Made by a program: the position numbers and the translations under genes. The notes under the pieces were generated by a model that had not been told where the DNA came from, ran no database searches, and saw only the letters and a list, made by a program, of their open reading frames with translations. DNA of 64,000 bases from Vallitalea guaymasensis. GTDB taxonomy: Bacteria; Bacillota; Clostridia; Lachnospirales; Vallitaleaceae. Location of the stretch: NCBI RefSeq assembly GCF_018141425.1, contig NZ_CP058561.1, positions 1,550,001 to 1,614,000 on the forward strand. The letters run 5' to 3'. Shown here piece by piece: positions 1 to 64,000 of the stretch (the stretch's first letter is position 1; every line of letters starts with the position of its first letter).

Positions 1-2813
1 TTTTCTGACCAATTTATGGCATTGTCTGTATCATTGACATTAAGGTTGGATATAAGTTCTGAATCATATACATTTTCAGGTAACTCCTCAATAACTCCAA
101 AATCGTCTACATATGCATAATAATCTCCATCTGGCTTATTTGCATAGATTGTAGCAGTTGTATTATCGGTTCCTGTAGTAAATTGGAATTTATTTTCTAC
201 AGTACCCCAAGAAGTTGAATCTATTGTTGTGTAAAGTTCGCTGCCACCATAATTTTTAACGCCTAGTTGTACATCGTCTATCATGTTTGAATTATAGAGT
301 TTAAAGCTATCTATTAGTCCTATATCAGCTGATCCACTGTTTTTGAATACTAGATATAGGTCATGAACACCTGTGACAGAGCTGATAGGTGCACTTTTGA
401 ATGCCCAAGTTGCACTGTAGGTATCTAAATCAAGGGTTCCTATCAGTGTTCCTGTTACACTGTCAAGTCTGACTTCTATAGAGCCAGTGTTAACAGTTTT
501 ATTTCTACCAATAGCAAATGTATCATATTTACTTTGACCAAAATCAATATTATTGAATGAAACATAATCATTGTCCCTGACAGGTCCTACGTATTGTACA
601 TCCCTGTAATATGCATGTTCTCCGTCTACATAATTCCAATGACTTGAGTTAGAGGAAGTATCATATTCAGTTACTTTTTTGTGATAACCATTAATCTTAG
701 CCCATGCTGAGAAAACATATGTTGTTGAAGGTTTTAGTCCTGTTACCACTTGTTTAATACCATCACCGCCTCCAAGTACAGCAGAAGTGATTTGACCTCT
801 AGACATAGAATTGGCTGAGTGATAGTCCCAATTACAACTTGTAGTTATTCTTGCACCAAGATTGCCTGTCTTAGTCCATGATGATAAATCATAATATTCA
901 AAACCTCCGTTAAGTACCTTGTTCATAAAAGGAACATCTACTTTTTGATATACTGGATATGGTGGATTATCAAAGTCATGACCTGCTGTCCAATTATCTC
1001 CATACTCATATGCACCTGCGTCAGGAGCGTCACCTATGTAGTTGTCAGTAATATTGGGAAGTACCATACCTGCATCAATTGCAATTGAGTCAGAAGCAAT
1101 TTGAAGATTACCATTTGATGGATTTATAAAATCAGGGTCTCTATTAACTATATTATTTTTTACTATGCAACCACTTCTTGGAGATATATCATTTCTGAAG
1201 ATATTGTTGAACAGCTTATCTCCATACATGTCATTTCCATATAGTGTGCTTTGCCCCCATGAGGATTCTCTTCCACTGTTATAGAATGAATTATTGTATG
1301 CTAGAACAAAATTATTAGGAGTATTTAATAATAATCCTACAGAAGAATTGTTCCATACAACATTACGATACATTATTAGGTTTCTAGTATCACAATCTGC
1401 GTAGAGTCCTCCGTCCGAAAAATTGGCAGCATTATCATGAACGTAATTATGGTGAATCTGGGTATTTTGATAATCCATGCTGCCAAGAGCTAATACTCCT
1501 GAATCTTCAGTCAGCATATTAGCATATGAAAAATCATTATATTGTATAATACTGTCTTGTATACTTCCTCTCATACTACCTCTTCCCAGTCTATAAACAG
1601 TATTATGACTTATCAGGTGTCTTCTTCCGTAAACATCAATACCGCCAGCATTACTGGCTTCTGAGGAAACATCGTGGATATAGCAGTTGATAACCTTATT
1701 GTCTGTTCCAGAAACCTTGATACCTCTTCCAAAAGTATGTGCAATCTCAGAATCTCTGATAACATTATTGGTACCGCCCAATTCTATTCCTTTTGTCAAT
1801 GTATCAGCATCTTTTCCAGTATCTAGATTCTGGTCAATATACTTGAAAACACCATCAGATATAGTACAATTATCAGCTCCAACAGTAGTTATTGAACCTA
1901 AAATAGTATCTATCCCTTTGATATTAATATATGAACGATTTCTAAGGTCAAAAGTGTATGTCCTTTTTTTTGCTTCAACTACATGATTAGAAGGGTTATC
2001 TCCACCTGGTACCCATATATATAATTTTTCATTTGCTCCATCTACATACCATTCATTAGCTGTATCAAGTGCGTTCAAATGTCTGGTTATATAATATTTA
2101 TTACCTCTCTTACTGTAATACCATGAATTAGTTCTTGCCCATGGTTCAAAATGAAGAGTTGAAGAACCAAAATCACTAATTGTACTGGCTGAAGCATAGT
2201 ACTCTGGTCCATTTAGACACCATATTAATCCTCCATTCCAATAATCAGCTGGAAAGGATGAAAGTTCAGAATCGGTTATAGTGTACTTATTCAAAGGGTC
2301 ATTGGTTGCAGAATCAACAGTTGCTAATACAGATTTTGTATGTAAATCACTACCTGCATTAGGCCATCTAGCTTCATTTGAAAGATTACCATCTACTGCA
2401 ACAATATTTTGTCCTCCAAGGTCCCAATCCATATCTCCTTTATAGATAGAACCTGAATGCATTGTCCAATTGGTAATGGTATCACCACCGCTAACCACAA
2501 CTTTTTCATTATTATATGCCTCAAATGTAATTGGATTATCTGGTGAACCAGAATTTGCAGGAATTACTGTTTCTCTATACACACCTTCTCTGATATAACA
2601 CTTGTCTCCTGCTGTCATATTATCAGCTGCTTTTTGTATAGTCCTAAAAGGTGAAGCTAACGTTCCAGAGTTAGCATCATCACCTGTTTCAGCAACATAA
2701 TAGATGTTGCCTGATGCATATGCAACATTGTAATGAAGTCCCGTTCCAACTAATAAACAGACTGTACAGATTATCCCCAAACATATAGATACAATTCTTG
2801 TTTTTCTTACCAC
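1..2813 (-). CDS. Exported parallel beta-helix protein with carbohydrate-binding modules (C-terminus beyond window)
   Basis: The frame is open from the start to the window edge, so the C-terminus is missing. The N-terminus is a signal peptide (basic RKTR, then a hydrophobic stretch, cleavage probably near AYAS). It is followed by YYVAETGDDANSGT, the typical opening of DUF1565/PbH1-type right-handed beta-helix polysaccharide-active proteins. Asn/Gly-rich ladder repeats run to about residue 610. An NGGFE-type beta-sandwich and a CBM6-like segment (FNNIDFG, then SIEVRLD) follow. The GTG at 2813 was chosen because AGAAGGAG lies 9 nt upstream of it, whereas the in-frame ATG at 2822 directly abuts that site. 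Known for the family: extracellular pectate-lyase-like or glycosidase activity. The substrate is not predictable here. It is divergent from the glycosidase gene at 3022. Confidence 0.8.
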   Translation of the reverse strand, partial: MVRKTRIVSICLGIICTVCLLVGTGLHYNVAYASGNIYYVAETGDDANSGTLASPFRTIQKAADNMTAGDKCYIREGVYRETVIPANSGSPDNPITFEAYNNEKVVVSGGDTITNWTMHSGSIYKGDMDWDLGGQNIVAVDGNLSNEARWPNAGSDLHTKSVLATVDSATNDPLNKYTITDSELSSFPADYWNGGLIWCLNGPEYYASASTISDFGSSTLHFEPWARTNSWYYSKRGNKYYITRHLNALDTANEWYVDGANEKLYIWVPGGDNPSNHVVEAKKRTYTFDLRNRSYINIKGIDTILGSITTVGADNCTISDGVFKYIDQNLDTGKDADTLTKGIELGGTNNVIRDSEIAHTFGRGIKVSGTDNKVINCYIHDVSSEASNAGGIDVYGRRHLISHNTVYRLGRGSMRGSIQDSIIQYNDFSYANMLTEDSGVLALGSMDYQNTQIHHNYVHDNAANFSDGGLYADCDTRNLIMYRNVVWNNSSVGLLLNTPNNFVLAYNNSFYNSGRESSWGQSTLYGNDMYGDKLFNNIFRNDISPRSGCIVKNNIVNRDPDFINPSNGNLQIASDSIAIDAGMVLPNITDNYIGDAPDAGAYEYGDNWTAGHDFDNPPYPVYQKVDVPFMNKVLNGGFEYYDLSSWTKTGNLGARITTSCNWDYHSANSMSRGQITSAVLGGGDGIKQVVTGLKPSTTYVFSAWAKINGYHKKVTEYDTSSNSSHWNYVDGEHAYYRDVQYVGPVRDNDYVSFNNIDFGQSKYDTFAIGRNKTVNTGSIEVRLDSVTGTLIGTLDLDTYSATWAFKSAPISSVTGVHDLYLVFKNSGSADIGLIDSFKLYNSNMIDDVQLGVKNYGGSELYTTIDSTSWGTVENKFQFTTGTDNTTATIYANKPDGDYYAYVDDFGVIEELPENVYDSELISNLNVNDTDNAINWSE

Positions 2814-2887
2814 ATATCTCATCTCCTTCTAAGTTTTATAATTTAATATTAACACTTGGACAATGGTATCTAAATGTACGAAACTAA

Positions 2888-2948
2888 CTTTATTATGTCG
2901 AAAACTAATATCTGGATATTCAGAAAGTTAATTATATACATAATAAAG
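2888..2948. promoter_or_regulatory. Nested inverted repeats in divergent promoter region
   Basis: CTTTATTATGT (2888-2898) is perfectly repeated in inverse orientation as ACATAATAAAG (2938-2948). Between them lies AATATC-TG-GATATT (2907-2920). The sites sit between the beta-helix gene and the GH95-like gene, so they could be operators for a shared regulator. That role is inferred; only the symmetry is seen. Confidence 0.4.
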
Positions 2949-3021
2949 GCTATTATCTACATTTATTATTTTCATAGTTTTGTTAGAATTAACTTGAACA
3001 TATAATAATAAACGAGGTGAT

Positions 3022-5130
3022 ATGTTGGATACTAAAAATTATTTTGGAACTGAGGATTTCAAGGGCTATTGGCATGAGAATAAAAAGATTATATATAATA
3101 AACGTCCAAAAGAAAGCTGGCAATGTATGCCTATCGGTACCGGTAAAACTGGAGCTGTAGTTTTTGTACCTGATGAAGGAATATGCTTACAGATAAACCA
3201 TGGCGGGAGCTTTGATAGTGATGGTAATCTTCCTGCTCTACTTAGGGTCAACCTAGAGATAGATGGTAAGCCATTTGTTGATGCAAAGAACTACAAACAA
3301 ATATTATCATTAGAAAAGGGTATGGTGACTATATGTGCTGATACACCTGATGGAATAGTGAAAGCCGAATTCATAGCTCATCAAGAATTGGATGTTATCT
3401 CTATCTATATAGAAGATATGAGAAATAATCATGGTGAAGTAAGTATATGTCCTCTATTTTGGAGGCAAGGTGTTTCACAAACTTTTATAGATAATATGAT
3501 GTTTTATACAGAAACCAACATCTGCTCTTCTTTTAATGAAATCAACTTCCAATCTGGTGTGATGAATAACAATTTATCAGACCCATTGAAAGATTTGTCT
3601 TATGGTACAGCAGTATGGGTAGATAAAGCTGATTCAAATAATTTACCTATGAAAAGAGTTATGTCAAGGAAAGCAAGAATATTGATTGCCGCAGATTCGG
3701 GCAAGTATTCAAAAGATACTTTAGTCAAGACTTTGAAAAATAAGATAGATAGGGCTTCAACTATTTCCTTAGATAAGTTTAGAAATTCTCATTTCAACTG
3801 GTGGAAAAATTTCTGGGCTAGAAGTGAATTTGAACTGAAAAAAGATTCAAAGCTACAGCCTGTCAGAGCAATTTGGCACTTAAACCGTTACTTTACTGCA
3901 TCATCCATGGCAGGTCAATTGCCCCCAAAATTTAATGGTTCAATTTTCCTATATGATTATGACCGAAGACACTGGGGAGGAGCTTATTGGTTCCAAAATA
4001 CACGACTTCAATACTGGCCTTTATTCAAATGTGGTGATTTAGACTATATCATGCCCTTTTTTGATATGTACATAAATGCTTTGGAATATGCCAAGGAAAG
4101 AACACTTTCATTATATGGGCATAAAGGAGCTATATATCTGGAAACCATGCATTCTTGGGGTGGAAGCCGAATTGGAGATAGTAGAAATGGTAAAGGAGTT
4201 GTAAATAATTATATCAAAAATTATTTTACAGGCTCGTTAGAGTTATTAATGATGATGCTTGAATATTACCGCTATACACAAGACAGCTCTTTTGTTACTA
4301 ATAAAATGTTACCAGTAGCTGATGAAATAATACTTTTCTTCTTTACTCATTTTCCTATTAGGGATGGAAAATTGTTCTTGGAAAAATCTGCTGCTCTAGA
4401 AACGTGGTGGGAAGCAGATAATCCTAGTGATCAAATTGCAGGATTAAGAGCAGTTATTCCTAAACTGATTAATACAGCTATTAAGCATGGATATGACAAC
4501 TCGACAATTAATAGATGGAAAAACTATCTTGAGTTATTACCTGAACTACCTAGAGGTGCAAACTGGTTCAATAAGATTGTTAAAAAATATAATTATCAAG
4601 GATATGATGGTACTTGGAGAAAACCAGAAACAGGTAATGCACTGATGCCTGCCGAAAACGTTCATCATCTTAATAAGAGAAACTATGAAGACCCTGAATT
4701 ATATGCTCTTTGGCCTTTCGGTCTTTTTGGTAAATCTTTACCTGATTATTCTTCTGCTCTGCTTACATTTAATAATCGTATTCATGAAGAACCTTCTAAT
4801 GGATGGTCACAGACTGCTGTCTGGGCTGCACGTTTGGGACTTGCAGATGAAACCTCTAAGCTGTTGTTGAAGCAGTACAGATATGCATCTGTATTTCCTG
4901 GTGGGATGATGTTCTCACCTGGTAATATAGTTCCTCATAGACCTGATATACCTGAATGTGGCTATTTTGATACTATTGGTGTGATGACTACTGCAATTAA
5001 TGAAATGCTTTTACAAGACTATACAGACCAATCAGAGATATTACCTGCTTGGCCGAAAGATGAATTTGTTTATTTCAAGCTTCATTCTAAATCTGGAAAA
5101 GTAGTTGAAAAAACTTACAATCCCAAATAA
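3022..5130 (+). CDS. GH95/DUF5703-like glycoside hydrolase, cytoplasmic
   Basis: The 702-residue protein has no signal peptide. Near residue 36 it carries MPIGTGKTGAVVF, matching the N-terminal beta-sandwich motif (MPIGNG-x-GA) of GH95 and DUF5703 proteins. From about residue 280 it has an (alpha/alpha)6-type catalytic region with the aromatic-rich segment DYDRRHWGGAYWFQNTRLQY. The start has a good ribosome binding site, ACGAGGTG, just upstream of ATG. GH95 members are alpha-L-fucosidases or alpha-L-galactosidases; DUF5703 proteins are less well characterised, so substrate is uncertain. Location in the cytoplasm suggests it trims imported oligosaccharides. An L-fucose isomerase elsewhere in the window makes fucose a reasonable but unproven product. 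Confidence 0.65.
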   Translation: MLDTKNYFGTEDFKGYWHENKKIIYNKRPKESWQCMPIGTGKTGAVVFVPDEGICLQINHGGSFDSDGNLPALLRVNLEIDGKPFVDAKNYKQILSLEKGMVTICADTPDGIVKAEFIAHQELDVISIYIEDMRNNHGEVSICPLFWRQGVSQTFIDNMMFYTETNICSSFNEINFQSGVMNNNLSDPLKDLSYGTAVWVDKADSNNLPMKRVMSRKARILIAADSGKYSKDTLVKTLKNKIDRASTISLDKFRNSHFNWWKNFWARSEFELKKDSKLQPVRAIWHLNRYFTASSMAGQLPPKFNGSIFLYDYDRRHWGGAYWFQNTRLQYWPLFKCGDLDYIMPFFDMYINALEYAKERTLSLYGHKGAIYLETMHSWGGSRIGDSRNGKGVVNNYIKNYFTGSLELLMMMLEYYRYTQDSSFVTNKMLPVADEIILFFFTHFPIRDGKLFLEKSAALETWWEADNPSDQIAGLRAVIPKLINTAIKHGYDNSTINRWKNYLELLPELPRGANWFNKIVKKYNYQGYDGTWRKPETGNALMPAENVHHLNKRNYEDPELYALWPFGLFGKSLPDYSSALLTFNNRIHEEPSNGWSQTAVWAARLGLADETSKLLLKQYRYASVFPGGMMFSPGNIVPHRPDIPECGYFDTIGVMTTAINEMLLQDYTDQSEILPAWPKDEFVYFKLHSKSGKVVEKTYNPK

Positions 5131-5157
5131 ATTATTATAAAGTATTACAAAATAATA

Positions 5158-5214
5158 GACTCTATTATTGTATAATAAACCATATGCTTGTAGGCTTATA
5201 TAGATAATAGAGTC
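5158..5214. repeat. 11-bp inverted repeat between convergent genes
   Basis: GACTCTATTAT (5158-5168) and ATAATAGAGTC (5204-5214) are perfect complements, separated by 35 nt, between the ends of the GH95-like gene and busR. There is no T-tract, so this is not a textbook terminator. It may still fold in either transcript. Confidence 0.4.
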
Positions 5215-5246
5215 ACAACAAACTAAATCATAAAATTATATCATCC

Positions 5247-5870
5247 TTATAATGACTTAATATATTCAGATAAACGCATGGTAGAACTTGGTTCGCCCAC
5301 GAATAATAGCTTATCTTTAATACGCAGTTTTTCTTCTGGTGACGGGGAGAGAATAATTCTACCATCTCTTTTTATTCCAACTACAGTAACTCCTGTATTA
5401 TTCCACATATCAAGTTCATCAAGTGTCATATCAAATATGCGTGAGTCATAATTTAGATGATGCTCATAAATTGTAACATGTTCACTGTTTTTGAATCTAC
5501 TTGTATAATCAACAATTTCGTTTACTGTTTTATTTATTTTATCTTCAATGTCATCTCGTTTTTTCATCAGCTCGACAAGTTCTTCTTTTAATTCGTTGAC
5601 ACTAGCTCTAATTCTATATCTTTCTATGAATTCTTCAGCACGAGAAACAGATGATACATATATACCATTACCATGTTTTACTTCAACAATGTTCATATCT
5701 GATAATAAACGCATTGCTTTTCTAATGGTTTCAGGAGACACATTATACTCTCCCGCCAACGTAGATCTACCACTAATTTTCTTGTCTCTAGGGATTTCTT
5801 CTCTAGATATCCTAGATGCTACATCTACAGCAACTTTCATATAAACTGGTGTTGAATTTTTTTTTGGCAT
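5247..5870 (-). CDS. busR: BusR-type GntR/RCK_C repressor of betaine uptake
   Basis: The 207-residue protein has a GntR winged helix at about residues 8-75 (SRLSTLAGEYN-like recognition segment, here RSTLAGEYNVSPETIRKAMR). A charged coiled coil follows at about 85-125, then a C-terminal RCK_C/TrkA-C domain (GIKRDG, then IKDKLLFVG) at about 130-205. This architecture is that of BusR, which in lactococci and streptococci binds c-di-AMP through RCK_C and represses the betaine transporter. The gene is the last of the opu operon, about 65 nt after the ATPase gene, supporting the same job here. The start follows GAGGAGGTG. In characterised species busR lies next to busA but not necessarily at the operon end. 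Ligand binding is inferred from the family. Confidence 0.85.
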   Translation of the reverse strand: MPKKNSTPVYMKVAVDVASRISREEIPRDKKISGRSTLAGEYNVSPETIRKAMRLLSDMNIVEVKHGNGIYVSSVSRAEEFIERYRIRASVNELKEELVELMKKRDDIEDKINKTVNEIVDYTSRFKNSEHVTIYEHHLNYDSRIFDMTLDELDMWNNTGVTVVGIKRDGRIILSPSPEEKLRIKDKLLFVGEPSSTMRLSEYIKSL

Positions 5871-5935
5871 ATATACACCTCCTCACAATTTTATCAACTA
5901 ATTATACTCCATTATGTCGATATTTTCAATAAAAT

Positions 5936-7117
5936 TTAGTGAGTCAATGCTGAAACAATATCTTGGTGATCAATAACACCACGTAAACGGTTCCTTTTAT
6001 CAGTTACTGCAACATCAATATCGCTTTCGTCTAATTTAGAAAATGTTTCAAAAACAAATGCATTACGGTTAATGCTCTCCACTTCTTCAACGACAAAAGA
6101 ATCAATCTTATGACCTGGATGCTTGCCAATAGTATCACTTTCAACGTAACCTAACAGCTCTTGTTTATCTCCAATGACATAGCAAAAATCTCTGTCTTTA
6201 TTATTAAGGTCTTCCAGTATTTTGTCTGTTCTATCCCCTAGTTTCGCCAAGACGATAGGTTCTCTCATAACCGTCTTGACTCTTAGGATTCTTGATTTAT
6301 CAACATCTTCAATAAAACTACTTACATAATCATTAGCAGGATTTTCAAAAAAATCCCTAGGTTTTCCAACCTGTACTAATTCACCATCTTTTAATAAAGC
6401 AACTCTATCACCCAACCGAAAGGCTTCGTTCATATCATGGGTGATAAAAATGATTGTTTTATCCATATAATCTTCAATACTTAGAAGTTCTGTTTGCATG
6501 TCTCTTCTAATCAACGGATCAAGAGCACTGAATGGTTCATCCATCAGTAGAATTTCTGGTTCATTGGTTAATGCTCTAGCTAAACCAACTCTCTGTTTCA
6601 TACCTCCACTTAATTGTCTAGGAAAATAATTTTCCCATCCTTCCAGTCCTACAAGTTTTATTGCTTCTTTCGCTTTTTTCGCTCTCTCTTCTTTTGGAAC
6701 ATCTTGCACCTCTAGTCCATATTCAACATTTTTCAAAACACTTCTATGGCTTAATAAACCAAAATGTTGAAATACCATAGCTACCTTTTTTCTTCTTAAT
6801 TCTTGTAATTGACTTTTGTTATAGTTACATATATTCTCACCATCAATCACCAATTCACCTTTTGTAGGTATATTCAGCATATTCATGCAACGAATAAGTG
6901 ATGACTTACCACTACCTGATAATCCTACGATAACAAACATTTCCCCATCTTCTATATCAAGGCTTATATTATTAACACCAACTGCTAAGCCTGTCTTTTC
7001 ACGTATCTCTTGAATTGATTTTCCTTCATCCAACATCTTCAATGCACGTTCTTTTTTATTACCAAAAACAAGAGTCAAGTTTTTAATTTCTACTTTATTC
7101 TTTCCCAATTTTATCAC
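5936..7117 (-). CDS. opuAA: Glycine betaine/proline betaine ABC transporter ATPase with CBS pair
   Basis: The 393-residue ATPase energises osmolyte import. The ABC core spans about residues 10-270: Walker A GLSGSGKSS, signature LSGGMKQRVGLARAL, Walker B ILLMDEPFSALD. A long N-terminal extension before the core (ALKMLDEGKSIQEIREKTG) is typical of OpuAA/ProV. Two CBS domains occupy about residues 275-393; in OpuA systems these sense ionic strength and can bind c-di-AMP. The start is GTG, overlapping the permease stop (GTGA), with AAGGA upstream. It is cotranscribed with the permease and busR. Together with BusR this suggests c-di-AMP could act on both synthesis and activity of the transporter. 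The CBS ligand is inferred. Confidence 0.92.
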   Translation of the reverse strand: MIKLGKNKVEIKNLTLVFGNKKERALKMLDEGKSIQEIREKTGLAVGVNNISLDIEDGEMFVIVGLSGSGKSSLIRCMNMLNIPTKGELVIDGENICNYNKSQLQELRRKKVAMVFQHFGLLSHRSVLKNVEYGLEVQDVPKEERAKKAKEAIKLVGLEGWENYFPRQLSGGMKQRVGLARALTNEPEILLMDEPFSALDPLIRRDMQTELLSIEDYMDKTIIFITHDMNEAFRLGDRVALLKDGELVQVGKPRDFFENPANDYVSSFIEDVDKSRILRVKTVMREPIVLAKLGDRTDKILEDLNNKDRDFCYVIGDKQELLGYVESDTIGKHPGHKIDSFVVEEVESINRNAFVFETFSKLDESDIDVAVTDKRNRLRGVIDHQDIVSALTH

Positions 7118-7965
7118 TCCGCTTCCTTAAGTCTATTGGCAGCACCTTGCAATACTCTGTCTAGAATTATCGCTAGAAATACAATGGCTAACCCGGCTTG
7201 AAAACCTTTACCAACTTCCATTCTTCGAATAGAAATCAATACTTGGGCACCAATACCTTCTGCTCCAATCATAGAAGCTATTACAACCATAGCCATTGCC
7301 ATCATTGTTGTTTGATTGATGCCTGTCATAATTGATGATAATGCCTGCGGGAATTCAATCTTCAATAACATCTGCTTTGTAGTTGATCCAAAAGACTTAC
7401 CAGCTTCTATAACCTCTTTATCCACTGTTGATATTCCTAGATATGTTAATCTGATAAGAGGAGGTACTGCGTATGTTGTTGTTGCAATAACAGCTGGTAC
7501 TTTACCAAGACCGAAGAACATGACTGCTGGTAACAAATATACAAAACTCGGCATGGTTTGCATAGCATCCAAAACAGGCATCATTATCCTTTTGCATACT
7601 TCAGATTTAGCCATTAAAATTCCCATAGGTAATCCTATAACAACCGAAACTAGAACCGCTATAATAACAATAACCAAAGTATAAATCATCAATTCCCATA
7701 ACCCGAATAAACCAATTGTAAATAACATACCTGTTAGTACAACTGCTGTTTTAACATTATACAATTTAAATCCTGCATAAAATAATCCAATCAACATGAG
7801 CCACCAAGGTACTATTCCTAGAGTACCTTCAACTATATTGAATACTCCTAAAACGAACTTACTTATTCCATCAAAAAAACCATCCCAATTGACTAGTAAC
7901 CATTTTACTACAGCATCAATTGGTTTACTAATCTCAAAGCTTAAATTTTCCGGGAAATTCCACAA
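7114..7965 (-). CDS. opuAB: Glycine betaine ABC transporter permease
   Basis: The 283-residue integral membrane protein belongs to the OpuAB/ProW binding-protein-dependent permease family. It has an N-terminal amphipathic stretch and several hydrophobic helices. The cytoplasmic EAA loop, EAGKSFGSTTKQMLLKIEFPQAL, couples to the ATPase (only the first part is the conserved EAA motif). It lacks a fused substrate-binding domain, consistent with the separate lipoprotein gene upstream. The stop overlaps the ATPase start by 4 nt, so the pair is translationally coupled. A GGAGTG ribosome binding site precedes the ATG. The function follows from family and operon context. Confidence 0.92.
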   Translation of the reverse strand: MWNFPENLSFEISKPIDAVVKWLLVNWDGFFDGISKFVLGVFNIVEGTLGIVPWWLMLIGLFYAGFKLYNVKTAVVLTGMLFTIGLFGLWELMIYTLVIVIIAVLVSVVIGLPMGILMAKSEVCKRIMMPVLDAMQTMPSFVYLLPAVMFFGLGKVPAVIATTTYAVPPLIRLTYLGISTVDKEVIEAGKSFGSTTKQMLLKIEFPQALSSIMTGINQTTMMAMAMVVIASMIGAEGIGAQVLISIRRMEVGKGFQAGLAIVFLAIILDRVLQGAANRLKEAE

Positions 7966-7993
7966 ATTTTTTCACTCCTTATCTGCTATAGAT

Positions 7994-8033
7994 AATAAGA
8001 CATAGAAAATGGTACCACACTCTATGTCTTATT
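7994..8033 (-). promoter_or_regulatory. Intercistronic stem-loop in opu operon
   Basis: AATAAGACATAGA (7994-8006) pairs perfectly over 13 bp with TCTATGTCTTATT (8021-8033) in the 110-nt gap between the binding-protein gene and the permease gene. There is no long T-tract on the minus strand. It more likely protects or partially terminates the upstream message, giving more binding protein than membrane subunits. That effect is inferred. Confidence 0.55.
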
Positions 8034-8075
8034 CATTATATATTCATCTTATTTTTAATATATTGATATCTGTTT

Positions 8076-9041
8076 TTAATCTTCTATAGCTTTTTTTACT
8101 TTATTATAAGCTTCTTCACTTATCATATTTTTCCACAATTCTTCATTCTCTTTTAGAAACCATTTAGCCGCAACATCTGCTTCAACACCTTCAGTTTGCA
8201 TATATGCAAGACCTTGACTTGTCAATTCAGATGATGTTGTATATTTACTTAAGAACTTAGCTAATTCTGGATATTTTTCCTGGAATTCATTATTAGCACA
8301 TACCGTTACACGAACAGCTGGAAATGCGCCAATACCTTTTTCAAAATCATCAGCGTTATAGCTGCTATCTGCTAGTAAAGTCATATCATATAGACCCATT
8401 ATCCAAGTTGGTTCCCAATTATATCCTACCCATGGTTCCCCTTTTTCATATGCACCAGCTAGGGTCGCTGATAGGGTAGCATTTGAATCAATTGTCTTAA
8501 AATTAAAGTTATCGCTTAATCCGTAAACTTTCATTTTATTATGAAGCATTAACGTTGCTGACCATCCTTCTGGTCCACCGTAAATAATACCTTTTCCTGA
8601 TTCTTCTGGATCTGGAAATAGATCAGCGTATTTATTAAGGTCTTTTACTGATTTCAAATCAGGAGCTAAAGCGTCTTCCCCTTCAACCAAATATGTTGGT
8701 ACGTATAAGCCTTGCATGTTATCATCATAATTAACTGCTAGCTCAACATACTCTTTATTTGCAATATCATCTTTATATGTAAGCACATTATCTGACCATA
8801 GTTCTAGAACTGCATCAATATCTTTTGTTTTTAATCCTGACACCATCACCGATGTATCTGCAGCTACGATATCAACTTCAACACCATAACCTTCTTCTAT
8901 AATAATTTTAACTATTTGGTCATGAAAAGTATTACTATCCCAATCTCCTTCTCCAATCACTATTTTTTCTTTTGTAGCACATGCTGTAAGTGATATGATT
9001 AATAAAACACTCATTATAATCATAATTAATTTCTTTTTCAT
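8076..9041 (-). CDS. opuAC: Glycine betaine-binding lipoprotein
   Basis: The 321-residue protein has a lipoprotein signal with lipobox LTAC (Cys at about residue 21). Mature features include GDWDSNTFHDQ near the start and GYNWEPTW further on. These Trp residues match the aromatic cage that holds the quaternary ammonium group in OpuAC/ProX proteins. It would capture betaine outside the membrane and deliver it to the permease. It is the first gene of the operon, with AGGAGG 6-7 nt upstream of its ATG and a consensus promoter at 9100-9128. A hairpin separates it from the permease gene. Exact substrate preference (glycine betaine versus proline betaine or choline) is not decided by the sequence. 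Confidence 0.9.
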   Translation of the reverse strand: MKKKLIMIIMSVLLIISLTACATKEKIVIGEGDWDSNTFHDQIVKIIIEEGYGVEVDIVAADTSVMVSGLKTKDIDAVLELWSDNVLTYKDDIANKEYVELAVNYDDNMQGLYVPTYLVEGEDALAPDLKSVKDLNKYADLFPDPEESGKGIIYGGPEGWSATLMLHNKMKVYGLSDNFNFKTIDSNATLSATLAGAYEKGEPWVGYNWEPTWIMGLYDMTLLADSSYNADDFEKGIGAFPAVRVTVCANNEFQEKYPELAKFLSKYTTSSELTSQGLAYMQTEGVEADVAAKWFLKENEELWKNMISEEAYNKVKKAIED

Positions 9042-9054
9042 ATAATCCTCCTAT

Positions 9055-9061
9055 GTGACAA
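9055..9061 (-). promoter_or_regulatory. Putative distal BusR half-operator
   Basis: GTGACAA here is the exact inverse of TTGTCAC at 9114-9120. It lies immediately upstream of the opuAC ribosome binding site. BusR operators are known to be bipartite inverted GTGACA/TGTCAC motifs, so this is a candidate second half-site. The 52-bp separation is longer than I would expect, and a weaker ATGACAT lies between at 9089-9095. Confidence 0.45.
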
Positions 9062-9099
9062 TTTATTTTTACTAATAAGTTGTTTCTAATGACATTCTT

Positions 9100-9128
9100 A
9101 TTATACACATAAGTTGTCACTTTTGCAA
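9100..9128 (-). promoter_or_regulatory. opu promoter with BusR-like box in the spacer
   Basis: On the minus strand, TTGCAA (-35, 9123-9128) and a perfect TATAAT (-10, 9100-9105) are separated by 17 bp. The spacer contains AGTGACAACTT (9111-9121), a GTGACA-type BusR box. Binding there would block RNA polymerase directly. The promoter match is seen; the repressor assignment rests on the busR gene in the same operon. Confidence 0.75.
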
Positions 9129-9264
9129 GTGCATTATTTTTTTAACATTCTATTATGATTGATTTATGATAATGTCTTAGTATAATTGATTATATGAGAA
9201 ACCTCTCAAAGATCTACGCAGTGAAGTTATGGATAGATTGATCTTTATGTTAACTTTTATATTT

Positions 9265-10092
9265 TTAGATATTCTTGATATCTCGAAATTCAGTTGGTGT
9301 AAAACCTGTGATCTTTTTAAAATACTTAGAGAAATAACATGAATCAGAATAACCAATTTCTTTGGATATATCTACAATACTCAATTTTGTAGTTAATAGT
9401 AATTCTTTTGCTTTCTCTAATTTCAGCTTATTAATATAATTCTTTGGTGAAGTTCCCATATGTTTTTTGAAATATCTTATAAAATAATTAGGGTGTAAAT
9501 AAACTAATTCGGCTAAATCAATTATATTAATGTTTTTGGATAGGTTATTGGTTATATAATTAATTACACTGGATAATATTTCTGTAGATTTAGTCTCTAC
9601 AATCTCAATTTCATCATTTGGAATATGTTCAAGATAGAATAGAATCATTTGTAATAATACGGAGTTTTCTCGTAATACTCCCATATAATCATCGCTTGTG
9701 AAATTTGAAATTAACTGCTCAAATAATTCTATAAGACTTTTGTTATCAGATACTGTTAATAAATATGGACTTTTCAAGAATTCAAATAGTTCTAAATCTC
9801 CAGTTTTAGCTTTAAAGTGGCAAAAGTATTTAGTTATATCCTTACCATGATAACTATGAAAGGAATGAGAGCTATTGGAAGGTATCAAAATTAATTGCCC
9901 AGGATAAACATGAAACTCAATATCATTAATTTTGCCATATCCTTCTCCATCCATGATTAAATATAATTTATTACAATTATTAATTTGATTAGTATATCCC
10001 CAAATACTTGTACATTGATAATATTCTGCATGAATTACCTCAACAACTAACTTGGAAAGAATTTCTCTAGCTAATGTTTTTTTAGTTATCAT
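9265..10092 (-). CDS. AraC-family transcriptional regulator
   Basis: The 275-residue regulator has an N-terminal cupin-like ligand domain (about residues 20-150, including YPGQLILIPSNSSHSFHSY). A C-terminal pair of AraC helix-turn-helix motifs follows (about 175-275, ending GYSDSCYFSKYFKKITGFTP). It lies downstream of GH88 in the same direction but is separated from it by a terminator at 10121-10161, so it probably has its own promoter. Its likely target is the GH88/unknown-enzyme operon, with an oligosaccharide or sugar as effector. This is inferred from position only. The start follows a TTAGGTGAT site. Confidence 0.85.
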   Translation of the reverse strand: MITKKTLAREILSKLVVEVIHAEYYQCTSIWGYTNQINNCNKLYLIMDGEGYGKINDIEFHVYPGQLILIPSNSSHSFHSYHGKDITKYFCHFKAKTGDLELFEFLKSPYLLTVSDNKSLIELFEQLISNFTSDDYMGVLRENSVLLQMILFYLEHIPNDEIEIVETKSTEILSSVINYITNNLSKNINIIDLAELVYLHPNYFIRYFKKHMGTSPKNYINKLKLEKAKELLLTTKLSIVDISKEIGYSDSCYFSKYFKKITGFTPTEFRDIKNI

Positions 10093-10120
10093 CTATTATC
10101 ACCTAACCATTCTTTGTTCT

Positions 10121-10161
10121 TGAATAAAAATTAGGCTGTATCATAAATGTTATGAGACAGC
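10121..10161 (-). terminator. Rho-independent terminator after GH88 gene
   Basis: On the minus strand GCTGT-x2-CATAA pairs with TTATG-x2-ACAGC (10135-10161), followed by a U-rich stretch. It lies about 40 nt beyond the GH88 stop codon. Confidence 0.7.
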
Positions 10162-10203
10162 TCTAATCTTCTCTATATAATCATACTCTACCACCAACTC
10201 TAA

Positions 10204-11382
10204 TTACCAAAACATCTCCACATTATTAAGCCTTTTGCACACTGCTTCCATAAAATAGTAATCTCCACAGATCCAATATAATTCTCTACCATTTGATTGT
10301 TTTAAGATACCGCTGCAATCAGTATCTTGGTTCATATATTCTTCCTCAGAAAGCTTATTAATAATTTTATCTGCCCATTCCAATAATTCTTCATTATCGT
10401 CATATTTTGCTAGTTCTATAAAAGCACAAGCTGCTACTGCTGCTGCTGATGTATCCTTAGCCTGTTTTTCCCCTTCTGGTAATCTAAAATCCCATACAGG
10501 TACAATTGTTTCTTTTATGTTCTCTATATATTTCTCTGCAAGCTTTTTGGAAGCCTCAAGATATTTCTCATTATGTGTATAACCATAAGCTATGGCAAAA
10601 CCATATATTGCCCATGTTGCACCTCTTGCCCAATAGGATTCATCAGAATAACCGCAATAGTTAGTTCCGCCGATTGGTTCTCCTGTTTTCTCATCAAATC
10701 TATATGCATGATAAACTGAATAGTCATCCCTAATAAAATATTTTAGCGTCATATCAGCATGAGCATTAGCAATATTAGCAAAATACATATTGCCAGTAAC
10801 TTCTGTCGCCCAATATAATAATGGTATATTCATCATACTGTCAATTATGGCTAACCCTTTACTTTCTGTGAAAAAATGGTTTTTTGAGAGTTCTTCTGAT
10901 ACATATTCAGGTATTTTATCATCAACTCTTCCCCAAGCCCTGATATAATTACCTTTTACCATGAACCTCTTAGCCAGTTCTTCTGCTGCTTTTATGGCTA
11001 CTTTTTTGTGATTGACATCTCCTGTTAATTTATATAATGCAACAGAATATGGAGTATATAAGAAGCCTAGGTCATGCATTGTATCCATAGGTGTATTAAA
11101 TACTTTATCATGATATTCATCATAAAAACCATTTAGCCATTTTAGATATTCTGGTCTATCAGTAACTTGATAAGCTAAACAAGCCATTCCAGTGTAAAAA
11201 GAAGGTGTCCATACAAATATATGTGATAAATCTAAAGATTTATTATCTAGAGACATTTCTTTAAAGTAATTTCCGTCTTCACTTGCTGAATATTCTCTTA
11301 AATCATTCTTGATTATGTTCATATTGTTTGTTGTTTTGTCTATACATAGCTTTTTTAATTGGATTAATTTCTCTTGTGTCAT
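10204..11382 (-). CDS. Unsaturated glucuronyl hydrolase, GH88 family
   Basis: The 392-residue protein matches the GH88 (alpha/alpha)6-barrel family. MHDLGFLY places a conserved Asp at residue 104 and IDSMMNIPLLYWA places another at 181. These correspond to the two acidic residues (D88/D149 type) of Bacillus UGL. Later motifs SVYHAYRFD and YWARGATWAIYGFA also fit. The family hydrates and removes the 4,5-unsaturated uronic acid left at oligosaccharide ends by polysaccharide lyases. There is no signal peptide, so it acts in the cytoplasm. It is 18 nt downstream of the 479-residue gene and is cotranscribed. GH105, a related fold, is the main alternative. Confidence 0.85.
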   Translation of the reverse strand: MTQEKLIQLKKLCIDKTTNNMNIIKNDLREYSASEDGNYFKEMSLDNKSLDLSHIFVWTPSFYTGMACLAYQVTDRPEYLKWLNGFYDEYHDKVFNTPMDTMHDLGFLYTPYSVALYKLTGDVNHKKVAIKAAEELAKRFMVKGNYIRAWGRVDDKIPEYVSEELSKNHFFTESKGLAIIDSMMNIPLLYWATEVTGNMYFANIANAHADMTLKYFIRDDYSVYHAYRFDEKTGEPIGGTNYCGYSDESYWARGATWAIYGFAIAYGYTHNEKYLEASKKLAEKYIENIKETIVPVWDFRLPEGEKQAKDTSAAAVAACAFIELAKYDDNEELLEWADKIINKLSEEEYMNQDTDCSGILKQSNGRELYWICGDYYFMEAVCKRLNNVEMFW

Positions 11383-11400
11383 GGCTCTACTCCTTTTTTA

Positions 11401-12840
11401 TTATTTTCCCCTTATGGGTAAATTAATTATGGAATCTATATCTAATTCTCTTTCAGAATCATTAATAACTAATATTTCTTTACTAGTTTTTACAAATACT
11501 GGTGCATCTGTAAATGTATATTTATTATCTAGACTTCTATTTCCTGGAATCCACCCCATGTCAACTCCGAATTTATTGCTGTCCTTTCTTCCTAAAACCG
11601 TATACAATCCGTTAGAATAGTAATCTTTAATTGCCCAATGAGTATTATCTTCAATCCATATACAATTATCACCTAATAGTGCAGAGGTCTTATTATATGA
11701 TTGATTGAATTCCATCCAAAAGCTGTCGTCAATAGAATCTAATTCTTCGACTAGATACATGAAATCATGAGCATGCCAAGCTGTACAAGGTGCAATATCT
11801 GCTTCTGCTTTCCATCCAGTGGCTGATACAAAATACCCTCTTTTGGTTTGATAGAAGGAATAAGTCTCTTTACATTCATTAATGAAATCTCTTAAATCCT
11901 TGCTGTCATGATACTGCAGACATTTTTTCATTCCTAACAGGTTCATACCCATACCAGCAATTAACATAGGGTCATCTAATTTTGCCCACTCACCATTTAC
12001 TTTGAACCACATTTTATGGAATCTTCTTTTTCCATTATCATCTACCCAAGATGACCTAATAATCTGATTACATATGGCTATAGCTTGGTCTAGAAATCTC
12101 TTTTCTCCATATTGTTCATAGGCTTCTATTAGAGGACATATCATTAATCCATAATATTCTGCTGGTTCAACAACATCATTTTGTTCGAAACAAATATTTC
12201 TATAAGTAGCCACGCTTTCCTCATCTGGGAAACCTGTTCTATGGAAATTCTTTATCATGAAATCAATATCTTCTGGTATTTCTTTTTCGTAACGTTTGTC
12301 ATTAAAAGTTTTTTGGAATATCAATTTACTCCAGATCCTTGCATAATCTTGATTGCAACAACTGTCTTGTGAAGGTCTTCCTCCACCCCATCCATATGTT
12401 CCAAGCAGATTTTTTAATATTGCTTTTTTTATTAATTCTAATTTTTCTTCGCTTAGATAGGATTTTCCATTAAAAGCAGTTAAGCCCAAGGAGATATTGG
12501 CTACAGCATTATGTATTAATCCACTTTGTAGAGTTTCTCCTACTTGAAATCCAACGTGTTTGTACTGATTATTTTCTTGGAATGATGTAGCTTGATATTG
12601 GATAAGTCTGTCTAATAAAGCTTTTCCCTCATCATTCATCTTTTTTGAAAGTGCGTAAGATAAGCCTGCTAAGAAAGGAGATGCAAAGGTACTATGACCT
12701 GAAGTAAAGTCTTGTAATCTATATGGATTACTTCCCCATACTGAATGATTATGAAAACCATAAATCGCTCCACTTTCTTGTACCCAAGATTTTATCCAAT
12801 TACCAAGAGAACCTACCTGTATATTGCTATTTTCAACCAT
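11401..12840 (-). CDS. Unrecognised 479-residue enzyme-like protein, probable alpha-toroid
   Basis: I do not recognise this protein with confidence. It lacks a signal peptide and has many Trp, Tyr and His residues. Segments such as GNWIKSWVQESGAIYGFHNHSVW, HVGFQVGETLQSGLIHNAVANISLG and TGWKAEADIAPCTAWHAHDFMY are spaced like successive helical hairpins of an (alpha/alpha) toroid. That fold is common in glycosidases and polysaccharide lyases. A short beta-rich tail (about 420-479) ends the protein. It is the first gene of an operon with GH88, so it probably acts on the same uronate-containing oligosaccharide, either as a hydrolase or a lyase. GAGGTG precedes the ATG. The function is inferred from neighbours only. 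Confidence 0.55.
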   Translation of the reverse strand: MVENSNIQVGSLGNWIKSWVQESGAIYGFHNHSVWGSNPYRLQDFTSGHSTFASPFLAGLSYALSKKMNDEGKALLDRLIQYQATSFQENNQYKHVGFQVGETLQSGLIHNAVANISLGLTAFNGKSYLSEEKLELIKKAILKNLLGTYGWGGGRPSQDSCCNQDYARIWSKLIFQKTFNDKRYEKEIPEDIDFMIKNFHRTGFPDEESVATYRNICFEQNDVVEPAEYYGLMICPLIEAYEQYGEKRFLDQAIAICNQIIRSSWVDDNGKRRFHKMWFKVNGEWAKLDDPMLIAGMGMNLLGMKKCLQYHDSKDLRDFINECKETYSFYQTKRGYFVSATGWKAEADIAPCTAWHAHDFMYLVEELDSIDDSFWMEFNQSYNKTSALLGDNCIWIEDNTHWAIKDYYSNGLYTVLGRKDSNKFGVDMGWIPGNRSLDNKYTFTDAPVFVKTSKEILVINDSERELDIDSIINLPIRGK

Positions 12841-12881
12841 TTTTAATCACCTCTGATTAGTTCGTTTCTAATTATGTTATT

Positions 12882-12895
12882 TTAGTATTTACTAA
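12882..12895. promoter_or_regulatory. Palindromic operator candidate upstream of GH88 operon
   Basis: TTAGTA-TT-TACTAA is a 14-bp dyad with perfect 6-bp arms, about 45 bp upstream of the first gene of the GH88 operon. It is a candidate operator, perhaps for the nearby AraC protein. Only the symmetry is observed. Confidence 0.35.
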
Positions 12896-12920
12896 TTAAC
12901 TAAATTATAGAATCAGGGTA

Positions 12921-12957
12921 AACAAAATAAAACCCTAAATAATTGACATTTAGGGTT
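12921..12957 (-). terminator. Terminator downstream of msrA
   Basis: AACCCTAAAT (12931-12940) pairs with ATTTAGGGTT (12948-12957) over 10 bp with a 7-nt loop. On the minus strand the stem is followed by a T-rich tail. It ends transcription arriving from the msrA pseudogene. Confidence 0.8.
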
Positions 12958-13058
12958 CATTATAAACTTAAAAAATATTATCCTATTTATTTTAATTTTA
13001 TTCTTATGATATTTTAGAAATTGATGAATTAAGACTAACACATTTTTACTATTGTTGA

Positions 13059-13536
13059 TTAATCTTTATATTTATTTAATGGAATATGACAATATCCATT
13101 AGGATTTTTATCAAGGTATTTTTGATGATATTGTTCTGCGTTGAAGAAATTTTTTAAGGGTTCAATTACAGTAACGATAGGTAAATCATATTTTTCCTGT
13201 TCCCTTGTTTTAGATTCCTCTATAATCTTTTTATCATCTTCATCGGTATAAAAAATTCCAGTACCATATTGTGAACCAATATCTGGTCCTTGCCTATCCT
13301 TAACAGTAGGTTCTACAATCTCCCAATAAGCTCCCAACAACTTATCAAGACCTATTATCATACTCAACATATACAGCTTCATAATGTCCTGTTGTAGAAG
13401 TACAGACTTGTTCATAAGTTGGACTTACTACATTACCATTGGCATAACCGACTTTTGTAAATGTCACACCATCCAGTAGATTAAAATACGCTTCAACTCC
13501 CCAGAAACAACCACCTGCAAATACAATTGTCTTCAT
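13059..13536 (-). pseudogene. msrA: Peptide methionine sulfoxide reductase A, frameshifted
   Basis: The first frame (13536 to about 13350) encodes [13 protein letters not shown] with the catalytic Cys of MsrA, through [12 protein letters not shown], then stops. The rest of the family continues in another frame: [31 protein letters not shown]. The two frames meet at the GATAATAGG stretch near 13350. The join is several residues shorter than other MsrA proteins, suggesting a small deletion, about 8 bp, rather than a single missed base. Intact MsrA repairs oxidised methionine. All the usual motifs are otherwise intact, so the break may be recent or a sequencing error. The ATG is preceded by AAGGATAT, and a terminator follows at 12921-12957. 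Confidence 0.85.
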
Positions 13537-13681
13537 AATAATATCCTTTCTCGAAAATAATAATTATTATACAAGTTATTATAAAATAATTGAGTATATA
13601 ACTAACTTTTAATACGTCCATCACTTTTATTATTATTGTATCGGTTAATTATTATTCCGTCAATAAGATGATAAGGGAACT

Positions 13682-14938
13682 TTATTTTGCAACTTGATAT
13701 TTCTTGAATCCTCTATAGGTAAATGGTAAGGTAATTATTATAGTGAGAATTGATGTAACCACAATAACCACAGGAAGTGAAACAAGTCTTCCAAAAAAAT
13801 TGTAAACATCATATACGCTGAAAACAAGGAAGGTGTTCATGGCATTTGCTGGTAAGAGGGATGTGATTTGCCTTATTAACAAGTTGGTTTTGCTGTTTGG
13901 TATAAAAAGAGGAACAAAAAGACACAATGCACTAACAATAATAACAGCATAAGATGTTTTCATACGCGAAGACAGTAACATTACTAATGCAATTACAGCA
14001 AGGTTTATCACATAACCAATAATTAATCCATATAGATAGACTTGAAATATTGTCAGAGGATAAGGGGCGATTAGTGAAATAATCTGCAGGTTAGCATTCC
14101 ATCCCGTACTTCCATAGCAACATAGCATCAACAATGTAAAAATCAATATTCCACCAAAATATACAATTGTGGTAAAAAAGGTGGATGCAAGTATTTTTGC
14201 TGTAATAACTTTTCCTTTTCCGTATCGTGAAGATAAAATAATAGAAGCAGCGCCGCTCTTATATTCGGAAGCAAATATCGGAGAAATACATACACATACT
14301 GCAAAAGCAATTACCAACATTAATATTCCTAGACCTTTGGAAAGTATGTCAAACCAACCATCCGTATAGGCAAAATGATAAGGAGTATCTATTTTTCTGT
14401 TCAATTGCAAAAAATATTCTTTTTCTGCATCTGAATATTTTCCATAGGAATAATTCATGTTCAAGATATCATTGACTAAATCATATCTTTGCTCATAAAA
14501 TCTACTCATATCCTCACTGGATAGACTGGATAGAATATAGTAATCATAGTTATTAGCACCGGAGAATACTCTGCGAATGAGATCAGCAACTTCTTGGTCC
14601 TTTTGAAGATACTTTCCATAAGCTTCATCGCTGATGCAAGAGCCACCATTACCATCTGAAACATAGTTCTCTTTATTATTACATATTGTTTGATAGTTAG
14701 TAAGAACTGAATCCAATTTATCCGTTGTCAAGCTGCCTTCCCAAACTAGCATTTGCTCTTTTTTTAAGTTAATAGCAGATAATCCATTTACCTCATTACC
14801 ATTTTGGTCAACATAAGAGTTTTCAGATACAAACACAATCGCTAATAGTAAAACATATAGGAGTACACCAATCAAAGCACCGAAAGATGATTTGCGTCGA
14901 AATATTTTCTTCAATTCAAACTTAAATAGCATTATCAT
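13682..14938 (-). CDS. ABC-2 type membrane permease
   Basis: The 418-residue protein begins with a cytoplasmic FELKKIFRRKSS segment and one transmembrane helix. A long extracytoplasmic domain follows (about residues 40-190), then five or so C-terminal helices. This topology is typical of ABC-2 exporters linked to stress or antibiotic resistance. Its start codon overlaps the stop of the ATPase gene (TAATG), so the two subunits are translationally coupled. It is the last gene of the ECF sigma operon. The substrate is unknown; lipid-active peptides are common for such systems, but nothing here proves it. Confidence 0.8.
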   Translation of the reverse strand: MIMLFKFELKKIFRRKSSFGALIGVLLYVLLLAIVFVSENSYVDQNGNEVNGLSAINLKKEQMLVWEGSLTTDKLDSVLTNYQTICNNKENYVSDGNGGSCISDEAYGKYLQKDQEVADLIRRVFSGANNYDYYILSSLSSEDMSRFYEQRYDLVNDILNMNYSYGKYSDAEKEYFLQLNRKIDTPYHFAYTDGWFDILSKGLGILMLVIAFAVCVCISPIFASEYKSGAASIILSSRYGKGKVITAKILASTFFTTIVYFGGILIFTLLMLCCYGSTGWNANLQIISLIAPYPLTIFQVYLYGLIIGYVINLAVIALVMLLSSRMKTSYAVIIVSALCLFVPLFIPNSKTNLLIRQITSLLPANAMNTFLVFSVYDVYNFFGRLVSLPVVIVVTSILTIIITLPFTYRGFKKYQVAK

Positions 14939-15840
14939 TATTTTCCACCTGCTTTCTTTTCTGGGCTCTTACCACTTTGTTGGTCTTGAAAATAATAAAG
15001 GTATAAATCTTCTAAAGTTGCTTCTACTGGTTTTGCTCCACTTACGGGCTTATTTTCTGCAATGATACGCAACTCTACATTTTTACCATTATGATGTAAA
15101 TTACCAACGCAATATTGACTTTCATATTGTTCTACTTGATTTTGTGGAACGATACAACTCCATACATTTCCATTTGCAATGGCTATAAGCTCGTCAACTG
15201 CTCCAGTCATAAGCAATGTACCTTTTTTTATCATTAATATTTTATCAGCTATGTACTCAACATCCGATACAATATGAGTCGATAAAATAATAATCTTATC
15301 TTTGGAAAAATTAGAGATCAAGTTACGAAAACGCACACGCTCTTTTGGATCAAGACCAGCTGTAGGTTCATCCAATATCAATATCTTAGGATTATTCAGT
15401 ACTGCTTGAGCAATTCCTAAACGTTGTTTCATTCCCCCTGAAAATGTACGTATTTTTTTACTAGCCACATCAGTCAATCCAACAAATTCTAGTAATTCTT
15501 TTGTTCGTATTTTTGCTTTTCGTTTATTAATTCCTTTTAATGCAGCAATATAATGCATGAATTCTTTCCCAGTAAAATCTGGGTAATACCCAAAATCCTG
15601 TGGAAGATACCCGAGCAAATTTCTATAGCTTTCACCCATGTCATCTATGCTGTTGCCATCAAGTAAAACTTCACCTGATGTGGGAGTTAAAACACCGCAT
15701 ATCATACGCATTAGCGTTGTTTTCCCAGCCCCATTGGCTCCTAAAAGTCCATATATACCTGGTTTTAATGTTGTAGATAATCGTTCTATAGCTATCTTGT
15801 TACCAAATTGTTTGGTAAGTCTATCAAGTGTTAATTCCAT
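14938..15840 (-). CDS. ABC transporter ATPase
   Basis: The 300-residue ATPase has Walker A GANGAGKTT, signature FSGGMKQRLGIAQ and Walker B ILILDEPTAGLDP. After about residue 220 it has a short C-terminal extension. The start at 15840 was chosen because AGGAGG lies 7 nt upstream. A longer in-frame reading from 15864 has no such site and would overlap the upstream gene. It pairs with the ABC-2 permease by a one-base stop/start overlap and follows the membrane protein by 11 nt. The operon order is sigma factor, membrane protein, ATPase, permease. It probably powers an export or resistance function induced by the sigma factor. Confidence 0.88.
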   Translation of the reverse strand: MELTLDRLTKQFGNKIAIERLSTTLKPGIYGLLGANGAGKTTLMRMICGVLTPTSGEVLLDGNSIDDMGESYRNLLGYLPQDFGYYPDFTGKEFMHYIAALKGINKRKAKIRTKELLEFVGLTDVASKKIRTFSGGMKQRLGIAQAVLNNPKILILDEPTAGLDPKERVRFRNLISNFSKDKIIILSTHIVSDVEYIADKILMIKKGTLLMTGAVDELIAIANGNVWSCIVPQNQVEQYESQYCVGNLHHNGKNVELRIIAENKPVSGAKPVEATLEDLYLYYFQDQQSGKSPEKKAGGK

Positions 15841-15851
15841 TGAATTTCCTC

Positions 15852-16616
15852 CTATATGTTGCATAAATAATGCTCATTCATTTTGTTTTTGCAGTTTTTT
15901 ATCATTTTAAACACTTCTAACATTACACCTATGAAAGCAATAATAAACAAAATTACCCAGCACCAGATTGCAGATACCTCATATATTGACGGATACCTAT
16001 ATGAGATCATTCCTAAGGCAAATGAAATAAATAAACCAAGTGCCACGCAATAATAATTGCAATCCTTTTGTTTAAAATGATTCAATACCCATAAACAGGC
16101 AAAACATGTTAATAAAAACGGTACACAAATATAAATTATCACCGAGAATATTCCTATGGATAATTGCAATCCTGATATTACCATAAGAATCGTCAGGAAT
16201 AATATATCCATTAGCCCTATTATGCAAATTCTTGTAATCATCAACTGCTTAAAAGAAAATCGAGTTGATATCTCAATTTCCATTGTTTCATATACATATG
16301 AACGGGATATTTCCGATATGCTGGATAATACAATCAAAGGCGAAGCAGCAGATAATATAGCAATAATTTCTGAACTGTCATATAGGAAAAACAAACCAAT
16401 ACAACATATCAATAAAATACCAATTTGATAAAACCATACTTTCTTTCTTATAAAACCAAATTGTCTAAAGAAAAATTGCAGAAACGATACTTGACTTTCT
16501 GTTGCTTGAAGTATTTTATTCCCTTGAATTATTGTATTTGACATTCCATCAGCCCTTGGAGCCGGTGGTACATCTCTATAAACTTCCCGTAAGCGTGTTT
16601 CAATATTATTTTTCAA
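15852..16616 (-). CDS. Membrane protein cotranscribed with ECF sigma, possible anti-sigma factor
   Basis: The 254-residue protein has an N-terminal cytoplasmic region of about 55 residues (ETRLREVYRDVPPAPRAD). Six predicted hydrophobic helices follow between about residues 60 and 245. It overlaps the sigma-factor gene by 11 nt, the usual arrangement for a sigma/anti-sigma pair. I see no zinc-binding anti-sigma motif (HxxxCxxC), so it is not a ZAS-type protein. It could instead be a sensor or a third transporter subunit. The function is inferred from position. Confidence 0.55.
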   Translation of the reverse strand: MKNNIETRLREVYRDVPPAPRADGMSNTIIQGNKILQATESQVSFLQFFFRQFGFIRKKVWFYQIGILLICCIGLFFLYDSSEIIAILSAASPLIVLSSISEISRSYVYETMEIEISTRFSFKQLMITRICIIGLMDILFLTILMVISGLQLSIGIFSVIIYICVPFLLTCFACLWVLNHFKQKDCNYYCVALGLFISFALGMISYRYPSIYEVSAIWCWVILFIIAFIGVMLEVFKMIKNCKNKMNEHYLCNI

Positions 16617-17139
16617 GTGAATAACCCTCCTTCTCTAATTTTTTTAATTTTGATAATGCTGCCTTTAATCTATATTGAATAGCAAAAATTGTGGTTCCTG
16701 TTATGTCCGCTATCTCTCGTAGCTTCAAATCCTCCCCATATCGTAGAATTATCACCTCTTGTTGTGCAGAAGGTAATTTACTGATCATTTGTTTTAAGCT
16801 GATGTTGTCTATCACTTTATTTAAACTATTCATAGTTGAAAAGTCTAGGATTTCAGTTTTTTCGTCTAATAGAACTGGTTTTTTTTGTCTATACCAGTCA
16901 TTACATAAATTTCTAGCTATTGTATATAAGTACGCTTTCAACTTACCACAATTTGAATAGGTATCAATATTACTTACAAATCGCAAAAAAGTATCTTGCG
17001 TAATATCCTGGGCAACGAAACTATCTCCAACTTTTTTATAGCAATAGCGATATATCATATCATAATGTTCTTCAATAATTTGAGTTAGTGCATTTGCATC
17101 TTGCTCTTGGGCTAATTTCATCAGCTTTTTTTGGAGCAC
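16606..17139 (-). CDS. ECF-type RNA polymerase sigma-70 factor
   Basis: The 177-residue protein has region 2 at about residues 20-90 (YRYCYKKVGDSFVAQDITQDTFLRF, then AYLYTIARNLCNDWYR). Region 4 is at about 115-165 (LPSAQQEVIILRYGEDLKLREIA). Its size and lack of regions 1 and 3 identify an ECF factor. The start follows AGGAGGTG. It heads an operon with a membrane protein and an ABC transporter. This suggests it senses envelope stress or a toxic peptide and switches on its own export system. Autoregulation is likely by analogy, but I could not confidently place an ECF-type promoter. Confidence 0.9.
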   Translation of the reverse strand: MLQKKLMKLAQEQDANALTQIIEEHYDMIYRYCYKKVGDSFVAQDITQDTFLRFVSNIDTYSNCGKLKAYLYTIARNLCNDWYRQKKPVLLDEKTEILDFSTMNSLNKVIDNISLKQMISKLPSAQQEVIILRYGEDLKLREIADITGTTIFAIQYRLKAALSKLKKLEKEGYSLEK

Positions 17140-17320
17140 ATAATCACCTCCTACTCTTTATAACGGTATAGACTATCAAAATGTGTGAAAGAATTTTTAT
17201 TTTTTATAATTTATTTTCTGTTAAAATGATTTACATTGATTTTAGGCTATCATACTCTCTTCTCATTATCAATGGTTCACTTCGCCAAACTAGGCTAGTA
17301 TAACTTAGGGTATTAATATA

Positions 17321-19237
17321 ATTGAGTAGGGGGTCATTCATTAATTGAATGACCGACCTCTCACACCACCAAGCATACCGTTCGGTACTTGGCGGTTCAA
17401 TAAGAATTAACATACTTGTGCATATATTTCAGTTAAAGACACTAATCCTGATTTCTTTAGCTTTGCATTAGTTATGGTTTTTGATAAGATTGGGCTATGG
17501 GCTGTTCGCCAATAACCTTTTCTTGTATTTGCAAACTCCCATGCTTTTCCTTCATCAATACCTAGTTTTCTAAGATTCTTATACTTGGTTTTGATTTTCT
17601 TCCATTGTTTCCAATAGCACATGCGAAGTCTACTTCTTAACCATTCGTCCAATTGTCGCATTTTATCTTTCATTTTTGCCAGTTTAAAATAGTTAATCCA
17701 ACCTACTATCACTTGTTTAATTTTTATATAGGTTGCTTTTATATTTCCTATTCTACTTCTGCCTGTCAGATACTTTATTTTCTCCTTCAACTTTCGTATT
17801 GACTTTTCATGTACTCTAAAATCCACTCCACCTTTTACGCAGTAGAATGAATAGCCTAAAAATTTCAGTTTCCATGGTCTACCAACTTTACTTTTTTCTT
17901 GATTCACTTTCAACTTGAGTCTTCCTTCAATAAACTTTGTGATACTTGCCATGACACGATGTGCTGCTTTCAAACTTTTCACATAAATATTACAGTCATC
18001 TGCATATCTTACGAATCGCAAACCTCTTGTTTCTAATTCCACATCTAACTCATTTAGCATGATATTACTCAATAATGGCGATAAATTTCCGCCCTGAGGC
18101 ACACCTTTTGGTGGTTTACTGATGACACCATCTTTCATAACACCTGCTTGTAGATATTTCCTTATCAAACTTATAACTCTAACATCCTTGACTTGTTTAT
18201 AGATTAATCCTATTAACTTATCATGGTTAACTGTGTCAAAATATGCCTCTAAATCTAAATCTATTGCATATCTATAACCATCATTAATATATGTTTTACA
18301 TTGTTTCAAAGCATCATGACAGCCTCTATTAGGTCTAAATCCATAGCTATATTCTGAAAATATTTCTTCAAATATTGGACTTAACACTTGGGCTATTGCT
18401 TGTTGGATAACTCGGTCTACTACTGTTGGTATGCCTAATTGCCTTTTCTTCCCATTGTCTTTTGGTATTTCTACCCTTCTAACAGGTTGGGGAATATACT
18501 TCCCCTCTAGTATCGATTCCTTCAAGTCAGCACCATGTTCTTGTAAATAAGTTAGAAGTTCATCTACTGTTAATTTATCAATTCCATGGCTTCCTTTATT
18601 TTTCTTGACTCTTTTAAAGGCTTCGTTCATGTTGTCTTTGTCAAGAATTCTTTCTAATAACGCACTAGTATATACATTTTCGTCGTTTTGCTTCCTATCA
18701 GACGTCAGTGAAATACTATGCACTTTCTCTTTACCATCCAGTTCCACTTTACTCTCTAGAGAATAGTCTTCTTTATGAAGTTGTCTGCTTTTAACGTATT
18801 TCTCTGTTTCTTTCAATTCTTCAAAACCTCCTATCGTTCGGTCCTTCCTAGTCATTCTATAGCATGACTTAGTACTATGACCTCTGCTGACTTCTGATAG
18901 TTCAGCCATACATCACTGTATGGGTTGTTATTTCAACATTCATTTCCACAACTTATCTATCAGATCTCCCCAGGTAAGAGCGCAATCTTCCTCTCCATCT
19001 ATCTGCCACATTTACATCTTTTGTTTTTGAGTAGTTATTGGACTTCGACTTGTTAAGCAGTCTTATCCACAAAAGATGCCTTTTATGTGATTTCTGTTCG
19101 TCAGACCAGAGATTTGCCCTCAGACTTCCTTCAGATTCGCAATCACTCACGACACCCTTGTCTTAGGCTATGCACTTTCCACTACTAGGACATGCTAGGG
19201 ACTTTAACCCTTAAGATTGCGCCCATGCTGGGCGCAC
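17321..19237 (-). mobile_element. Group II intron, class C-like
   Basis: On the minus strand the intron starts GTGCGCCCAGCATGGGCGC at 19237. It ends CCTACTCAAT at 17321, about 1.92 kb in all. Domain V is visible at 17365-17396 as a hairpin with a CCGAACGG tip, and a domain VI hairpin lies at 17332-17353. The maturase gene lies inside (17407-18909). The 5' exon is a perfect 19-bp terminator stem ending two bases from the splice site; insertion behind terminators is the hallmark of class C introns. The RNA 5' arm (19237 to about 18910) holds the structured domain I. Boundaries are read from consensus ends. Confidence 0.85.
17407..18909 (-). CDS. ltrA: Group II intron reverse transcriptase/maturase
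   Basis: The 500-residue protein carries reverse-transcriptase domains from about residue 90. GIPTVVDRVIQQAIAQVL and YGFRPNRGCHDAL come first, then IDLDLEAYFDTVNH, then GVPQGGNLSPLLSN, then RYADD (catalytic pair at about 304-305). A maturase X region lies at about 380-450. No HNH endonuclease domain follows, consistent with class C introns that insert without bottom-strand cleavage. The protein splices its host intron and drives its retrohoming. The N-terminal 90 residues are longer than in many relatives, and no strong ribosome binding site precedes the ATG, so the true start may lie further in. The ORF looks intact. Confidence 0.93.
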   Translation of the reverse strand: MAELSEVSRGHSTKSCYRMTRKDRTIGGFEELKETEKYVKSRQLHKEDYSLESKVELDGKEKVHSISLTSDRKQNDENVYTSALLERILDKDNMNEAFKRVKKNKGSHGIDKLTVDELLTYLQEHGADLKESILEGKYIPQPVRRVEIPKDNGKKRQLGIPTVVDRVIQQAIAQVLSPIFEEIFSEYSYGFRPNRGCHDALKQCKTYINDGYRYAIDLDLEAYFDTVNHDKLIGLIYKQVKDVRVISLIRKYLQAGVMKDGVISKPPKGVPQGGNLSPLLSNIMLNELDVELETRGLRFVRYADDCNIYVKSLKAAHRVMASITKFIEGRLKLKVNQEKSKVGRPWKLKFLGYSFYCVKGGVDFRVHEKSIRKLKEKIKYLTGRSRIGNIKATYIKIKQVIVGWINYFKLAKMKDKMRQLDEWLRSRLRMCYWKQWKKIKTKYKNLRKLGIDEGKAWEFANTRKGYWRTAHSPILSKTITNAKLKKSGLVSLTEIYAQVC

Positions 19238-19239
19238 TT

Positions 19240-19283
19240 AAATAGCAGTAGATAGATGTGTATTCATCTATCTACTGCTATTT
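19240..19283 (-). terminator. Terminator stem of URO-D gene, target of the group II intron
   Basis: AAATAGCAGTAGATAGATG (19240-19258) pairs perfectly over 19 bp with its complement at 19265-19283, with a 6-nt loop. It lies about 30 nt after the URO-D-family stop codon. The intron begins two nucleotides beyond the stem, where the U-tract would normally start. Confidence 0.8.
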
Positions 19284-19314
19284 GAAAGTGAACTATATTT
19301 TTATTAATAGAGTT

Positions 19315-20433
19315 TTATAAGCCGAACATTTTTTCTTTTAGTTCTAGATAATATAAGTAATCTTCTTCTTTAACGTTAGGTGGACATCTATGGTCGCAAA
19401 ATGGTATGTAGCCACCTTTTTCAACATATGGGACTAGGGTTTCCATATATGCTTTGATAGCTTCTTTTCCTGCGCCTAGTTGCATTTTATCGAATCCGCC
19501 CATTATTCGTAGTTGTCCTTCGTATTGGTCCAGTAATTCTCCTGGGTGTGAACAGCCGTTAACTTCAAAGGGGAATAGACAATTAATCCCTCCTTCTAGT
19601 AAGTATGGGAGGATCGGTCTAACGTCTCCGTCGCAATCGGTGTACCAGAGGTCTATTCCATATTTCATTAATTTTTTCTTTATCCTTTTATATCTTGGCA
19701 TTACTATATCTCGAAAGAATGGTACTGATACTATTGGTCCGTTTTTGAAGCAGATATCTTCCCAGCCAGATGCAAAGTCAAAATCAAAGTGTGGTAATAC
19801 TTGATCAAGAAAATCTTCTACTAGTAGACAACATGTTTCTACCATATCTTCAACCATGTCTGGATAATCGTAGCAAGCGTAGGCTAATCCTTCAAAAGTT
19901 AACATATCTCGTATTTTGCCGATCATGGAGCCGCAATTGACTCCTAGAGGATAATCTCTATCATTAGGGTGTTCTTTTATTAGTGATTCTATATCAATGA
20001 TTCTTTTTGGGTCATCTCTTCGAAATCTCTCTTCTTTACACTTTTTCCAGTCTTCGGGGGTTACAATAGTTGCTTTAATGTAATGAGGTATGGTATCGTG
20101 AGCGTCTTTTGGTATTTCTGCCAGTAGTCCATCTCCATTAATTAATATATTGGTTGCTTCTCTTTCTTCAATGATTTTACATTCAAAGGCAGGACTCATC
20201 CATGTATTTCCATTGATACAAGCAAATTTGTCGAAGTTGAAAAAGATGTCTGCTTGTTCGTTGCTGGTGATATTATTGTCTTTGAATAGTTTCCATTGTT
20301 CAAAGTTTTCATCCCAATAACCGAATTCCATGTTAAAACATCTGTCCACTGGTTTGTAGTGCATTTGATTATTGAATCTTTCTCTGTCGGTCATAGTTCC
20401 TTTCCATTTATCCTTTATAGGCTTTAATTGCAT
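19315..20433 (-). CDS. Uroporphyrinogen decarboxylase (URO-D) family protein
   Basis: The 372-residue protein resembles the URO-D/MtaA/CmuA superfamily, a TIM barrel acting in haem synthesis or as corrinoid-dependent methyltransferases. Matching segments include MTDRERFNNQMHYKPVDR near the start, GIDLWYTDCDGDVRPILPYL, and MGGFDKMQLGAGKEAI. The start at 20433 was chosen because GGAGGG lies just upstream; the 25 residues before it in frame have no such site. It stands alone, divergent from an AraC regulator. Clostridial relatives of this kind are often beside sugar or methyl-transfer genes and are not true HemE. The substrate is unknown. Confidence 0.75.
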   Translation of the reverse strand: MQLKPIKDKWKGTMTDRERFNNQMHYKPVDRCFNMEFGYWDENFEQWKLFKDNNITSNEQADIFFNFDKFACINGNTWMSPAFECKIIEEREATNILINGDGLLAEIPKDAHDTIPHYIKATIVTPEDWKKCKEERFRRDDPKRIIDIESLIKEHPNDRDYPLGVNCGSMIGKIRDMLTFEGLAYACYDYPDMVEDMVETCCLLVEDFLDQVLPHFDFDFASGWEDICFKNGPIVSVPFFRDIVMPRYKRIKKKLMKYGIDLWYTDCDGDVRPILPYLLEGGINCLFPFEVNGCSHPGELLDQYEGQLRIMGGFDKMQLGAGKEAIKAYMETLVPYVEKGGYIPFCDHRCPPNVKEEDYLYYLELKEKMFGL

Positions 20434-20610
20434 AATATTCCCTCCTACAATAACTAGTTTACAATCATCTATAATATGCATTATAATATATACCAAGGGG
20501 TATTTCATGATACTAAATGATATAAAAATATAATAATATTGAACCTATTGTTATTATTAATAAATTGATACATTTAAAAATATGGAATATAAAGAAGGAG
20601 AGTCTTGAAG

Positions 20611-21456
20611 ATGGAAAGTTTATATGGTTTAAAGAACACCTCTTGGTCTAAGCATCATTATATTAGTAGGAGAGCTTCTTCTATATTTTATGAACTACAA
20701 TCTGGTGGACAGTTCAATTGTTCTCCTGATTATAGAACAGATCGTAATAATCATAATACAATGTTATTATTGTTGACAATAAAAGGGATTGGATATCTGG
20801 ATTATAGGAACAAGCATTATAAGTTGACTGAGAATACAGGATTTATAATAGATTGTTCAGAACATCAGATATATTATTCAGATGAACAGAATCTCTGGAA
20901 TATGGTTTGGATTCATTTTAATGGGTGTCAAAGTAAAGCTTATGTGCAGGAGATATTACATAGGATGGGACCTGTTTTTGAAGATAGAGACCATAGTATA
21001 AGGAATATGATTTTTGCTGTACTTAGTCTTTTTGATAGTCAAGATAGAAATATGGATATGCTGTTTTCTAAGCATATAGTTAATATAATGAGTAGTATTA
21101 TAATGACAGGCATACGAGAAGGATATGATACTGTCAAAGAGGATATTATTGATGAAGTGATATCTTATATTAAGATGAACCTTAGTAAGAATATTCAGTT
21201 AGAGGATTTATGTAAGTTTGTTGGAGTAAGTAAATCTTATTTGATAAGAAAATTCAAGAATGTGACAGGCTATAGTCCCTACGAGTATATATTACTTCAG
21301 AAATTATCAGAAGCAAAAGTTTTGTTGATTCATTCAGATAAGAGAATCCACGAGATAAGTTTGTCAGTAGGCTTTGAGAGTGTCAGCCACTTCATAAAGT
21401 ATTTCAAAAAAATAGAGGGGATAACCCCTCTGAAGTATAGACAAATATGGTCTTGA
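20611..21456 (+). CDS. AraC-family transcriptional regulator
   Basis: The 281-residue regulator has an N-terminal cupin ligand domain (about 25-110; LLLTIKGIGYLDYRNKHYKL). Two C-terminal AraC helix-turn-helix motifs follow (about 180-280; VGVSKSYLIRKFKNVTGYSPYEY, then GFESVSHFIKYFKKIEGITP). The ATG at 20611 sits 10 nt after AAGAAGGAG; a TTG at 20605 is the alternative. It diverges from the URO-D-family gene and converges directly on L-fucose isomerase with no gap. It probably controls one or both, with a sugar as effector. The target is inferred from position. Confidence 0.85.
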   Translation: MESLYGLKNTSWSKHHYISRRASSIFYELQSGGQFNCSPDYRTDRNNHNTMLLLLTIKGIGYLDYRNKHYKLTENTGFIIDCSEHQIYYSDEQNLWNMVWIHFNGCQSKAYVQEILHRMGPVFEDRDHSIRNMIFAVLSLFDSQDRNMDMLFSKHIVNIMSSIIMTGIREGYDTVKEDIIDEVISYIKMNLSKNIQLEDLCKFVGVSKSYLIRKFKNVTGYSPYEYILLQKLSEAKVLLIHSDKRIHEISLSVGFESVSHFIKYFKKIEGITPLKYRQIWS

Positions 21457-23247
21457 TTATTTACCGTAAACTGGTCCAAAGTTATTACATGCTCTGTAGT
21501 CTGCACCTTGTAGATCGTCGAGTCCGAATGCACCCCAAGTTTTAGGTCTGAAGATTCTTTCTTCTGGTACATTGTGCATAGCTACAGGTATTCTCAACAT
21601 AGATGCCAGTGTGATAAGGTCACCACCGATATGTCCATAACTTATAGCTCCGTGGTTAGCTCCCCAATTGTTCATTACAGAATATACATCTTTGAAAGCA
21701 CCTTTGCCTGTTAAGTTTGGTGCAAACCAAGTTGTTGGCCAAGTTGGGTCAGTTCTCATGTTAAGTACATCATGAATGTCTTTATCAAGGTCAATAGTAT
21801 AACCTTCTGCTATTTGTAGAACTGGTCCAAGACCTTTTATCATATTAACTCTTGCCATTGTTACAGGCATTTCACCATCTGTTTTGAATGTTGAAGAATA
21901 TCCGCCGCCTCTGAAGTATCCTAAGCTTGCTGGTCCCCAAGTAGTGACATCCAAGCATTTTTTAGTTTCTTCTTCAGTAATTTCCCAGAATGGTTTCATT
22001 GCTGGTTTTCCATCTCTTGATTGTTGTCCTGTTGCATCAAGAGTAGTAGAACCTGAATTGATTAAGTGGATAATTCCATCAGCTGCTTTTCCAGATAATT
22101 CTTTTCCTGTTACACGTTTCACAGAATCAGGACTCCAATAAGTTCTTACATCTGAGAATATCTGTGCTGTTCCAGTAAGCAGATGTCCAAATAACATTGG
22201 TACAGCATTCAAGCAATCATTTTCTGTAGCGAATACAAATGCTTCTCTGATACCGTTCCAATCAAAGGATGAATTAAGGATTGTTTCCATGAAGTCACCA
22301 TTAGGCATGAAATCTGTCCATTGTCTTTGACCTTGGAAACCACCAGCTATTGCATTATGTCCACATGATTCTTCAATATAACCTAACTCTGCTAGACGAG
22401 GATTACCAACCATTAAATCTTTTGCGATAAGAGTCATCTTAACAACAGTTTCCCATTCTTGGTCTTTTTGCTCTCTAGTATGTATCAATTCTTTGTCGTT
22501 GCGGTCTTCACCTTCAACACAATTTTCTTTTACCCATTTGATAGCTTTTTCGTATTCAACTGGATCATATATCTTATTATCCATACGTCTAATGAATTCA
22601 GACATATCAACATATTCGTTTCTCATACCAAGATAATCTTTGAAGAATGCTGGATTAACTACAGAACCTGCGATTCCCATTGAAACACTTCCAAGAGATA
22701 AATATGATTTGCCTTTCATGTTAGCAACAGCTAATCCTGCTTTTGTAAATTGTAATAATTTTTCTTTTACATCTTCTGGTATTGTTGTATCTTCTGCATC
22801 TTGAACGTCTTTTCCATAGATTCCAAATGCTGGAATACCGATTTGGTCATAACCTGCTAAGGCTGCTGCAAGATATACTGCTCCTGGACGTTCAGTTCCG
22901 TTAAATCCCCAGACAGCTTTTGGTGTTGATGGGTCCATATCAAGTGTCTCAGTTCCATAACACCAGCAACGAGTTACAGTGATAGATACTCCAACTCCTT
23001 CTGCTGCAAATTTATCAGCACATTTTGCTGATTCAGCTACCCCACCTATAGTTGTATCAGCGATAACACACTCTACTGGTAAACCGTTAGGATGGCGAAG
23101 ATTCGTTTCTAAAAACTCTTTAACGCTTTTTGCCATATCCATTGTTTGATCTTCAAGGGATTCTCTAACCCCGTTACGTCTACCATCAATTGTTGGTCTA
23201 ATTCCTACCTTTGGCATTCTGCCTTGTAACCTATTTGTACCTGTCAT
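21457..23247 (-). CDS. fucI: L-fucose isomerase
   Basis: The 596-residue length and the sequence from [22 protein letters not shown] onward match FucI, which interconverts L-fucose and L-fuculose. Supporting segments include [35 protein letters not shown] and [18 protein letters not shown]. The family uses a divalent metal (Mn2+) bound by Glu, Asp and His. AGGAGG precedes the ATG. Its promoter is about 240 bp upstream, at 23486-23514, giving a long leader with two LacI-type operator motifs. Neither a fuculose kinase nor an aldolase is in the window, so the rest of the pathway is elsewhere. D-arabinose isomerase activity is a known side reaction of the family. Confidence 0.95.
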
Positions 23248-23331
23248 AAAATATTCCTCCTTAAAATTTATTAACCTTAACCCCTTTTATAAAGGGATTG
23301 TATACAGATTGTAATTAATATGAAACAAACA

Positions 23332-23347
23332 TAGTAATCGTTTACTA
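23332..23347. promoter_or_regulatory. LacI-family operator-like palindrome in fucI leader
   Basis: TAGTAA-TCGT-TTACTA has perfect 6-bp arms around a central CG, the typical layout of LacI/GalR-family operators. It lies in the long fucI leader. A LacI-family regulator is expected elsewhere in the genome. Confidence 0.55.
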
Positions 23348-23467
23348 TAAATACAAAAAATATAAGAATATACATCTTTTGTATATACTTTGCTCCATTA
23401 TATGACACATAAATATATGTCATACACTAGTTAATATAAAAATAAAAGAAATCAATTACTCAATATA

Positions 23468-23482
23468 TAGTAATCGTTTTCT
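23468..23482. promoter_or_regulatory. Second LacI-like operator next to fucI -10
   Basis: TAGTAATCGTTTTCT repeats the left half and centre of the site at 23332 exactly, with a weaker right half. It starts immediately downstream of the fucI -10 box, where a bound repressor would block initiation. Confidence 0.5.
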
Positions 23483-23485
23483 TTT

Positions 23486-23514
23486 ATTATATAATCTTTT
23501 TATTATTTTATCAA
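23486..23514 (-). promoter_or_regulatory. fucI promoter
   Basis: On the minus strand TTGATA (23509-23514) and a perfect TATAAT (23486-23491) are separated by 17 bp. The region 23515-23812 beyond it is AT-rich with no gene that I can see. It includes only a small AATAAGT/ACTTATT inverted repeat near 23710-23730. Confidence 0.7.
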
Positions 23515-23812
23515 GTCATTTATTCAACTAATTATATTATTTATATTAGAAATAATTTACATTAATTTAAAAATAATATCGACACTTGCAATTCCTTAAG
23601 TTTTTAACACACTAATAAATAACCATAGAATACATAAAAAAATCATATATAATGATAAAAAAGATTTTTACAGCTAGTTGCTTTTACTTCAAAATCAGAT
23701 AAAATCAATAAGTGTAGCTGACTTATTATCATTACATATGATTTAATACTTTTCATATTTCACTTAATGTTCTTTTGACATATTAATAAATAATTAAGCA
23801 AAATTAACTAAT

Positions 23813-24301
23813 TTAAATAAACAGTATCATATCGTACCAAACTGCTCCTCCATGTACAGACTCAGATAACCCTAAACTGGAGAATCCAAATTGCTCGTAA
23901 AATCCAATCAAATGTTCTTTACATGTCAATATCAGTCCTTTACGACCTTTTATCATTGCATCATTTATCAAATGTCTCATCAATCTTCCTGCAATTCCCT
24001 GATGCTGATATTCCGGTATTACATCAAGCCCAAATATGCTCTGATACGCTCCATCGTTAATATGCAATCCAGCATCTTCAAACATTTCGTCTCGAATTGT
24101 TCTATCATTTGTGACAGCTCCATTAATGAATCCTACAATCCTGCCATCCTTCTCTGCAACAAAAAAACTTTCTGGAAATGTATCTATTCTGCTGGCAATC
24201 GACTTCTTATCTGCAGCCTCTGCCGCTGGAAAACAAATTGCCTCAATTTCAATTATGGCATACAAATCCTCTTTTCGGACTTGCCTAATCTTATCCATCA
24301 T
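23813..24301 (-). CDS. GNAT-family N-acetyltransferase
   Basis: The 162-residue protein has the GNAT fold. SFFVAEKDGRIVGFINGAV forms the central strands, and VIPEYQHQGIAGRLM is the acetyl-CoA pyrophosphate-binding loop (motif A, Q/RxxGxG/A). GFYEQFGFSSLG is motif B. The overall pattern resembles the arylalkylamine N-acetyltransferase subgroup. The start at 24301 sits 9 nt after AAAGG; the longer frame begins with TTG without better support. It follows the cysteine desulfidase gene by about 20 nt and is probably cotranscribed. It may acetylate a product or analogue in that pathway, but the substrate cannot be read from sequence. Confidence 0.8.
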   Translation of the reverse strand: MMDKIRQVRKEDLYAIIEIEAICFPAAEAADKKSIASRIDTFPESFFVAEKDGRIVGFINGAVTNDRTIRDEMFEDAGLHINDGAYQSIFGLDVIPEYQHQGIAGRLMRHLINDAMIKGRKGLILTCKEHLIGFYEQFGFSSLGLSESVHGGAVWYDMILFI

Positions 24302-24320
24302 ACTGCACAACCTTTCATTT

Positions 24321-25637
24321 TTATAAGCACTCAGCTTTTCCTTCCAACATCATTTTTACTATTTCTTTATCTGTCTGACGCATTCCTTCACGCCCCAGAC
24401 GACCAACATTCTTAATGGTAGCTTCTACCCCTTTGGTTACAATACCATCACCACTCTTGAATTCCTGACCGTTTTTATACATATGGTATCCTACGATACC
24501 AGCTTCAACACTTGAAGCAATTTTCCCAGCACAAGAAGGTTTTGCTCCATCACAAATGATTCCGGAAACTATAGCAAGAGAATTAACCAATGTATGTGCT
24601 ATTTCATCATAGCCACCTCCTTGCAGGTAGGCAATACCACATCCTGCCGCACAACCTGCACTGACAGCACCACAATACGCAGACAGTCTTCCAATACCTG
24701 TTTTTAGATGTACTGCAATGAGATTCGAAATCACAAGTGCTCGATATAGTGTCTCCTTTGATACCGACAATTCCTTTGCATATTCTATAACTGGAATAGA
24801 TACTGTTATCCCCTGATTTCCACTTCCAGAATTAATGATAACCGGTAACTCACAACCACTCATACGTGCATCTGAACCTGCTGCTGCCTTTGCAATTGCT
24901 CTATTTCTTACATCATTGCCATAATATCTAAAATAAGTAGACCCAATATTCGCACCATAATCTCCAAGTATCCCTTCTTCAGAGATTTGGGTATTGTAAT
25001 AAATCTGCATATCCAGTACTTTCCTTACATCATCTATTTCACAGGAGTCAGCGAAGTCAATTATGTCCTTTACATTCAAAAGTCTCTTATCCATAAGCCC
25101 ATTCTCTTCTAGGCATTCATCTTTGACGGTCTCTTGATCCGCATTCTCCAAATCCACAAGAACTTCTCCGTTTTTTTCTACATACACGATATTAGTATGG
25201 TAGTCACTGATTCTTACCTTAACTGATTCGTCTCTATAATAAAGGATTACAATAATATCAAATACTATTTCATTATCAAGCACTGATACATTAACCGGCA
25301 CATCCTTTTTAAACTTCTTCATATCCTCTTTTTGCTTTTCAGACACTTCTGAAATAACTTCAAGTATTTTTTCTGCCCTACCTGCTACAATACCTGACAC
25401 AACAGAGGCCTCAATACCTTTCATGCCGTTTGTATTTGGAACCACTACACTCTTGACATTCTTTACAATATTGTCACTGACTCCAATGTCTACCCGATCT
25501 GGCAGATTACCTAAAACTTCTCTAGCCTTTGCGCCAGCATATGCAATTGCAATAGGTTCTGTACAACCCATAGCTGGAACTAGTTCTTCCCTCAAAATCT
25601 GTACATAAGCTGCATATCTTCTATCCTCTTTATTCAT
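24321..25637 (-). CDS. cyuA: L-cysteine desulfidase (UPF0597/CyuA family)
   Basis: The 438-residue protein belongs to the family that splits L-cysteine into pyruvate, ammonia and sulfide with an oxygen-sensitive [4Fe-4S] cluster. MGCTEPIAIA places a conserved Cys at residue 25. AGCAAGCGIAYLQGGGYDE and GIICDGAKPSC supply the other candidate cluster cysteines. NSGSGNQGITVSIPV is the conserved central motif. It is 90 nt downstream of a paralogue (25728-26999) and is probably in the same transcript. MalY, RidA and a transporter are nearby, supporting cysteine or related thiol catabolism. Some family members act on serine or other beta-substituted amino acids, so the true substrate is not certain. 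Confidence 0.82.
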   Translation of the reverse strand: MNKEDRRYAAYVQILREELVPAMGCTEPIAIAYAGAKAREVLGNLPDRVDIGVSDNIVKNVKSVVVPNTNGMKGIEASVVSGIVAGRAEKILEVISEVSEKQKEDMKKFKKDVPVNVSVLDNEIVFDIIVILYYRDESVKVRISDYHTNIVYVEKNGEVLVDLENADQETVKDECLEENGLMDKRLLNVKDIIDFADSCEIDDVRKVLDMQIYYNTQISEEGILGDYGANIGSTYFRYYGNDVRNRAIAKAAAGSDARMSGCELPVIINSGSGNQGITVSIPVIEYAKELSVSKETLYRALVISNLIAVHLKTGIGRLSAYCGAVSAGCAAGCGIAYLQGGGYDEIAHTLVNSLAIVSGIICDGAKPSCAGKIASSVEAGIVGYHMYKNGQEFKSGDGIVTKGVEATIKNVGRLGREGMRQTDKEIVKMMLEGKAECL

Positions 25638-25727
25638 ATTATCACTCCACTTCTGTCATTATGCAAATTGTTATGTAATCTTTTCAAACATATCAAGCTC
25701 ATTACAATAATAATGGCAAGTCCTATT

Positions 25728-26999
25728 TCATTTTTTATCTTCAAGGATCTCTACAATGGTTTTTTCAGTAGCTACCATACCTGGTGAAGCAATCATCCCC
25801 ATATTTTTCATGGTTTCTTCTGGTGTGGCTCCATTAATTCCATGTGCATTATAAATATATACACCATTCATCGCCATATTCACTGAAGAATATGCTGCAT
25901 CCACTGCAACTACTCCTTTCATGGTACAACCCTGATTTCCACCGTCACAAATCATACCAGTTATACTGCTTGCCATGTTATTAATCGTCATTACCATATT
26001 TTCCTTGTCGCCACCTCTCAGATTGACAAGACCACATGCCATACCTGTTCCTGCTGCAATGGCACAGCCACAAAAAGCTGACAACTTTCCAGAGTATTCT
26101 TTGATATACATACAAATCAGATAACTCAATGCAGTTGCCCTTAACAATGCTTCTTCAGAATATTTATTTACTCTATACGAGGCAAACAATGGCATTGTGG
26201 CAATTATTCCATGTGCCCCTGACCCAGTAATGCTCATTGCTGGTTTGGAAAGCCCAATCACACGAGCCTCAATAGCAGCGTTACAAAACAGTGAAGCTGT
26301 CTTTTGTTCATCATCTGAGATAATTTCTCCTCCATTTGCTTCAAGCAGATAACGTGCAAATGTAGTTCTATTGCTATTAATACCTTCCATCAATAGATCC
26401 CAATTCAAGTCATAAGCCTCTTTGATGAATTGAATTTCATCCAGAGATACTGTATTTGCATAGTCATAAAGTTGCTCTAATGTGTATTTATGAATCAGGT
26501 GACCATCTTCCTCTTGATTCACCACCGGTTGCTTTTTTTTATATATAACTTTTCCATTTTCTGTGATTTTAACAATATTTGTGTGAGTATCCCTTATTGT
26601 AACTGTTGCCTGGGAATCTTCACCGATAACTTTTGCTTCTATGAAAATTCGACTGGATATCTCACTCATATCTACAACAATTTTCCCTTGTTCAACAAGC
26701 TGCTTAGCTTTTTTCGCTTCCGTCTCCTTGATGCCTTCTAAACATTCCAGACCCTTTTTTGGATCAGCAGCTACTGCTCCCAATGCTGCAGCATGATAAT
26801 TACCGACCTCATTACTACCTGGAATACCACATGTAAAGGCATTTTTATACATTCCACTATTCAATTTCAAAAAAACTTTCTCTACATCACCCTTTATCAG
26901 ACATCTCGCTGTAGATACTGCTAATGCAATTGCTCCAGGCTCTGTGACGCCTAGTGCCGGTCTCATATCTTCTTTGATTAACTGAGATAATATGTGCAT
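25728..26999 (-). CDS. UPF0597/CyuA-family paralogue lacking the first conserved Cys
   Basis: The 423-residue protein is clearly related to the downstream desulfidase across its full length. It shares SITGSGAHGIIATMPL, FCGCAIAAGTGMACGL and GMICDGGNQGC. The N-terminal motif is GVTEPGAIAL, so Val18 stands where the partner has Cys25. In the characterised archaeal enzyme I recall that Cys as one of the functionally important residues, so this copy may bind the cluster differently or use another substrate. It is the first gene of the pair and its ATG follows AGGAGG. The two could also form a hetero-oligomer. The loss is seen; its consequence is inferred. Confidence 0.72.
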   Translation of the reverse strand: MHILSQLIKEDMRPALGVTEPGAIALAVSTARCLIKGDVEKVFLKLNSGMYKNAFTCGIPGSNEVGNYHAAALGAVAADPKKGLECLEGIKETEAKKAKQLVEQGKIVVDMSEISSRIFIEAKVIGEDSQATVTIRDTHTNIVKITENGKVIYKKKQPVVNQEEDGHLIHKYTLEQLYDYANTVSLDEIQFIKEAYDLNWDLLMEGINSNRTTFARYLLEANGGEIISDDEQKTASLFCNAAIEARVIGLSKPAMSITGSGAHGIIATMPLFASYRVNKYSEEALLRATALSYLICMYIKEYSGKLSAFCGCAIAAGTGMACGLVNLRGGDKENMVMTINNMASSITGMICDGGNQGCTMKGVVAVDAAYSSVNMAMNGVYIYNAHGINGATPEETMKNMGMIASPGMVATEKTIVEILEDKK

Positions 27000-27140
27000 A
27001 TTCTTCCTCCTCTAGTATAATATAATCATAGCAAAAAGCTATGGATATTAGCTGGACTTTTTATATCTTTAAAATTAATATTTGTTATGTTATACTAAAC
27101 ATTAGTTATAATGATTTCATTTGAAAGGACAATACAACTG

Positions 27141-28508
27141 ATGGATTTTGGACTCAATATTGAGCAAAAACAAATAACTTCATATAAAACAATTTTATCT
27201 TCCGAGATTCTTCAAATGCCCTATACGGACTTAGAACACTATCTATACGAGCAAACTTTAGATAATCCCATACTTGATATTATGCCTGCATATCAAAATA
27301 ACGATGATCCCGCAGTTTTGGAAATCAATCAACGTATTAGTTCACACGATGAACCTGATCGTTATCACAGAAGGAATTTTGAATCCAGCAATAACGATAC
27401 TGTAAACTGGGTTGAAACTCAAGAAAATCAAGAGACTTTACAAAATTATCTATGGAGTCAACTACTTACCCGTTTCTGGCCGAATAACTGGGAAATTCCC
27501 CTTCGTTATATCCTTGATAGCCTAGATGAAAAAGGTTACTTTATAGACTCTCTCGAATTACTTACTAAACAATATTCCATTTCCATAGATCAAGCAGAAG
27601 AAATGCTGACCTTGGTTCAAAGCTTGAATCCTGCTGGTATTGGTGCACGAAATCTTGAAGAGTGTTTATGCCTGCAATTAAGTCGCCAAGGAATTCTAAC
27701 TTCTGATTTTCAAACTTTTATTCATTCCAACTTGAATCTTATAATAAAAAACCAACTTGCTGCCATTACACGAAATACAGGACTTCCCCTAAGTACTGTT
27801 AAGAATTACTTTAACATAATTCAAAACTTAAATCCATGGCCAGGCGCTCTTTTTTCCTCATCTGAAAAAACATTATACATCACGCCTGATGTTACAGTCA
27901 TCAACACCGAAAACGGGTTTGAAATTCAGTTAAATGATTCCATCATTCCTAAAATCATATTTAATGACTACTATATCAAACTCTATGAGGAAAGTGAAAA
28001 TAACGAGGTGCACGACTATCTTCAAAAGAAAATCCAACAAGCCAAACTTCTTGAGCAATGTATCCAACAGCGTTATTCTACACTTACCTCCATCATCAAG
28101 ACGTTGTTAAACATGCAGCAGGAGTTTTTCCATAATGGTCCCAGCTATTTGAAACCTTTGAAACAATCAGATGTAGCCGATATTCTTGGTATCCATGTAT
28201 CAACTATAAGTCGAGCATGTAACCAAAAATATTTAAGATGTTCCTGGGGAACTTTTCAATTGAATCATTTTTTCGTAAGGGCAGCTTCTGTCACCAAATC
28301 TGATTCAACTACTTCGCTTGTCACAACTTTGGATGTTAAACAGGCTCTGTGTACACTAATTGAACAAGAAGATAAATCAAAGCCTTATAGTGACCGAATC
28401 TTAGCCGAATTACTTTCCCAACAAGGGTTCCAAATATCACGCAGAACTATTACTAAATATCGCAAAGAACTATCAATACCTGGAACCACCGGTCGAAAAA
28501 TCTATTAA
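27141..28508 (+). CDS. rpoN: RNA polymerase sigma-54 factor
   Basis: The 455-residue protein has the three RpoN regions. Region I is at about residues 1-50 (LNIEQKQITSYKTILSSEILQMP), binding activators. The core-binding domain is at about 90-280. The C-terminal DNA-binding domain holds a central HTH (SDVADILGIHVSTISRACNQKYL) and the RpoN box SRRTITKYRKEL near the end. The start at 27141 begins region I as in other family members; the upstream ATG at 27111 lacks a ribosome site. It is divergent from the cysteine desulfidase pair and close to a sigma-54 activator and a consensus -24/-12 promoter, suggesting a local regulon. Its stop almost touches that of convergent ridA. Confidence 0.93.
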   Translation: MDFGLNIEQKQITSYKTILSSEILQMPYTDLEHYLYEQTLDNPILDIMPAYQNNDDPAVLEINQRISSHDEPDRYHRRNFESSNNDTVNWVETQENQETLQNYLWSQLLTRFWPNNWEIPLRYILDSLDEKGYFIDSLELLTKQYSISIDQAEEMLTLVQSLNPAGIGARNLEECLCLQLSRQGILTSDFQTFIHSNLNLIIKNQLAAITRNTGLPLSTVKNYFNIIQNLNPWPGALFSSSEKTLYITPDVTVINTENGFEIQLNDSIIPKIIFNDYYIKLYEESENNEVHDYLQKKIQQAKLLEQCIQQRYSTLTSIIKTLLNMQQEFFHNGPSYLKPLKQSDVADILGIHVSTISRACNQKYLRCSWGTFQLNHFFVRAASVTKSDSTTSLVTTLDVKQALCTLIEQEDKSKPYSDRILAELLSQQGFQISRRTITKYRKELSIPGTTGRKIY

Positions 28509-28509
28509 G

Positions 28510-28878
28510 TTATTTTAATGCAATAGCTTCAATTTCACACAAAACTCCTTTTGGAAGCGTCTTGACTGCTACACAACTACGAGCTGGCTTTGATAAAAAA
28601 TAGTTGGCATAAACTTCATTGAAGGCAGCAAAATCGTCCATATCTGACAGAAAGCAAGTAGTCTTGAACACTTTTTCCATTTTACTGTCAGCTGATTCTA
28701 ATATTGCTTTTACATTTTTACAACTTTGCTCTGCTTGTGCTGTTATCCCTTCTGGAACCATGCCATCCTTTGGGTCTACTGGAATCTGACCGGATGTATA
28801 AATAACCCCATTCACCTCAAATGCTTGAGAATAGGGACCAATTGCACCAGGTGCCATTTCTGTGTTTATTACTTTCAT
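28510..28878 (-). CDS. ridA: RidA family enamine/imine deaminase
   Basis: The 122-residue protein has the RidA (YjgF/YER057c) pattern: MAPGAIGPYSQAFEVNGVIYTSGQIP at the N-terminus and GVLCEIEAIALK at the end. The active-site Arg lies in KPARSCVAVKTLP. The enzyme hydrolyses 2-aminoacrylate and related imines before they damage PLP enzymes. That compound is released by the C-S lyase MalY and by cysteine desulfidase, both encoded nearby, so the grouping makes biochemical sense. It lies 146 nt downstream of the transporter gene and is probably in the same operon. AGGAGG precedes the ATG. Confidence 0.93.
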   Translation of the reverse strand: MKVINTEMAPGAIGPYSQAFEVNGVIYTSGQIPVDPKDGMVPEGITAQAEQSCKNVKAILESADSKMEKVFKTTCFLSDMDDFAAFNEVYANYFLSKPARSCVAVKTLPKGVLCEIEAIALK

Positions 28879-29024
28879 ATTAAAATCCTCCTTTAATCCT
28901 AAATATCCAATATATTTCTCTTTTTGTTATAAGACGGGCAAGTTCTCTGACAATACTTCCCCGCCTCATTTACATAATAATAATATCAATTAAGACTAGT
29001 ACTAATTATTATTTTTAATACATC

Positions 29025-30257
29025 TTAGCTAGCCTTTTTGGTCAACCAATTTTTCCCTTCGACCACACGAGTAACCATCATTGATGCAATGGTGTCACCT
29101 GAAGCATTGAGACAGGTGGCTGGTGGATCAACTAAAAATCCAATGGTAGCAATAAGTGGAAAGGCTTCTGCAGGAAATCCAAACAAACTAACAATCAGCA
29201 TCTCTCCTACAAGACCGCCTCCAGGCGCACCCGATAGGACAAACGCACTCAAAATTGCTACAACGATGGACATTGCATAAGTACCTACTCCAGTATATGG
29301 AATCTGGAATATTCCAAATAGAAAAGCTATCTTTGTAATTGATGAAAGTACAGATCCATCCATATGCATGGTTGCTCCCATAGGAAGCACAATATTACTG
29401 ATATCTTCCGAAACTCCAATTTTCTTACAGGCTTCCATATTTACTGGAAGAGTTGCCACAGAACTCTGTGTACCAAAAGCTGTTATTGCGGGATTTATTA
29501 TATTTTTCAGCATCCTTTTCACCCCAAGTTTTCCTCCTGCAAGGTACGCATAAAGTGGAAAGAATACTACTGCATATATAAGACATAATGGATAATAGAC
29601 TAACACCACACGTCCATAGTCCCCAATAAGTTGAGGTCCAAACTCACCTACCAGATTAGCAAAATATGCACCAAGACCAATTGGAGCTAACTTCATAATC
29701 ATACTAACCATCTTCATAATAACTTTATTAAGATTATTTAAAAGTTTACCTACGGGGCTTTCTTCTCCACCTGTTGCGGCTACTGCCAAACCAGTCATTA
29801 TGGCAAATACAATAATCGGCAACATATTTTTCCTACTAAGAAGACCAGTAAAATCATTAACAGTCACTGACTTAACAATCATGGAACCGATGCTAGTAGC
29901 TTCTCCCATCTCTGCAGTACCCATTGAAATGGTTGTATTAGCAGCAGGTGGGAAAATATTTACTGTAACCAATACCAACACTGAAGCAATTAATCCAGTT
30001 GTAATAAAAATTAACACCAAGCTTCCAAGAATCTTACCTAATCGTTTCATATTCAACATACTACCCACTGCACTTGTGATGGACACAAATACCATTGGGA
30101 CAACGATTGTAAACATAAGATTAATAAAAATATCCCCAAGTGGTGCAAGAACTGTTGCCTTTTTCCCCATAACCGCACCAATAATAGCTCCTGTAACAAT
30201 ACCCGCCAATAGAATCAGCGGAAAACGATAGCTTTTCCAGACTTCTTTCTTGTTCAT
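29025..30257 (-). CDS. DAACS-family amino acid/dicarboxylate:cation symporter
   Basis: The 410-residue protein is predicted to have eight transmembrane helices plus two re-entrant hairpins. Family motifs are FINLMFTIVVPMVFVSITSA, AITAFGTQSSVATLPVN (the serine-rich first hairpin) and NASGDTIASMMVTRV near the C-terminus. GAPGGGLVGEMLI is also present. DAACS members carry glutamate, aspartate, serine, threonine or, in some cases, cystine/cysteine with Na+ or H+. It sits between MalY and RidA, so a sulfur or beta-substituted amino acid is a plausible substrate. GGAGGAAAAAG precedes the ATG. The substrate is inferred from context. Confidence 0.88.
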   Translation of the reverse strand: MNKKEVWKSYRFPLILLAGIVTGAIIGAVMGKKATVLAPLGDIFINLMFTIVVPMVFVSITSAVGSMLNMKRLGKILGSLVLIFITTGLIASVLVLVTVNIFPPAANTTISMGTAEMGEATSIGSMIVKSVTVNDFTGLLSRKNMLPIIVFAIMTGLAVAATGGEESPVGKLLNNLNKVIMKMVSMIMKLAPIGLGAYFANLVGEFGPQLIGDYGRVVLVYYPLCLIYAVVFFPLYAYLAGGKLGVKRMLKNIINPAITAFGTQSSVATLPVNMEACKKIGVSEDISNIVLPMGATMHMDGSVLSSITKIAFLFGIFQIPYTGVGTYAMSIVVAILSAFVLSGAPGGGLVGEMLIVSLFGFPAEAFPLIATIGFLVDPPATCLNASGDTIASMMVTRVVEGKNWLTKKAS

Positions 30258-30351
30258 ATCTTTTTCCTCCGTTTCATTAAAGTAATTGCTGATTTTTTAA
30301 CCCCAAAGTTTTTTATACTAATTTTCATCCCATCTTTACATTTCTAGGTTA

Positions 30352-31527
30352 CTAATTTTCTAAGGTGTCAACTGCATCTTTAAGCTGTTTTAGTGCTGTT
30401 ACCAATGTTTTTCTTGGACAAGCAGCGTTTAGACGCATGAAACCTGACAGACTACGTCCAAAAGTATACCCTTCATTCAAACCGATTTTTGCTTTGTCGA
30501 TCATAAAACTTCGAAGCTCCTCATTGTTCATTCCAAGTTCACGACAATCCAGCCATACCAGATAAGTAGCATCTGGTAAATTTGGTTTGACCTTAGGTAT
30601 GTAAGCTGCACAATACTCCACAATAAAATCAAAATTATTAGAAATATATTGTAAAGCTTGTTCCAACCACTCCTCTCCCTCTCTATACGCTGCTTCCATT
30701 GCTACTGAACTAAACGCATTGTTCCTATGAATATCCATATTCCCCCAGAAATCGTCAAATGCTTGCTTCATTTCCAGATTAGGAAAAATGGTGGTAGATG
30801 CCTGTAATCCAGCTAGATTAAACGTCTTGGTTACAGACACACATGTAACAATGTTGTCTGCTATCTCTTTAGAAATTGTAGCAGTACGAGTATGTTTCTT
30901 TTCATGAAAAATCAGATCAGAATGAATTTCATCAGATATCACCAACACATCATTAGCAATACAGATTTCAGCCATTCTTCTAAGTTCTTCCGGTTTCCAA
31001 ACAATTCCCAATGGATTATGAGGACTACAAAGCATGAAAATCTTACAATCCTTAACTTTCTCTTCAAAATCCTCAAAATCAATAACCCATTTTCCATTCT
31101 TTTCTACTAACTGATTTTCTACAACTATACGATTCAATGCTTCAGTAATATCATAAAACTCGGAATACACTGGAGTCTGAATCATAAGCTTATCTCCCTC
31201 ATTACTAAAAATCTTAATAATTGCTGACATCGCAGGAACAACACCTAGACTCCAACTCATTAGGGATGTATCAGGTTCCCAATTATACTTCTTCATTTCC
31301 CACTCTTTTACTGCTTCAAAATAACTTTCTGGCCGTGAAGTGTAGCCCCATATTCCTTCCATCGCTTTTTTCATGCAAGCGTTAATAATCGGTTGAGCTG
31401 TTTGAAAATCCATGTCTGCTACCCAGAGAGGAATTACATCCGACGTTCCAAATTTCTTGAAACGTTCATCATATTTAGATGATCGGTTGTTGCTACGGTC
31501 AATTACTTCATCAAAATTGTACTTCAT
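30352..31527 (-). CDS. patB: MalY/PatB-type cystathionine beta-lyase, PLP aminotransferase fold
   Basis: The 391-residue protein belongs to the MalY/PatB group of fold-type I PLP enzymes. Motifs are IPLWVADMDFQTAQPI, WGYTSRPESYFEAVKEW and MLCSPHNPLGIVW. VISDEIHSDLIF carries the PLP ring Asp. SVTKTFNLAGLQAS carries the Schiff-base Lys. MRLNAACPR has the carboxylate-binding Arg. The family cleaves cystathionine, cysteine or cystine at the C-beta-S bond, giving pyruvate, ammonia and a thiol. The ATG follows AAAGGAGG. It is the first gene after a consensus sigma-54 promoter and is followed by a transporter and ridA. The natural substrate may be cysteine, cystine or a volatile thiol precursor. Confidence 0.9.
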   Translation of the reverse strand: MKYNFDEVIDRSNNRSSKYDERFKKFGTSDVIPLWVADMDFQTAQPIINACMKKAMEGIWGYTSRPESYFEAVKEWEMKKYNWEPDTSLMSWSLGVVPAMSAIIKIFSNEGDKLMIQTPVYSEFYDITEALNRIVVENQLVEKNGKWVIDFEDFEEKVKDCKIFMLCSPHNPLGIVWKPEELRRMAEICIANDVLVISDEIHSDLIFHEKKHTRTATISKEIADNIVTCVSVTKTFNLAGLQASTTIFPNLEMKQAFDDFWGNMDIHRNNAFSSVAMEAAYREGEEWLEQALQYISNNFDFIVEYCAAYIPKVKPNLPDATYLVWLDCRELGMNNEELRSFMIDKAKIGLNEGYTFGRSLSGFMRLNAACPRKTLVTALKQLKDAVDTLEN

Positions 31528-31580
31528 AAATAAATATCCTCCTTTCTTTGATACCCTCTTATCTCTTACATTTATATATA

Positions 31581-31597
31581 GTGCAAATACCGTGCCA
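31581..31597 (-). promoter_or_regulatory. Sigma-54 promoter (-24/-12) of the patB operon
   Basis: On the minus strand TGGCAC-GGTAT-TTGCAC is a full match to the TGGCAC-N5-TTGCA consensus, with GG and GC elements correctly spaced. The GC element lies about 55 nt upstream of the patB start codon. The rpoN gene and a sigma-54 activator are both nearby. Confidence 0.9.
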
Positions 31598-31768
31598 AAT
31601 TTTTAGGAATACCAAATAGTGCCCTGGATTAATCAATAAATTAATATATATAACCTTTCAATATATATTCAATCTTACCCATTTCTTTCTTATCATATAA
31701 TAAGTTGACTTTAATTGTTTTATTTGCAAATAATAACGTATCATTTATTAATTTGAGTTGTTACATAA

Positions 31769-31826
31769 TTGGTTAAAATGGTTATATCCTATTAATTGGT
31801 TATGTTTTAATTGTTTTTAACCATTT
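31769..31826. promoter_or_regulatory. Candidate upstream activator sites for the sigma-54 activator
   Basis: TGGTTA occurs three times in direct orientation (GGTTA cores at 31771, 31780 and 31798) and once inverted as TAACCA (31818-31823). The cluster lies about 170-240 bp upstream of the -24/-12 promoter, the distance at which enhancer-binding proteins act by looping. The rest of the 373-bp gap is AT-rich with no gene seen. Confidence 0.55.
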
Positions 31827-31850
31827 CCTATCAGCAATATACTCCAATTA

Positions 31851-31894
31851 TAAAAAAATGAGGATGCTTCACTCTTTAAGTTCCACACCCTCAT
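31851..31894 (-). terminator. Terminator after sigma-54 activator gene
   Basis: On the minus strand ATGAGG (31889-31894) pairs with CCTCAT (31858-31863), with partial pairing inside. A run of seven T follows. It lies just beyond the activator stop codon. Confidence 0.7.
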
Positions 31895-31900
31895 CTTTTT

Positions 31901-33994
31901 TTATACCCCTTTATTATTTTGTTCTTGCCAATACTCTCTACCTTTAACCGTTATCCTACTCCCACCTCTACCTCGACCAATAATTACAAAACCAAGATCT
32001 GCTAACTGTATCAGTATTTCTCTAACCTGTTTTTGAGAAATAACCAAATGTTGTTTTTTCGCCATTTGCAGAATTTTTTCACGACCAATATATTCATCCC
32101 TTTCACTTGCTTCATACAATTGCTCCAATACAAACTCAAACAAGGAAGTTGACTTTTGATTAGGAATTATCTTATCTAATTGGTCATTATTGCTATTTAT
32201 TATTTTTTCTTTTTTTTCACAAATCATATTTTTCATTTTAAACATAGTCGGTGGTAAATCCTCAACCTCCACCATCTGTTTTCCCAGATAGTTAAAATAC
32301 TCTACTGCATTTTGAAGCTCCCTAACATTACCAGGCCAAGAATAGTGTTGTAGAAAATTCTTCACTTCTTCTGACAACTCAAAAGTTGCATCAAACACAG
32401 TTTTAAAATTATCAAGAAGCAGCAAAATGTCAGTACCACGTTCTCTAAGTGGAGGCACCAAAACTGTCAACGCATTCAGTCTGTAATATAAATCTTTTCT
32501 AAAACTTCCATTTTTAACGTTTTCCTCTAGAAGTTCATTGGTCGCAGCTACAATACGTACATCAACTCTCACAATTCGACTACCACCAACCCTCATAACC
32601 TCTCCTTCTTGTAAAACTCTAAGCAACTTAACTTGCATTGCAAGACTCATACCCTCAACTTCATCTAAAAAAAGAGTTCCTTGATGAGCAAATTCAAATA
32701 AGCCAAGACGTCCTCCTTTTTTTGCTCCTGTAAACGCTCCTTCTTCATAACCAAACAACTCACTCTCCAACAAATTCTCAGGCATTGCTGCAACATTTAT
32801 AGGTATAAACGGACCATTTGAACGCTTAGATGCTTGATGAACCGCATGGGCCAACAATTCTTTACCGGTCCCTGTTTCTCCCACAATCAAAATAGGACTC
32901 TCTGTAATAGCCATTCTTTTTAGTATTTCTTTTACACGCTTAATAGGTTCTGCCACACCAATTACGTCATCAAATGTGTATTTGGCATAATGCCCTTTTT
33001 GCAGCAACTGCTTTCTCAATTCATTTTGCCGTGATTCTTGCTCATTGAATCGTTGAAGGGTAGCAAACGCACCAATACATTCATTTTTTCTCATAACCGG
33101 GATAACAGCGATAGAAATATTTGAACCATACAATTTGGTTACTGATTCAGGAATTTCTTCCTTATTTTTTAATGCTTGATAAAACGGAATGTAGGGAAAT
33201 ACATCTTCTCCTCTTTTCCAAAGTACGAATTCCTCTGACACCTTAGCAATTTCACATGCTTTTTTGTTACAAGCAAGTATTTCCCCTTTTTCATTTACTC
33301 CTATTAATCCTTCATTCAATATTTCCATAAGAACATGAAACTGGCTTTCTCTACTTCGAGATTTCGCATACATCAAATCGAAACTATAGTGATTTGAAGC
33401 AACAATTTTAGCATAATTCAAAAAAGGCTCTGTTTCCAATAAATTCTCCAGATTCAGTCGAAGCGCCATCTCAATCATCATCCCATATGAACATGGACGG
33501 TGATCACAATCTATAACCATTTTAACTTCATCAGGCACATAACGTGATTCTCCAGGTGTCAATGCAATGTCAACCTTCTCATCTAATATGGCTCCAGGAT
33601 AAAATGGAATAAACCGTAAATGGTTCACTCCAAGCGCATTCAGTTGAGTAATTGCTTCACGAGCCATAGTCTCAGTTACGTTTACCAACAACACAGATGT
33701 ACCTTCTGGAATTTTCCATAATTGTTCCAATGTTTTCCATAGGAAAGTAACTTCAATTGACATCACTTCGCTATCTACCGGCACATGGCGATCAACTTCT
33801 TCTGTAGAGCCATAAGCATCAGTTGAAATGGCAAATAAATCAGCTCTTGGCAACTTTCCTATAGCGGATCCGTCACGCACACTATATACAACAATTTCGG
33901 CATATTCACCGAACAAACTTTCTACTTCTTCTGCATATGACGCACCAGCCAATGGATCCAAGACTACTACCGAAATTTGTTTTTTCATAAACAT
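31901..33994 (-). CDS. Sigma-54-dependent transcriptional activator with non-Fis C-terminal domain
   Basis: The 697-residue protein has an N-terminal signal domain of about 200 residues resembling PrpR-type sensor regions, then a PAS domain (about 220-315). An AAA+ sigma-54 interaction domain spans about 340-570: Walker A GETGTGKE at 372-379, GAFTGA at 419-424, Walker B LFLDEVEG at about 442-449, and YSWPGNVRELQN. The C-terminus (about 615-690) looks like a winged helix (QVREILIQLADLGFVIIGRGRGG) rather than the usual Fis HTH. It lies directly upstream of the patB operon and its -24/-12 promoter, so it most likely activates that operon in response to a sulfur amino acid. The ligand is inferred. 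Confidence 0.9.
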   Translation of the reverse strand: MFMKKQISVVVLDPLAGASYAEEVESLFGEYAEIVVYSVRDGSAIGKLPRADLFAISTDAYGSTEEVDRHVPVDSEVMSIEVTFLWKTLEQLWKIPEGTSVLLVNVTETMAREAITQLNALGVNHLRFIPFYPGAILDEKVDIALTPGESRYVPDEVKMVIDCDHRPCSYGMMIEMALRLNLENLLETEPFLNYAKIVASNHYSFDLMYAKSRSRESQFHVLMEILNEGLIGVNEKGEILACNKKACEIAKVSEEFVLWKRGEDVFPYIPFYQALKNKEEIPESVTKLYGSNISIAVIPVMRKNECIGAFATLQRFNEQESRQNELRKQLLQKGHYAKYTFDDVIGVAEPIKRVKEILKRMAITESPILIVGETGTGKELLAHAVHQASKRSNGPFIPINVAAMPENLLESELFGYEEGAFTGAKKGGRLGLFEFAHQGTLFLDEVEGMSLAMQVKLLRVLQEGEVMRVGGSRIVRVDVRIVAATNELLEENVKNGSFRKDLYYRLNALTVLVPPLRERGTDILLLLDNFKTVFDATFELSEEVKNFLQHYSWPGNVRELQNAVEYFNYLGKQMVEVEDLPPTMFKMKNMICEKKEKIINSNNDQLDKIIPNQKSTSLFEFVLEQLYEASERDEYIGREKILQMAKKQHLVISQKQVREILIQLADLGFVIIGRGRGGSRITVKGREYWQEQNNKGV

Positions 33995-34051
33995 GAATAT
34001 CTATTCCCTTCATATTTGTATAGACTCAAAAATCAATAATCAATTATTTGA

Positions 34052-34714
34052 TCACATTTTTTCAACAACTCCAAAAGCCTTCAACCATTGTCTTGCTATT
34101 AATGCATGTCCTGCTTGTGTAGGATGAACTCCATCCAAAGTCCATTTCTCCATAGGCTGGATTGTTGCTGCTCTTGCAAATATACCATCTAGAGGAATAA
34201 ATTCAGCATTGAACTCTCTTGCTAGAGATCTTACTACATGGATTTTAGGGTCTAAGTCTTCTCTCCATTTATCCTGCCCAGCAGACCAGCCTTCTGATTC
34301 TTCAATTACAGGTAATAAGAAAGGTTCCATAATGATAATCTTAGCTTCTAATTTTTGTTTTATATTCGTAAGAATCTGTCTATATGTAATTTCAAAGCTA
34401 TCAACTGAAGTAGGGTCATTACTATCATATCTACGCCAGCAATCATTGATACCTATCAATATGGAAACTACTTCTGGTCTTAGGTCGATGCAATCTTCTT
34501 GCCACCTTTTTTTAAGGTCTGATACTCTATTACCGCTTATTCCTCTATTAAGAAATCGTAATTGTTTTTCTGGATGTAATGCTGTTAACCATGATGCAAC
34601 CATATTAGCATAACCAAAACCAAGTTCTAAATATTCATTACTTGTCCTTCCACAATCAGTAACACTGTCTCCTTGAAATAAGATTAATGAATCATCTTTG
34701 ACATTATTTATCAT
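34052..34714 (-). CDS. SGNH/GDSL-family hydrolase (esterase/deacetylase)
   Basis: The 220-residue protein has the four SGNH blocks: LILFQGDSVTDCGR (Ser nucleophile), NRGISGNRVSDL (Gly), IGINDCWRR (Asn) and DGVHPTQAGH (Asp-His). This marks a GDSL esterase, lacking a signal peptide and therefore cytoplasmic. Such proteins commonly remove acetyl groups from sugars. The start at 34714 follows AAAGGAG by 8 nt; the six residues upstream in frame have no site. It precedes the sigma-54 activator in the same direction, but no functional link is apparent. Confidence 0.88.
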   Translation of the reverse strand: MINNVKDDSLILFQGDSVTDCGRTSNEYLELGFGYANMVASWLTALHPEKQLRFLNRGISGNRVSDLKKRWQEDCIDLRPEVVSILIGINDCWRRYDSNDPTSVDSFEITYRQILTNIKQKLEAKIIIMEPFLLPVIEESEGWSAGQDKWREDLDPKIHVVRSLAREFNAEFIPLDGIFARAATIQPMEKWTLDGVHPTQAGHALIARQWLKAFGVVEKM

Positions 34715-34874
34715 ATATATTACTCCTTTCATTTATTCGTTTTTTTCCATCTAATAAATATTAGCCTCATTATAACATGATTATATTATATTTAATATCC
34801 TACATATTCAATTATTACACTTAGATATTTATTTAGAAATCTATTATTTATTGTTTACATCCATAATTAAAATT

Positions 34875-34899
34875 AATATTCTTCCAATTGTAGAATATT
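34875..34899. promoter_or_regulatory. Inverted repeat upstream of hcp
   Basis: AATATTCT (34875-34882) and AGAATATT (34892-34899) are perfect 8-bp arms with a 9-bp centre, about 70 bp before the hcp start. It may be the operator of a nitrosative-stress regulator. It does not clearly match an NsrR or HcpR consensus that I know. Confidence 0.4.
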
Positions 34900-34965
34900 C
34901 TTCTTATGATTAGCCCAAGATAAATATGAAGAAACCATAAAAACAATATTTAGGAGGATGTATAT

Positions 34966-36612
34966 ATGGACAATGCTATGTTTTGTTATCAATGCGAACA
35001 AACAGCAGGGGGTAAAGGTTGTACTAAAATGGGCATTTGCACCAAAGACCCGAATGTAGCTAAAATGCAGGACGTTCTAATTTTCCTATTAAAAGGCTTA
35101 GGTTACTATGCAACAAAATTAATTGAAGATGGACAGGTTATACCTAGAGAATTAGGAGAGTTTTGTACGGAGTGTGTATTCGCAACACTTACCAATGTTA
35201 ACTTTGCACCAGAAAGATTCGTTGAATATATCAAAAAAACCAATTACTACAAAAAAGACTTAATGAATAAAGCTTCAACTTCTGATGCACCTGAAGGAGC
35301 AGATTATATTGCTCCTGAAACAAAAGAAGAGATTCTCAGTATTCCCAATATGAAAAACTTAGGTGTTATGGACGACGAAGACTTAGATATGGATATTCGT
35401 TCTTTAAGAGAGTTGTTAATATATGGGATAAAAGGTATGGGAGCTTATTTTCATCATGCATACGTACTTGGAAAATATGATGCTGAAATAGCTAATTTCA
35501 TGTTTAAGGCTCTTAGTTCTACCCTTGATAGAGATTTAACCGTTGAAGATTATTTCAACCTTAACATGGAACTTGGCAAGACCAATTTCAAATGTATGGA
35601 GCTGCTAGATGCAGCAAATACTGGTGCTTTTGGTGATCCAGAACCCACTGAAATGCTCATAACCAAGAAAAAAGGACCTTTTATTGTAGTGTCAGGTCAT
35701 GATCTAAATGACTTAGGAGATTTACTTGAACAAACTGAAGGTAAAGGTATCAATATATATACCCATGGAGAAATGCTTCCTTGTAATGCTTATCCAGGAT
35801 TAAAGAAATACAAACATCTAATAGGAAATTTTGGTGGTGCTTGGCAAGATCAACAAAAAGAGTTTGATAATTTGCCTGGTGCAATATTAATGACAAGTAA
35901 TTGCTTAATGAAACCTAGAAAAAGTTATAAAGACAGGTTATTCACTTCAAGTATTGTTGGCTGGCCTGATGTAACCCACATACCTACTGTTGATGGTCAT
36001 AAGGATTTTACACCTGTTATAGAAAAAGCTTTAAAATTAGAAGGCTTCACTGCAGATGAACCAGAAAAAAGAATACCTATGGGATTTGCCAGAAACGCTG
36101 TCCTAAGTAATGCAGATACAATTGTTAATGCTGTCAAAGAGGGTAAAATAAGGCATTTCTTCTTGATTGGTGGCTGCGATGGAGCTAGACCTGGAAGAAA
36201 TTATTATACAGAATTTGCTGAAAAGACACCAAAAGATACTATTATATTAACTCTTGCATGTGGTAAATATAGATTCAACAAATTAGACCTTGGTTCTATA
36301 GGTCCATTCCCAAGGATACTGGATGTAGGTCAATGTAATGATGCTTATTCAGCTATTAAGATTGCTTTAGCTTTATCAGAAGCATTTGAATGTGATGTGA
36401 ATGATCTTCCATTGTCCTATATTATAACATGGTATGAACAAAAAGCGGTTGTGGTATTACTCACAATGTTATACCTTGGTTTGAAAGATATTTATCTTGG
36501 ACCTACATTACCTGCTTTCATAACTCCAAATATTCTTCAAGTATTGGTTGATAAATTCAATCTACAGTCTATCTCAACACCAGACCATGATTTACAAACC
36601 ATTCTTGGTTAA
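34966..36612 (+). CDS. hcp: Hydroxylamine reductase / hybrid-cluster protein
   Basis: The 548-residue protein begins with cysteines at 7, 10, 19 and 25 (CYQCEQT, then GC, then GIC), binding the N-terminal Fe-S cubane. Later segments VSGHDLNDLGDLLEQT, THGEMLPCNAYPGL, IGGCDGARPGRNYYTE and TLACGKYRFN hold the ligands of the hybrid 4Fe-2S-2O cluster. Hcp reduces hydroxylamine to ammonia in vitro and acts as a nitric oxide reductase and S-nitrosylase partner in vivo. No Hcr reductase gene is adjacent. TTTAGGAGGATG precedes the ATG. It is a single-gene unit ended by a bidirectional terminator. Confidence 0.96.
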   Translation: MDNAMFCYQCEQTAGGKGCTKMGICTKDPNVAKMQDVLIFLLKGLGYYATKLIEDGQVIPRELGEFCTECVFATLTNVNFAPERFVEYIKKTNYYKKDLMNKASTSDAPEGADYIAPETKEEILSIPNMKNLGVMDDEDLDMDIRSLRELLIYGIKGMGAYFHHAYVLGKYDAEIANFMFKALSSTLDRDLTVEDYFNLNMELGKTNFKCMELLDAANTGAFGDPEPTEMLITKKKGPFIVVSGHDLNDLGDLLEQTEGKGINIYTHGEMLPCNAYPGLKKYKHLIGNFGGAWQDQQKEFDNLPGAILMTSNCLMKPRKSYKDRLFTSSIVGWPDVTHIPTVDGHKDFTPVIEKALKLEGFTADEPEKRIPMGFARNAVLSNADTIVNAVKEGKIRHFFLIGGCDGARPGRNYYTEFAEKTPKDTIILTLACGKYRFNKLDLGSIGPFPRILDVGQCNDAYSAIKIALALSEAFECDVNDLPLSYIITWYEQKAVVVLLTMLYLGLKDIYLGPTLPAFITPNILQVLVDKFNLQSISTPDHDLQTILG

Positions 36613-36640
36613 GATAAGACAAGTTCATATTGCTCCAAAT

Positions 36641-36670
36641 ATAAAAGCACAGATTTCTCTGTGCTTTTAT
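36641..36670. terminator. Bidirectional terminator between hcp and Tyr/Arg-rich gene
   Basis: ATAAAAGCACAGA (36641-36653) pairs perfectly over 13 bp with TCTGTGCTTTTAT (36658-36670), leaving a 4-nt loop. Both strands have T-rich tails, so it serves both convergent genes. Confidence 0.88.
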
Positions 36671-36684
36671 ATTTTATTATCCTT

Positions 36685-36978
36685 CTATACATATATGATA
36701 TCTGAATAATTATCTTCTTCCATGCCATATAGTCTGCCTCTGCCTCTTCCTCTATATGGTCTGTAATAAGGTCTTCCATAATAGTAAGGTCTTCCATAAT
36801 AGTAAGGTCTTCCATAGTAATAAGGTCTTCTATAATATGGATATCTTACATAATAGGGGTTTCTTCTATAATAGTAGGGATATCTCCTGTATGAATATGG
36901 ATAATACCTAGGGTATCTGTATCGGTAAGGACGTCTGCCTCTGCCGAATCTGGTAGCTTCAATTTCTTCGTTAAACAT
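36685..36978 (-). CDS. Tyr/Arg/Pro-rich repeat protein, unrecognised
   Basis: The 97-residue protein is dominated by Tyr, Arg, Pro and Gly. Its centre contains tandem six-residue GRPYYY units (about residues 46-72), encoded by 18-bp DNA repeats at 36770-36841. It then has an RGRGRGR stretch and an acidic tail. There is no signal peptide or membrane segment. The low complexity suggests a structural or nucleic-acid-binding role. Tyr-rich spore coat proteins of clostridia look broadly similar, but this link is a guess. AGAAGGA precedes the ATG and a terminator follows, so it is probably a real monocistronic gene. Confidence 0.65.
   Translation of the reverse strand: MFNEEIEATRFGRGRRPYRYRYPRYYPYSYRRYPYYYRRNPYYVRYPYYRRPYYYGRPYYYGRPYYYGRPYYRPYRGRGRGRLYGMEEDNYSDIIYV
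36770..36841 (-). repeat. Tandem 18-bp coding repeat
   Basis: GGTCTTCCATAATAGTAA occurs as two identical head-to-tail units (36770-36787, 36788-36805). Two diverged units follow to 36841. They encode the GRPYYY units of the Tyr/Arg-rich protein, and their number may vary between strains. Confidence 0.85.
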
Positions 36979-37209
36979 ATATTATCCTTCTGCTTTTTTT
37001 ACTATTATATGCATTTGACATTACTAAAGTGAAAGAGCCTAACATATATACTAAAACATACAATAACTATTGTTAAATAAGTTTTTTGTTTTATAATTTA
37101 ATTAAATGATATTATTTATGTTATAGGCTTTTATTAAAAAGTATAATTTGATACAATACCAGTAACGATTATCTCTACGTTATAAAAAGTTATGAAAGGA
37201 TGTATGAAA

Positions 37210-38997
37210 ATGGCTGAAATTACAGTAAATGAACGTATAGAATTATTACGTCAAGAAATGAAGAAGGAAGGCTTATCTGCCTATATTATCCCCAGTGCTG
37301 ACCCCCATCAAAGCGAATACGTAGCTGAATACTACAAGAGCAGAGCTTACATATCAGGATTTACCGGTTCAGTAGGAACAGTTATCATTACTATGTCAGA
37401 AAGTTGTCTATGGACTGATGGCAGATATTTTATTCAGGCTGAAAAACAACTCAGTGATAGTGAAGTTGTTCTATATAAAATGCTTGAACCAGGTGTACCT
37501 ACATATCAGGAATGGTTGAAAGATAACATTAAGGCTGGTGAAAAAATAGGATTCGACCAGCGTTTATTCTCAGTGAATGACATGAAAATGCTTAAAAATG
37601 TAATAAATAATGATAAAATAGAGCTTGTAGGCAATATAGACCTTATATCAAATATATGGAAGAACAGACCAGCTCTACCTACTGACAAAGTTTTTTATCA
37701 TGATATAAAATATACAGGTTCAACAGCTGCTGAAAAAATTGATTCAATACGAAATGAAATGAAAAAGAAAGATTCAGAAATATATTTGATCAGCTCTCTC
37801 AATGATATTGCTTGGCTATTTAATATTAGAGGTAATGATATCATATACACCCCTATCCCATATGCTTATGGAATAATAACTTTGACCGAAGCTATTCTAT
37901 ATATACAACTTGATAAAGTTCCTGAAGATGTTCGAGCAATACTGGAAGAACAAAATATTGTCATAAAAGCTTATGAGGATATATTTGATGATATAAAAAT
38001 ATATACTAAGGATTTAACAGTTACCTATGACCCTACTAAGTTAAATTACGGTCTAAAGTCAATGATTGATTCTTCAAGCCGTATTGTAGAGACACTTGAA
38101 CCTACAGCTATTGTAAAAGCTAAACTTAATGATACTGAAATCATGAATTTGAAGGAATGTGAAATAAAAGATGGTGTTGCACTAGTAAAATTCTTGTATT
38201 GGTTAGAAAAAGCTGTTCCAAGTGGAGATATAACAGAAATTACTGCAGCAGAGAAATTAGCAAGTTTCAGAAAAGAAAATCCTCTATATATAGAAGATAG
38301 TTTTGCAACAATCCCAGCTTATCAAGAAAATGCGGCAATGATGCATTATAAACCTGATGTGGCAACTACCAAGACATTAAAACCAAAAGGATTTTTCTTA
38401 CTTGATTCCGGTGGACAATATCATGATGGTACTACTGATATAACCCGTACCATTGTTTTGGGTGATATAACAGAAGAAGAACGACATGATTATACTCTAG
38501 TTGTGAAGGCACATATTGCTCTTGCACGTCTAGTATTCTTACATGGTTCTACTGGTTCTAATCTTGATGTTATAGCAAGACAGCCTATTTGGCAAGAATA
38601 TATGGATTACAAGTGTGGAACTGGTCATTCAGTAGGTTTCTTATTAGGTGTACACGAAGGACCTGCTAGAATCCGTAAAGGATCTAGTGATGTAGTTATT
38701 GAAGAAGGAATGTATCTTACTAACGAGCCTGGTATCTACAAAGAAAATAAACATGGTATACGTATAGAAAACTCTATACTAGTCAAAGAAGTAATGAATA
38801 ATTCTGATGGCCGTTTTATGGCATTTGACACAATATCCTATTGTCCTATAGACTTAAAAGGTATTGATGTTACAATACTTACCTGTGATGAAAAAGATTG
38901 GCTAAACAACTACCACCAGGAAGTGTATAATAAGCTTTCTCCTCATCTTAACGAAGATGAGTGCTTATGGCTTCAATCTCAGACAAAGAGTATATAA
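37210..38997 (+). CDS. pepP: Xaa-Pro aminopeptidase (M24B), long form
   Basis: The 595-residue protein has two N-terminal creatinase-like domains (about 1-300) and a C-terminal pita-bread M24 domain. Metal ligands are visible: LLDSGGQYHDGTTDITR (two Asp), GTGHSVGFLLGVHEGP (His), LTNEPGIY (Glu) and GIRIENSI (Glu). The size matches the eukaryotic-like long aminopeptidase P found in many Firmicutes, which removes the residue before proline in peptides. The start at 37210 is 9 nt after AAAGGA; two upstream in-frame ATGs are too close to that site. It is monocistronic, ended by the terminator at 39029-39063. Confidence 0.93.
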   Translation: MAEITVNERIELLRQEMKKEGLSAYIIPSADPHQSEYVAEYYKSRAYISGFTGSVGTVIITMSESCLWTDGRYFIQAEKQLSDSEVVLYKMLEPGVPTYQEWLKDNIKAGEKIGFDQRLFSVNDMKMLKNVINNDKIELVGNIDLISNIWKNRPALPTDKVFYHDIKYTGSTAAEKIDSIRNEMKKKDSEIYLISSLNDIAWLFNIRGNDIIYTPIPYAYGIITLTEAILYIQLDKVPEDVRAILEEQNIVIKAYEDIFDDIKIYTKDLTVTYDPTKLNYGLKSMIDSSSRIVETLEPTAIVKAKLNDTEIMNLKECEIKDGVALVKFLYWLEKAVPSGDITEITAAEKLASFRKENPLYIEDSFATIPAYQENAAMMHYKPDVATTKTLKPKGFFLLDSGGQYHDGTTDITRTIVLGDITEEERHDYTLVVKAHIALARLVFLHGSTGSNLDVIARQPIWQEYMDYKCGTGHSVGFLLGVHEGPARIRKGSSDVVIEEGMYLTNEPGIYKENKHGIRIENSILVKEVMNNSDGRFMAFDTISYCPIDLKGIDVTILTCDEKDWLNNYHQEVYNKLSPHLNEDECLWLQSQTKSI

Positions 38998-39028
38998 TAT
39001 ATATGGTATGATTACAACAACCTTATCC

Positions 39029-39063
39029 ACTAGACTAAAGCCTAGCTTTAGTCTAGTTTTTTT
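39029..39063 (+). terminator. Terminator after pepP, overlapping the yibE/F-like gene end
   Basis: ACTAGACTAAAGC (39029-39041) pairs perfectly over 13 bp with GCTTTAGTCTAGT (39045-39057), followed by a T-tract to 39063. The stem overlaps the last codons of the convergent gene. Confidence 0.88.
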
Positions 39064-40178
39064 ATTACCTTTGTCCCCATTAAAATACCTGCGATAATTG
39101 CTGTTATTGGTGCTACTATTACTAACCCAATACTTCCGATCAGTGTTCTCATTATCTCTGCTGATATTATTTTCATGTTTATGATTCTTGTAAAGCTTGA
39201 ATCCCTTATCTGAAATAGCATAAGTAATGTTAGGTAACCCCCAGAGTATGCAAGAAGTAATGTGGTTGTCATTGTACCTATTACGTCTCTGCCTACATTG
39301 AATCCTGATTTTATAAGTTCTCTTTGGGTAATATTCTTTTTTTTGTTTTTTATCTCCTGGCAGGCTGAAGATACATCCATCGCTATATCCATTGCAGCTC
39401 CTGAAGACCCTATTATAATGGCTACATAAAAAATATATTTCATATTAAGGTCAAAATATCCACTGAATACAATTGTTTCTGCATATGGAGATGTCATTCC
39501 CATTAATCCTAATTTATCCCCAACTACCATAGTCAGTACTAGAGTTATCAACAAACCTGATAAAGTACCTAAGAATGCTGATATACCCTTTTTATTGAAT
39601 CCTGCTACTGTGAATAATATAATGGCAGATAAAGCGAAAAGAGTTATAAAGGCTATTATCAATGGATTTTTTCCTTGTAATAGATTAGGTATCAAAAATT
39701 TCCATAATATGAACATAGTACATATAAATGAAAGTAAGGCTTTAACTCCAATACTTCTAGCATATATAATTAGTAAAATCACAAATACCAAAAAGATGAA
39801 TCCTAGATAATTCTGTCTATATAGATCCACAGCTTTTGCATCAATGATTTTATCATTTTCCGTCTTGACTGCAATAATGATTATGTCACCAATCTTATAA
39901 TAGTTATCATAATCCAGTTTACCTACAAGCTGATTTTCTACATCTATGGTCTCACCTTTATAGTTACTATTCCCTGCAATAACCTTCAATTCTTGAAACC
40001 CAATTGCTGAAACACCTGCTTTTACAACATTACTATCATCTACTTCAATAACTTTGGCTTTTATTTCTCTAACATTCTTATTATACTTGTCTGAGGATTT
40101 ATTGGATTGGATGAAAAGCAGAAATATAATTATGCATAATATACCGTATATAAATGATACTCTAATTTTTTTATTCAT
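39048..40178 (-). CDS. YibE/F-family membrane protein
   Basis: The 376-residue protein has one N-terminal helix. An extracytoplasmic domain of about 90 residues follows (VREIKAKVIEVDD, then KIGDIIIIAV), then about seven further helices. The central segment IIIGSSGAAMDIAMDVSSACQEI is the YibE/F family signature. The family is widespread in Firmicutes and its role is not established; transport has been suggested. AAAGGAG precedes the ATG. It is not clearly cotranscribed with the alkaline phosphatase, which lies 115 nt upstream in the same direction with an imperfect hairpin between. Confidence 0.85.
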   Translation of the reverse strand: MNKKIRVSFIYGILCIIIFLLFIQSNKSSDKYNKNVREIKAKVIEVDDSNVVKAGVSAIGFQELKVIAGNSNYKGETIDVENQLVGKLDYDNYYKIGDIIIIAVKTENDKIIDAKAVDLYRQNYLGFIFLVFVILLIIYARSIGVKALLSFICTMFILWKFLIPNLLQGKNPLIIAFITLFALSAIILFTVAGFNKKGISAFLGTLSGLLITLVLTMVVGDKLGLMGMTSPYAETIVFSGYFDLNMKYIFYVAIIIGSSGAAMDIAMDVSSACQEIKNKKKNITQRELIKSGFNVGRDVIGTMTTTLLLAYSGGYLTLLMLFQIRDSSFTRIINMKIISAEIMRTLIGSIGLVIVAPITAIIAGILMGTKVIKKLD

Positions 40179-40218
40179 TATTATAACTCCTTTATGTCTC
40201 TCTGAAACTATATAAATT

Positions 40219-40261
40219 AAGGAACTGTTAATAATGCTCTTGTCATTATTCAGCCCCTTAA
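40219..40261 (-). terminator. Imperfect terminator after alkaline phosphatase
   Basis: On the minus strand TTAAGG, a bulged section and AATAATG pair with CATTATT and CCTTAA further on, forming a long imperfect hairpin. A short U-rich tail follows. It lies 30 nt beyond the phosphatase stop. Confidence 0.45.
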
Positions 40262-40293
40262 TGTAAGAAATACTGTGTAGTATTTAGATTAGG

Positions 40294-41769
40294 TTAATTT
40301 AATTCTAATCCTGCTATTTTTGCAGTAATTTCAGCTATGGTTGTATTATCCATAAAACCATTATAATTCTCTGCTCCCACACCAATAGCTGACATAGGTA
40401 TTTGAGTTGCTGTATGTGCATAAGATGTCCAATAAATACCAGCTCGCTCTGATAATACATGTGTTACTGCCATTGCTGCTTCATCGTATTTATAAGCATT
40501 GCCAGGATCAATTATCTCTTTATCTACCATGTCCATTCCTTTATCAATAATAGCTTTTTCTTCATCTGATAACTCAGTCAAACCAAATTTCTCACCAATC
40601 AAATTGTAATATTCTTTTCTATCACCAGTATAACTGCCTTGAAATTCTTCTATTGACATTATTGCTTTTTCAAGCTCTTGAAGATTCAAGAAATAATCAG
40701 TATTAACGCCCATTCCAAGACCACCTGTCTCATGGTCGCCAACAACGATAATCAACGTGTCTTGTGGATGTTTTTTATAGAATTCATATGCTTCCTCTAC
40801 TGCTTTATCAAAAGCAAGCGTATCCATAATAGTTCCTGATGGGTCATTTGGGTGACAGGCATGGTCAATACGTCCACCTTCAATCATAAAGAAGAATCCA
40901 TCTTCATCTTTTGATAATAAGTCTATACCTTTGCTAGTAATCTCTGCTAATGTTGGTACATGATATTTATCATTATTTTCATCATCTATTGTGTATGGTA
41001 AATGTGAAGCTGTGAATAGATTAAGGTATTTATCACCTTTTTTAAATACATCATTCCTAAACTCTTCTGCTCCTTTTACTCCGTATCTTACTGTGTATCC
41101 TTCATTTCTGAAATCTGCTAGTACATTTTTGTCATCTTTACGTTTTGAATAGATTTTTCCACCGAATGCATCTGTTTGATTATCTGTAAAGTCCATAGGT
41201 AAGAAATGTCTTACTCCACCACCAACAATATAATCAACTCCACTATCCAAAAAATCAACTGCTATGTCATTTTCGTTACCTCTGCTCTCATTATGTGATG
41301 CAAAAACAGCAGGTGTTGCATGAGTTATACGTGTTGTTGATGCTAATCCAGTTGCCATGCCTTTTTCTTCTGCACTCTCTATAAGAGTTTTTAAGTTATT
41401 TCCCTCAACATCTTTTGATATTACCCCGTTATTAGTTTTATGACCAGTAGCAAGTGCTGTACCTGCAGCTGCTGAATCAGTTATTAATGTATTAAGGGAA
41501 TGTGTTGTGTTTATGGCTGAATGAGGAAATGTATTCATTACAAGTTTCTTGTCTTTATCCCCTGATATCTCTTGTAGATAGTACTCTGATATCTGTCTTT
41601 GAGAAGTACCCATTCCGTCTCCAATAAAATAAAATATGTACTTTGGTGTTTTCACGCTTGTGTTAGCTAATACAGTGCTATTTACTGCTTTTAATATGTC
41701 ATTTGATTGTAGGGATAATGATAATATCATCATAGTCATTAAAGCAATACCTATAATTTTCTTTTTCAT
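40294..41769 (-). CDS. phoA: Alkaline phosphatase, exported
   Basis: The 491-residue protein has an N-terminal signal sequence (KKKIIGIALMTMMILSLSLQ). The alkaline phosphatase core follows: YFIGDGMGTSQRQ (metal Asp), ITDSAAAGTALATGHKT (nucleophile Ser) and FFMIEGGRIDHACHPND. IIVVGDHETGGLG supplies zinc ligands. It hydrolyses phosphate monoesters outside the cell. GGAGGCAG precedes the ATG. No Pho-box could be assigned with confidence. Confidence 0.95.
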   Translation of the reverse strand: MKKKIIGIALMTMMILSLSLQSNDILKAVNSTVLANTSVKTPKYIFYFIGDGMGTSQRQISEYYLQEISGDKDKKLVMNTFPHSAINTTHSLNTLITDSAAAGTALATGHKTNNGVISKDVEGNNLKTLIESAEEKGMATGLASTTRITHATPAVFASHNESRGNENDIAVDFLDSGVDYIVGGGVRHFLPMDFTDNQTDAFGGKIYSKRKDDKNVLADFRNEGYTVRYGVKGAEEFRNDVFKKGDKYLNLFTASHLPYTIDDENNDKYHVPTLAEITSKGIDLLSKDEDGFFFMIEGGRIDHACHPNDPSGTIMDTLAFDKAVEEAYEFYKKHPQDTLIIVVGDHETGGLGMGVNTDYFLNLQELEKAIMSIEEFQGSYTGDRKEYYNLIGEKFGLTELSDEEKAIIDKGMDMVDKEIIDPGNAYKYDEAAMAVTHVLSERAGIYWTSYAHTATQIPMSAIGVGAENYNGFMDNTTIAEITAKIAGLELN

Positions 41770-41863
41770 TAATTCTGCCTCCTTGGTTTATTTACTATAT
41801 TAATGTAACTTATCAGTATAAAGTTATTATTATATAGTTGTTAAATGAATGTAAAATTATGGT

Positions 41864-41886
41864 ATAAAAAAAGAGGCTATGCCTCA
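41864..41886 (-). terminator. Terminator of the lanthipeptide operon
   Basis: On the minus strand GAGGC-ATA-GCCTC (41873-41885) is followed by seven T. It lies 17 nt after the lanC stop codon. Confidence 0.75.
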
Positions 41887-41902
41887 TCTTCATCTAAAAT
41901 TA

Positions 41903-43240
41903 TCACCTTATCAAAAATATTAAATCCCAATCTGTATCCTGTTCCTGTATCAATCCTATTAATACTGTAAATACTCCAGCTGCTCCATCTAGTAATCCAG
42001 CTATATCCTGCTTATCTGAAGATTCTTTTTCCTGATATCCATAAAGCTCTTCTGGATTCCATAAATTCAGTACTTGTTCTAATAACTTATCCCGTAATTC
42101 TCCAATAATTTTATCTCCACTTTCAGAGTACATTCTCTGTACCATTTGAAGTAATCCTGCTCTCCCGTGACAAAATGTATCAGATTCTATATTCCATTTA
42201 CTCTTTGGTCTCATGGCAGTCCCTCTGAATGTTTCTAGTGCCACACTCTTCCATTCTTCGTTGTTAACTGCAATGCCGCTTAACCAAAGTGCACGTGCAA
42301 TTCCAGGACCTCCATAGCACCAAGCTTCTCTTGGAACAACATTTCTTGATTTACCTTTCTTATTCTCTTCCCATGAGATTCTAGCTGGCCAAAGTGGTCC
42401 ATATTCATCATTTTCTTTCCACTTTATAATCCAGTTAGCAATCTTATGTATAGCTTCACGCTGACCAGATACTTCTACTCCCTTCATCAAAGCTATGGAC
42501 ATCAAAGCAAGAACACCAGGTATACCATGTGACATTCCACAGTTGAAGTGACCATTGGGATATTCTTTACTATCATATCCAGTACATCTATCAGACGATA
42601 CATACCAGCCAGGTACAACTAATCCTTTATGCTCTTTATCTGCACATAACTTCACCAGATATTCAAGAATCTGTTCCATTGCCAGTCTCATCTCTTTTTC
42701 CTCTATGAAACAAAGTACATAGCGCCCAATACCGCTCAACCCTTGAATAACATCAAACTCTTTTAGAGAAATACCTTGTTTTAGTCTTGATTCCATATAC
42801 TGCATCATACTAGGAAATGACTTTATGAAAAATGAATTCAATTCTTTTATGAAGGTCTCATATCTGGTTCCATCTCGTGATAATGCTCTTGCTGCTATTA
42901 TTACACCACCAATACCAGTCCAAAGACTAAATTCTCTGATCCCCTCTTTCATGATTACTCTCTGTATCTTTTGTAAGTAGGGATGTCCAATACTATCCCA
43001 TCCCCCTTGGGGATACGCCCTATCCAAAGCTCCAAACATCACACAAAAACCACTATACCCTCTAGCTAAATCAATAGGTGACCAAGGTATGTAATCTTTT
43101 CCAGATTCTTTACGTATGTTAATTAATTCAAGCATATCCTTTTGAATCTGCTCTGGATTAACTAATCTATGTGCTCCATCATCAACAATCCGTTGTATCT
43201 TATTACGAATTTCTTCATCTGTCACCTGAGACCATTTCAT
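41903..43240 (-). CDS. lanC: LanC lanthipeptide cyclase
   Basis: The 445-residue enzyme catalyses addition of Cys thiols to dehydrated Ser/Thr, forming thioether rings. The family's zinc ligands are present: Cys308 in AWCYGGPG, and Cys357 with His358 in FCHGRAG. The active-site His238 lies in NCGMSHGIPG. The start at 43240 follows AGGAGG by 9 nt; a 21-residue upstream extension in frame is unsupported. It is the last gene of the operon and overlaps the transporter gene by 26 nt. All key residues are intact, so the enzyme should be functional. Confidence 0.95.
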   Translation of the reverse strand: MKWSQVTDEEIRNKIQRIVDDGAHRLVNPEQIQKDMLELINIRKESGKDYIPWSPIDLARGYSGFCVMFGALDRAYPQGGWDSIGHPYLQKIQRVIMKEGIREFSLWTGIGGVIIAARALSRDGTRYETFIKELNSFFIKSFPSMMQYMESRLKQGISLKEFDVIQGLSGIGRYVLCFIEEKEMRLAMEQILEYLVKLCADKEHKGLVVPGWYVSSDRCTGYDSKEYPNGHFNCGMSHGIPGVLALMSIALMKGVEVSGQREAIHKIANWIIKWKENDEYGPLWPARISWEENKKGKSRNVVPREAWCYGGPGIARALWLSGIAVNNEEWKSVALETFRGTAMRPKSKWNIESDTFCHGRAGLLQMVQRMYSESGDKIIGELRDKLLEQVLNLWNPEELYGYQEKESSDKQDIAGLLDGAAGVFTVLIGLIQEQDTDWDLIFLIR

Positions 43241-45077
43241 ATTGTACTTCCTCCTTATCATTATCACTATATGCAGATAGCTGCATTTTATATAGATAAG
43301 CATACATACTGTCTTTTTTCATCAATTCAATATGGCTTCCTTGTTCAACAACCTCTCCCTGATCCATCATGATTATATGGTCTGCATACTTTATTGAGGT
43401 ATATCGATGTGAAATGAATATACCTATATGCTGGTGAATCAGTTCTCTGAATTTCTCAAACACTTGGAGTTCAGATTCTGGGTCTAACATGGAACTAGGT
43501 TCATCAAGTATATACAAATCAGCCTTACGCATAAATGCACGGGCAATCGCAACCCTCTGCCATTGTCCTCCAGATAATTGACTACCCTGATCGAACAACC
43601 TTCCAATCTGGGTATCCAATCCATGTGGTAACTGATCTACCAAATCATCTATTCCAGCTCTTCTTGCTGATTCTAACAATTCGTCATCACGTTCAAGTCT
43701 ATTGACATTACCAAATCCTATGTTGTGCCTCATATTAAGTTCATACTGAACAAAGTCCTGACAAACTACAGCCATATGATTGCGTAATGCTTCTTGATTA
43801 AATGAACGTATGGATATTCCATTAATAAGGATGTCACCTTTGAAATCATCATATAATCCAGTTAATATCTTCATGAGTGTAGTTTTACCTGAACCGTTTC
43901 GTCCAACGATTGCCATTGTTTCTCCACGCTTCAACTTGAAACTTACATTATTAAGAGCATATCTATTAGTATCTGGATACATGAAAGATACATTTTTAAA
44001 CTCAACGGTCTCAATTTCCATTATATCAGTACGTTTACCTTTATCATTCTTACTGACTTTCAAGTCCAAGAATATAAATAGCTGTTTTAGAAAAAGGTTA
44101 TGTTGACATAATGAAAGTATCCCAGATATAAGTGCTTGTGAGTTACTCTGTGTCATAGTTATAGTCTGAGTCAATGCCACTACAGTTCCGATTTCTATCT
44201 CCCTAAGAAATGCAGACCTAAGTACAACTACCATCATTAATACGTTAGCAATAACGTTAATAACTTGAAATATAATTCCTGTACTCAACCTTTTTTTGGC
44301 AATTTTCTTATCTTCTTTATAGAAGCTTTTGAATAGACCATTGTAACATCTTTGAAGATATTTCCCTAGTTGATACAGTTTCACTTCTTTGAAGTTCTTA
44401 TCGTTTGTCATTAGATAAGAATAATACCACGCCTTCCTCATCTTAGGTATACGATTATACTGTACTAGAAACTCTTGCTGTCCTATACGAAGAAAAGAAT
44501 AAAATGATGTAAATGGTATAATAAGCAATATAAAAGCCATCCACCATCTGAAAATTATCAGCATTCCTGCCGCAGAGATAAGTGTTACAATACCGCTTAT
44601 TAATGACATCATCTGCTGCATAATCTGATATGGACGATGACCTGCTTCATTTTGAGCAAGCTTCAAAGCATCTTGAACTTCCGAGTTCTCAAAATCCTTC
44701 AATGATAATGATACTGATTTTTCCATTATTAGCTTATTTATTCTATTCATCAAAAGGACTTTGAATAAGCTCTCTATATAACTCTGAATCAGATTCAGCA
44801 ACTGACTTAACAGTGTAAATGCAACTAGTATGGCAAATGCCTTAAGGATTACATTAAAGCCTTCGGTCCATGAATAAGTAATGGAGTTAATCAAGTCTTT
44901 GGTCAATATCAAAACAATGATTGGTGAAATACCATGAAATAGATTCAAAATCATTATTGCAATCAAACTTTTTGCATCTGTAGCCCATAACAGCCCCATG
45001 ATACGAGGCCAATACCTAAACGATTTTAATATATTAGCTATAGACATTACACTTGAATCCTCTCTATCTACCGCCAT
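43215..45077 (-). CDS. lanT: Lanthipeptide ABC exporter without peptidase domain
   Basis: The protein of about 620 residues has six N-terminal transmembrane helices (about 30-320). A C-terminal ATPase domain follows: Walker A VGRNGSGKTT, signature QLSGGQWQRVAIARAF, Walker B LYILDEPSSMLDP. There is no N-terminal C39 peptidase domain, as in NisT/SpaT, so it exports the modified peptide with the leader still attached. The start at 45077 was chosen because AGGAGGTG lies 6-7 nt upstream; a GTG three codons earlier overlaps that site. It starts 5 nt after the lanB stop region and overlaps lanC. Export of the LanA peptide is inferred from the operon. Confidence 0.92.
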   Translation of the reverse strand: MAVDREDSSVMSIANILKSFRYWPRIMGLLWATDAKSLIAIMILNLFHGISPIIVLILTKDLINSITYSWTEGFNVILKAFAILVAFTLLSQLLNLIQSYIESLFKVLLMNRINKLIMEKSVSLSLKDFENSEVQDALKLAQNEAGHRPYQIMQQMMSLISGIVTLISAAGMLIIFRWWMAFILLIIPFTSFYSFLRIGQQEFLVQYNRIPKMRKAWYYSYLMTNDKNFKEVKLYQLGKYLQRCYNGLFKSFYKEDKKIAKKRLSTGIIFQVINVIANVLMMVVVLRSAFLREIEIGTVVALTQTITMTQSNSQALISGILSLCQHNLFLKQLFIFLDLKVSKNDKGKRTDIMEIETVEFKNVSFMYPDTNRYALNNVSFKLKRGETMAIVGRNGSGKTTLMKILTGLYDDFKGDILINGISIRSFNQEALRNHMAVVCQDFVQYELNMRHNIGFGNVNRLERDDELLESARRAGIDDLVDQLPHGLDTQIGRLFDQGSQLSGGQWQRVAIARAFMRKADLYILDEPSSMLDPESELQVFEKFRELIHQHIGIFISHRYTSIKYADHIIMMDQGEVVEQGSHIELMKKDSMYAYLYKMQLSAYSDNDKEEVQYEMVSGDR

Positions 45078-45082
45078 TATGT

Positions 45083-48000
45083 TCACCTCCTGCGAATGTA
45101 TACTAAATTGTGTAGCGTATGACGTACCAAAGTAAGTACTCTCGTTTCATCACCTCTATCAATACCGTATAATCTGTTTATATGAAGATGGATTATACTA
45201 TGCATTGCATCAATGGATTTAACATAATAATCTCCACTAAGCTCTTTCTTAGATAATTGTTCTCCATAATAATTCAATGTATTACTTCTTGCCTGCAATG
45301 CTGGTAATAAGAATTGTCCTGCTTCATGTCTCCTAAGCTCTGCAAATCCATCTCTTGTATCGCCTAATTTCATATACAGTGACCTCTTTGACCTAAATAG
45401 ATCAAGATAATTTTTATAGTTAACAATCTTATCCAAGAAAGCAAGTTGTTCTTCAAAAGTCAATCCAAATTGCTCCATGATATCAATAATACTTATAACT
45501 GCCAATAAATCTTTTTCTATAGGTAAAATACCTTGTTCATTTAATTTTATCCAATCCATTACAATTTTGCTGTCTATGCAAAACCACTGCTCTGCGATGT
45601 TTATTAATTCCCGACCACCATATCGTTCAATTTCAGGGTCATATGTATCAATAACCATACGTGAAAGCATACCTTCCTTCAAACAATTATTGGCAAAAAT
45701 ATTGAGTTGTGGTAAAAACTCACTTTGTAATTTCTTAGGTTCACCAAAAAAACGTAACCTTATATGTCCATCAGGGTCAGCATATCTCATATAGAAACTA
45801 GACCCAATCCAACCATTCTGCTCTGCTTTATAACAGAATTCTCTTAATCGACCTCCCAAAAATTCCTCTATACGATTCCAGGCTCCATACCATTTAACAT
45901 ACATCCATTCACTTCCTGGGAGCTTAAAACGTTCAGCAAGGTCAATTGGTTTATACTGCCTTTTAGGTATTGATTCCCTATTTTTTATTGCAGGATTTCT
46001 AATGATTGGAAAAACAAATTCTGTATAATAACTACCCTCTTGACTTTTAGGAAGGGCTCCTAATTCATGCCCCAATTCAGTTAAAATAATTCCTTGCCCA
46101 AACCCAAGCTTAGCGAATTCTCTCCGTATTTCGTCAATATGCTCACTCTCATTCAAATCCAACAATAATCTATTATCTGTTTGAGTCAAGTAGACATACC
46201 TTGGAAGTCGCAATTCTTTTTTGTATGTATCAAATTTTTCTATCCATTCTTCTTTATTCATATTATCTTCAATAGGGAATGTTTCCTTATTAATAATCCA
46301 TCTAGCAGGGGATAAAATACAACGTCCATATTTTATACGAGGCAAAAATGGCAATGAATTAAATTCTCCCCAATGTAAATTTTCAATATTCCTCTGCCTC
46401 TCCATAGACAATTCTCTAAGGAATCTATAGACATTAGGTGAATTAGATCCATTGAACATATGATTAACTACAGTTATAACCTCTTTACCAAGTTTTAATG
46501 ACCTAAGATAGAATCCTCTCTTATCTATGCCAACCACCAAATCTGATAAAGGAATAATATTCTCTGGTTTCTTAGAAGATGTTGTCCCCATAACAATCTC
46601 GTAGTTACGATTATCATAGGTTAATACTACATTAGCTGCTCTGCCATCTATGGGTAAGTAAACCAATTCGGCTAATATTCCATCTGAACACATCTCTTGT
46701 TCTGATTTCCCAAATTTTTTTAGCTCATCTTGAAACTCAGAACCCATAATGTCAGTAAATCTCCCAATTGACCTTCCTGCACCATAGGAAAGGGCTGTTG
46801 CTCCACTTATAAGAGTATAATCTCCTGCTTCTACACTTTCTTTTGAATCAGCAGCCAATGAAAAAAAGAGTTCAAAAGAGCGAGGGGCATAGCGGCTGTC
46901 AACCTCTTCTCCTGCTAATTCTTCTATTTTCTCATCATCTAGAACAATTTCTTGTTCTCCCTTTAATAAGGTCATAGTTAACCATTGTGATAACAAATAC
47001 TTCTTCCGTTGCTGAAACTCAGTTCTATTTTCCTTTGGGTTTCTTTTGGAAGGTGGATATTCATATGTAGCTGGTGAACCTAATCCTATCTCTTCATCCA
47101 ATAACTCTAATAATGGAACCTCTCTTGATGATCCATATTTTTTTATGAAATCATTTCTGTATTCCAAGAAGTGTGATAATCCGTATTCATTATCACTGAT
47201 TTTCCACAGTACTTCTGCTGCTTTTTCCACTTCTTCTTTAATAGAAATGGGTAAGACTACTTCATCCTTTTGAATCTTAAGATCAACCTGTAGATAATTT
47301 TTACTTTCGGCTATTTTTTTCATCTTCTTAATTATGTTTCGATATAATTCTTCGCCTTCTCCTAATAGGGTTCTATCATACATATCTATCATGAAGGATA
47401 TTTCTTGTAACTGAGCTTTTAATTTATCTATCCCTTTTATATCTTCTATACGTTGTAATAGGTAATTTAATGGATTTGCCTCTATTAGAGGTGGACGTAA
47501 ATTGGAAATTAACAGCTCTTGTTTAAATAACTGATAAACAAATTGGTTTATTTGCTCGCGTGGCGTATCTGGATATTCAACATTTAACTTATTAACTAAT
47601 TCTTTGTAGGTCATAGGTTTCTCTGATAAGTTAAGGGCTTGTTTGACAGCGCTTGTAGTCCGTACTGATGTACGTTCCATTTCATTGCCTTTCCCCTTAG
47701 CCTGACCTAAATTCGTTAAGTATGGAAGGTATGTTCTATTACCCACTTTATAAGCCATAGTATTTGCCATTACTATTAGTTGCTTGATTAGGTTAGGGTC
47801 ATTCTCCATTTGTGCTATTATCTTGAATAACCAGTCCATATCAGGACGAGTACGCTTTTCATGATACTCAGTACTCCTTAATGCAACTTTGTAATAATCT
47901 CCGTACTCTCCATACGCCACTCCAGAAAATAAACCAAAAGGTGTTGGTCTAGTAGACATTCTTATCAAATAACGTAAAAAAGCTCTGGCAACTTGTTCTC

Positions 48001-48226
48001 TTTTACGGGATGGACTATCTGGTGAAAGGTTAGTTAGAGCATCCAGAAGTGATATACTCGAAACAGCTATTGCTTCTCTGATTAAGGGATCTTGTGTAAA
48101 TTCCCATAATTCATCTAAAATAGGTGCATTAAAGGATGTTAACTTATTTTCAAATACATTTGTAGATAGTATAGGCGTTCGTAATATAAAAAAATCAAGA
48201 CATTTGAATATACTCTGATTACTCAT
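45083..48226 (-). CDS. lanB: LanB lanthipeptide dehydratase, full length
   Basis: The 1047-residue enzyme dehydrates Ser and Thr using glutamyl-tRNA. The glutamylation domain includes RMSTRPTPFGLFSGVAYG at about residues 89-106 and runs to about 750. The C-terminal elimination (SpaB_C) domain begins near WMYVKWYGAWNRIEEFLGG and includes MRYADPDGHIRLRFFG. It is full length like NisB (about 990 residues), not split as in thiopeptide systems. AGGAGAT precedes the ATG. It lies 83 nt downstream of lanA with a strong hairpin between. It should install dehydroalanine and dehydrobutyrine in the repeated core of LanA. Confidence 0.96.
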   Translation of the reverse strand: MSNQSIFKCLDFFILRTPILSTNVFENKLTSFNAPILDELWEFTQDPLIREAIAVSSISLLDALTNLSPDSPSRKREQVARAFLRYLIRMSTRPTPFGLFSGVAYGEYGDYYKVALRSTEYHEKRTRPDMDWLFKIIAQMENDPNLIKQLIVMANTMAYKVGNRTYLPYLTNLGQAKGKGNEMERTSVRTTSAVKQALNLSEKPMTYKELVNKLNVEYPDTPREQINQFVYQLFKQELLISNLRPPLIEANPLNYLLQRIEDIKGIDKLKAQLQEISFMIDMYDRTLLGEGEELYRNIIKKMKKIAESKNYLQVDLKIQKDEVVLPISIKEEVEKAAEVLWKISDNEYGLSHFLEYRNDFIKKYGSSREVPLLELLDEEIGLGSPATYEYPPSKRNPKENRTEFQQRKKYLLSQWLTMTLLKGEQEIVLDDEKIEELAGEEVDSRYAPRSFELFFSLAADSKESVEAGDYTLISGATALSYGAGRSIGRFTDIMGSEFQDELKKFGKSEQEMCSDGILAELVYLPIDGRAANVVLTYDNRNYEIVMGTTSSKKPENIIPLSDLVVGIDKRGFYLRSLKLGKEVITVVNHMFNGSNSPNVYRFLRELSMERQRNIENLHWGEFNSLPFLPRIKYGRCILSPARWIINKETFPIEDNMNKEEWIEKFDTYKKELRLPRYVYLTQTDNRLLLDLNESEHIDEIRREFAKLGFGQGIILTELGHELGALPKSQEGSYYTEFVFPIIRNPAIKNRESIPKRQYKPIDLAERFKLPGSEWMYVKWYGAWNRIEEFLGGRLREFCYKAEQNGWIGSSFYMRYADPDGHIRLRFFGEPKKLQSEFLPQLNIFANNCLKEGMLSRMVIDTYDPEIERYGGRELINIAEQWFCIDSKIVMDWIKLNEQGILPIEKDLLAVISIIDIMEQFGLTFEEQLAFLDKIVNYKNYLDLFRSKRSLYMKLGDTRDGFAELRRHEAGQFLLPALQARSNTLNYYGEQLSKKELSGDYYVKSIDAMHSIIHLHINRLYGIDRGDETRVLTLVRHTLHNLVYIRRR

Positions 48227-48249
48227 TATTATCTCCTTTCATTCCATAT

Positions 48250-48288
48250 AAACATCAAAAAACATCACTAAGATGTTTTTTGATGTTT
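48250..48288 (-). promoter_or_regulatory. 17-bp perfect hairpin between lanA and lanB
   Basis: The 17-bp arms at 48250-48266 and 48272-48288 are perfectly complementary with a 5-nt loop. The hairpin starts about 21 nt after the lanA stop. The minus-strand tail has no long U-run, so it probably acts as a leaky terminator or mRNA stabiliser. That would give more precursor than enzyme, as in other lanthipeptide operons. Confidence 0.75.
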
Positions 48289-48309
48289 AATATTACTTTA
48301 CTCTATACA

Positions 48310-48501
48310 TTAACAACTTGAAGTATGAGTGTATCCACACATATTTTGACCAGTATAGCAGTCAGATGAATAACAAGTAGATGTATAGCAAGTAGATGTA
48401 TAACAAGATGATGTGTAACAAGTAGACGTATAAAGACCGTCTAATTCTGCACCATTAATTTTATCAACTTTAACTTCTAAATCAAATGGATTTTTTGCCA
48501 T
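48310..48501 (-). CDS. lanA: Class I lanthipeptide precursor with pentapeptide-repeat core
   Basis: The 63-residue peptide has a leader of about 22 residues with NPFDLEVKV, matching the FNLD-type box that LanB and LanC recognise. The core from residue 23 contains cysteines at 28, 33, 38, 43, 48, 55 and 63. Five consecutive units read (Y)TSTC, TSSC, TSTC, TSTC and SSDC, each separated by Tyr. Every one of these units has a Ser or Thr three residues before the Cys, suiting a ladder of small (methyl)lanthionine rings. The 19 Ser/Thr exceed the seven Cys, so several dehydrated residues may remain. GGGGG lies 7 nt before the ATG at 48501; the longer frame from 48519 is unsupported. I do not recognise this core. 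Confidence 0.92.
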   Translation of the reverse strand: MAKNPFDLEVKVDKINGAELDGLYTSTCYTSSCYTSTCYTSTCYSSDCYTGQNMCGYTHTSSC

Positions 48502-48529
48502 CGTCAATCCCCCTTTCATTTGTAAAGTT

Positions 48530-48541
48530 CCTTACATAAGG
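48530..48541. promoter_or_regulatory. Dyad in lanA leader
   Basis: CCTTA-CA-TAAGG is a 12-bp dyad about 30 bp upstream of the lanA start codon, downstream of the promoter. It could be an operator. No regulator gene is adjacent. Confidence 0.3.
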
Positions 48542-48604
48542 ACACAAGATTAATGAGATTATGTACTCACCTTGTAATTATCCCTTAAAAATGCATGCAC
48601 AAAT

Positions 48605-48633
48605 ATTATACATAGTATGATATTAAAAGTCAA
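48605..48633 (-). promoter_or_regulatory. lanA promoter
   Basis: On the minus strand TTGACT (48628-48633) and a perfect TATAAT (48605-48610) are 17 bp apart. The leader is about 100 nt. The rest of the 351-bp gap up to 48777 is AT-rich without a visible gene. Confidence 0.8.
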
Positions 48634-48776
48634 TTATTAATTTTTTTTATTTTCTTGTTATTTTGACAAAATAACCCATTATCTTTTTCAAAGTCAGATT
48701 TTATAAATATTATTGGTTAATTTCAGGTATGATTTTTATATATAGCTAATTTTTTGAATTTTGCAGTTAATGTAAG

Positions 48777-48811
48777 GCAATAAAAATATCCCTGCCAGAT
48801 AGACAGGGATA
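48777..48811 (-). terminator. Terminator of the amino-sugar operon
   Basis: TATCCCTG (48787-48794) pairs with CAGGGATA (48804-48811); on the minus strand a TATTTTTATT tail follows. It lies 40 nt after the nagB stop codon. Confidence 0.82.
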
Positions 48812-48852
48812 CATATAATAATTTAATACTAATTACATGTTTTAATTTAAAT

Positions 48853-49605
48853 TTATCCTATATAAGAATCTTGATCTAAATATAGTTTTGCTTGATTATG
48901 AGTTCTAATAATTGATACTGGAACCTCTTCTGTAATTTCTCCCTTAAGCAATTTATTGATTGCTTGATGCTTCAGTTTTCCAGGGACTATGCAAAATATT
49001 TGATTAGCACTCATTAATGCTGGAATAGTCAATGTTATAGCTTGTTTTGGTACTTCATCCAGTGAGGAAAAGCATCCATCATTCACTTGTTGAATACGGC
49101 ATGCTTCATCAAGTGTAATCTCTTTTATCAATTCTTTATCCTGGAAATTGGCTACATGTGGGTCATTAAAAGCGATATGTCCATTTTCTCCTGCTCCACA
49201 AATAACTATATCTATTTTATTGTTTTTTAGTATTTTTTGATATTTAGCAATTATTTCTTCTTTTGTTTCATCTCGTTCTTTTAGATAATATATATTTTTC
49301 AAATTGATGTTGGAAAATAATTCTCGCTCTAGAAAATTAGCGAACTTTGCACTATGGTTATTATTCAAGGTATGATATTCATCCATATGCATTGCATTTA
49401 CTCTTCTCCAATCTACATCATCTGCTTCTTTTAGATACTTGAATACGTCTGTTTGGGATGGAGCAGCAGCAAAAATAATGTTAACCTCTTCTTGTTTTTT
49501 TAGTAGGTTTTTGATTGAATCAGCAATATCTTTCCCTGCGGCTTTTCCCATTAACTCTCTATTTCCGTAGACTTCAACCACTAGTTTATCTTTTTGAAAT
49601 TTCAT
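48853..49605 (-). CDS. nagB: Glucosamine-6-phosphate deaminase family protein
   Basis: The 250-residue protein matches the NagB/6-phosphogluconolactonase fold: AAAPSQTDVFKYL near the N-terminus, MHMDEYHTL, and CGAGENGHIAFNDP with the catalytic Asp/His region. It converts glucosamine-6-phosphate to fructose-6-phosphate and ammonia. It is the last gene of the amino-sugar operon, 14 nt after nagA, and its ATG follows a GAGGGAG site. The subgroup resembles the NagB-like proteins seen beside AgaS/SIS proteins, so an isomeric amino sugar such as galactosamine-6-phosphate is possible. Confidence 0.88.
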   Translation of the reverse strand: MKFQKDKLVVEVYGNRELMGKAAGKDIADSIKNLLKKQEEVNIIFAAAPSQTDVFKYLKEADDVDWRRVNAMHMDEYHTLNNNHSAKFANFLERELFSNINLKNIYYLKERDETKEEIIAKYQKILKNNKIDIVICGAGENGHIAFNDPHVANFQDKELIKEITLDEACRIQQVNDGCFSSLDEVPKQAITLTIPALMSANQIFCIVPGKLKHQAINKLLKGEITEEVPVSIIRTHNQAKLYLDQDSYIG

Positions 49606-49619
49606 TATTGTCTCCCTCG

Positions 49620-50804
49620 TTATATTTTATTTATATTTATATCTCCCATAACCATCACTAACGAAATTTCTTGCTTATCATCAAAAATAATAATATCAGC
49701 ATCTTTACCTATTTCTATTGAACCTTTTTGATCTTCAATATTTAGTAATGTTGCAGGATTTATTGTCAACATGTTTACTACTTCGTCCAATGATGCACTT
49801 GTGTTATAATACATTGTTTTCAGAAGAATATCTGAGGTTGCTACACTTCCAGCAAAAGCACTTCGATCTGTCAATTTTGCCACATTATCTTCTACAACTA
49901 CTTCATATCCTGAATCTTTACCGCCTAAGGTATATAAACCATCAGGCATTCCTGCGGCTCTCATTGAATCTGTTACTAAACATATTCTATCTTTTCTCTT
50001 GATCTTGTATATTAATTCTAATAGTTCTTTAGGTAAATGGCTTCCGTCAGCAATAACTTCTACATAGATATCATCAAGTAAATAACCTGCTTCGACAGCT
50101 CCTGCTACTCTATATGCATTTTTCCTAATAACACTATTCATACCACTATAGAAATGAACAAGACATATATACCCATTTTCATAAGCCTTCTTAACCTCTT
50201 CACATGTTGCCTCAGTATGAGCTATAGAACAATTGATTTTCTTTTCTTTTAATACTTGTGCAAATTCAAGTGCTCCTTCAAGCTCTGGTGCTAAAGACCA
50301 TCTAATGATTCGATCAGTTAATGAAAGAATCTTATTATACTCTTCTGGTTCTGGATTCCTTAGATATCTTGGATCTTGAGCTCCACGTTGTCCATAAGAA
50401 AAATAAGGACCTTCAAGATGTAATCCAAGAATATTTGGATAACCTTTTTTGTTTAGATCAATGTTATTAAAGATGTTCATGAAAGTGTTTAGGTTCTCTT
50501 TAGTATTGGTCAAGGTAGTTGGAACAATGCTAGTTGTTCCATGTACCATATGTGCATAAACAGCCTTATATATAGCTTCTTCAGTGTTATCCATAAAATC
50601 ATGCCCTCCACCACCGTGGGTATGTATATCTATGAATCCAGGAGATATATATTGTTCTTTTGCATCTATTACCATGTCATAATTACAATTGAAATCTTCT
50701 GTATAAAATATTTGTTCAATTTTTTTATCTTTAATTAGTACAGAACCTTTTTTAATACCGTCTTTTTCTATTATATTCCCATTTTTTATTAATATTGTTT
50801 TCAT
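49620..50804 (-). CDS. nagA: N-acetylglucosamine-6-phosphate deacetylase
   Basis: The 394-residue amidohydrolase has the NagA motifs. DIHTHGGGGHDFMD holds the first metal-binding segment and GLHLEGPYFS the Glu metal ligand. SIAHTEAT and LVTDSMRAAGMPDG follow, the latter with the catalytic Asp. NPATLLNIEDQKGSIEIGKDADI lies near the C-terminus. It removes acetate from GlcNAc-6-phosphate before NagB acts. Its start is adjacent to the SIS-gene stop, showing tight coupling. AAGGTG precedes the ATG. No GlcNAc kinase or PTS is in the operon, so the source of the 6-phosphate is open. Confidence 0.95.
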   Translation of the reverse strand: MKTILIKNGNIIEKDGIKKGSVLIKDKKIEQIFYTEDFNCNYDMVIDAKEQYISPGFIDIHTHGGGGHDFMDNTEEAIYKAVYAHMVHGTTSIVPTTLTNTKENLNTFMNIFNNIDLNKKGYPNILGLHLEGPYFSYGQRGAQDPRYLRNPEPEEYNKILSLTDRIIRWSLAPELEGALEFAQVLKEKKINCSIAHTEATCEEVKKAYENGYICLVHFYSGMNSVIRKNAYRVAGAVEAGYLLDDIYVEVIADGSHLPKELLELIYKIKRKDRICLVTDSMRAAGMPDGLYTLGGKDSGYEVVVEDNVAKLTDRSAFAGSVATSDILLKTMYYNTSASLDEVVNMLTINPATLLNIEDQKGSIEIGKDADIIIFDDKQEISLVMVMGDININKI

Positions 50805-51557
50805 CTACAACACCTTAATTTTATCTTTGAATTTTCCAAGGAATTGATTATTCCATTCATCTCCGCCATCAGCATTTCCACTCATCCATACTGGAGGTTT
50901 GATTCCTTGTTTCACTAACATGTCAATTGCTTCAATCACTATACAATTCATCACATATGCATTTGCAAAGGTACTTAATGCACCTATCTTTTGTTCGAAA
51001 TTATCTAATTTTATTACTGCATCTCCAACTTGTATTTTACTATCAATAGCATAATCAACTATTTCATGGAGATTCTTCTTTGATGGATGACGAGCAATAT
51101 GATCTTGTGGTGTACTTTCAGCATGCTCAAATGAACAGATACCTATTGTCGTAGCACCATTTTCTTTGGATTCTAACGCTGCCTCAATTGTTGCAGCATT
51201 AATTCCATATGCATTAACTATAATTACTAAGTCTCCTTCTCCTATTCCATAATCATTGATGACAACTTTTCCATAACCAGGCAGTCTTTCGATTTGCATT
51301 GAACGAAGTGCCCCATGATTAAGCATGGTTCCCCCATCCAATATAGCATTAATATGCATTAATCCCCCAGCTCGAAAGAAAATCTCCATTGTAGCTAGGT
51401 TAGAATGTCCACCAGGTCCCCAAACATAGACTAACTTATCTTTTTTTATGTGTTCTGCTATAACCTGAGCAACTTTTAAAATTCTGTCTTTTTCCTCATT
51501 ATGAATACGATTGATAATTCCAAAAACATGTTCATGATATTGATTCATTACACTCAT
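50805..51557 (-). CDS. SIS-domain sugar-phosphate-binding protein
   Basis: The 250-residue protein has one SIS domain. VYVWGPGGHSNLATMEIFFRAGGL forms the first loop, and EGDLVIIVNAYGINAATIEAAL plus GICSFEHAES the later strand-loop segments. SIS proteins bind or isomerise phosphosugars. This subgroup lacks an obvious HTH, so it is enzymatic rather than regulatory. It sits between a ceramidase-like hydrolase and nagA. It probably handles an amino-sugar phosphate such as an etherase or ketose isomerase substrate. GGAGGATTG precedes the ATG. The specific reaction is not determined. Confidence 0.8.
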   Translation of the reverse strand: MSVMNQYHEHVFGIINRIHNEEKDRILKVAQVIAEHIKKDKLVYVWGPGGHSNLATMEIFFRAGGLMHINAILDGGTMLNHGALRSMQIERLPGYGKVVINDYGIGEGDLVIIVNAYGINAATIEAALESKENGATTIGICSFEHAESTPQDHIARHPSKKNLHEIVDYAIDSKIQVGDAVIKLDNFEQKIGALSTFANAYVMNCIVIEAIDMLVKQGIKPPVWMSGNADGGDEWNNQFLGKFKDKIKVL

Positions 51558-51560
51558 AAC

Positions 51561-52817
51561 TCAATCCTCCAATATTTTTCTTATTTCTACCTTTATTTCT
51601 TCCTCATTTTTACATTCTAGCTGACCACTCAAAGCAAAGTACCAAGTTGAACCTTCTGGTTCATATCCACCTTCTTTCAATTGTATTGAAGTCGGAATAT
51701 AGCCTATCATTCCATTGGTATAACCTATGGATAATACGTCTTTGTCAGTAATTTTCTTGGCAAACCTTGAATACTCTCCAGACATTTCTCCATTATATCC
51801 AAGAATCGTAAGTTCTTTACCAAAACAGATTTCTGTAATAACTAGCGTTTCATAATTTCTGTTTTTCTTCTTAATAATAGCTTTTGACCATTGACGTTTC
51901 AGCTCATCTTCACTAGTAAGCTCTTTTTCTAGTTCTCGGTCATTCAAGTATGGATTTATGTTAAGATTTAACATATGTTTTTTTATAGTTAATTCATCTA
52001 ATTCAAGGTTTTCATATTTCAGTCTTTCTTCTTGAGTAATAATTGAGTCATAGAACTGATTGGCTAACTGCTCAACCCTTTCAATATCTCCTGAGAAAAA
52101 TTCATTTCCTACTATAATCTTTGGTCGAATATCTCCTGTACACCCTTGCAGGAACATGCTTGTTGTATTGTAATGATTATCTAGTAATTTCATCAATACT
52201 CCTGGGTAATCACCATTTATATAATTAATATTAGCAACATTAGCATGACAAGGATAATGTACAATAAAACCAACTGGGTTATCTTCTTGGTTCACGAATT
52301 TTAACAACGTAACTGTTTTATCTACTTTCACTTCAAGATTAGGCATCATCTTGATTTCATTATCAATATCTACTCTTCTATATACATTGATATCAAGACA
52401 ATATTCCGCTTTCTTTAAGTTTACTTCCTGCATATTTTTTTGGGATTCATTAATAGCAGTTAACACTTTTTCTTGTAATTCCATCAAATATTCACTGTCT
52501 ACTTCTTCCAATAATTCTGTAAAATTTTCACTTGTACCTGGTCCTGAGTGATTATGTGATGCAGTAAAAACTATATTTTCATAACTTAGATTAAATCTTT
52601 GACTTATTCGCTTATTCATTGTATCTATGAAGTCACTGCCCCACCAAAGCAAATCACCATAAATAATTACTTTATCTTCATCGCTTGTCCTAAAGTAATA
52701 AACTACTGTATAAATATCATGTATAACATCAATAAACGGCTCAAGACGATTTGCATAACCTGCAAGTCTTATTTTTTTTGACGGTGTAATACTAATTTTT
52801 GATACCCCTAACTGCAT
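51561..52817 (-). CDS. Neutral/alkaline ceramidase-like zinc amidohydrolase
   Basis: The protein of about 418 residues has zinc-site motifs of the neutral/alkaline non-lysosomal ceramidase N-terminal domain family. These are TASHNHSGPGTS, HYPCHANV, NGDYPGVL, GCTGDIRP and SIGYTNGMIGYIP. It lacks a signal peptide and the C-terminal domain of true ceramidases. Shorter bacterial relatives in sugar operons probably cleave other amide bonds. Here an N-acyl or N-acetyl sugar is likely. The start at 52817 is 7 nt after GAGG; an ATG two codons earlier makes an ATGA overlap with the epimerase stop. The substrate is inferred from context only. Confidence 0.78.
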   Translation of the reverse strand: MQLGVSKISITPSKKIRLAGYANRLEPFIDVIHDIYTVVYYFRTSDEDKVIIYGDLLWWGSDFIDTMNKRISQRFNLSYENIVFTASHNHSGPGTSENFTELLEEVDSEYLMELQEKVLTAINESQKNMQEVNLKKAEYCLDINVYRRVDIDNEIKMMPNLEVKVDKTVTLLKFVNQEDNPVGFIVHYPCHANVANINYINGDYPGVLMKLLDNHYNTTSMFLQGCTGDIRPKIIVGNEFFSGDIERVEQLANQFYDSIITQEERLKYENLELDELTIKKHMLNLNINPYLNDRELEKELTSEDELKRQWSKAIIKKKNRNYETLVITEICFGKELTILGYNGEMSGEYSRFAKKITDKDVLSIGYTNGMIGYIPTSIQLKEGGYEPEGSTWYFALSGQLECKNEEEIKVEIRKILED

Positions 52818-52819
52818 TA

Positions 52820-54046
52820 TCATTCCTCACTCTCAATAATCTTAATGAAGGCTCTCATAATATGAAATGGGTCTTTTACAGGCAAAGCTACAACTTTTTC
52901 TAGTGGAGACCCATCTCTAAGTCTGATTTGAATCCATTCTCCAATTTCTTCATTTGGAAAAATTCTAAATACATAATCCTTAATCTTATTATATCTTTCG
53001 AGATATTTTTCATTTCCAGTTAATTGATATAATTTATGGAATATGACTAATGCTTCTGATTGGGGCCACCATATTTTCATATCATGTGTATCCATTATCA
53101 GATTCTCGAATGAAGTTTCCTGTGATTCTCCTTTGGGAACTCCTCCCTCTCTATCTACAAATCTTAAGAGTCCTCCGAATTCTTCATCCCATCCTATATC
53201 AAATGATTTTATTGAAATATCTCCAATTGTATCTATGTGTTTCCTGATATCCTGATATTTTTCAAGATATTCAATAATGAACCACATACTTTCAAGGGCA
53301 TGACCTGGAGTAACATGACGATCTAACAGTCTCTTATTCTTTGACCCCTTTTTATATACAAATTCTCTTATCAATCCATCTTCACACAACTTATACAATA
53401 TAGTATTTATCATATTATTAGCCTGCTCCACATATTTATCATACTTCATACTATATTTATCAAGTGTTTGTATCACTTCATATAATGTATTCACCATTAT
53501 CATGTTAACAGCATGAGTTTCATATCCTTCTGGAATAGGATATGGTTCTGTATAGAAGTGTTTACTTGATATCTTATTAGTTGTGTTATTCAAGATATTC
53601 AATATTGTTTTAACTAAAGATTCATCCTCTATATTTTGAACATATTTACAGATTCCAATAATGATAAAACAGTCTGAGTATATGCTTGTATCATATCTAC
53701 CTGTTTTTTTATCTTTTATTCTTGTACCATCTCTTTCTAGTAAGAATACAGTACTATAATCCTCAAGGAGACAATTATCAAGAATGAATCTTAAATTTCC
53801 ATCCATATAATTTTTCAATCTATTTTTGTCAATATCCAATATACCTTTTATTGATAGTTCATAAAGTGAACTTAATATCCATAAAAATCTTCCTTGAGAC
53901 CATGAATACTTTTTTTCATTAATTATTTTGTCACCATAATTATTTATGCAATTCAATACACCACCGTAAGTAGTATCTATATATTTCTCCCAATATGGCC
54001 AAAAATCTTTTTCTATCTGTTCTTTATAATAACCTGTTTCTCTCAT
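52820..54046 (-). CDS. N-acylglucosamine 2-epimerase (AGE) family protein
   Basis: The 408-residue protein has the (alpha/alpha)6-barrel AGE pattern: DFWPYWEKYIDTTYGGVL, SWSQGRFLWIL, DRHVTPGHALESMWFI (His and Glu of the active site) and MKIWWPQSEALVIFHK. The family interconverts GlcNAc and ManNAc, or epimerises cellobiose or mannose. In a nag operon GlcNAc/ManNAc epimerisation is likely. It overlaps the hydrolase gene by a few bases and is 69 nt downstream of the transporter. AAGGTGG precedes the ATG. Cellobiose epimerase is the chief alternative. Confidence 0.88.
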   Translation of the reverse strand: MRETGYYKEQIEKDFWPYWEKYIDTTYGGVLNCINNYGDKIINEKKYSWSQGRFLWILSSLYELSIKGILDIDKNRLKNYMDGNLRFILDNCLLEDYSTVFLLERDGTRIKDKKTGRYDTSIYSDCFIIIGICKYVQNIEDESLVKTILNILNNTTNKISSKHFYTEPYPIPEGYETHAVNMIMVNTLYEVIQTLDKYSMKYDKYVEQANNMINTILYKLCEDGLIREFVYKKGSKNKRLLDRHVTPGHALESMWFIIEYLEKYQDIRKHIDTIGDISIKSFDIGWDEEFGGLLRFVDREGGVPKGESQETSFENLIMDTHDMKIWWPQSEALVIFHKLYQLTGNEKYLERYNKIKDYVFRIFPNEEIGEWIQIRLRDGSPLEKVVALPVKDPFHIMRAFIKIIESEE

Positions 54047-54115
54047 ATTAACACCACCTTGAAATTAATGAATATGAGAATTGTTCCTTCTCATATTCAC
54101 TAATATATATTATGA

Positions 54116-55600
54116 TTACTCGGATAGAGATTTCATAAGTTCTTCAACTTCTGGTTTAACTTCTTTGTCTTTGTTGATGACAAATGCAAACAAGCAATAT
54201 ATGATAAAGGATACTGCTAATGGTGCAATCAAGTTAATAGTTGGATGAATAGTTACTAATCCTAAGTTAGTAAACGCAAATACTGCCAATCCCCCAATTA
54301 TTGAGCTGACTGCTGCCTTTCCATCTGCTTTTTTGAATTGTGGCATCAAACCAAGTAACAACGGAATCGCAGTTGGTCCAAGTAGAGCAGCGAACCACTT
54401 GAGTACAAGTCCAATTACATCTCCAAAGACATCTCTATAAAGAGCAAAAATGATAGTTAAAGCTGTAAATGCAATGGTAGTAATACGTGCATAGTATAAT
54501 GATCTTTTACCTGTTAAGTTTTTAAACTTATCACTTATTTCTGGTAATATGTCTCTAGTAAGAACCGCTGAAATAGTATTTGCATCTGAAGTACACATTG
54601 AAAGTGTATTAGCAAACATTGAAGCAAGTACTAATCCAACAAGCCCTTGAGGTAGGAACATCTTAGTCAATCCTGGATATAACTGTGCAGCAGGATCTTC
54701 TAACCCCGGCATTATTACTGGTCCAGCCCACATTGGGAAGAATAGGATCAACGGCCATATTAAGTATAATATTGCTGATAGACGTCCTGCTTTTTTAGCA
54801 GCTACATCATCTTTTACAGAAATAAAACGGGTTGCTAGATTCCAAGTACCACCACTATAACTTAATAGAATAACGAAAAAGAATAGTATTGACCATACGA
54901 ATGAATACGAACCTGTACCTTCGACAAACATTCTTGAATTCTCTGCGGGCAACTGTTTCCAAATATTGAATATTGAATCAATTCCACCTAAATGTATAAT
55001 AGTTGAAACAAACAATACAAGTCCCGCAACAATTTGAACAACAAATTGTGCAAAGTCAGTCCACAAGTCAGCAATCAAGCCACCTACTGCAATATAAATA
55101 AGTGATACAACACTTGATATGATAATGCCTGTCCATACAGGAAGCCCTGTGAAACCATTTAATAAAAGACCCATGGCTGCCCATTTTGCACCTACATCAA
55201 ATAATTTTACTATAACTCCAGCAATTGCAATAATTAGCTGTGATGCTTTATTATAACGGAGTTTTAGATATTCAGTTGGTGATTGAATCCCTAATGCACG
55301 TCTTAGTTTTGGCCAACGAGGTATGAATAATTTGGAACCAATAATTACAGCAAGAGCTATATTTACACCCCACCAAAAATATAAGGACAATCCATATTGG
55401 TATGCTACTCCTGCATAAGCTACAAATACTACCCCACTATAACCTGATACATGATGAGAAATACCTGATAACCACCATGGTATTTTACCTCCCCCAACAA
55501 AGAAATCTTCTGAGTTTTTAACACTTTTAAGCGAGTAGAATCCAATTCCTAGCATGACCACAAAGAAACCTATTACTGCTACATAATCTAAAGTTTGCAT
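54116..55600 (-). CDS. Sodium:solute symporter (SSS family)
   Basis: The 494-residue protein has about 13 hydrophobic helices and SSS motifs: SEDFFVGGGKIPWWLSGISHHVSG near the N-terminus, SPTEYLKLRYNKASQ and GGLIADLWTDFAQFVVQ. The family uses Na+ to import sugars, sialic acid, amino acids or vitamins. In this operon an amino sugar or N-acylated sugar is likely, arriving unphosphorylated. Its start lies within the end of the upstream membrane-protein gene (13-nt overlap), with AAGGGG before the ATG. The substrate is inferred from neighbours. Confidence 0.92.
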   Translation of the reverse strand: MQTLDYVAVIGFFVVMLGIGFYSLKSVKNSEDFFVGGGKIPWWLSGISHHVSGYSGVVFVAYAGVAYQYGLSLYFWWGVNIALAVIIGSKLFIPRWPKLRRALGIQSPTEYLKLRYNKASQLIIAIAGVIVKLFDVGAKWAAMGLLLNGFTGLPVWTGIIISSVVSLIYIAVGGLIADLWTDFAQFVVQIVAGLVLFVSTIIHLGGIDSIFNIWKQLPAENSRMFVEGTGSYSFVWSILFFFVILLSYSGGTWNLATRFISVKDDVAAKKAGRLSAILYLIWPLILFFPMWAGPVIMPGLEDPAAQLYPGLTKMFLPQGLVGLVLASMFANTLSMCTSDANTISAVLTRDILPEISDKFKNLTGKRSLYYARITTIAFTALTIIFALYRDVFGDVIGLVLKWFAALLGPTAIPLLLGLMPQFKKADGKAAVSSIIGGLAVFAFTNLGLVTIHPTINLIAPLAVSFIIYCLFAFVINKDKEVKPEVEELMKSLSE

Positions 55601-56382
55601 ATGTTTTTCCCCTTTTCAAGATTTTTTTTTCGTGCTCTAACTACACCTTCATAGATACCGACTTTATCCTCGTTTACACCTCCTATATATTTTTCAGTAA
55701 CATCAATATAATCGGTAACCTCAGAATAGGAATACATTGATAGTAATTCGTTATCTAATTTTTCTTCAACCCTTGATACATAGTTATTAAACCACTTAAT
55801 ATTGCCAATGACAGAAAGCACAATCATTGTAGGTATTAACCACATTTTCAAGTTAGAACTAACAATATGTACCAATTCAATATTTATATGAATAGATAAC
55901 AAAAACAAATTTACTACAATAAATGTAGGCCATAACAAAATCATCATTGATTTCAAATAATAATTTTCTCTGACTCTTTTAACCTCAGATCTAATAAGCA
56001 TCTCTATTATTGACTTTTTATTATTTGCATAAAATGCTTGACTTATGACAATATAAGTATTTTTATCAAATATATTCAGAACAACATCTTTTGGATGAAT
56101 CATAAAATCAACTTCATCAAGTGTCTTTGATTGATAAACTTTTATATTTTTATCATTAATACCTAATTGGGAAATCTCTATTTCTTTTCCTAATTCATAT
56201 TTCTTTAATTTCATTGGCATATTACTAAACTTCAATACTAAAACTATGCCAACTACAACAAATAGTATTGTCATAAAAATATAAATTATATTTTGCTCTC
56301 TTAATAAAAATGATAAGATAGCTGCACTAATGATAAATGGTATTAAGATGATAAGATATAATACACTATGCTTGTTCATCAT
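55588..56382 (-). CDS. Hypothetical membrane protein heading the amino-sugar operon
   Basis: The 264-residue protein has two N-terminal helices (about 5-50), a cytoplasmic domain of about 90 residues (beta-rich, KVYQSKTLDEVDFMIHP), and two further helices (about 150-200). A charged tail follows. I do not recognise a family. The start at 56382 follows AAAGG by 6 nt; a 14-residue upstream extension is unsupported. It overlaps the transporter gene by 13 nt, so its product is probably linked to transport or its regulation. The function is unknown. Confidence 0.7.
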   Translation of the reverse strand: MMNKHSVLYLIILIPFIISAAILSFLLREQNIIYIFMTILFVVVGIVLVLKFSNMPMKLKKYELGKEIEISQLGINDKNIKVYQSKTLDEVDFMIHPKDVVLNIFDKNTYIVISQAFYANNKKSIIEMLIRSEVKRVRENYYLKSMMILLWPTFIVVNLFLLSIHINIELVHIVSSNLKMWLIPTMIVLSVIGNIKWFNNYVSRVEEKLDNELLSMYSYSEVTDYIDVTEKYIGGVNEDKVGIYEGVVRARKKNLEKGKNICKL

Positions 56383-56636
56383 AATCAACCTTTCAATATT
56401 TGACTTTATACAACACTTGAACAAAGTGTTTATAAGTTAACTATCAATATCTATATCCAACAATATGTATAACCTTTAAGAAAAATAATTATATTATCAT
56501 AATACACTATATTTCAACTTAATTCAATACCTGAATTAAGTTTTTTTATAAATATCCATTATTTGATTTGCTTAAAAATGTTTTTTTTCTTATAATAGTA
56601 GGTGTATTCTATATTTTTACAGTAAGAGGTGAATTA

Positions 56637-57782
56637 ATGAAAGGCTTATCAAATCGAACACTCCGACCTTTATATAGACGAAAAGTAATAAAAACTCTTT
56701 TGCAATATGGTCCTATATCACGAACTGATATAGCTGCAAAATTAAATATATCTAAAGCAACTGTTTCTTCGATTTCAGAGGAATTGCTTAAAAAGAACTT
56801 AATCGCAGAATCCAGTATCGCAGCATCAACTGGAGGCAGAAAAGCCATTTTATATGACATTAATAGAAATGGAGGATATATCATTAGCTTGGAGATTACT
56901 CCCACATACATAAGTGGTACTCTTCTTGATCTACATGTTAATATGATCTCCGATACTTGTTCTGAAACAAACAAAGAATATTCTTCTTCTTTTAATATAA
57001 TATTAGAAACAATTAATTCATTAATCAAGGAAATGCCAAAAGAGCAACCCATAATAGGAATATCTATAAATTTTAGAGGTACCGTATCAAAAGATAATGT
57101 GATAAAGTATTTTGATTATGACTCTTGGCGATCCAGGAATCTTTTAGAAGATTTATCAAAACATTACTCTTGTCTAATAAATCTGAACAACGAAGCTAAT
57201 GCTCGTGCCTATTATAATAGTGTTCATTTAGACAATAGTGACCTAACTTTGATTACAATGGGAACTGGAGTTGGTCTAGGGATTGTGGAAGATAATCAGA
57301 TATATTTAGGTTATCATGGTTACGCTGGTGAAATCGGACATATTATTGTTGAACCAGATGGTATTCCATGTCCATGTGGTAATAAGGGATGTCTTGAGAG
57401 TTATATTAGTACTATTGAAATTTTGAAAAGATTGTCTACTAAAAAGAATAAGGCTATAACCATAAATGATTTTAAATATTTGTATAGTCAAAATGATATT
57501 GACGTACTTGAGGTGGTAAATGATTTTTATAAATATCTTGCCATTGCAACCAATAATGTTATAAATATTTTCAATCCTAAATATATGATTTTATCAAGTG
57601 AAATTATTGATTCCATTCCTAATTTTATAGAGATTTTCAAACAGAAGTTGAATTCAAAAGTATCTGATTATGAACGTTTGATTATTTTTTCTAATAATAG
57701 ATCTGGAGCAATAGGAGGTGCTTATTTACTTCTTAGGGATTTTTTTGATATAGAATTTTATATTAAGAATGGTAATAAGTGA
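56637..57782 (+). CDS. ROK-family transcriptional regulator
   Basis: The 381-residue protein has an N-terminal winged HTH (about 10-70; GPISRTDIAAKLNISKATVSSISEEL). A ROK sugar-kinase-like domain follows: LITMGTGVGLGIV, then AGEIGHIIVEPDGIPCPCGNKGCLESY with the zinc-binding CxCGxxGC and the ExGH motif. NagC/XylR-type ROK regulators bind GlcNAc-6-P or related sugars. It diverges from the amino-sugar operon and most likely represses it. The start at 56637 is 7 nt after AGAGGTG; the 23-residue hydrophobic extension in frame is unsupported. A terminator follows at 57804. Confidence 0.92.
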   Translation: MKGLSNRTLRPLYRRKVIKTLLQYGPISRTDIAAKLNISKATVSSISEELLKKNLIAESSIAASTGGRKAILYDINRNGGYIISLEITPTYISGTLLDLHVNMISDTCSETNKEYSSSFNIILETINSLIKEMPKEQPIIGISINFRGTVSKDNVIKYFDYDSWRSRNLLEDLSKHYSCLINLNNEANARAYYNSVHLDNSDLTLITMGTGVGLGIVEDNQIYLGYHGYAGEIGHIIVEPDGIPCPCGNKGCLESYISTIEILKRLSTKKNKAITINDFKYLYSQNDIDVLEVVNDFYKYLAIATNNVINIFNPKYMILSSEIIDSIPNFIEIFKQKLNSKVSDYERLIIFSNNRSGAIGGAYLLLRDFFDIEFYIKNGNK

Positions 57783-57803
57783 TAGTTTATTGTGGTTGTG
57801 TTA

Positions 57804-57831
57804 GTGGTTAAGAAATATTTACCACGTTTTT
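57804..57831 (+). terminator. Terminator after ROK gene
   Basis: GTGGT (57804-57808) and ACCAC (57821-57825) pair with partial internal pairing and are followed by a run of five T. A second AT-only hairpin (ATAAGATATA/TATATCTTAT, 57835-57863) follows directly. Confidence 0.65.
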
Positions 57832-57863
57832 AATATAAGATATAATAAGATAATATATCTTAT

Positions 57864-58327
57864 ATATACTCCATTTTAATTAAGTTATTTCTTAAAAAAT
57901 GTAGGTTATATATATGTTTCAAAATGTAGAAATAACCCAAGGAATTGGTGGTATAATAATTGTGTTGGTTGAAAATTTCATACATTAAAGGTCATACTTT
58001 ATATGGAAGTAGTGACATTTCAGAAATACTCTAAGTATTAGTAGTAATAATGATTAACTTAGAGATATCAGTCAAAATTAGCATATCCTAATATTTCTCC
58101 TACCTTTTATTAACTGGAAGAAACAATAAGTCAAATTGGATTTATAAGCTGAATAACTCAATAGAAAAACCAACGTGTTTTCAATTAGCTAGCTGTTTAA
58201 AACACATTGATTTATTATTATTGGTAAATTTACCAGTATATATATATTAATTCATTTATAATGTCCTATGAAGTTGGTTTTGATGCTTTGCGGATGAATC
58301 TTTTTTATCTCTTTACCCTTGACATGA
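57864..58327. other. Gene-poor AT-rich spacer left of the RT island
   Basis: I see no supported gene here on either strand. Short open frames occur by chance, including a 34-codon minus-strand frame running across the palindrome at 58328. No convincing promoter or structured RNA is apparent. Confidence 0.5.
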
Positions 58328-58350
58328 GGACAGTTCAACTGTCCCTTTTT
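58328..58350 (+). repeat. Palindromic repeat/terminator, left copy
   Basis: GGACAGTT-C-AACTGTCC (58328-58344) is followed by a C and five T. It is nearly identical, in inverted orientation, to the copy at 61259-61281. It can terminate plus-strand transcription entering the island from the left. Confidence 0.75.
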
Positions 58351-58399
58351 GTTCATTATTACTTTAAATAAACGTTGTTTTTATATTCTTGATATAGAA

Positions 58400-58984
58400 C
58401 TAAATGATTTTTAATGCACTCATAATAATCTCAAAAATACAAGGAATAACTATTGGAAGAACAAGTAAGATTCCTTTTATTACAATAACAAACCCACTAT
58501 ACAGTACGAATTTAATTTTGCTACATAATTTTATCTTTTGCTGTTTGTTATTCCATATGGATTTAATATAATCAAAATTATTATGATTTTCATATTGTTG
58601 TAATAGTTCAATATATCTTTTTTGTATATCATTTAATACTTGAGGGGTTTTGTTTTGTTTATATGCTAATTCTAGATATAAATTATATAATATTATATAG
58701 CAATGCTTATGTTTTTTAAAACGTTCTTCATAATTTAATTTATTTGAAATAACTGGTACACCAAAAGCAATAACTGAAAAAGCTAATAGAGATACTGATA
58801 TGTATTCAGGCTTTGTAGTATTTATCATATTTAATATTGAAAACACTATTATACTTATGGAGTACCAAATGGTTAACACATTCAGAAAATGACTCCATGA
58901 TTTACATCTTTCTGCTGCACAGATTCTTGCAGCTCTTGTTAAATATATTCTATTTTCCAAATCATCATATATATTTTTATCCAT
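58400..58984 (-). CDS. SLATT-domain membrane protein
   Basis: The 194-residue protein has two adjacent hydrophobic helices at about 33-55 and 62-80. A long charged helical region (about 85-160) and a C-terminal hydrophobic stretch (about 160-190) follow. With NRIYLTRAARICAAERCKSWSHFLNVLTIWYS at the N-terminus this fits the SLATT class (SMODS/SLOG-associating two-TM effectors). In published comparative work one SLATT family is coupled with reverse transcriptases and proposed to form pores in infected cells. The gene is 2 nt after the HNH gene, so they are translationally coupled, and both diverge from the RT gene. A toxic effector role is inferred. Confidence 0.68.
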   Translation of the reverse strand: MDKNIYDDLENRIYLTRAARICAAERCKSWSHFLNVLTIWYSISIIVFSILNMINTTKPEYISVSLLAFSVIAFGVPVISNKLNYEERFKKHKHCYIILYNLYLELAYKQNKTPQVLNDIQKRYIELLQQYENHNNFDYIKSIWNNKQQKIKLCSKIKFVLYSGFVIVIKGILLVLPIVIPCIFEIIMSALKII

Positions 58985-58986
58985 AA

Positions 58987-59601
58987 TTAACCTTCCTTTA
59001 TCTTGGTAAGTATATTGGAAATTACTAATTTACCTATAGTTTTCATTTCTTTTTCATTAAAGAAATCTGACTTAAGACTATTACAAAACCAACATGATTT
59101 TACTATATTATCTATCTGGTATCCTACACTATTATCAACTCTATCAATGGTAAAATCAGATATCTGTGCCTGATTACCCTTAGAAAAGAACTTCTTAAAT
59201 CTATATATTTCCCAATCATTACCTGTATAGTTTATAATATACTCTCTTATCTTGTTATATGTAATTTTATTAATACCACAGTAATAACAAGTATCACCAT
59301 TATTTTTCCACCAATTCGCCAAAGTTTTTTCATCTAGATTAAATGTTATACCTCTTTTCTGTGCACTATTTGACATATTACTTATGGCTCCCTTTCCAAA
59401 TTTAAAATATCCACTTTCATATTGTTTCATTTGGGCTTTTTTAACATTTTGTAGTCCTTTTTCTGTTTTATTATAACTTTTTGCTTTTTGTGCATTACAT
59501 TGTTTACAATATGAATGGAGACCATCTTTATTACGTTTATTTTTATGAAAATCAGATATATGTTTGTATTGACCGCATTTTGCACATTTTTTTAAATTCA
59601 T
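58987..59601 (-). CDS. HNH-family nuclease with N-terminal zinc ribbon
   Basis: The 204-residue protein starts with a zinc ribbon (CAKCGQYKHISDFHKN, then YCKQCNA). It has an HNH region at about residues 100-185: CYYCGINK, FTIDRVDNSVGYQIDN, then SCWFCNSLKSDF. The CxxC...DR.D...N...CxxCN..K pattern is that of phage and mobile-element HNH nucleases, with DR in place of DH. It may cut DNA as a defence or homing enzyme. AGGAGG lies 10 nt before the ATG. It heads a two-gene operon with the SLATT protein and diverges from the RT. Lys/Asn-rich codon use differs from genes to the left, suggesting transfer. Confidence 0.8.
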   Translation of the reverse strand: MNLKKCAKCGQYKHISDFHKNKRNKDGLHSYCKQCNAQKAKSYNKTEKGLQNVKKAQMKQYESGYFKFGKGAISNMSNSAQKRGITFNLDEKTLANWWKNNGDTCYYCGINKITYNKIREYIINYTGNDWEIYRFKKFFSKGNQAQISDFTIDRVDNSVGYQIDNIVKSCWFCNSLKSDFFNEKEMKTIGKLVISNILTKIKEG

Positions 59602-59673
59602 AATCGTTCTACCTCCTTAGATAATTATACAATATTACTTTATATTTTAAAAGATTTATGGTAAAATTTACAA

Positions 59674-59809
59674 ATGGGAAAGTTCTTCAAAAAGAAGAGT
59701 TTGTCTAAGACGAATAAATGTACATACAATTTTATATTTCTATAGTTTTAGAGCCTTTGTATTAATTATAAAGTATTATATATAGTGTTTATTACACCTA
59801 CTTTCCCAT
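59674..59809 (+). ncRNA. Candidate structured RNA between HNH and RT genes
   Basis: ATGGGAAAGT (59674-59683) is perfectly complementary to ACTTTCCCAT (59800-59809) and would close a fold of about 136 nt. Inside, TCTTC-AAAAA-GAAGA (59684-59698) makes a small hairpin, and TACAA/TTGTA (59725-59761) can pair. A weak promoter (TAAAAT at 59662-59667) would start transcription at the first pairing base. RT-based defence systems often place such an RNA beside the RT gene. The pairing is seen; transcription and function are inferred. Alternatively this is only the RT leader. Confidence 0.4.
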
Positions 59810-59834
59810 ACTTCTTTAGATCGAGGTATTTAAA

Positions 59835-61211
59835 ATGAATTTTAATACATATTTCACAAAAAAGAATATAAATAAATCATATGAAGAAATAAAAAAAGGT
59901 AGGCTAACCACAGGTATAGATAGAATATCTAGAAGAAAGTTTGAGAAAAATAAGCAAGCCTATTTTGATATAATATATAGAAAAATAAACAATAATTCAT
60001 ATAAATTCACTAAATACAAGCAAATACTAGCAATTAAAGATGAGTACAATAAACCTCGTATTATATCTATTCCAACAATTCGTGATAAAATAGTATTGAA
60101 TATTATACGACAAATACTAGATGATACGTATAAAAATATTATCAGAAATGACTCGGTTAGTAATATAATAAAAAAAATAGCTATTGATATTAAAAATTAT
60201 GATTATTGCTTTACACTAGACATAAGTAATTTTTATGGTATGATTAATCATAATATTTTGATGCATAAATTAAGAAATAATACTAAAAGTAATAAGTTAC
60301 ATAATATTATTGATTTAGCTATTACAACTCAAACTGTTAATATTGAAGCATCTTCAAAAAAAGAGTTTGACCTTATTAATGATATCGGCATCCCCCAAGG
60401 TGTATCAATATCCAATCTTTTAGCCAACATATATCTTATGGATTTTGATGATAAACACTATAATCACACACAATACTCCTATTTTAGATATGTAGATGAC
60501 ATAATAGTTTTTTGCCATAAAAATAAAAGTAAAGCAATTAGACAAAAGATGATAAATGAGCTAACAAATAATCGTACTTATGCATTAAAGATTAATGCTA
60601 AGAAATGTACATATAATGAGATATTCAAAAATACATTCATAGAATTTTTAGGATATCGCATCTATTATAATAGTTGCATAAGTATAAAAGATATGAGTAT
60701 AAAAAAGTTCGAAAAATCCCTTGAAAAGATATTTCATGATTATATAAATTCTAAAGAAAAACATATTAAAGGAAACAAAGAATATTTAAAGTGGAAACTT
60801 AATTTAAAAATAACTGGATGTGTAAGAAATAATATTCAATATGGGTGGGTAAAGTATTATAAATTATGTGATAAGGATGAAGTGTTTTACAAACTTGACT
60901 GGTTAATTGTTAACTTAATAAAACGCTTTAAGCTCGGAAAGTTTTTACTTAGTGGGAATAATAAATATATAGGGAAAAAATTTTCAAAGACTTACTACGA
61001 GATTAAACATAATAACTCTTCACTAACAAATTCCAAATATATCCCAAACATTGATAACTACAGTATAGAAAAGAAATGTAATATTCTATCTAGTGTATGC
61101 AAGCGTAAAATTGACACTTGGTCACATAATCAAATTAACTATGAATTTGACAAGTTCATTTTTAAATCAATTAGAGAATTGGAACAAGATCTCCAAGGTA
61201 TTTATGGTTAA
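59835..61211 (+). CDS. Reverse transcriptase of a probable defence element
   Basis: The 458-residue protein has RT motifs: PRIISIPTIRDKIVLNII (about 74-91), FTLDISNFYGMINH (catalytic Asp near 129), GIPQGVSISNLLANIYL (185-201) and FRYVDDIIVF (YVDD at 219-222). A thumb-like segment ends at about 290. The remaining 170 residues do not resemble a maturase X or endonuclease domain, and no intron structure flanks the gene, so it is not a group II intron protein. It resembles retron, Abi or unknown-group RTs. GAGG precedes the ATG by 8-9 nt. With SLATT and HNH genes alongside, an antiviral role is the best inference. It is very rich in Asn, Lys and Ile. Confidence 0.85.
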   Translation: MNFNTYFTKKNINKSYEEIKKGRLTTGIDRISRRKFEKNKQAYFDIIYRKINNNSYKFTKYKQILAIKDEYNKPRIISIPTIRDKIVLNIIRQILDDTYKNIIRNDSVSNIIKKIAIDIKNYDYCFTLDISNFYGMINHNILMHKLRNNTKSNKLHNIIDLAITTQTVNIEASSKKEFDLINDIGIPQGVSISNLLANIYLMDFDDKHYNHTQYSYFRYVDDIIVFCHKNKSKAIRQKMINELTNNRTYALKINAKKCTYNEIFKNTFIEFLGYRIYYNSCISIKDMSIKKFEKSLEKIFHDYINSKEKHIKGNKEYLKWKLNLKITGCVRNNIQYGWVKYYKLCDKDEVFYKLDWLIVNLIKRFKLGKFLLSGNNKYIGKKFSKTYYEIKHNNSSLTNSKYIPNIDNYSIEKKCNILSSVCKRKIDTWSHNQINYEFDKFIFKSIRELEQDLQGIYG

Positions 61212-61258
61212 TACTTATAGTAATTTCTACCAGTTAAGTCTAATGTAAGTAATAAAAT

Positions 61259-61281
61259 AAAAGGGACAGTTGAACTGTCCC
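61259..61281 (-). repeat. Palindromic repeat/terminator, right copy
   Basis: GGGACAGTT-G-AACTGTCCC (61263-61281) is preceded on the plus strand by AAAA. On the minus strand it therefore reads hairpin plus TTTTATTTTATT, terminating transcription entering from the right. It is the inverted partner of the copy at 58328. Confidence 0.75.
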
Positions 61282-61282
61282 T

Positions 61283-61621
61283 CATTCCTTCCTTGAACTA
61301 TTTCTCCATTTTCAATTATATATAATGTACCTTTTTAAGAGCTAGACCTCAGTTAGAAGATATATTTAATCCTCTTATATCTTTGGAAACGAACATATTT
61401 CAAATCCTAACGTTAATTGTAATTTCAAAAAATATCTGTTATTATTTATTAATTGCCAAAAAATATGTTCCAGTTAATAATTATAAAAAATACATACGAA
61501 GTAATTAGTTTACGTGCAAAAAAATGTAAGAAATTTACCAATTAGATAAACTATATTATAGCGGGAATTATTTATTTATTATAGAGCATATAGAAATTAT
61601 GATTAAAAAGGAGGGTACACT
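61283..61621. other. Spacer right of the RT island
   Basis: No complete gene is seen. On the minus strand a start-less frame near 61240-61345 reads like protein sequence (GTLYIIENGEIVQGR) and could be a remnant of a gene cut at the island boundary. The right part must hold the methyltransferase promoter, which I could not define. Confidence 0.4.
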
Positions 61622-62404
61622 ATGCCGATTATCAAAGGACTTGAATGGACTTTTAACACAGTTTACAAGGAATATGACAAATGGCGTCCTACTTATGTGG
61701 ATGAGTTATATGATGATATCTTTGCGTATAAAGAAATAAACTCATCAAGTAAAGTAGTTGAAATAGGAATCGGAACAGGACAAGCTACACTTCCCATTCT
61801 TGAAACAGGCTGCTTCTTAACTGCAGTAGAATTTGGTGATGAATTATCACTATATGCAAAGCAGAAATTCAACTGTTATAGAAAATTTGACGTTGTAAAT
61901 GCTAAATTTGAGGATTTTACGTGTGAAGATAATTCACTTGATTTAATTTATTCCGCCTCAGCTTTCCACTGGATACCTGAAGAAATAGGTTATAGAAAGG
62001 CATTTAATCTGCTAAAAAGCGGAGGCGTATTTGCAAGATTTGCCAATCACCCTTATAAAGACAAAAGTATACCTGAGATGCATGAAGCTCTAAAAAAAGT
62101 ATATGATGTTTATATGCCTAGGACATTAGGCGAAAAGGAATATAGTGAAGATAACGCAAAAAATCGTGCTGATATTGCTAAAAAATATGGATTTATTGAT
62201 ATTGATTATAAGATGTATTATAGGACAAGAACCTTTACTTCAGATGAGTATATTTCACTTTTAGGAACTTACTCCGACCATATTGCAATTCAAGAAGAGA
62301 AACGAAAAGAATTTTTTGCTGAAATTAAGAAAGCGATAGATGAATTAGGTGGGTTAATTACGATTTTTGATACCATTGATTTGGAGCTTGCAAGAAAACC
62401 TTAA
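61622..62404 (+). CDS. Class I SAM-dependent methyltransferase
   Basis: The 260-residue protein has the class I methyltransferase core. VVEIGIGTGQATLPI is the SAM-binding motif I, AVEFGDELS the acidic end of strand 2, FEDFTCEDNSLDLIYSASAFHWI the motif II/III region, and FNLLKSGGVFARF follows. AAGGAGGGTACACT precedes the ATG. Relatives are usually annotated as small-molecule or ubiquinone/menaquinone-type methyltransferases, but the substrate is not readable here. The gene stands alone to the right of the RT island. Confidence 0.88.
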   Translation: MPIIKGLEWTFNTVYKEYDKWRPTYVDELYDDIFAYKEINSSSKVVEIGIGTGQATLPILETGCFLTAVEFGDELSLYAKQKFNCYRKFDVVNAKFEDFTCEDNSLDLIYSASAFHWIPEEIGYRKAFNLLKSGGVFARFANHPYKDKSIPEMHEALKKVYDVYMPRTLGEKEYSEDNAKNRADIAKKYGFIDIDYKMYYRTRTFTSDEYISLLGTYSDHIAIQEEKRKEFFAEIKKAIDELGGLITIFDTIDLELARKP

Positions 62405-62862
62405 CATTCTATTATGAATATTTTCCAAATTAACAAATTTAACTATTGTATTTAATATATTATAGATTAAGAGTTAGTGGATATAAATGTATTTGGCTTT
62501 ATATGTCACTTACTTCTCTTATAGGTCACATACAGATATAACGGTAAATTACTTTAAATACATAGAAAGACAAATAAATTATAAAGTAAGAATGTATATT
62601 AATCTTTTAAAAAAACGCTCACATAAATGCGGCTCCTAAACAAGTATAATAATATGCAAACAATTATACCACTTCTCAACGATATCTAATAAGGTAGGGA
62701 TAGTATTCGAGTTTACGCGGGAGCTAAGAGACTCTCTTTTTATGTGTAGTTATATGGAATAATTTGTGCAAATATAGAAAAATACATGATATAATTAATA
62801 CAGTATAAAGACAATTATAAAGAAAGTGCGTAGCAAATATGGGACAATCAGTTATGACAAAA
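62405..62862. other. Gene-poor spacer
   Basis: I see no gene. It holds a GC-richer patch near 62690-62740 (with the small dyad AAGAGA-C-TCTCTT) and a promoter-like TATAAT near 62790. A nine-codon frame starting at 62839 may be the remains of a deleted gene. Confidence 0.4.
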
Positions 62863-62899
62863 TCGTAAAAAAAAGACGACCTCATTATAAGTCGTCTTT
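62863..62899 (-). terminator. Terminator of the XRE operon
   Basis: AAAGACGAC (62872-62880) pairs with GTCGTCTTT (62891-62899) and, on the minus strand, is followed by a run of eight T. It lies just after the XRE-gene stop. Confidence 0.88.
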
Positions 62900-62903
62900 C
62901 TTT

Positions 62904-63098
62904 TTAACTCTTAAGAATAAATAATTGTTCCACTGTAGTGTTTAGTAGTTTAGCAAGTTTCATGGCTAATTCCAGCGTAGGGTTATACTTTTCATTTTCA
63001 ATCGCATTGATAGTTTGCCTTGTAACTCCAAGAGCAATTGCTATATCTTCCTGCCTAACTCCAAGTTTTTTTCGTAATTCTCTTATATTATTTTTCAT
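62904..63098 (-). CDS. XRE-family HTH regulator (Cro/CI-type, YozG-like)
   Basis: The 64-residue protein is a single Cro/CI helix-turn-helix: LRKKLGVRQEDIAIALGVTRQTINAIENEKYNPTLELAMKLAKLL. This short form is common in Firmicutes beside small membrane proteins. It overlaps the upstream small membrane-protein gene by 11 nt and is the last gene of the operon. Repeated TTTTTACATTTT motifs at the operon promoter are the probable binding sites, giving autorepression. The trigger is unknown. Confidence 0.92.
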   Translation of the reverse strand: MKNNIRELRKKLGVRQEDIAIALGVTRQTINAIENEKYNPTLELAMKLAKLLNTTVEQLFILKS

Positions 63099-63303
63099 CT
63101 TTTACGAGTTTCCATTTAAAAAAAGACTGAATTGCAATTAAAACAAGATTTTGTGTTATCAAAAGAAAAAATGCTAATCCAAATGTTCTTGTCTGAATGT
63201 AATTATAGATAACCCACATTGCCAAAAATAAACATGTATACGCCCAAGCCCATTTTATTGCCTTCAAGCTAATACTTATCTCCATTTCATCCATTTTTCT
63301 CAT
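63088..63303 (-). CDS. Small two-helix membrane protein
   Basis: The 71-residue protein has two hydrophobic helices (about 15-35 and 42-60), an acidic N-terminus (MRKMDEMEISIS) and a basic tail. GGAAG lies 7 nt before the ATG. Such proteins are frequent partners of YozG-like XRE regulators; their role is not known. It overlaps the regulator gene, so the two are coupled. Confidence 0.75.
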   Translation of the reverse strand: MRKMDEMEISISLKAIKWAWAYTCLFLAMWVIYNYIQTRTFGLAFFLLITQNLVLIAIQSFFKWKLVKDEK

Positions 63304-63319
63304 AAAATCACTTCCCTAT

Positions 63320-63394
63320 TTAAATTATAATAAGTAACTTACCTACTGCTAAAATTGCTATAGAACATAATAAAGTACCCAAAAATATTTTCAT
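63320..63394 (-). CDS. 24-residue hydrophobic microprotein
   Basis: This short frame, MKIFLGTLLCSIAILAVGKL plus four residues, is a single hydrophobic helix. Its ATG follows GAGGTG by 5 nt. It is the first gene after the promoter at 63434-63463 and about 16 nt upstream of the next gene. Small, but the ribosome site and position support translation. Confidence 0.55.
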   Translation of the reverse strand: MKIFLGTLLCSIAILAVGKLLIII

Positions 63395-63406
63395 AAAAAC
63401 ACCTCT

Positions 63407-63479
63407 AAAATGTAAAAGACTTTTTACATTTTGATTTTAACACTAACTTAAGGAAAATGTCAAATACTTTTTACATTTT
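63407..63479. promoter_or_regulatory. Operator cluster for the XRE regulator
   Basis: AAAATGTAAAA (63407-63417) faces TTTTTACATTTT (63421-63432), and TTTTTACATTTT recurs exactly at 63468-63479. A half-site AAAATGT lies at 63454-63460. The sites bracket and overlap the -35 and -10 boxes, as expected for autorepression. Confidence 0.7.
63434..63463 (-). promoter_or_regulatory. Promoter of the XRE/small-membrane-protein operon
   Basis: On the minus strand a perfect TTGACA (63458-63463) and an extended -10, TGTTAAAAT (TAAAAT at 63434-63439), are 18 bp apart. It is flanked by repeated XRE-type operators. Confidence 0.72.
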
Positions 63480-63803
63480 ATTGTATGTACTATATGAATA
63501 ATCTATAGTTTGGTTTAACTCATAACTTTTATAAATGATGATTTCAAAGATTAATAATCTTAGAAGTACTTAAGACATAAAAGCAAAAATAGCGTCCTAA
63601 TCATTGGGTATATGTGATACTTAGAATTGTTATGACAGTATGCATATAAATTCAAGCTTAATGGATCTTTTATATTACCTTGGGCAATCTTTTGTTATTA
63701 ATCTACTATTATAATTTATCAAGGTAAATAAATTCTTCTTCTAGATTTCCATAAAATTTTAAGTGGCTGTAATTATCAAAGTTACAAACAGTTTATTAAA
63801 ATG
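63480..63803. other. Gene-poor spacer near right edge
   Basis: No complete gene is seen. A start-less minus-strand frame of about 26 codons near 63717-63797 has protein-like composition (HLKFYGNLEEEF) and may be a gene remnant. Confidence 0.35.
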
Positions 63804-63974
63804 TTACTCGTTTTTATCATCATTTATGTCATCTGAGCTTATTTCTTTATATGATAGTAACCATTCTCTTAATTTAGCAAATAGAATAACACCAAATCCT
63901 ATAGATAGAGTTATAATTAAATACCAGATTCTAGATGTTTCATAAGTAGATAAAAAGACTATATATATAAGCAT
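63804..63974 (-). CDS. Small membrane protein, 56 residues
   Basis: The frame starts MLIYIVFLSTYETSRIWYLI and contains a hydrophobic helix (about 17-35). It ends with an acidic tail (SSDDINDDKNE). AAAGGATG lies about 8 nt before the ATG. I do not recognise a family. The clear helix-plus-charged-tail layout and ribosome site support a real gene. Confidence 0.6.
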   Translation of the reverse strand: MLIYIVFLSTYETSRIWYLIITLSIGFGVILFAKLREWLLSYKEISSDDINDDKNE

Positions 63975-64000
63975 AGAATCATCATCCTTTATTTAAATAT

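Follow-up and report, generated by a model that had tools for sequence, protein, structure and literature searches.

The gene at the centre of this analysis, lanA, lies on the minus strand of the window, by which we mean the whole 64,000-nucleotide stretch of Vallitalea guaymasensis DNA under study. Its 192 bases (48310-48501) encode 63 residues (MAKNPFDLEVKVDKINGAELDGLYTSTCYTSSCYTSTCYTSTCYSSDCYTGQNMCGYTHTSSC). It is the first of four intact frames on that strand, being followed by lanB, lanT and lanC. The coordinates and frame given by the initial annotation were correct; the strand was absent from it and is supplied here. In the order of transcription the features are the following.

48605-48633, minus strand: sigma-70-like promoter TTGACT-17-TATAAT upstream of lanA, 11/12 in a consensus scan only, in a region where such sites show no excess (31 found versus 35.8 expected)
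48310-48501, minus strand: lanA, 63-aa lanthipeptide precursor of the elgicin/penisin family (ORF and NCBIfam NF033457 match)
48436-48501, minus strand: leader, residues 1-22, with an FDLE box at residues 6-9 (alignment A1; elgicin cleavage sites)
48358-48432, minus strand: five pentads YTSTC YTSSC YTSTC YTSTC YSSDC, residues 24-48 (five predicted four-residue thioether rings)
48313-48357, minus strand: tail YTGQNMC-GYTHTSSC, residues 49-63 (two further predicted rings, T50-C55 and T58-C63)
48249-48289, minus strand: 18-bp perfect hairpin between lanA and lanB, a probable partial terminator or attenuator
45083-48226, minus strand: lanB, lantibiotic dehydratase with both domains (PF04738, 641 bits; PF14028, 174 bits)
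43215-45086, minus strand: lanT, ABC transporter (PF00664 and PF00005 over cut-off)
41903-43303, minus strand: lanC, lanthionine cyclase (PF05147, 198 bits)

The sequence AAAGGGGG, likely the ribosome-binding sequence, sits 7 bases upstream of the lanA ATG (48501, minus strand). The translation confirms what had been described in the letters: five consecutive five-residue units ending in Cys, each with Ser/Thr three residues ahead of that Cys, and two further Cys at 55 and 63. The seven Cys occupy positions 28, 33, 38, 43, 48, 55 and 63, and the 41 residues from L23 onward contain 19 Ser/Thr. Repetition of the DNA in 15-bp steps, also reported before, is real (tandem repeat of period 15, 4.7 copies, score 98; repeat spacing 15, 15, 15). 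Five tandem x[ST]xxC units arose in 2 of 200,000 shuffles of the lanA core, and three tandem units in 1,883. Neither Pfam nor a PDB search returned a match for the precursor. Elsewhere in the window lie a 97-aa frame with a very high content of Tyr, Arg and Pro (36685-36978, minus strand; RPYYYGRPYYYG repeats), a 458-aa plus-strand frame (59835-61211) with a YFRYVDD motif that we take to resemble a reverse transcriptase and, near the latter, a presumably HNH-like frame (58987-59601).

lanA matches NCBIfam NF033457 (elgicin/penisin family lantibiotic) at 85.9 bits, the cut-off being 40, and the match runs end to end (lanA residues 1-63 on profile positions 1-64 of 64). Together with the adjoining LanB, LanC and ABC transporter it supports the class I lanthipeptide precursor recognised at first sight. 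Five pentads, an xTGxxxC plus GYT...C tail and seven Cys are common to lanA and the other NF033457 members (alignment A1 covers 13 of the 28 precursors compared below). The initial annotation set such a ladder of rings against the irregular patterns of the nisin, subtilin and epidermin types. The novelty implied fails, and the idea of a ring pattern new to science is rejected: the ladder is the hallmark of the elgicin/penisin family, to whose type the precursor belongs as judged from the NF033457 match, its length and leader, its mass range and the order of the genes. lanA is thus a well-formed new gene of a known lantibiotic family.

The neighbouring genes agree with this assignment. LanB, full length with both domains, matches four sequences of solved structures, two of them NisB. 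LanC aligns with the LanC-like structure 8byk and retains WCYG and CHG, motifs which we take to carry the zinc ligands. These features and the FDLE box are those of class I; against the class II LanM model LanC scores 72 bits, the cut-off being 304. In the 5.63 Mb genome the LANC_like domain occurs once, in a 471-aa frame, and the only LanB-domain and LanC-domain matches (E 0.001) are those of this cluster. No peptidase domain is present among the 19 Pfam matches of LanT. No protease gene was seen in the cluster; the genome has eight subtilase-domain stretches, each of them outside the window and none linked to the cluster, and four of the eight are reported in same-length frames at one place. 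No immunity genes were seen among the few neighbour frames scanned, and Rfam at gathering scores gave nothing over 41-50 kb.

The hairpin that separates lanA from lanB has an RNA fold z of -4.88, and none of 200 shuffles was equally stable in a shuffle test that concerns the window hairpin only. Minimum-energy folding gives, in 14/14 clusters, a stem about 14-18 bp long in the gap that follows the last lanA and precedes lanB, the stem sequence of Paenibacillus differing from that of Vallitalea plus Longirhabdus. A long stem after the first of two precursors was not seen in the three genomes folded there. The nisin cluster has an attenuator after its lanA, and by analogy the hairpin likely acts in the same manner, which would allow the peptide to be made in excess over its enzymes.

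The comparison set holds 28 precursors from 14 genomes: 4 from Vallitalea, 2 from Longirhabdus and 22 from the genus of P. tyrfis (L006 is the same contig as L038 and was left out of the counts). The genome samples behind it overlap, and those of class and phylum are thinly drawn. Among 59 near relatives, a sample that includes the genome itself, 4 passed the NF033457 cut-off; all belong to the genus of the window, in which 4 of 6 genomes carry the precursor. In the sample of the window's class 4 of 391 genomes match at E 0.001 and one, its own, is over cut-off; the figures for the phylum sample are 2 and 1 (again its own) of 398. Nine of 25 genomes are over cut-off in the genus of the P. tyrfis genome, the same nine being found among 104 in its family, while the Bacilli class sample has 13 of 398 matching at E 0.001 and 2 of 398 over cut-off, one of them judged unrelated. 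The closest named relative is a Vallitalea MAG whose precursor is 95% identical. Longirhabdus pacifica (Paenibacillaceae) has two precursors, the first of which (L007, 7732-7923) has Y, P, Y, H, Y, Y as linkers, the residues at position 1 of its units, while its neighbour is regular with Tyr throughout. L039 and L040 each have four precursors in tandem, namely a Tyr, a Phe and an Ile type and an irregular one with longer units.

Several weaker candidates were discarded. The match in G994 (L057), judged unrelated by eye, lies in a frame of 284 aa in which WTNRC/WMNRC pentads follow one another about 15 times; this frame probably arises spuriously from a DNA repeat, and no lan gene was found in the 3 kb examined. 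The weak matches L002 and L010-L012 are stop-broken or low-complexity frames. The stop-broken frame of L011 (genome G192, about 1501-1590) contains GRPMCGYT, which resembles the family tail; it is either a relic or chance, with no lan gene within the 3 kb examined. Sub-threshold Bacilli loci with a recognised precursor frame have FDLD-type leaders and no ladder, and in five of the 16 such loci the pattern found no precursor frame. One locus (L067, 3.1 kb, Bacilli genome G1070) packs nine short frames with FDLDVQV-type leaders into about 3 kb; these resemble class I lanthipeptide precursors but lack the ladder. No relative was found by tblastn in plasmids and phages or among the 6 pattern matches in viral contigs, and PHROGs gave only one match (E 0.082).

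The order A-B-T-C is found in 11/11 clusters with enough flank, window included. Longirhabdus LanB is 61-65% identical to that of Vallitalea and 46-47% identical to those of six Paenibacillus genomes, which belong to its own family. In the tree of the 11 clusters, unrooted and built with no outgroup, Paenibacillus is set off by a long, fully supported branch from Vallitalea plus Longirhabdus; the order inside the latter group has a support of only 41-60. In the simplest reading of these sequences, the cluster seems to have been transferred between Clostridia and Bacilli. Downstream of it the window and G005, a genome of the same genus, have in common an M24 peptidase gene and a second gene that is presumably hydroxylamine-reductase-like. 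Neither was found in the 16-18 kb around the clusters of G003 and G004, so that the cluster is probably located elsewhere in those genomes.

Five pentads plus tail fit 26 of the 28 precursors, a set picked by family model and first-look filter from which strongly altered relatives could be missing. The pattern demands five pentads, and the two precursors that do not fit (G844, G849) were therefore read separately: they are irregular, with longer units. Four or six regular pentads were seen in none of the 28. The expectation that repeat number would vary freely between relatives is thus rejected, and the comparison shows a ladder that is conserved rather than freely expandable. In the 22 distinct regular cores, position 2 of the unit is Ser/Thr in 110/110 units, position 3 in 88 and position 4 in 42; 22/22 cores, all with seven Cys, keep both the unit 6 Thr and the Thr of GYT. 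Among the four Vallitalea genomes (six pairs) the dN/dS of lanA is 0.06 to 0.21, values that suggest purifying selection.

Seven conserved donors and seven Cys fit seven rings, which is the number we infer for lanA; the purified relative elgicin is reported to lose 144 Da, or 8 waters (PMC3337247), which leaves one over, and is credited with seven bridges (PMC11251773). The ladder of equal-sized rings envisaged at the outset therefore keeps its support as a prediction. The accompanying figure of up to 19 water losses is no more than an upper limit, and the 8 waters of elgicin make full dehydration of the lanA product unlikely.

lanA is a conserved gene of the elgicin/penisin family at the head of a lan cluster, and we consider it very probable that the whole works accordingly as a class I lantibiotic system, in which the product of lanA is modified, exported, cleaved and antibacterial. 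In each unit LanB would dehydrate the Thr/Ser that stands at position 2, and LanC would couple it to the Cys three residues on, or five residues on in the last two units. The outcome would be five four-residue rings, all identical and each separated from the next by a single Tyr, together with two larger rings, for a loss of about 8 waters from the Vallitalea product. LanT would export the peptide and a protease encoded elsewhere would cut near residues 20-23, the range within which elgicin suggests the exact cleavage site to lie. The product is most likely a weak-to-moderate antibacterial peptide. The initial annotation suspected an activity other than antibiotic. This receives slight support from the inhibition zones of elgicin, which at 150 ug per disk measured just 7-9 mm for five strains and were absent for two (PMC3337247); their small size means that antibacterial action may not be the main role. 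A true lanthipeptide of the family might serve mainly as a signal, as a surface or biofilm peptide or as a partner of other peptides, its antibacterial activity being incidental. The published account of the elg cluster found no lanI or lanEFG (PMC3337247), and the block change of linkers between paralogs described below suggests a collective surface. Nevertheless, five of the seven tabulated strains were inhibited, the elgicins were isolated by antibacterial activity (PMC3337247) and penisin is described as antibacterial, and we hold a main role other than killing to be unlikely.

The linker residue gave the least expected result. The same residue stands at position 1 of the five pentads and of the sixth unit in 19 of the 22 distinct cores (the two irregular precursors, whose linkers are mixed or missing, were left out); column shuffles, which ignore kinship, gave a mean of 0.83 uniform cores and a maximum of 5 in 10,000 rounds. 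Linkers are non-uniform in three cores, two of them V-I-I-I-I-I and one, from Longirhabdus, Y-P-Y-H-Y-Y. Between paralogs the linker is Tyr, Phe or nearly all Ile. In the Tyr/Phe paralogs of seven of nine genomes and in two Phe-Ile pairs position 1 differs in all five pentads, while positions 2, 3 or 4 differ in 0 to 80% of the units and the Cys never. In a tree built without the linker codons the Tyr-type genes of Paenibacillus form, with weak support, a group separate from those of Phe and Ile type, and the Vallitalea and Longirhabdus genes join by a long branch, so there may have been only about two linker switches in Paenibacillus, each needing six changes.

Duplication or conversion of units at the DNA level could keep the repeat uniform and would deprive the block change of chemical meaning. 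The 15-bp repeats in lanA point in that direction, and growth of the core by duplication, as proposed initially, is plausible at its origin. The codons of 20 Paenibacillus genes tell otherwise for the later history. Third bases at positions 2-4, in codons matched in residue and first two bases, agree in 0.81 of 123 comparisons for the same unit across paralogs, versus 0.31 of 219 for different units within one gene and 0.35 of 225 for different units of paralogs. Residues at positions 3-4 agree in 0.69, 0.31 and 0.29 of these comparisons, respectively. Unit memory is absent from the Cys codon (0.75, 0.73, 0.72) and slight at the third base of codon 1 (0.62, 0.50, 0.41), values that favour conversion, and the near equality in Vallitalea plus Longirhabdus (third-base identity of 0.64 for the same unit between species versus 0.60 for different units) leaves room for it there. 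But since the Paenibacillus units keep their own codon histories while the linker still switches as a block, homogenisation of units is a poor explanation; nor is there a four- or six-pentad relative among the precursors compared. We judge it improbable. Our alternative, put forward tentatively and at somewhat less than even confidence, is that selection switches the six linkers jointly from one of Tyr, Phe and Ile to another, through independent point mutations and with no homogenisation of the repeats. The linkers would then make up an unbroken stacked face with cooperative binding to a target, a membrane or a partner peptide, and the side-by-side Paenibacillus paralogs would be a matched set. 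Testing what the ladder does can in any case draw on a natural series on one scaffold, the Tyr, Phe and Ile types. The block change is new as far as could be checked: no mention of it turned up in the literature searched, and pentad strings searched with the word lanthipeptide were unmatched, though sequences are often given only in figures.

A decayed, unexpressed relic is very improbable given the intact A, B, T and C frames, the dN/dS range given above and the seven retained Cys. An unmodified Cys-rich peptide that merely adjoins a lantibiotic cluster, its evenly spaced Cys being in themselves compatible with disulfides or metal binding, is barely credible and was rejected in view of the FDLE leader, the first place of lanA in a cluster of invariant arrangement, the Ser/Thr conserved ahead of each Cys and the waters lost by purified elgicin.

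Among known systems nisin is the class I archetype, with LanB, LanC and a separate transporter. The TxxC ring equals nisin ring B in size. The nisin rings are irregular, and the system has a dedicated protease, NisP, and immunity genes. Closer to lanA are elgicins AI, AII, B and C from Paenibacillus elgii B69, purified in 2012 by Teng et al. (PMC3337247). Their precursor ElgA is reported as 64 aa long, with an FDLD leader, several Tyr and cleavage between residues 20 and 24, and the elg gene order as T1, C, T2, B, A, with no lanP (PMC3337247). The likeness includes class I, leader (FDLD versus FDLE), length (64 versus 63 aa) and the order C-T2-B-A found in the window, while the frames that flank the Vallitalea cluster showed no counterpart of the second ABC transporter gene, elgT1. 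Ser/Thr number 19 in the Vallitalea core versus 13-14 in the Tyr-type Paenibacillus cores. Masses of the latter were computed from the residue matching L22 and compared with elgicin B at 4706: five of the seven distinct cores, which share the same start, come to 4693-4769 Da after the loss of 8 waters, and the other two, with a different start, to 4635 and 4717 Da. None of the precursors found has the Leu-Gly-Asn-Tyr start or the exact mass of elgicin, so ElgA itself is not among them, and the kinship of lanA with elgicin was judged on the NF033457 match, on gene order, on leader and length and on mass range rather than on the letters of ElgA.

Penisin, from Paenibacillus ehimensis A3 (PMC6163223, PMC7829367, PMC8358304), is named alongside elgicin in the NF033457 model matched by lanA. 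PenD and PenR are reported for its cluster (PMC6163223). A precursor of P. ehimensis NBRC 15659 is 70% identical to that of the window; this genome has two tandem precursors, one of Tyr and one of Phe type, in which it differs from the window. In Vallitalea guaymasensis L81, of the same genus and with a genome of 6.4 Mb in 7 contigs (5.63 Mb here), a cluster 6 was described in 2018 whose LanB, LanC and LanT were most penisin-like and for which, in that account, the precursor was not found (PMC6163223). The lanA of the window is probably the counterpart of that missing precursor gene. Vallitalea MAGs, and lanthipeptide clusters in fish-gut MAGs, are named in a further study (PMC11077953) without linking the two. 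A precursor of the kind reported missing is thus present in Vallitalea, and the elgicin/penisin family spans two bacterial classes.
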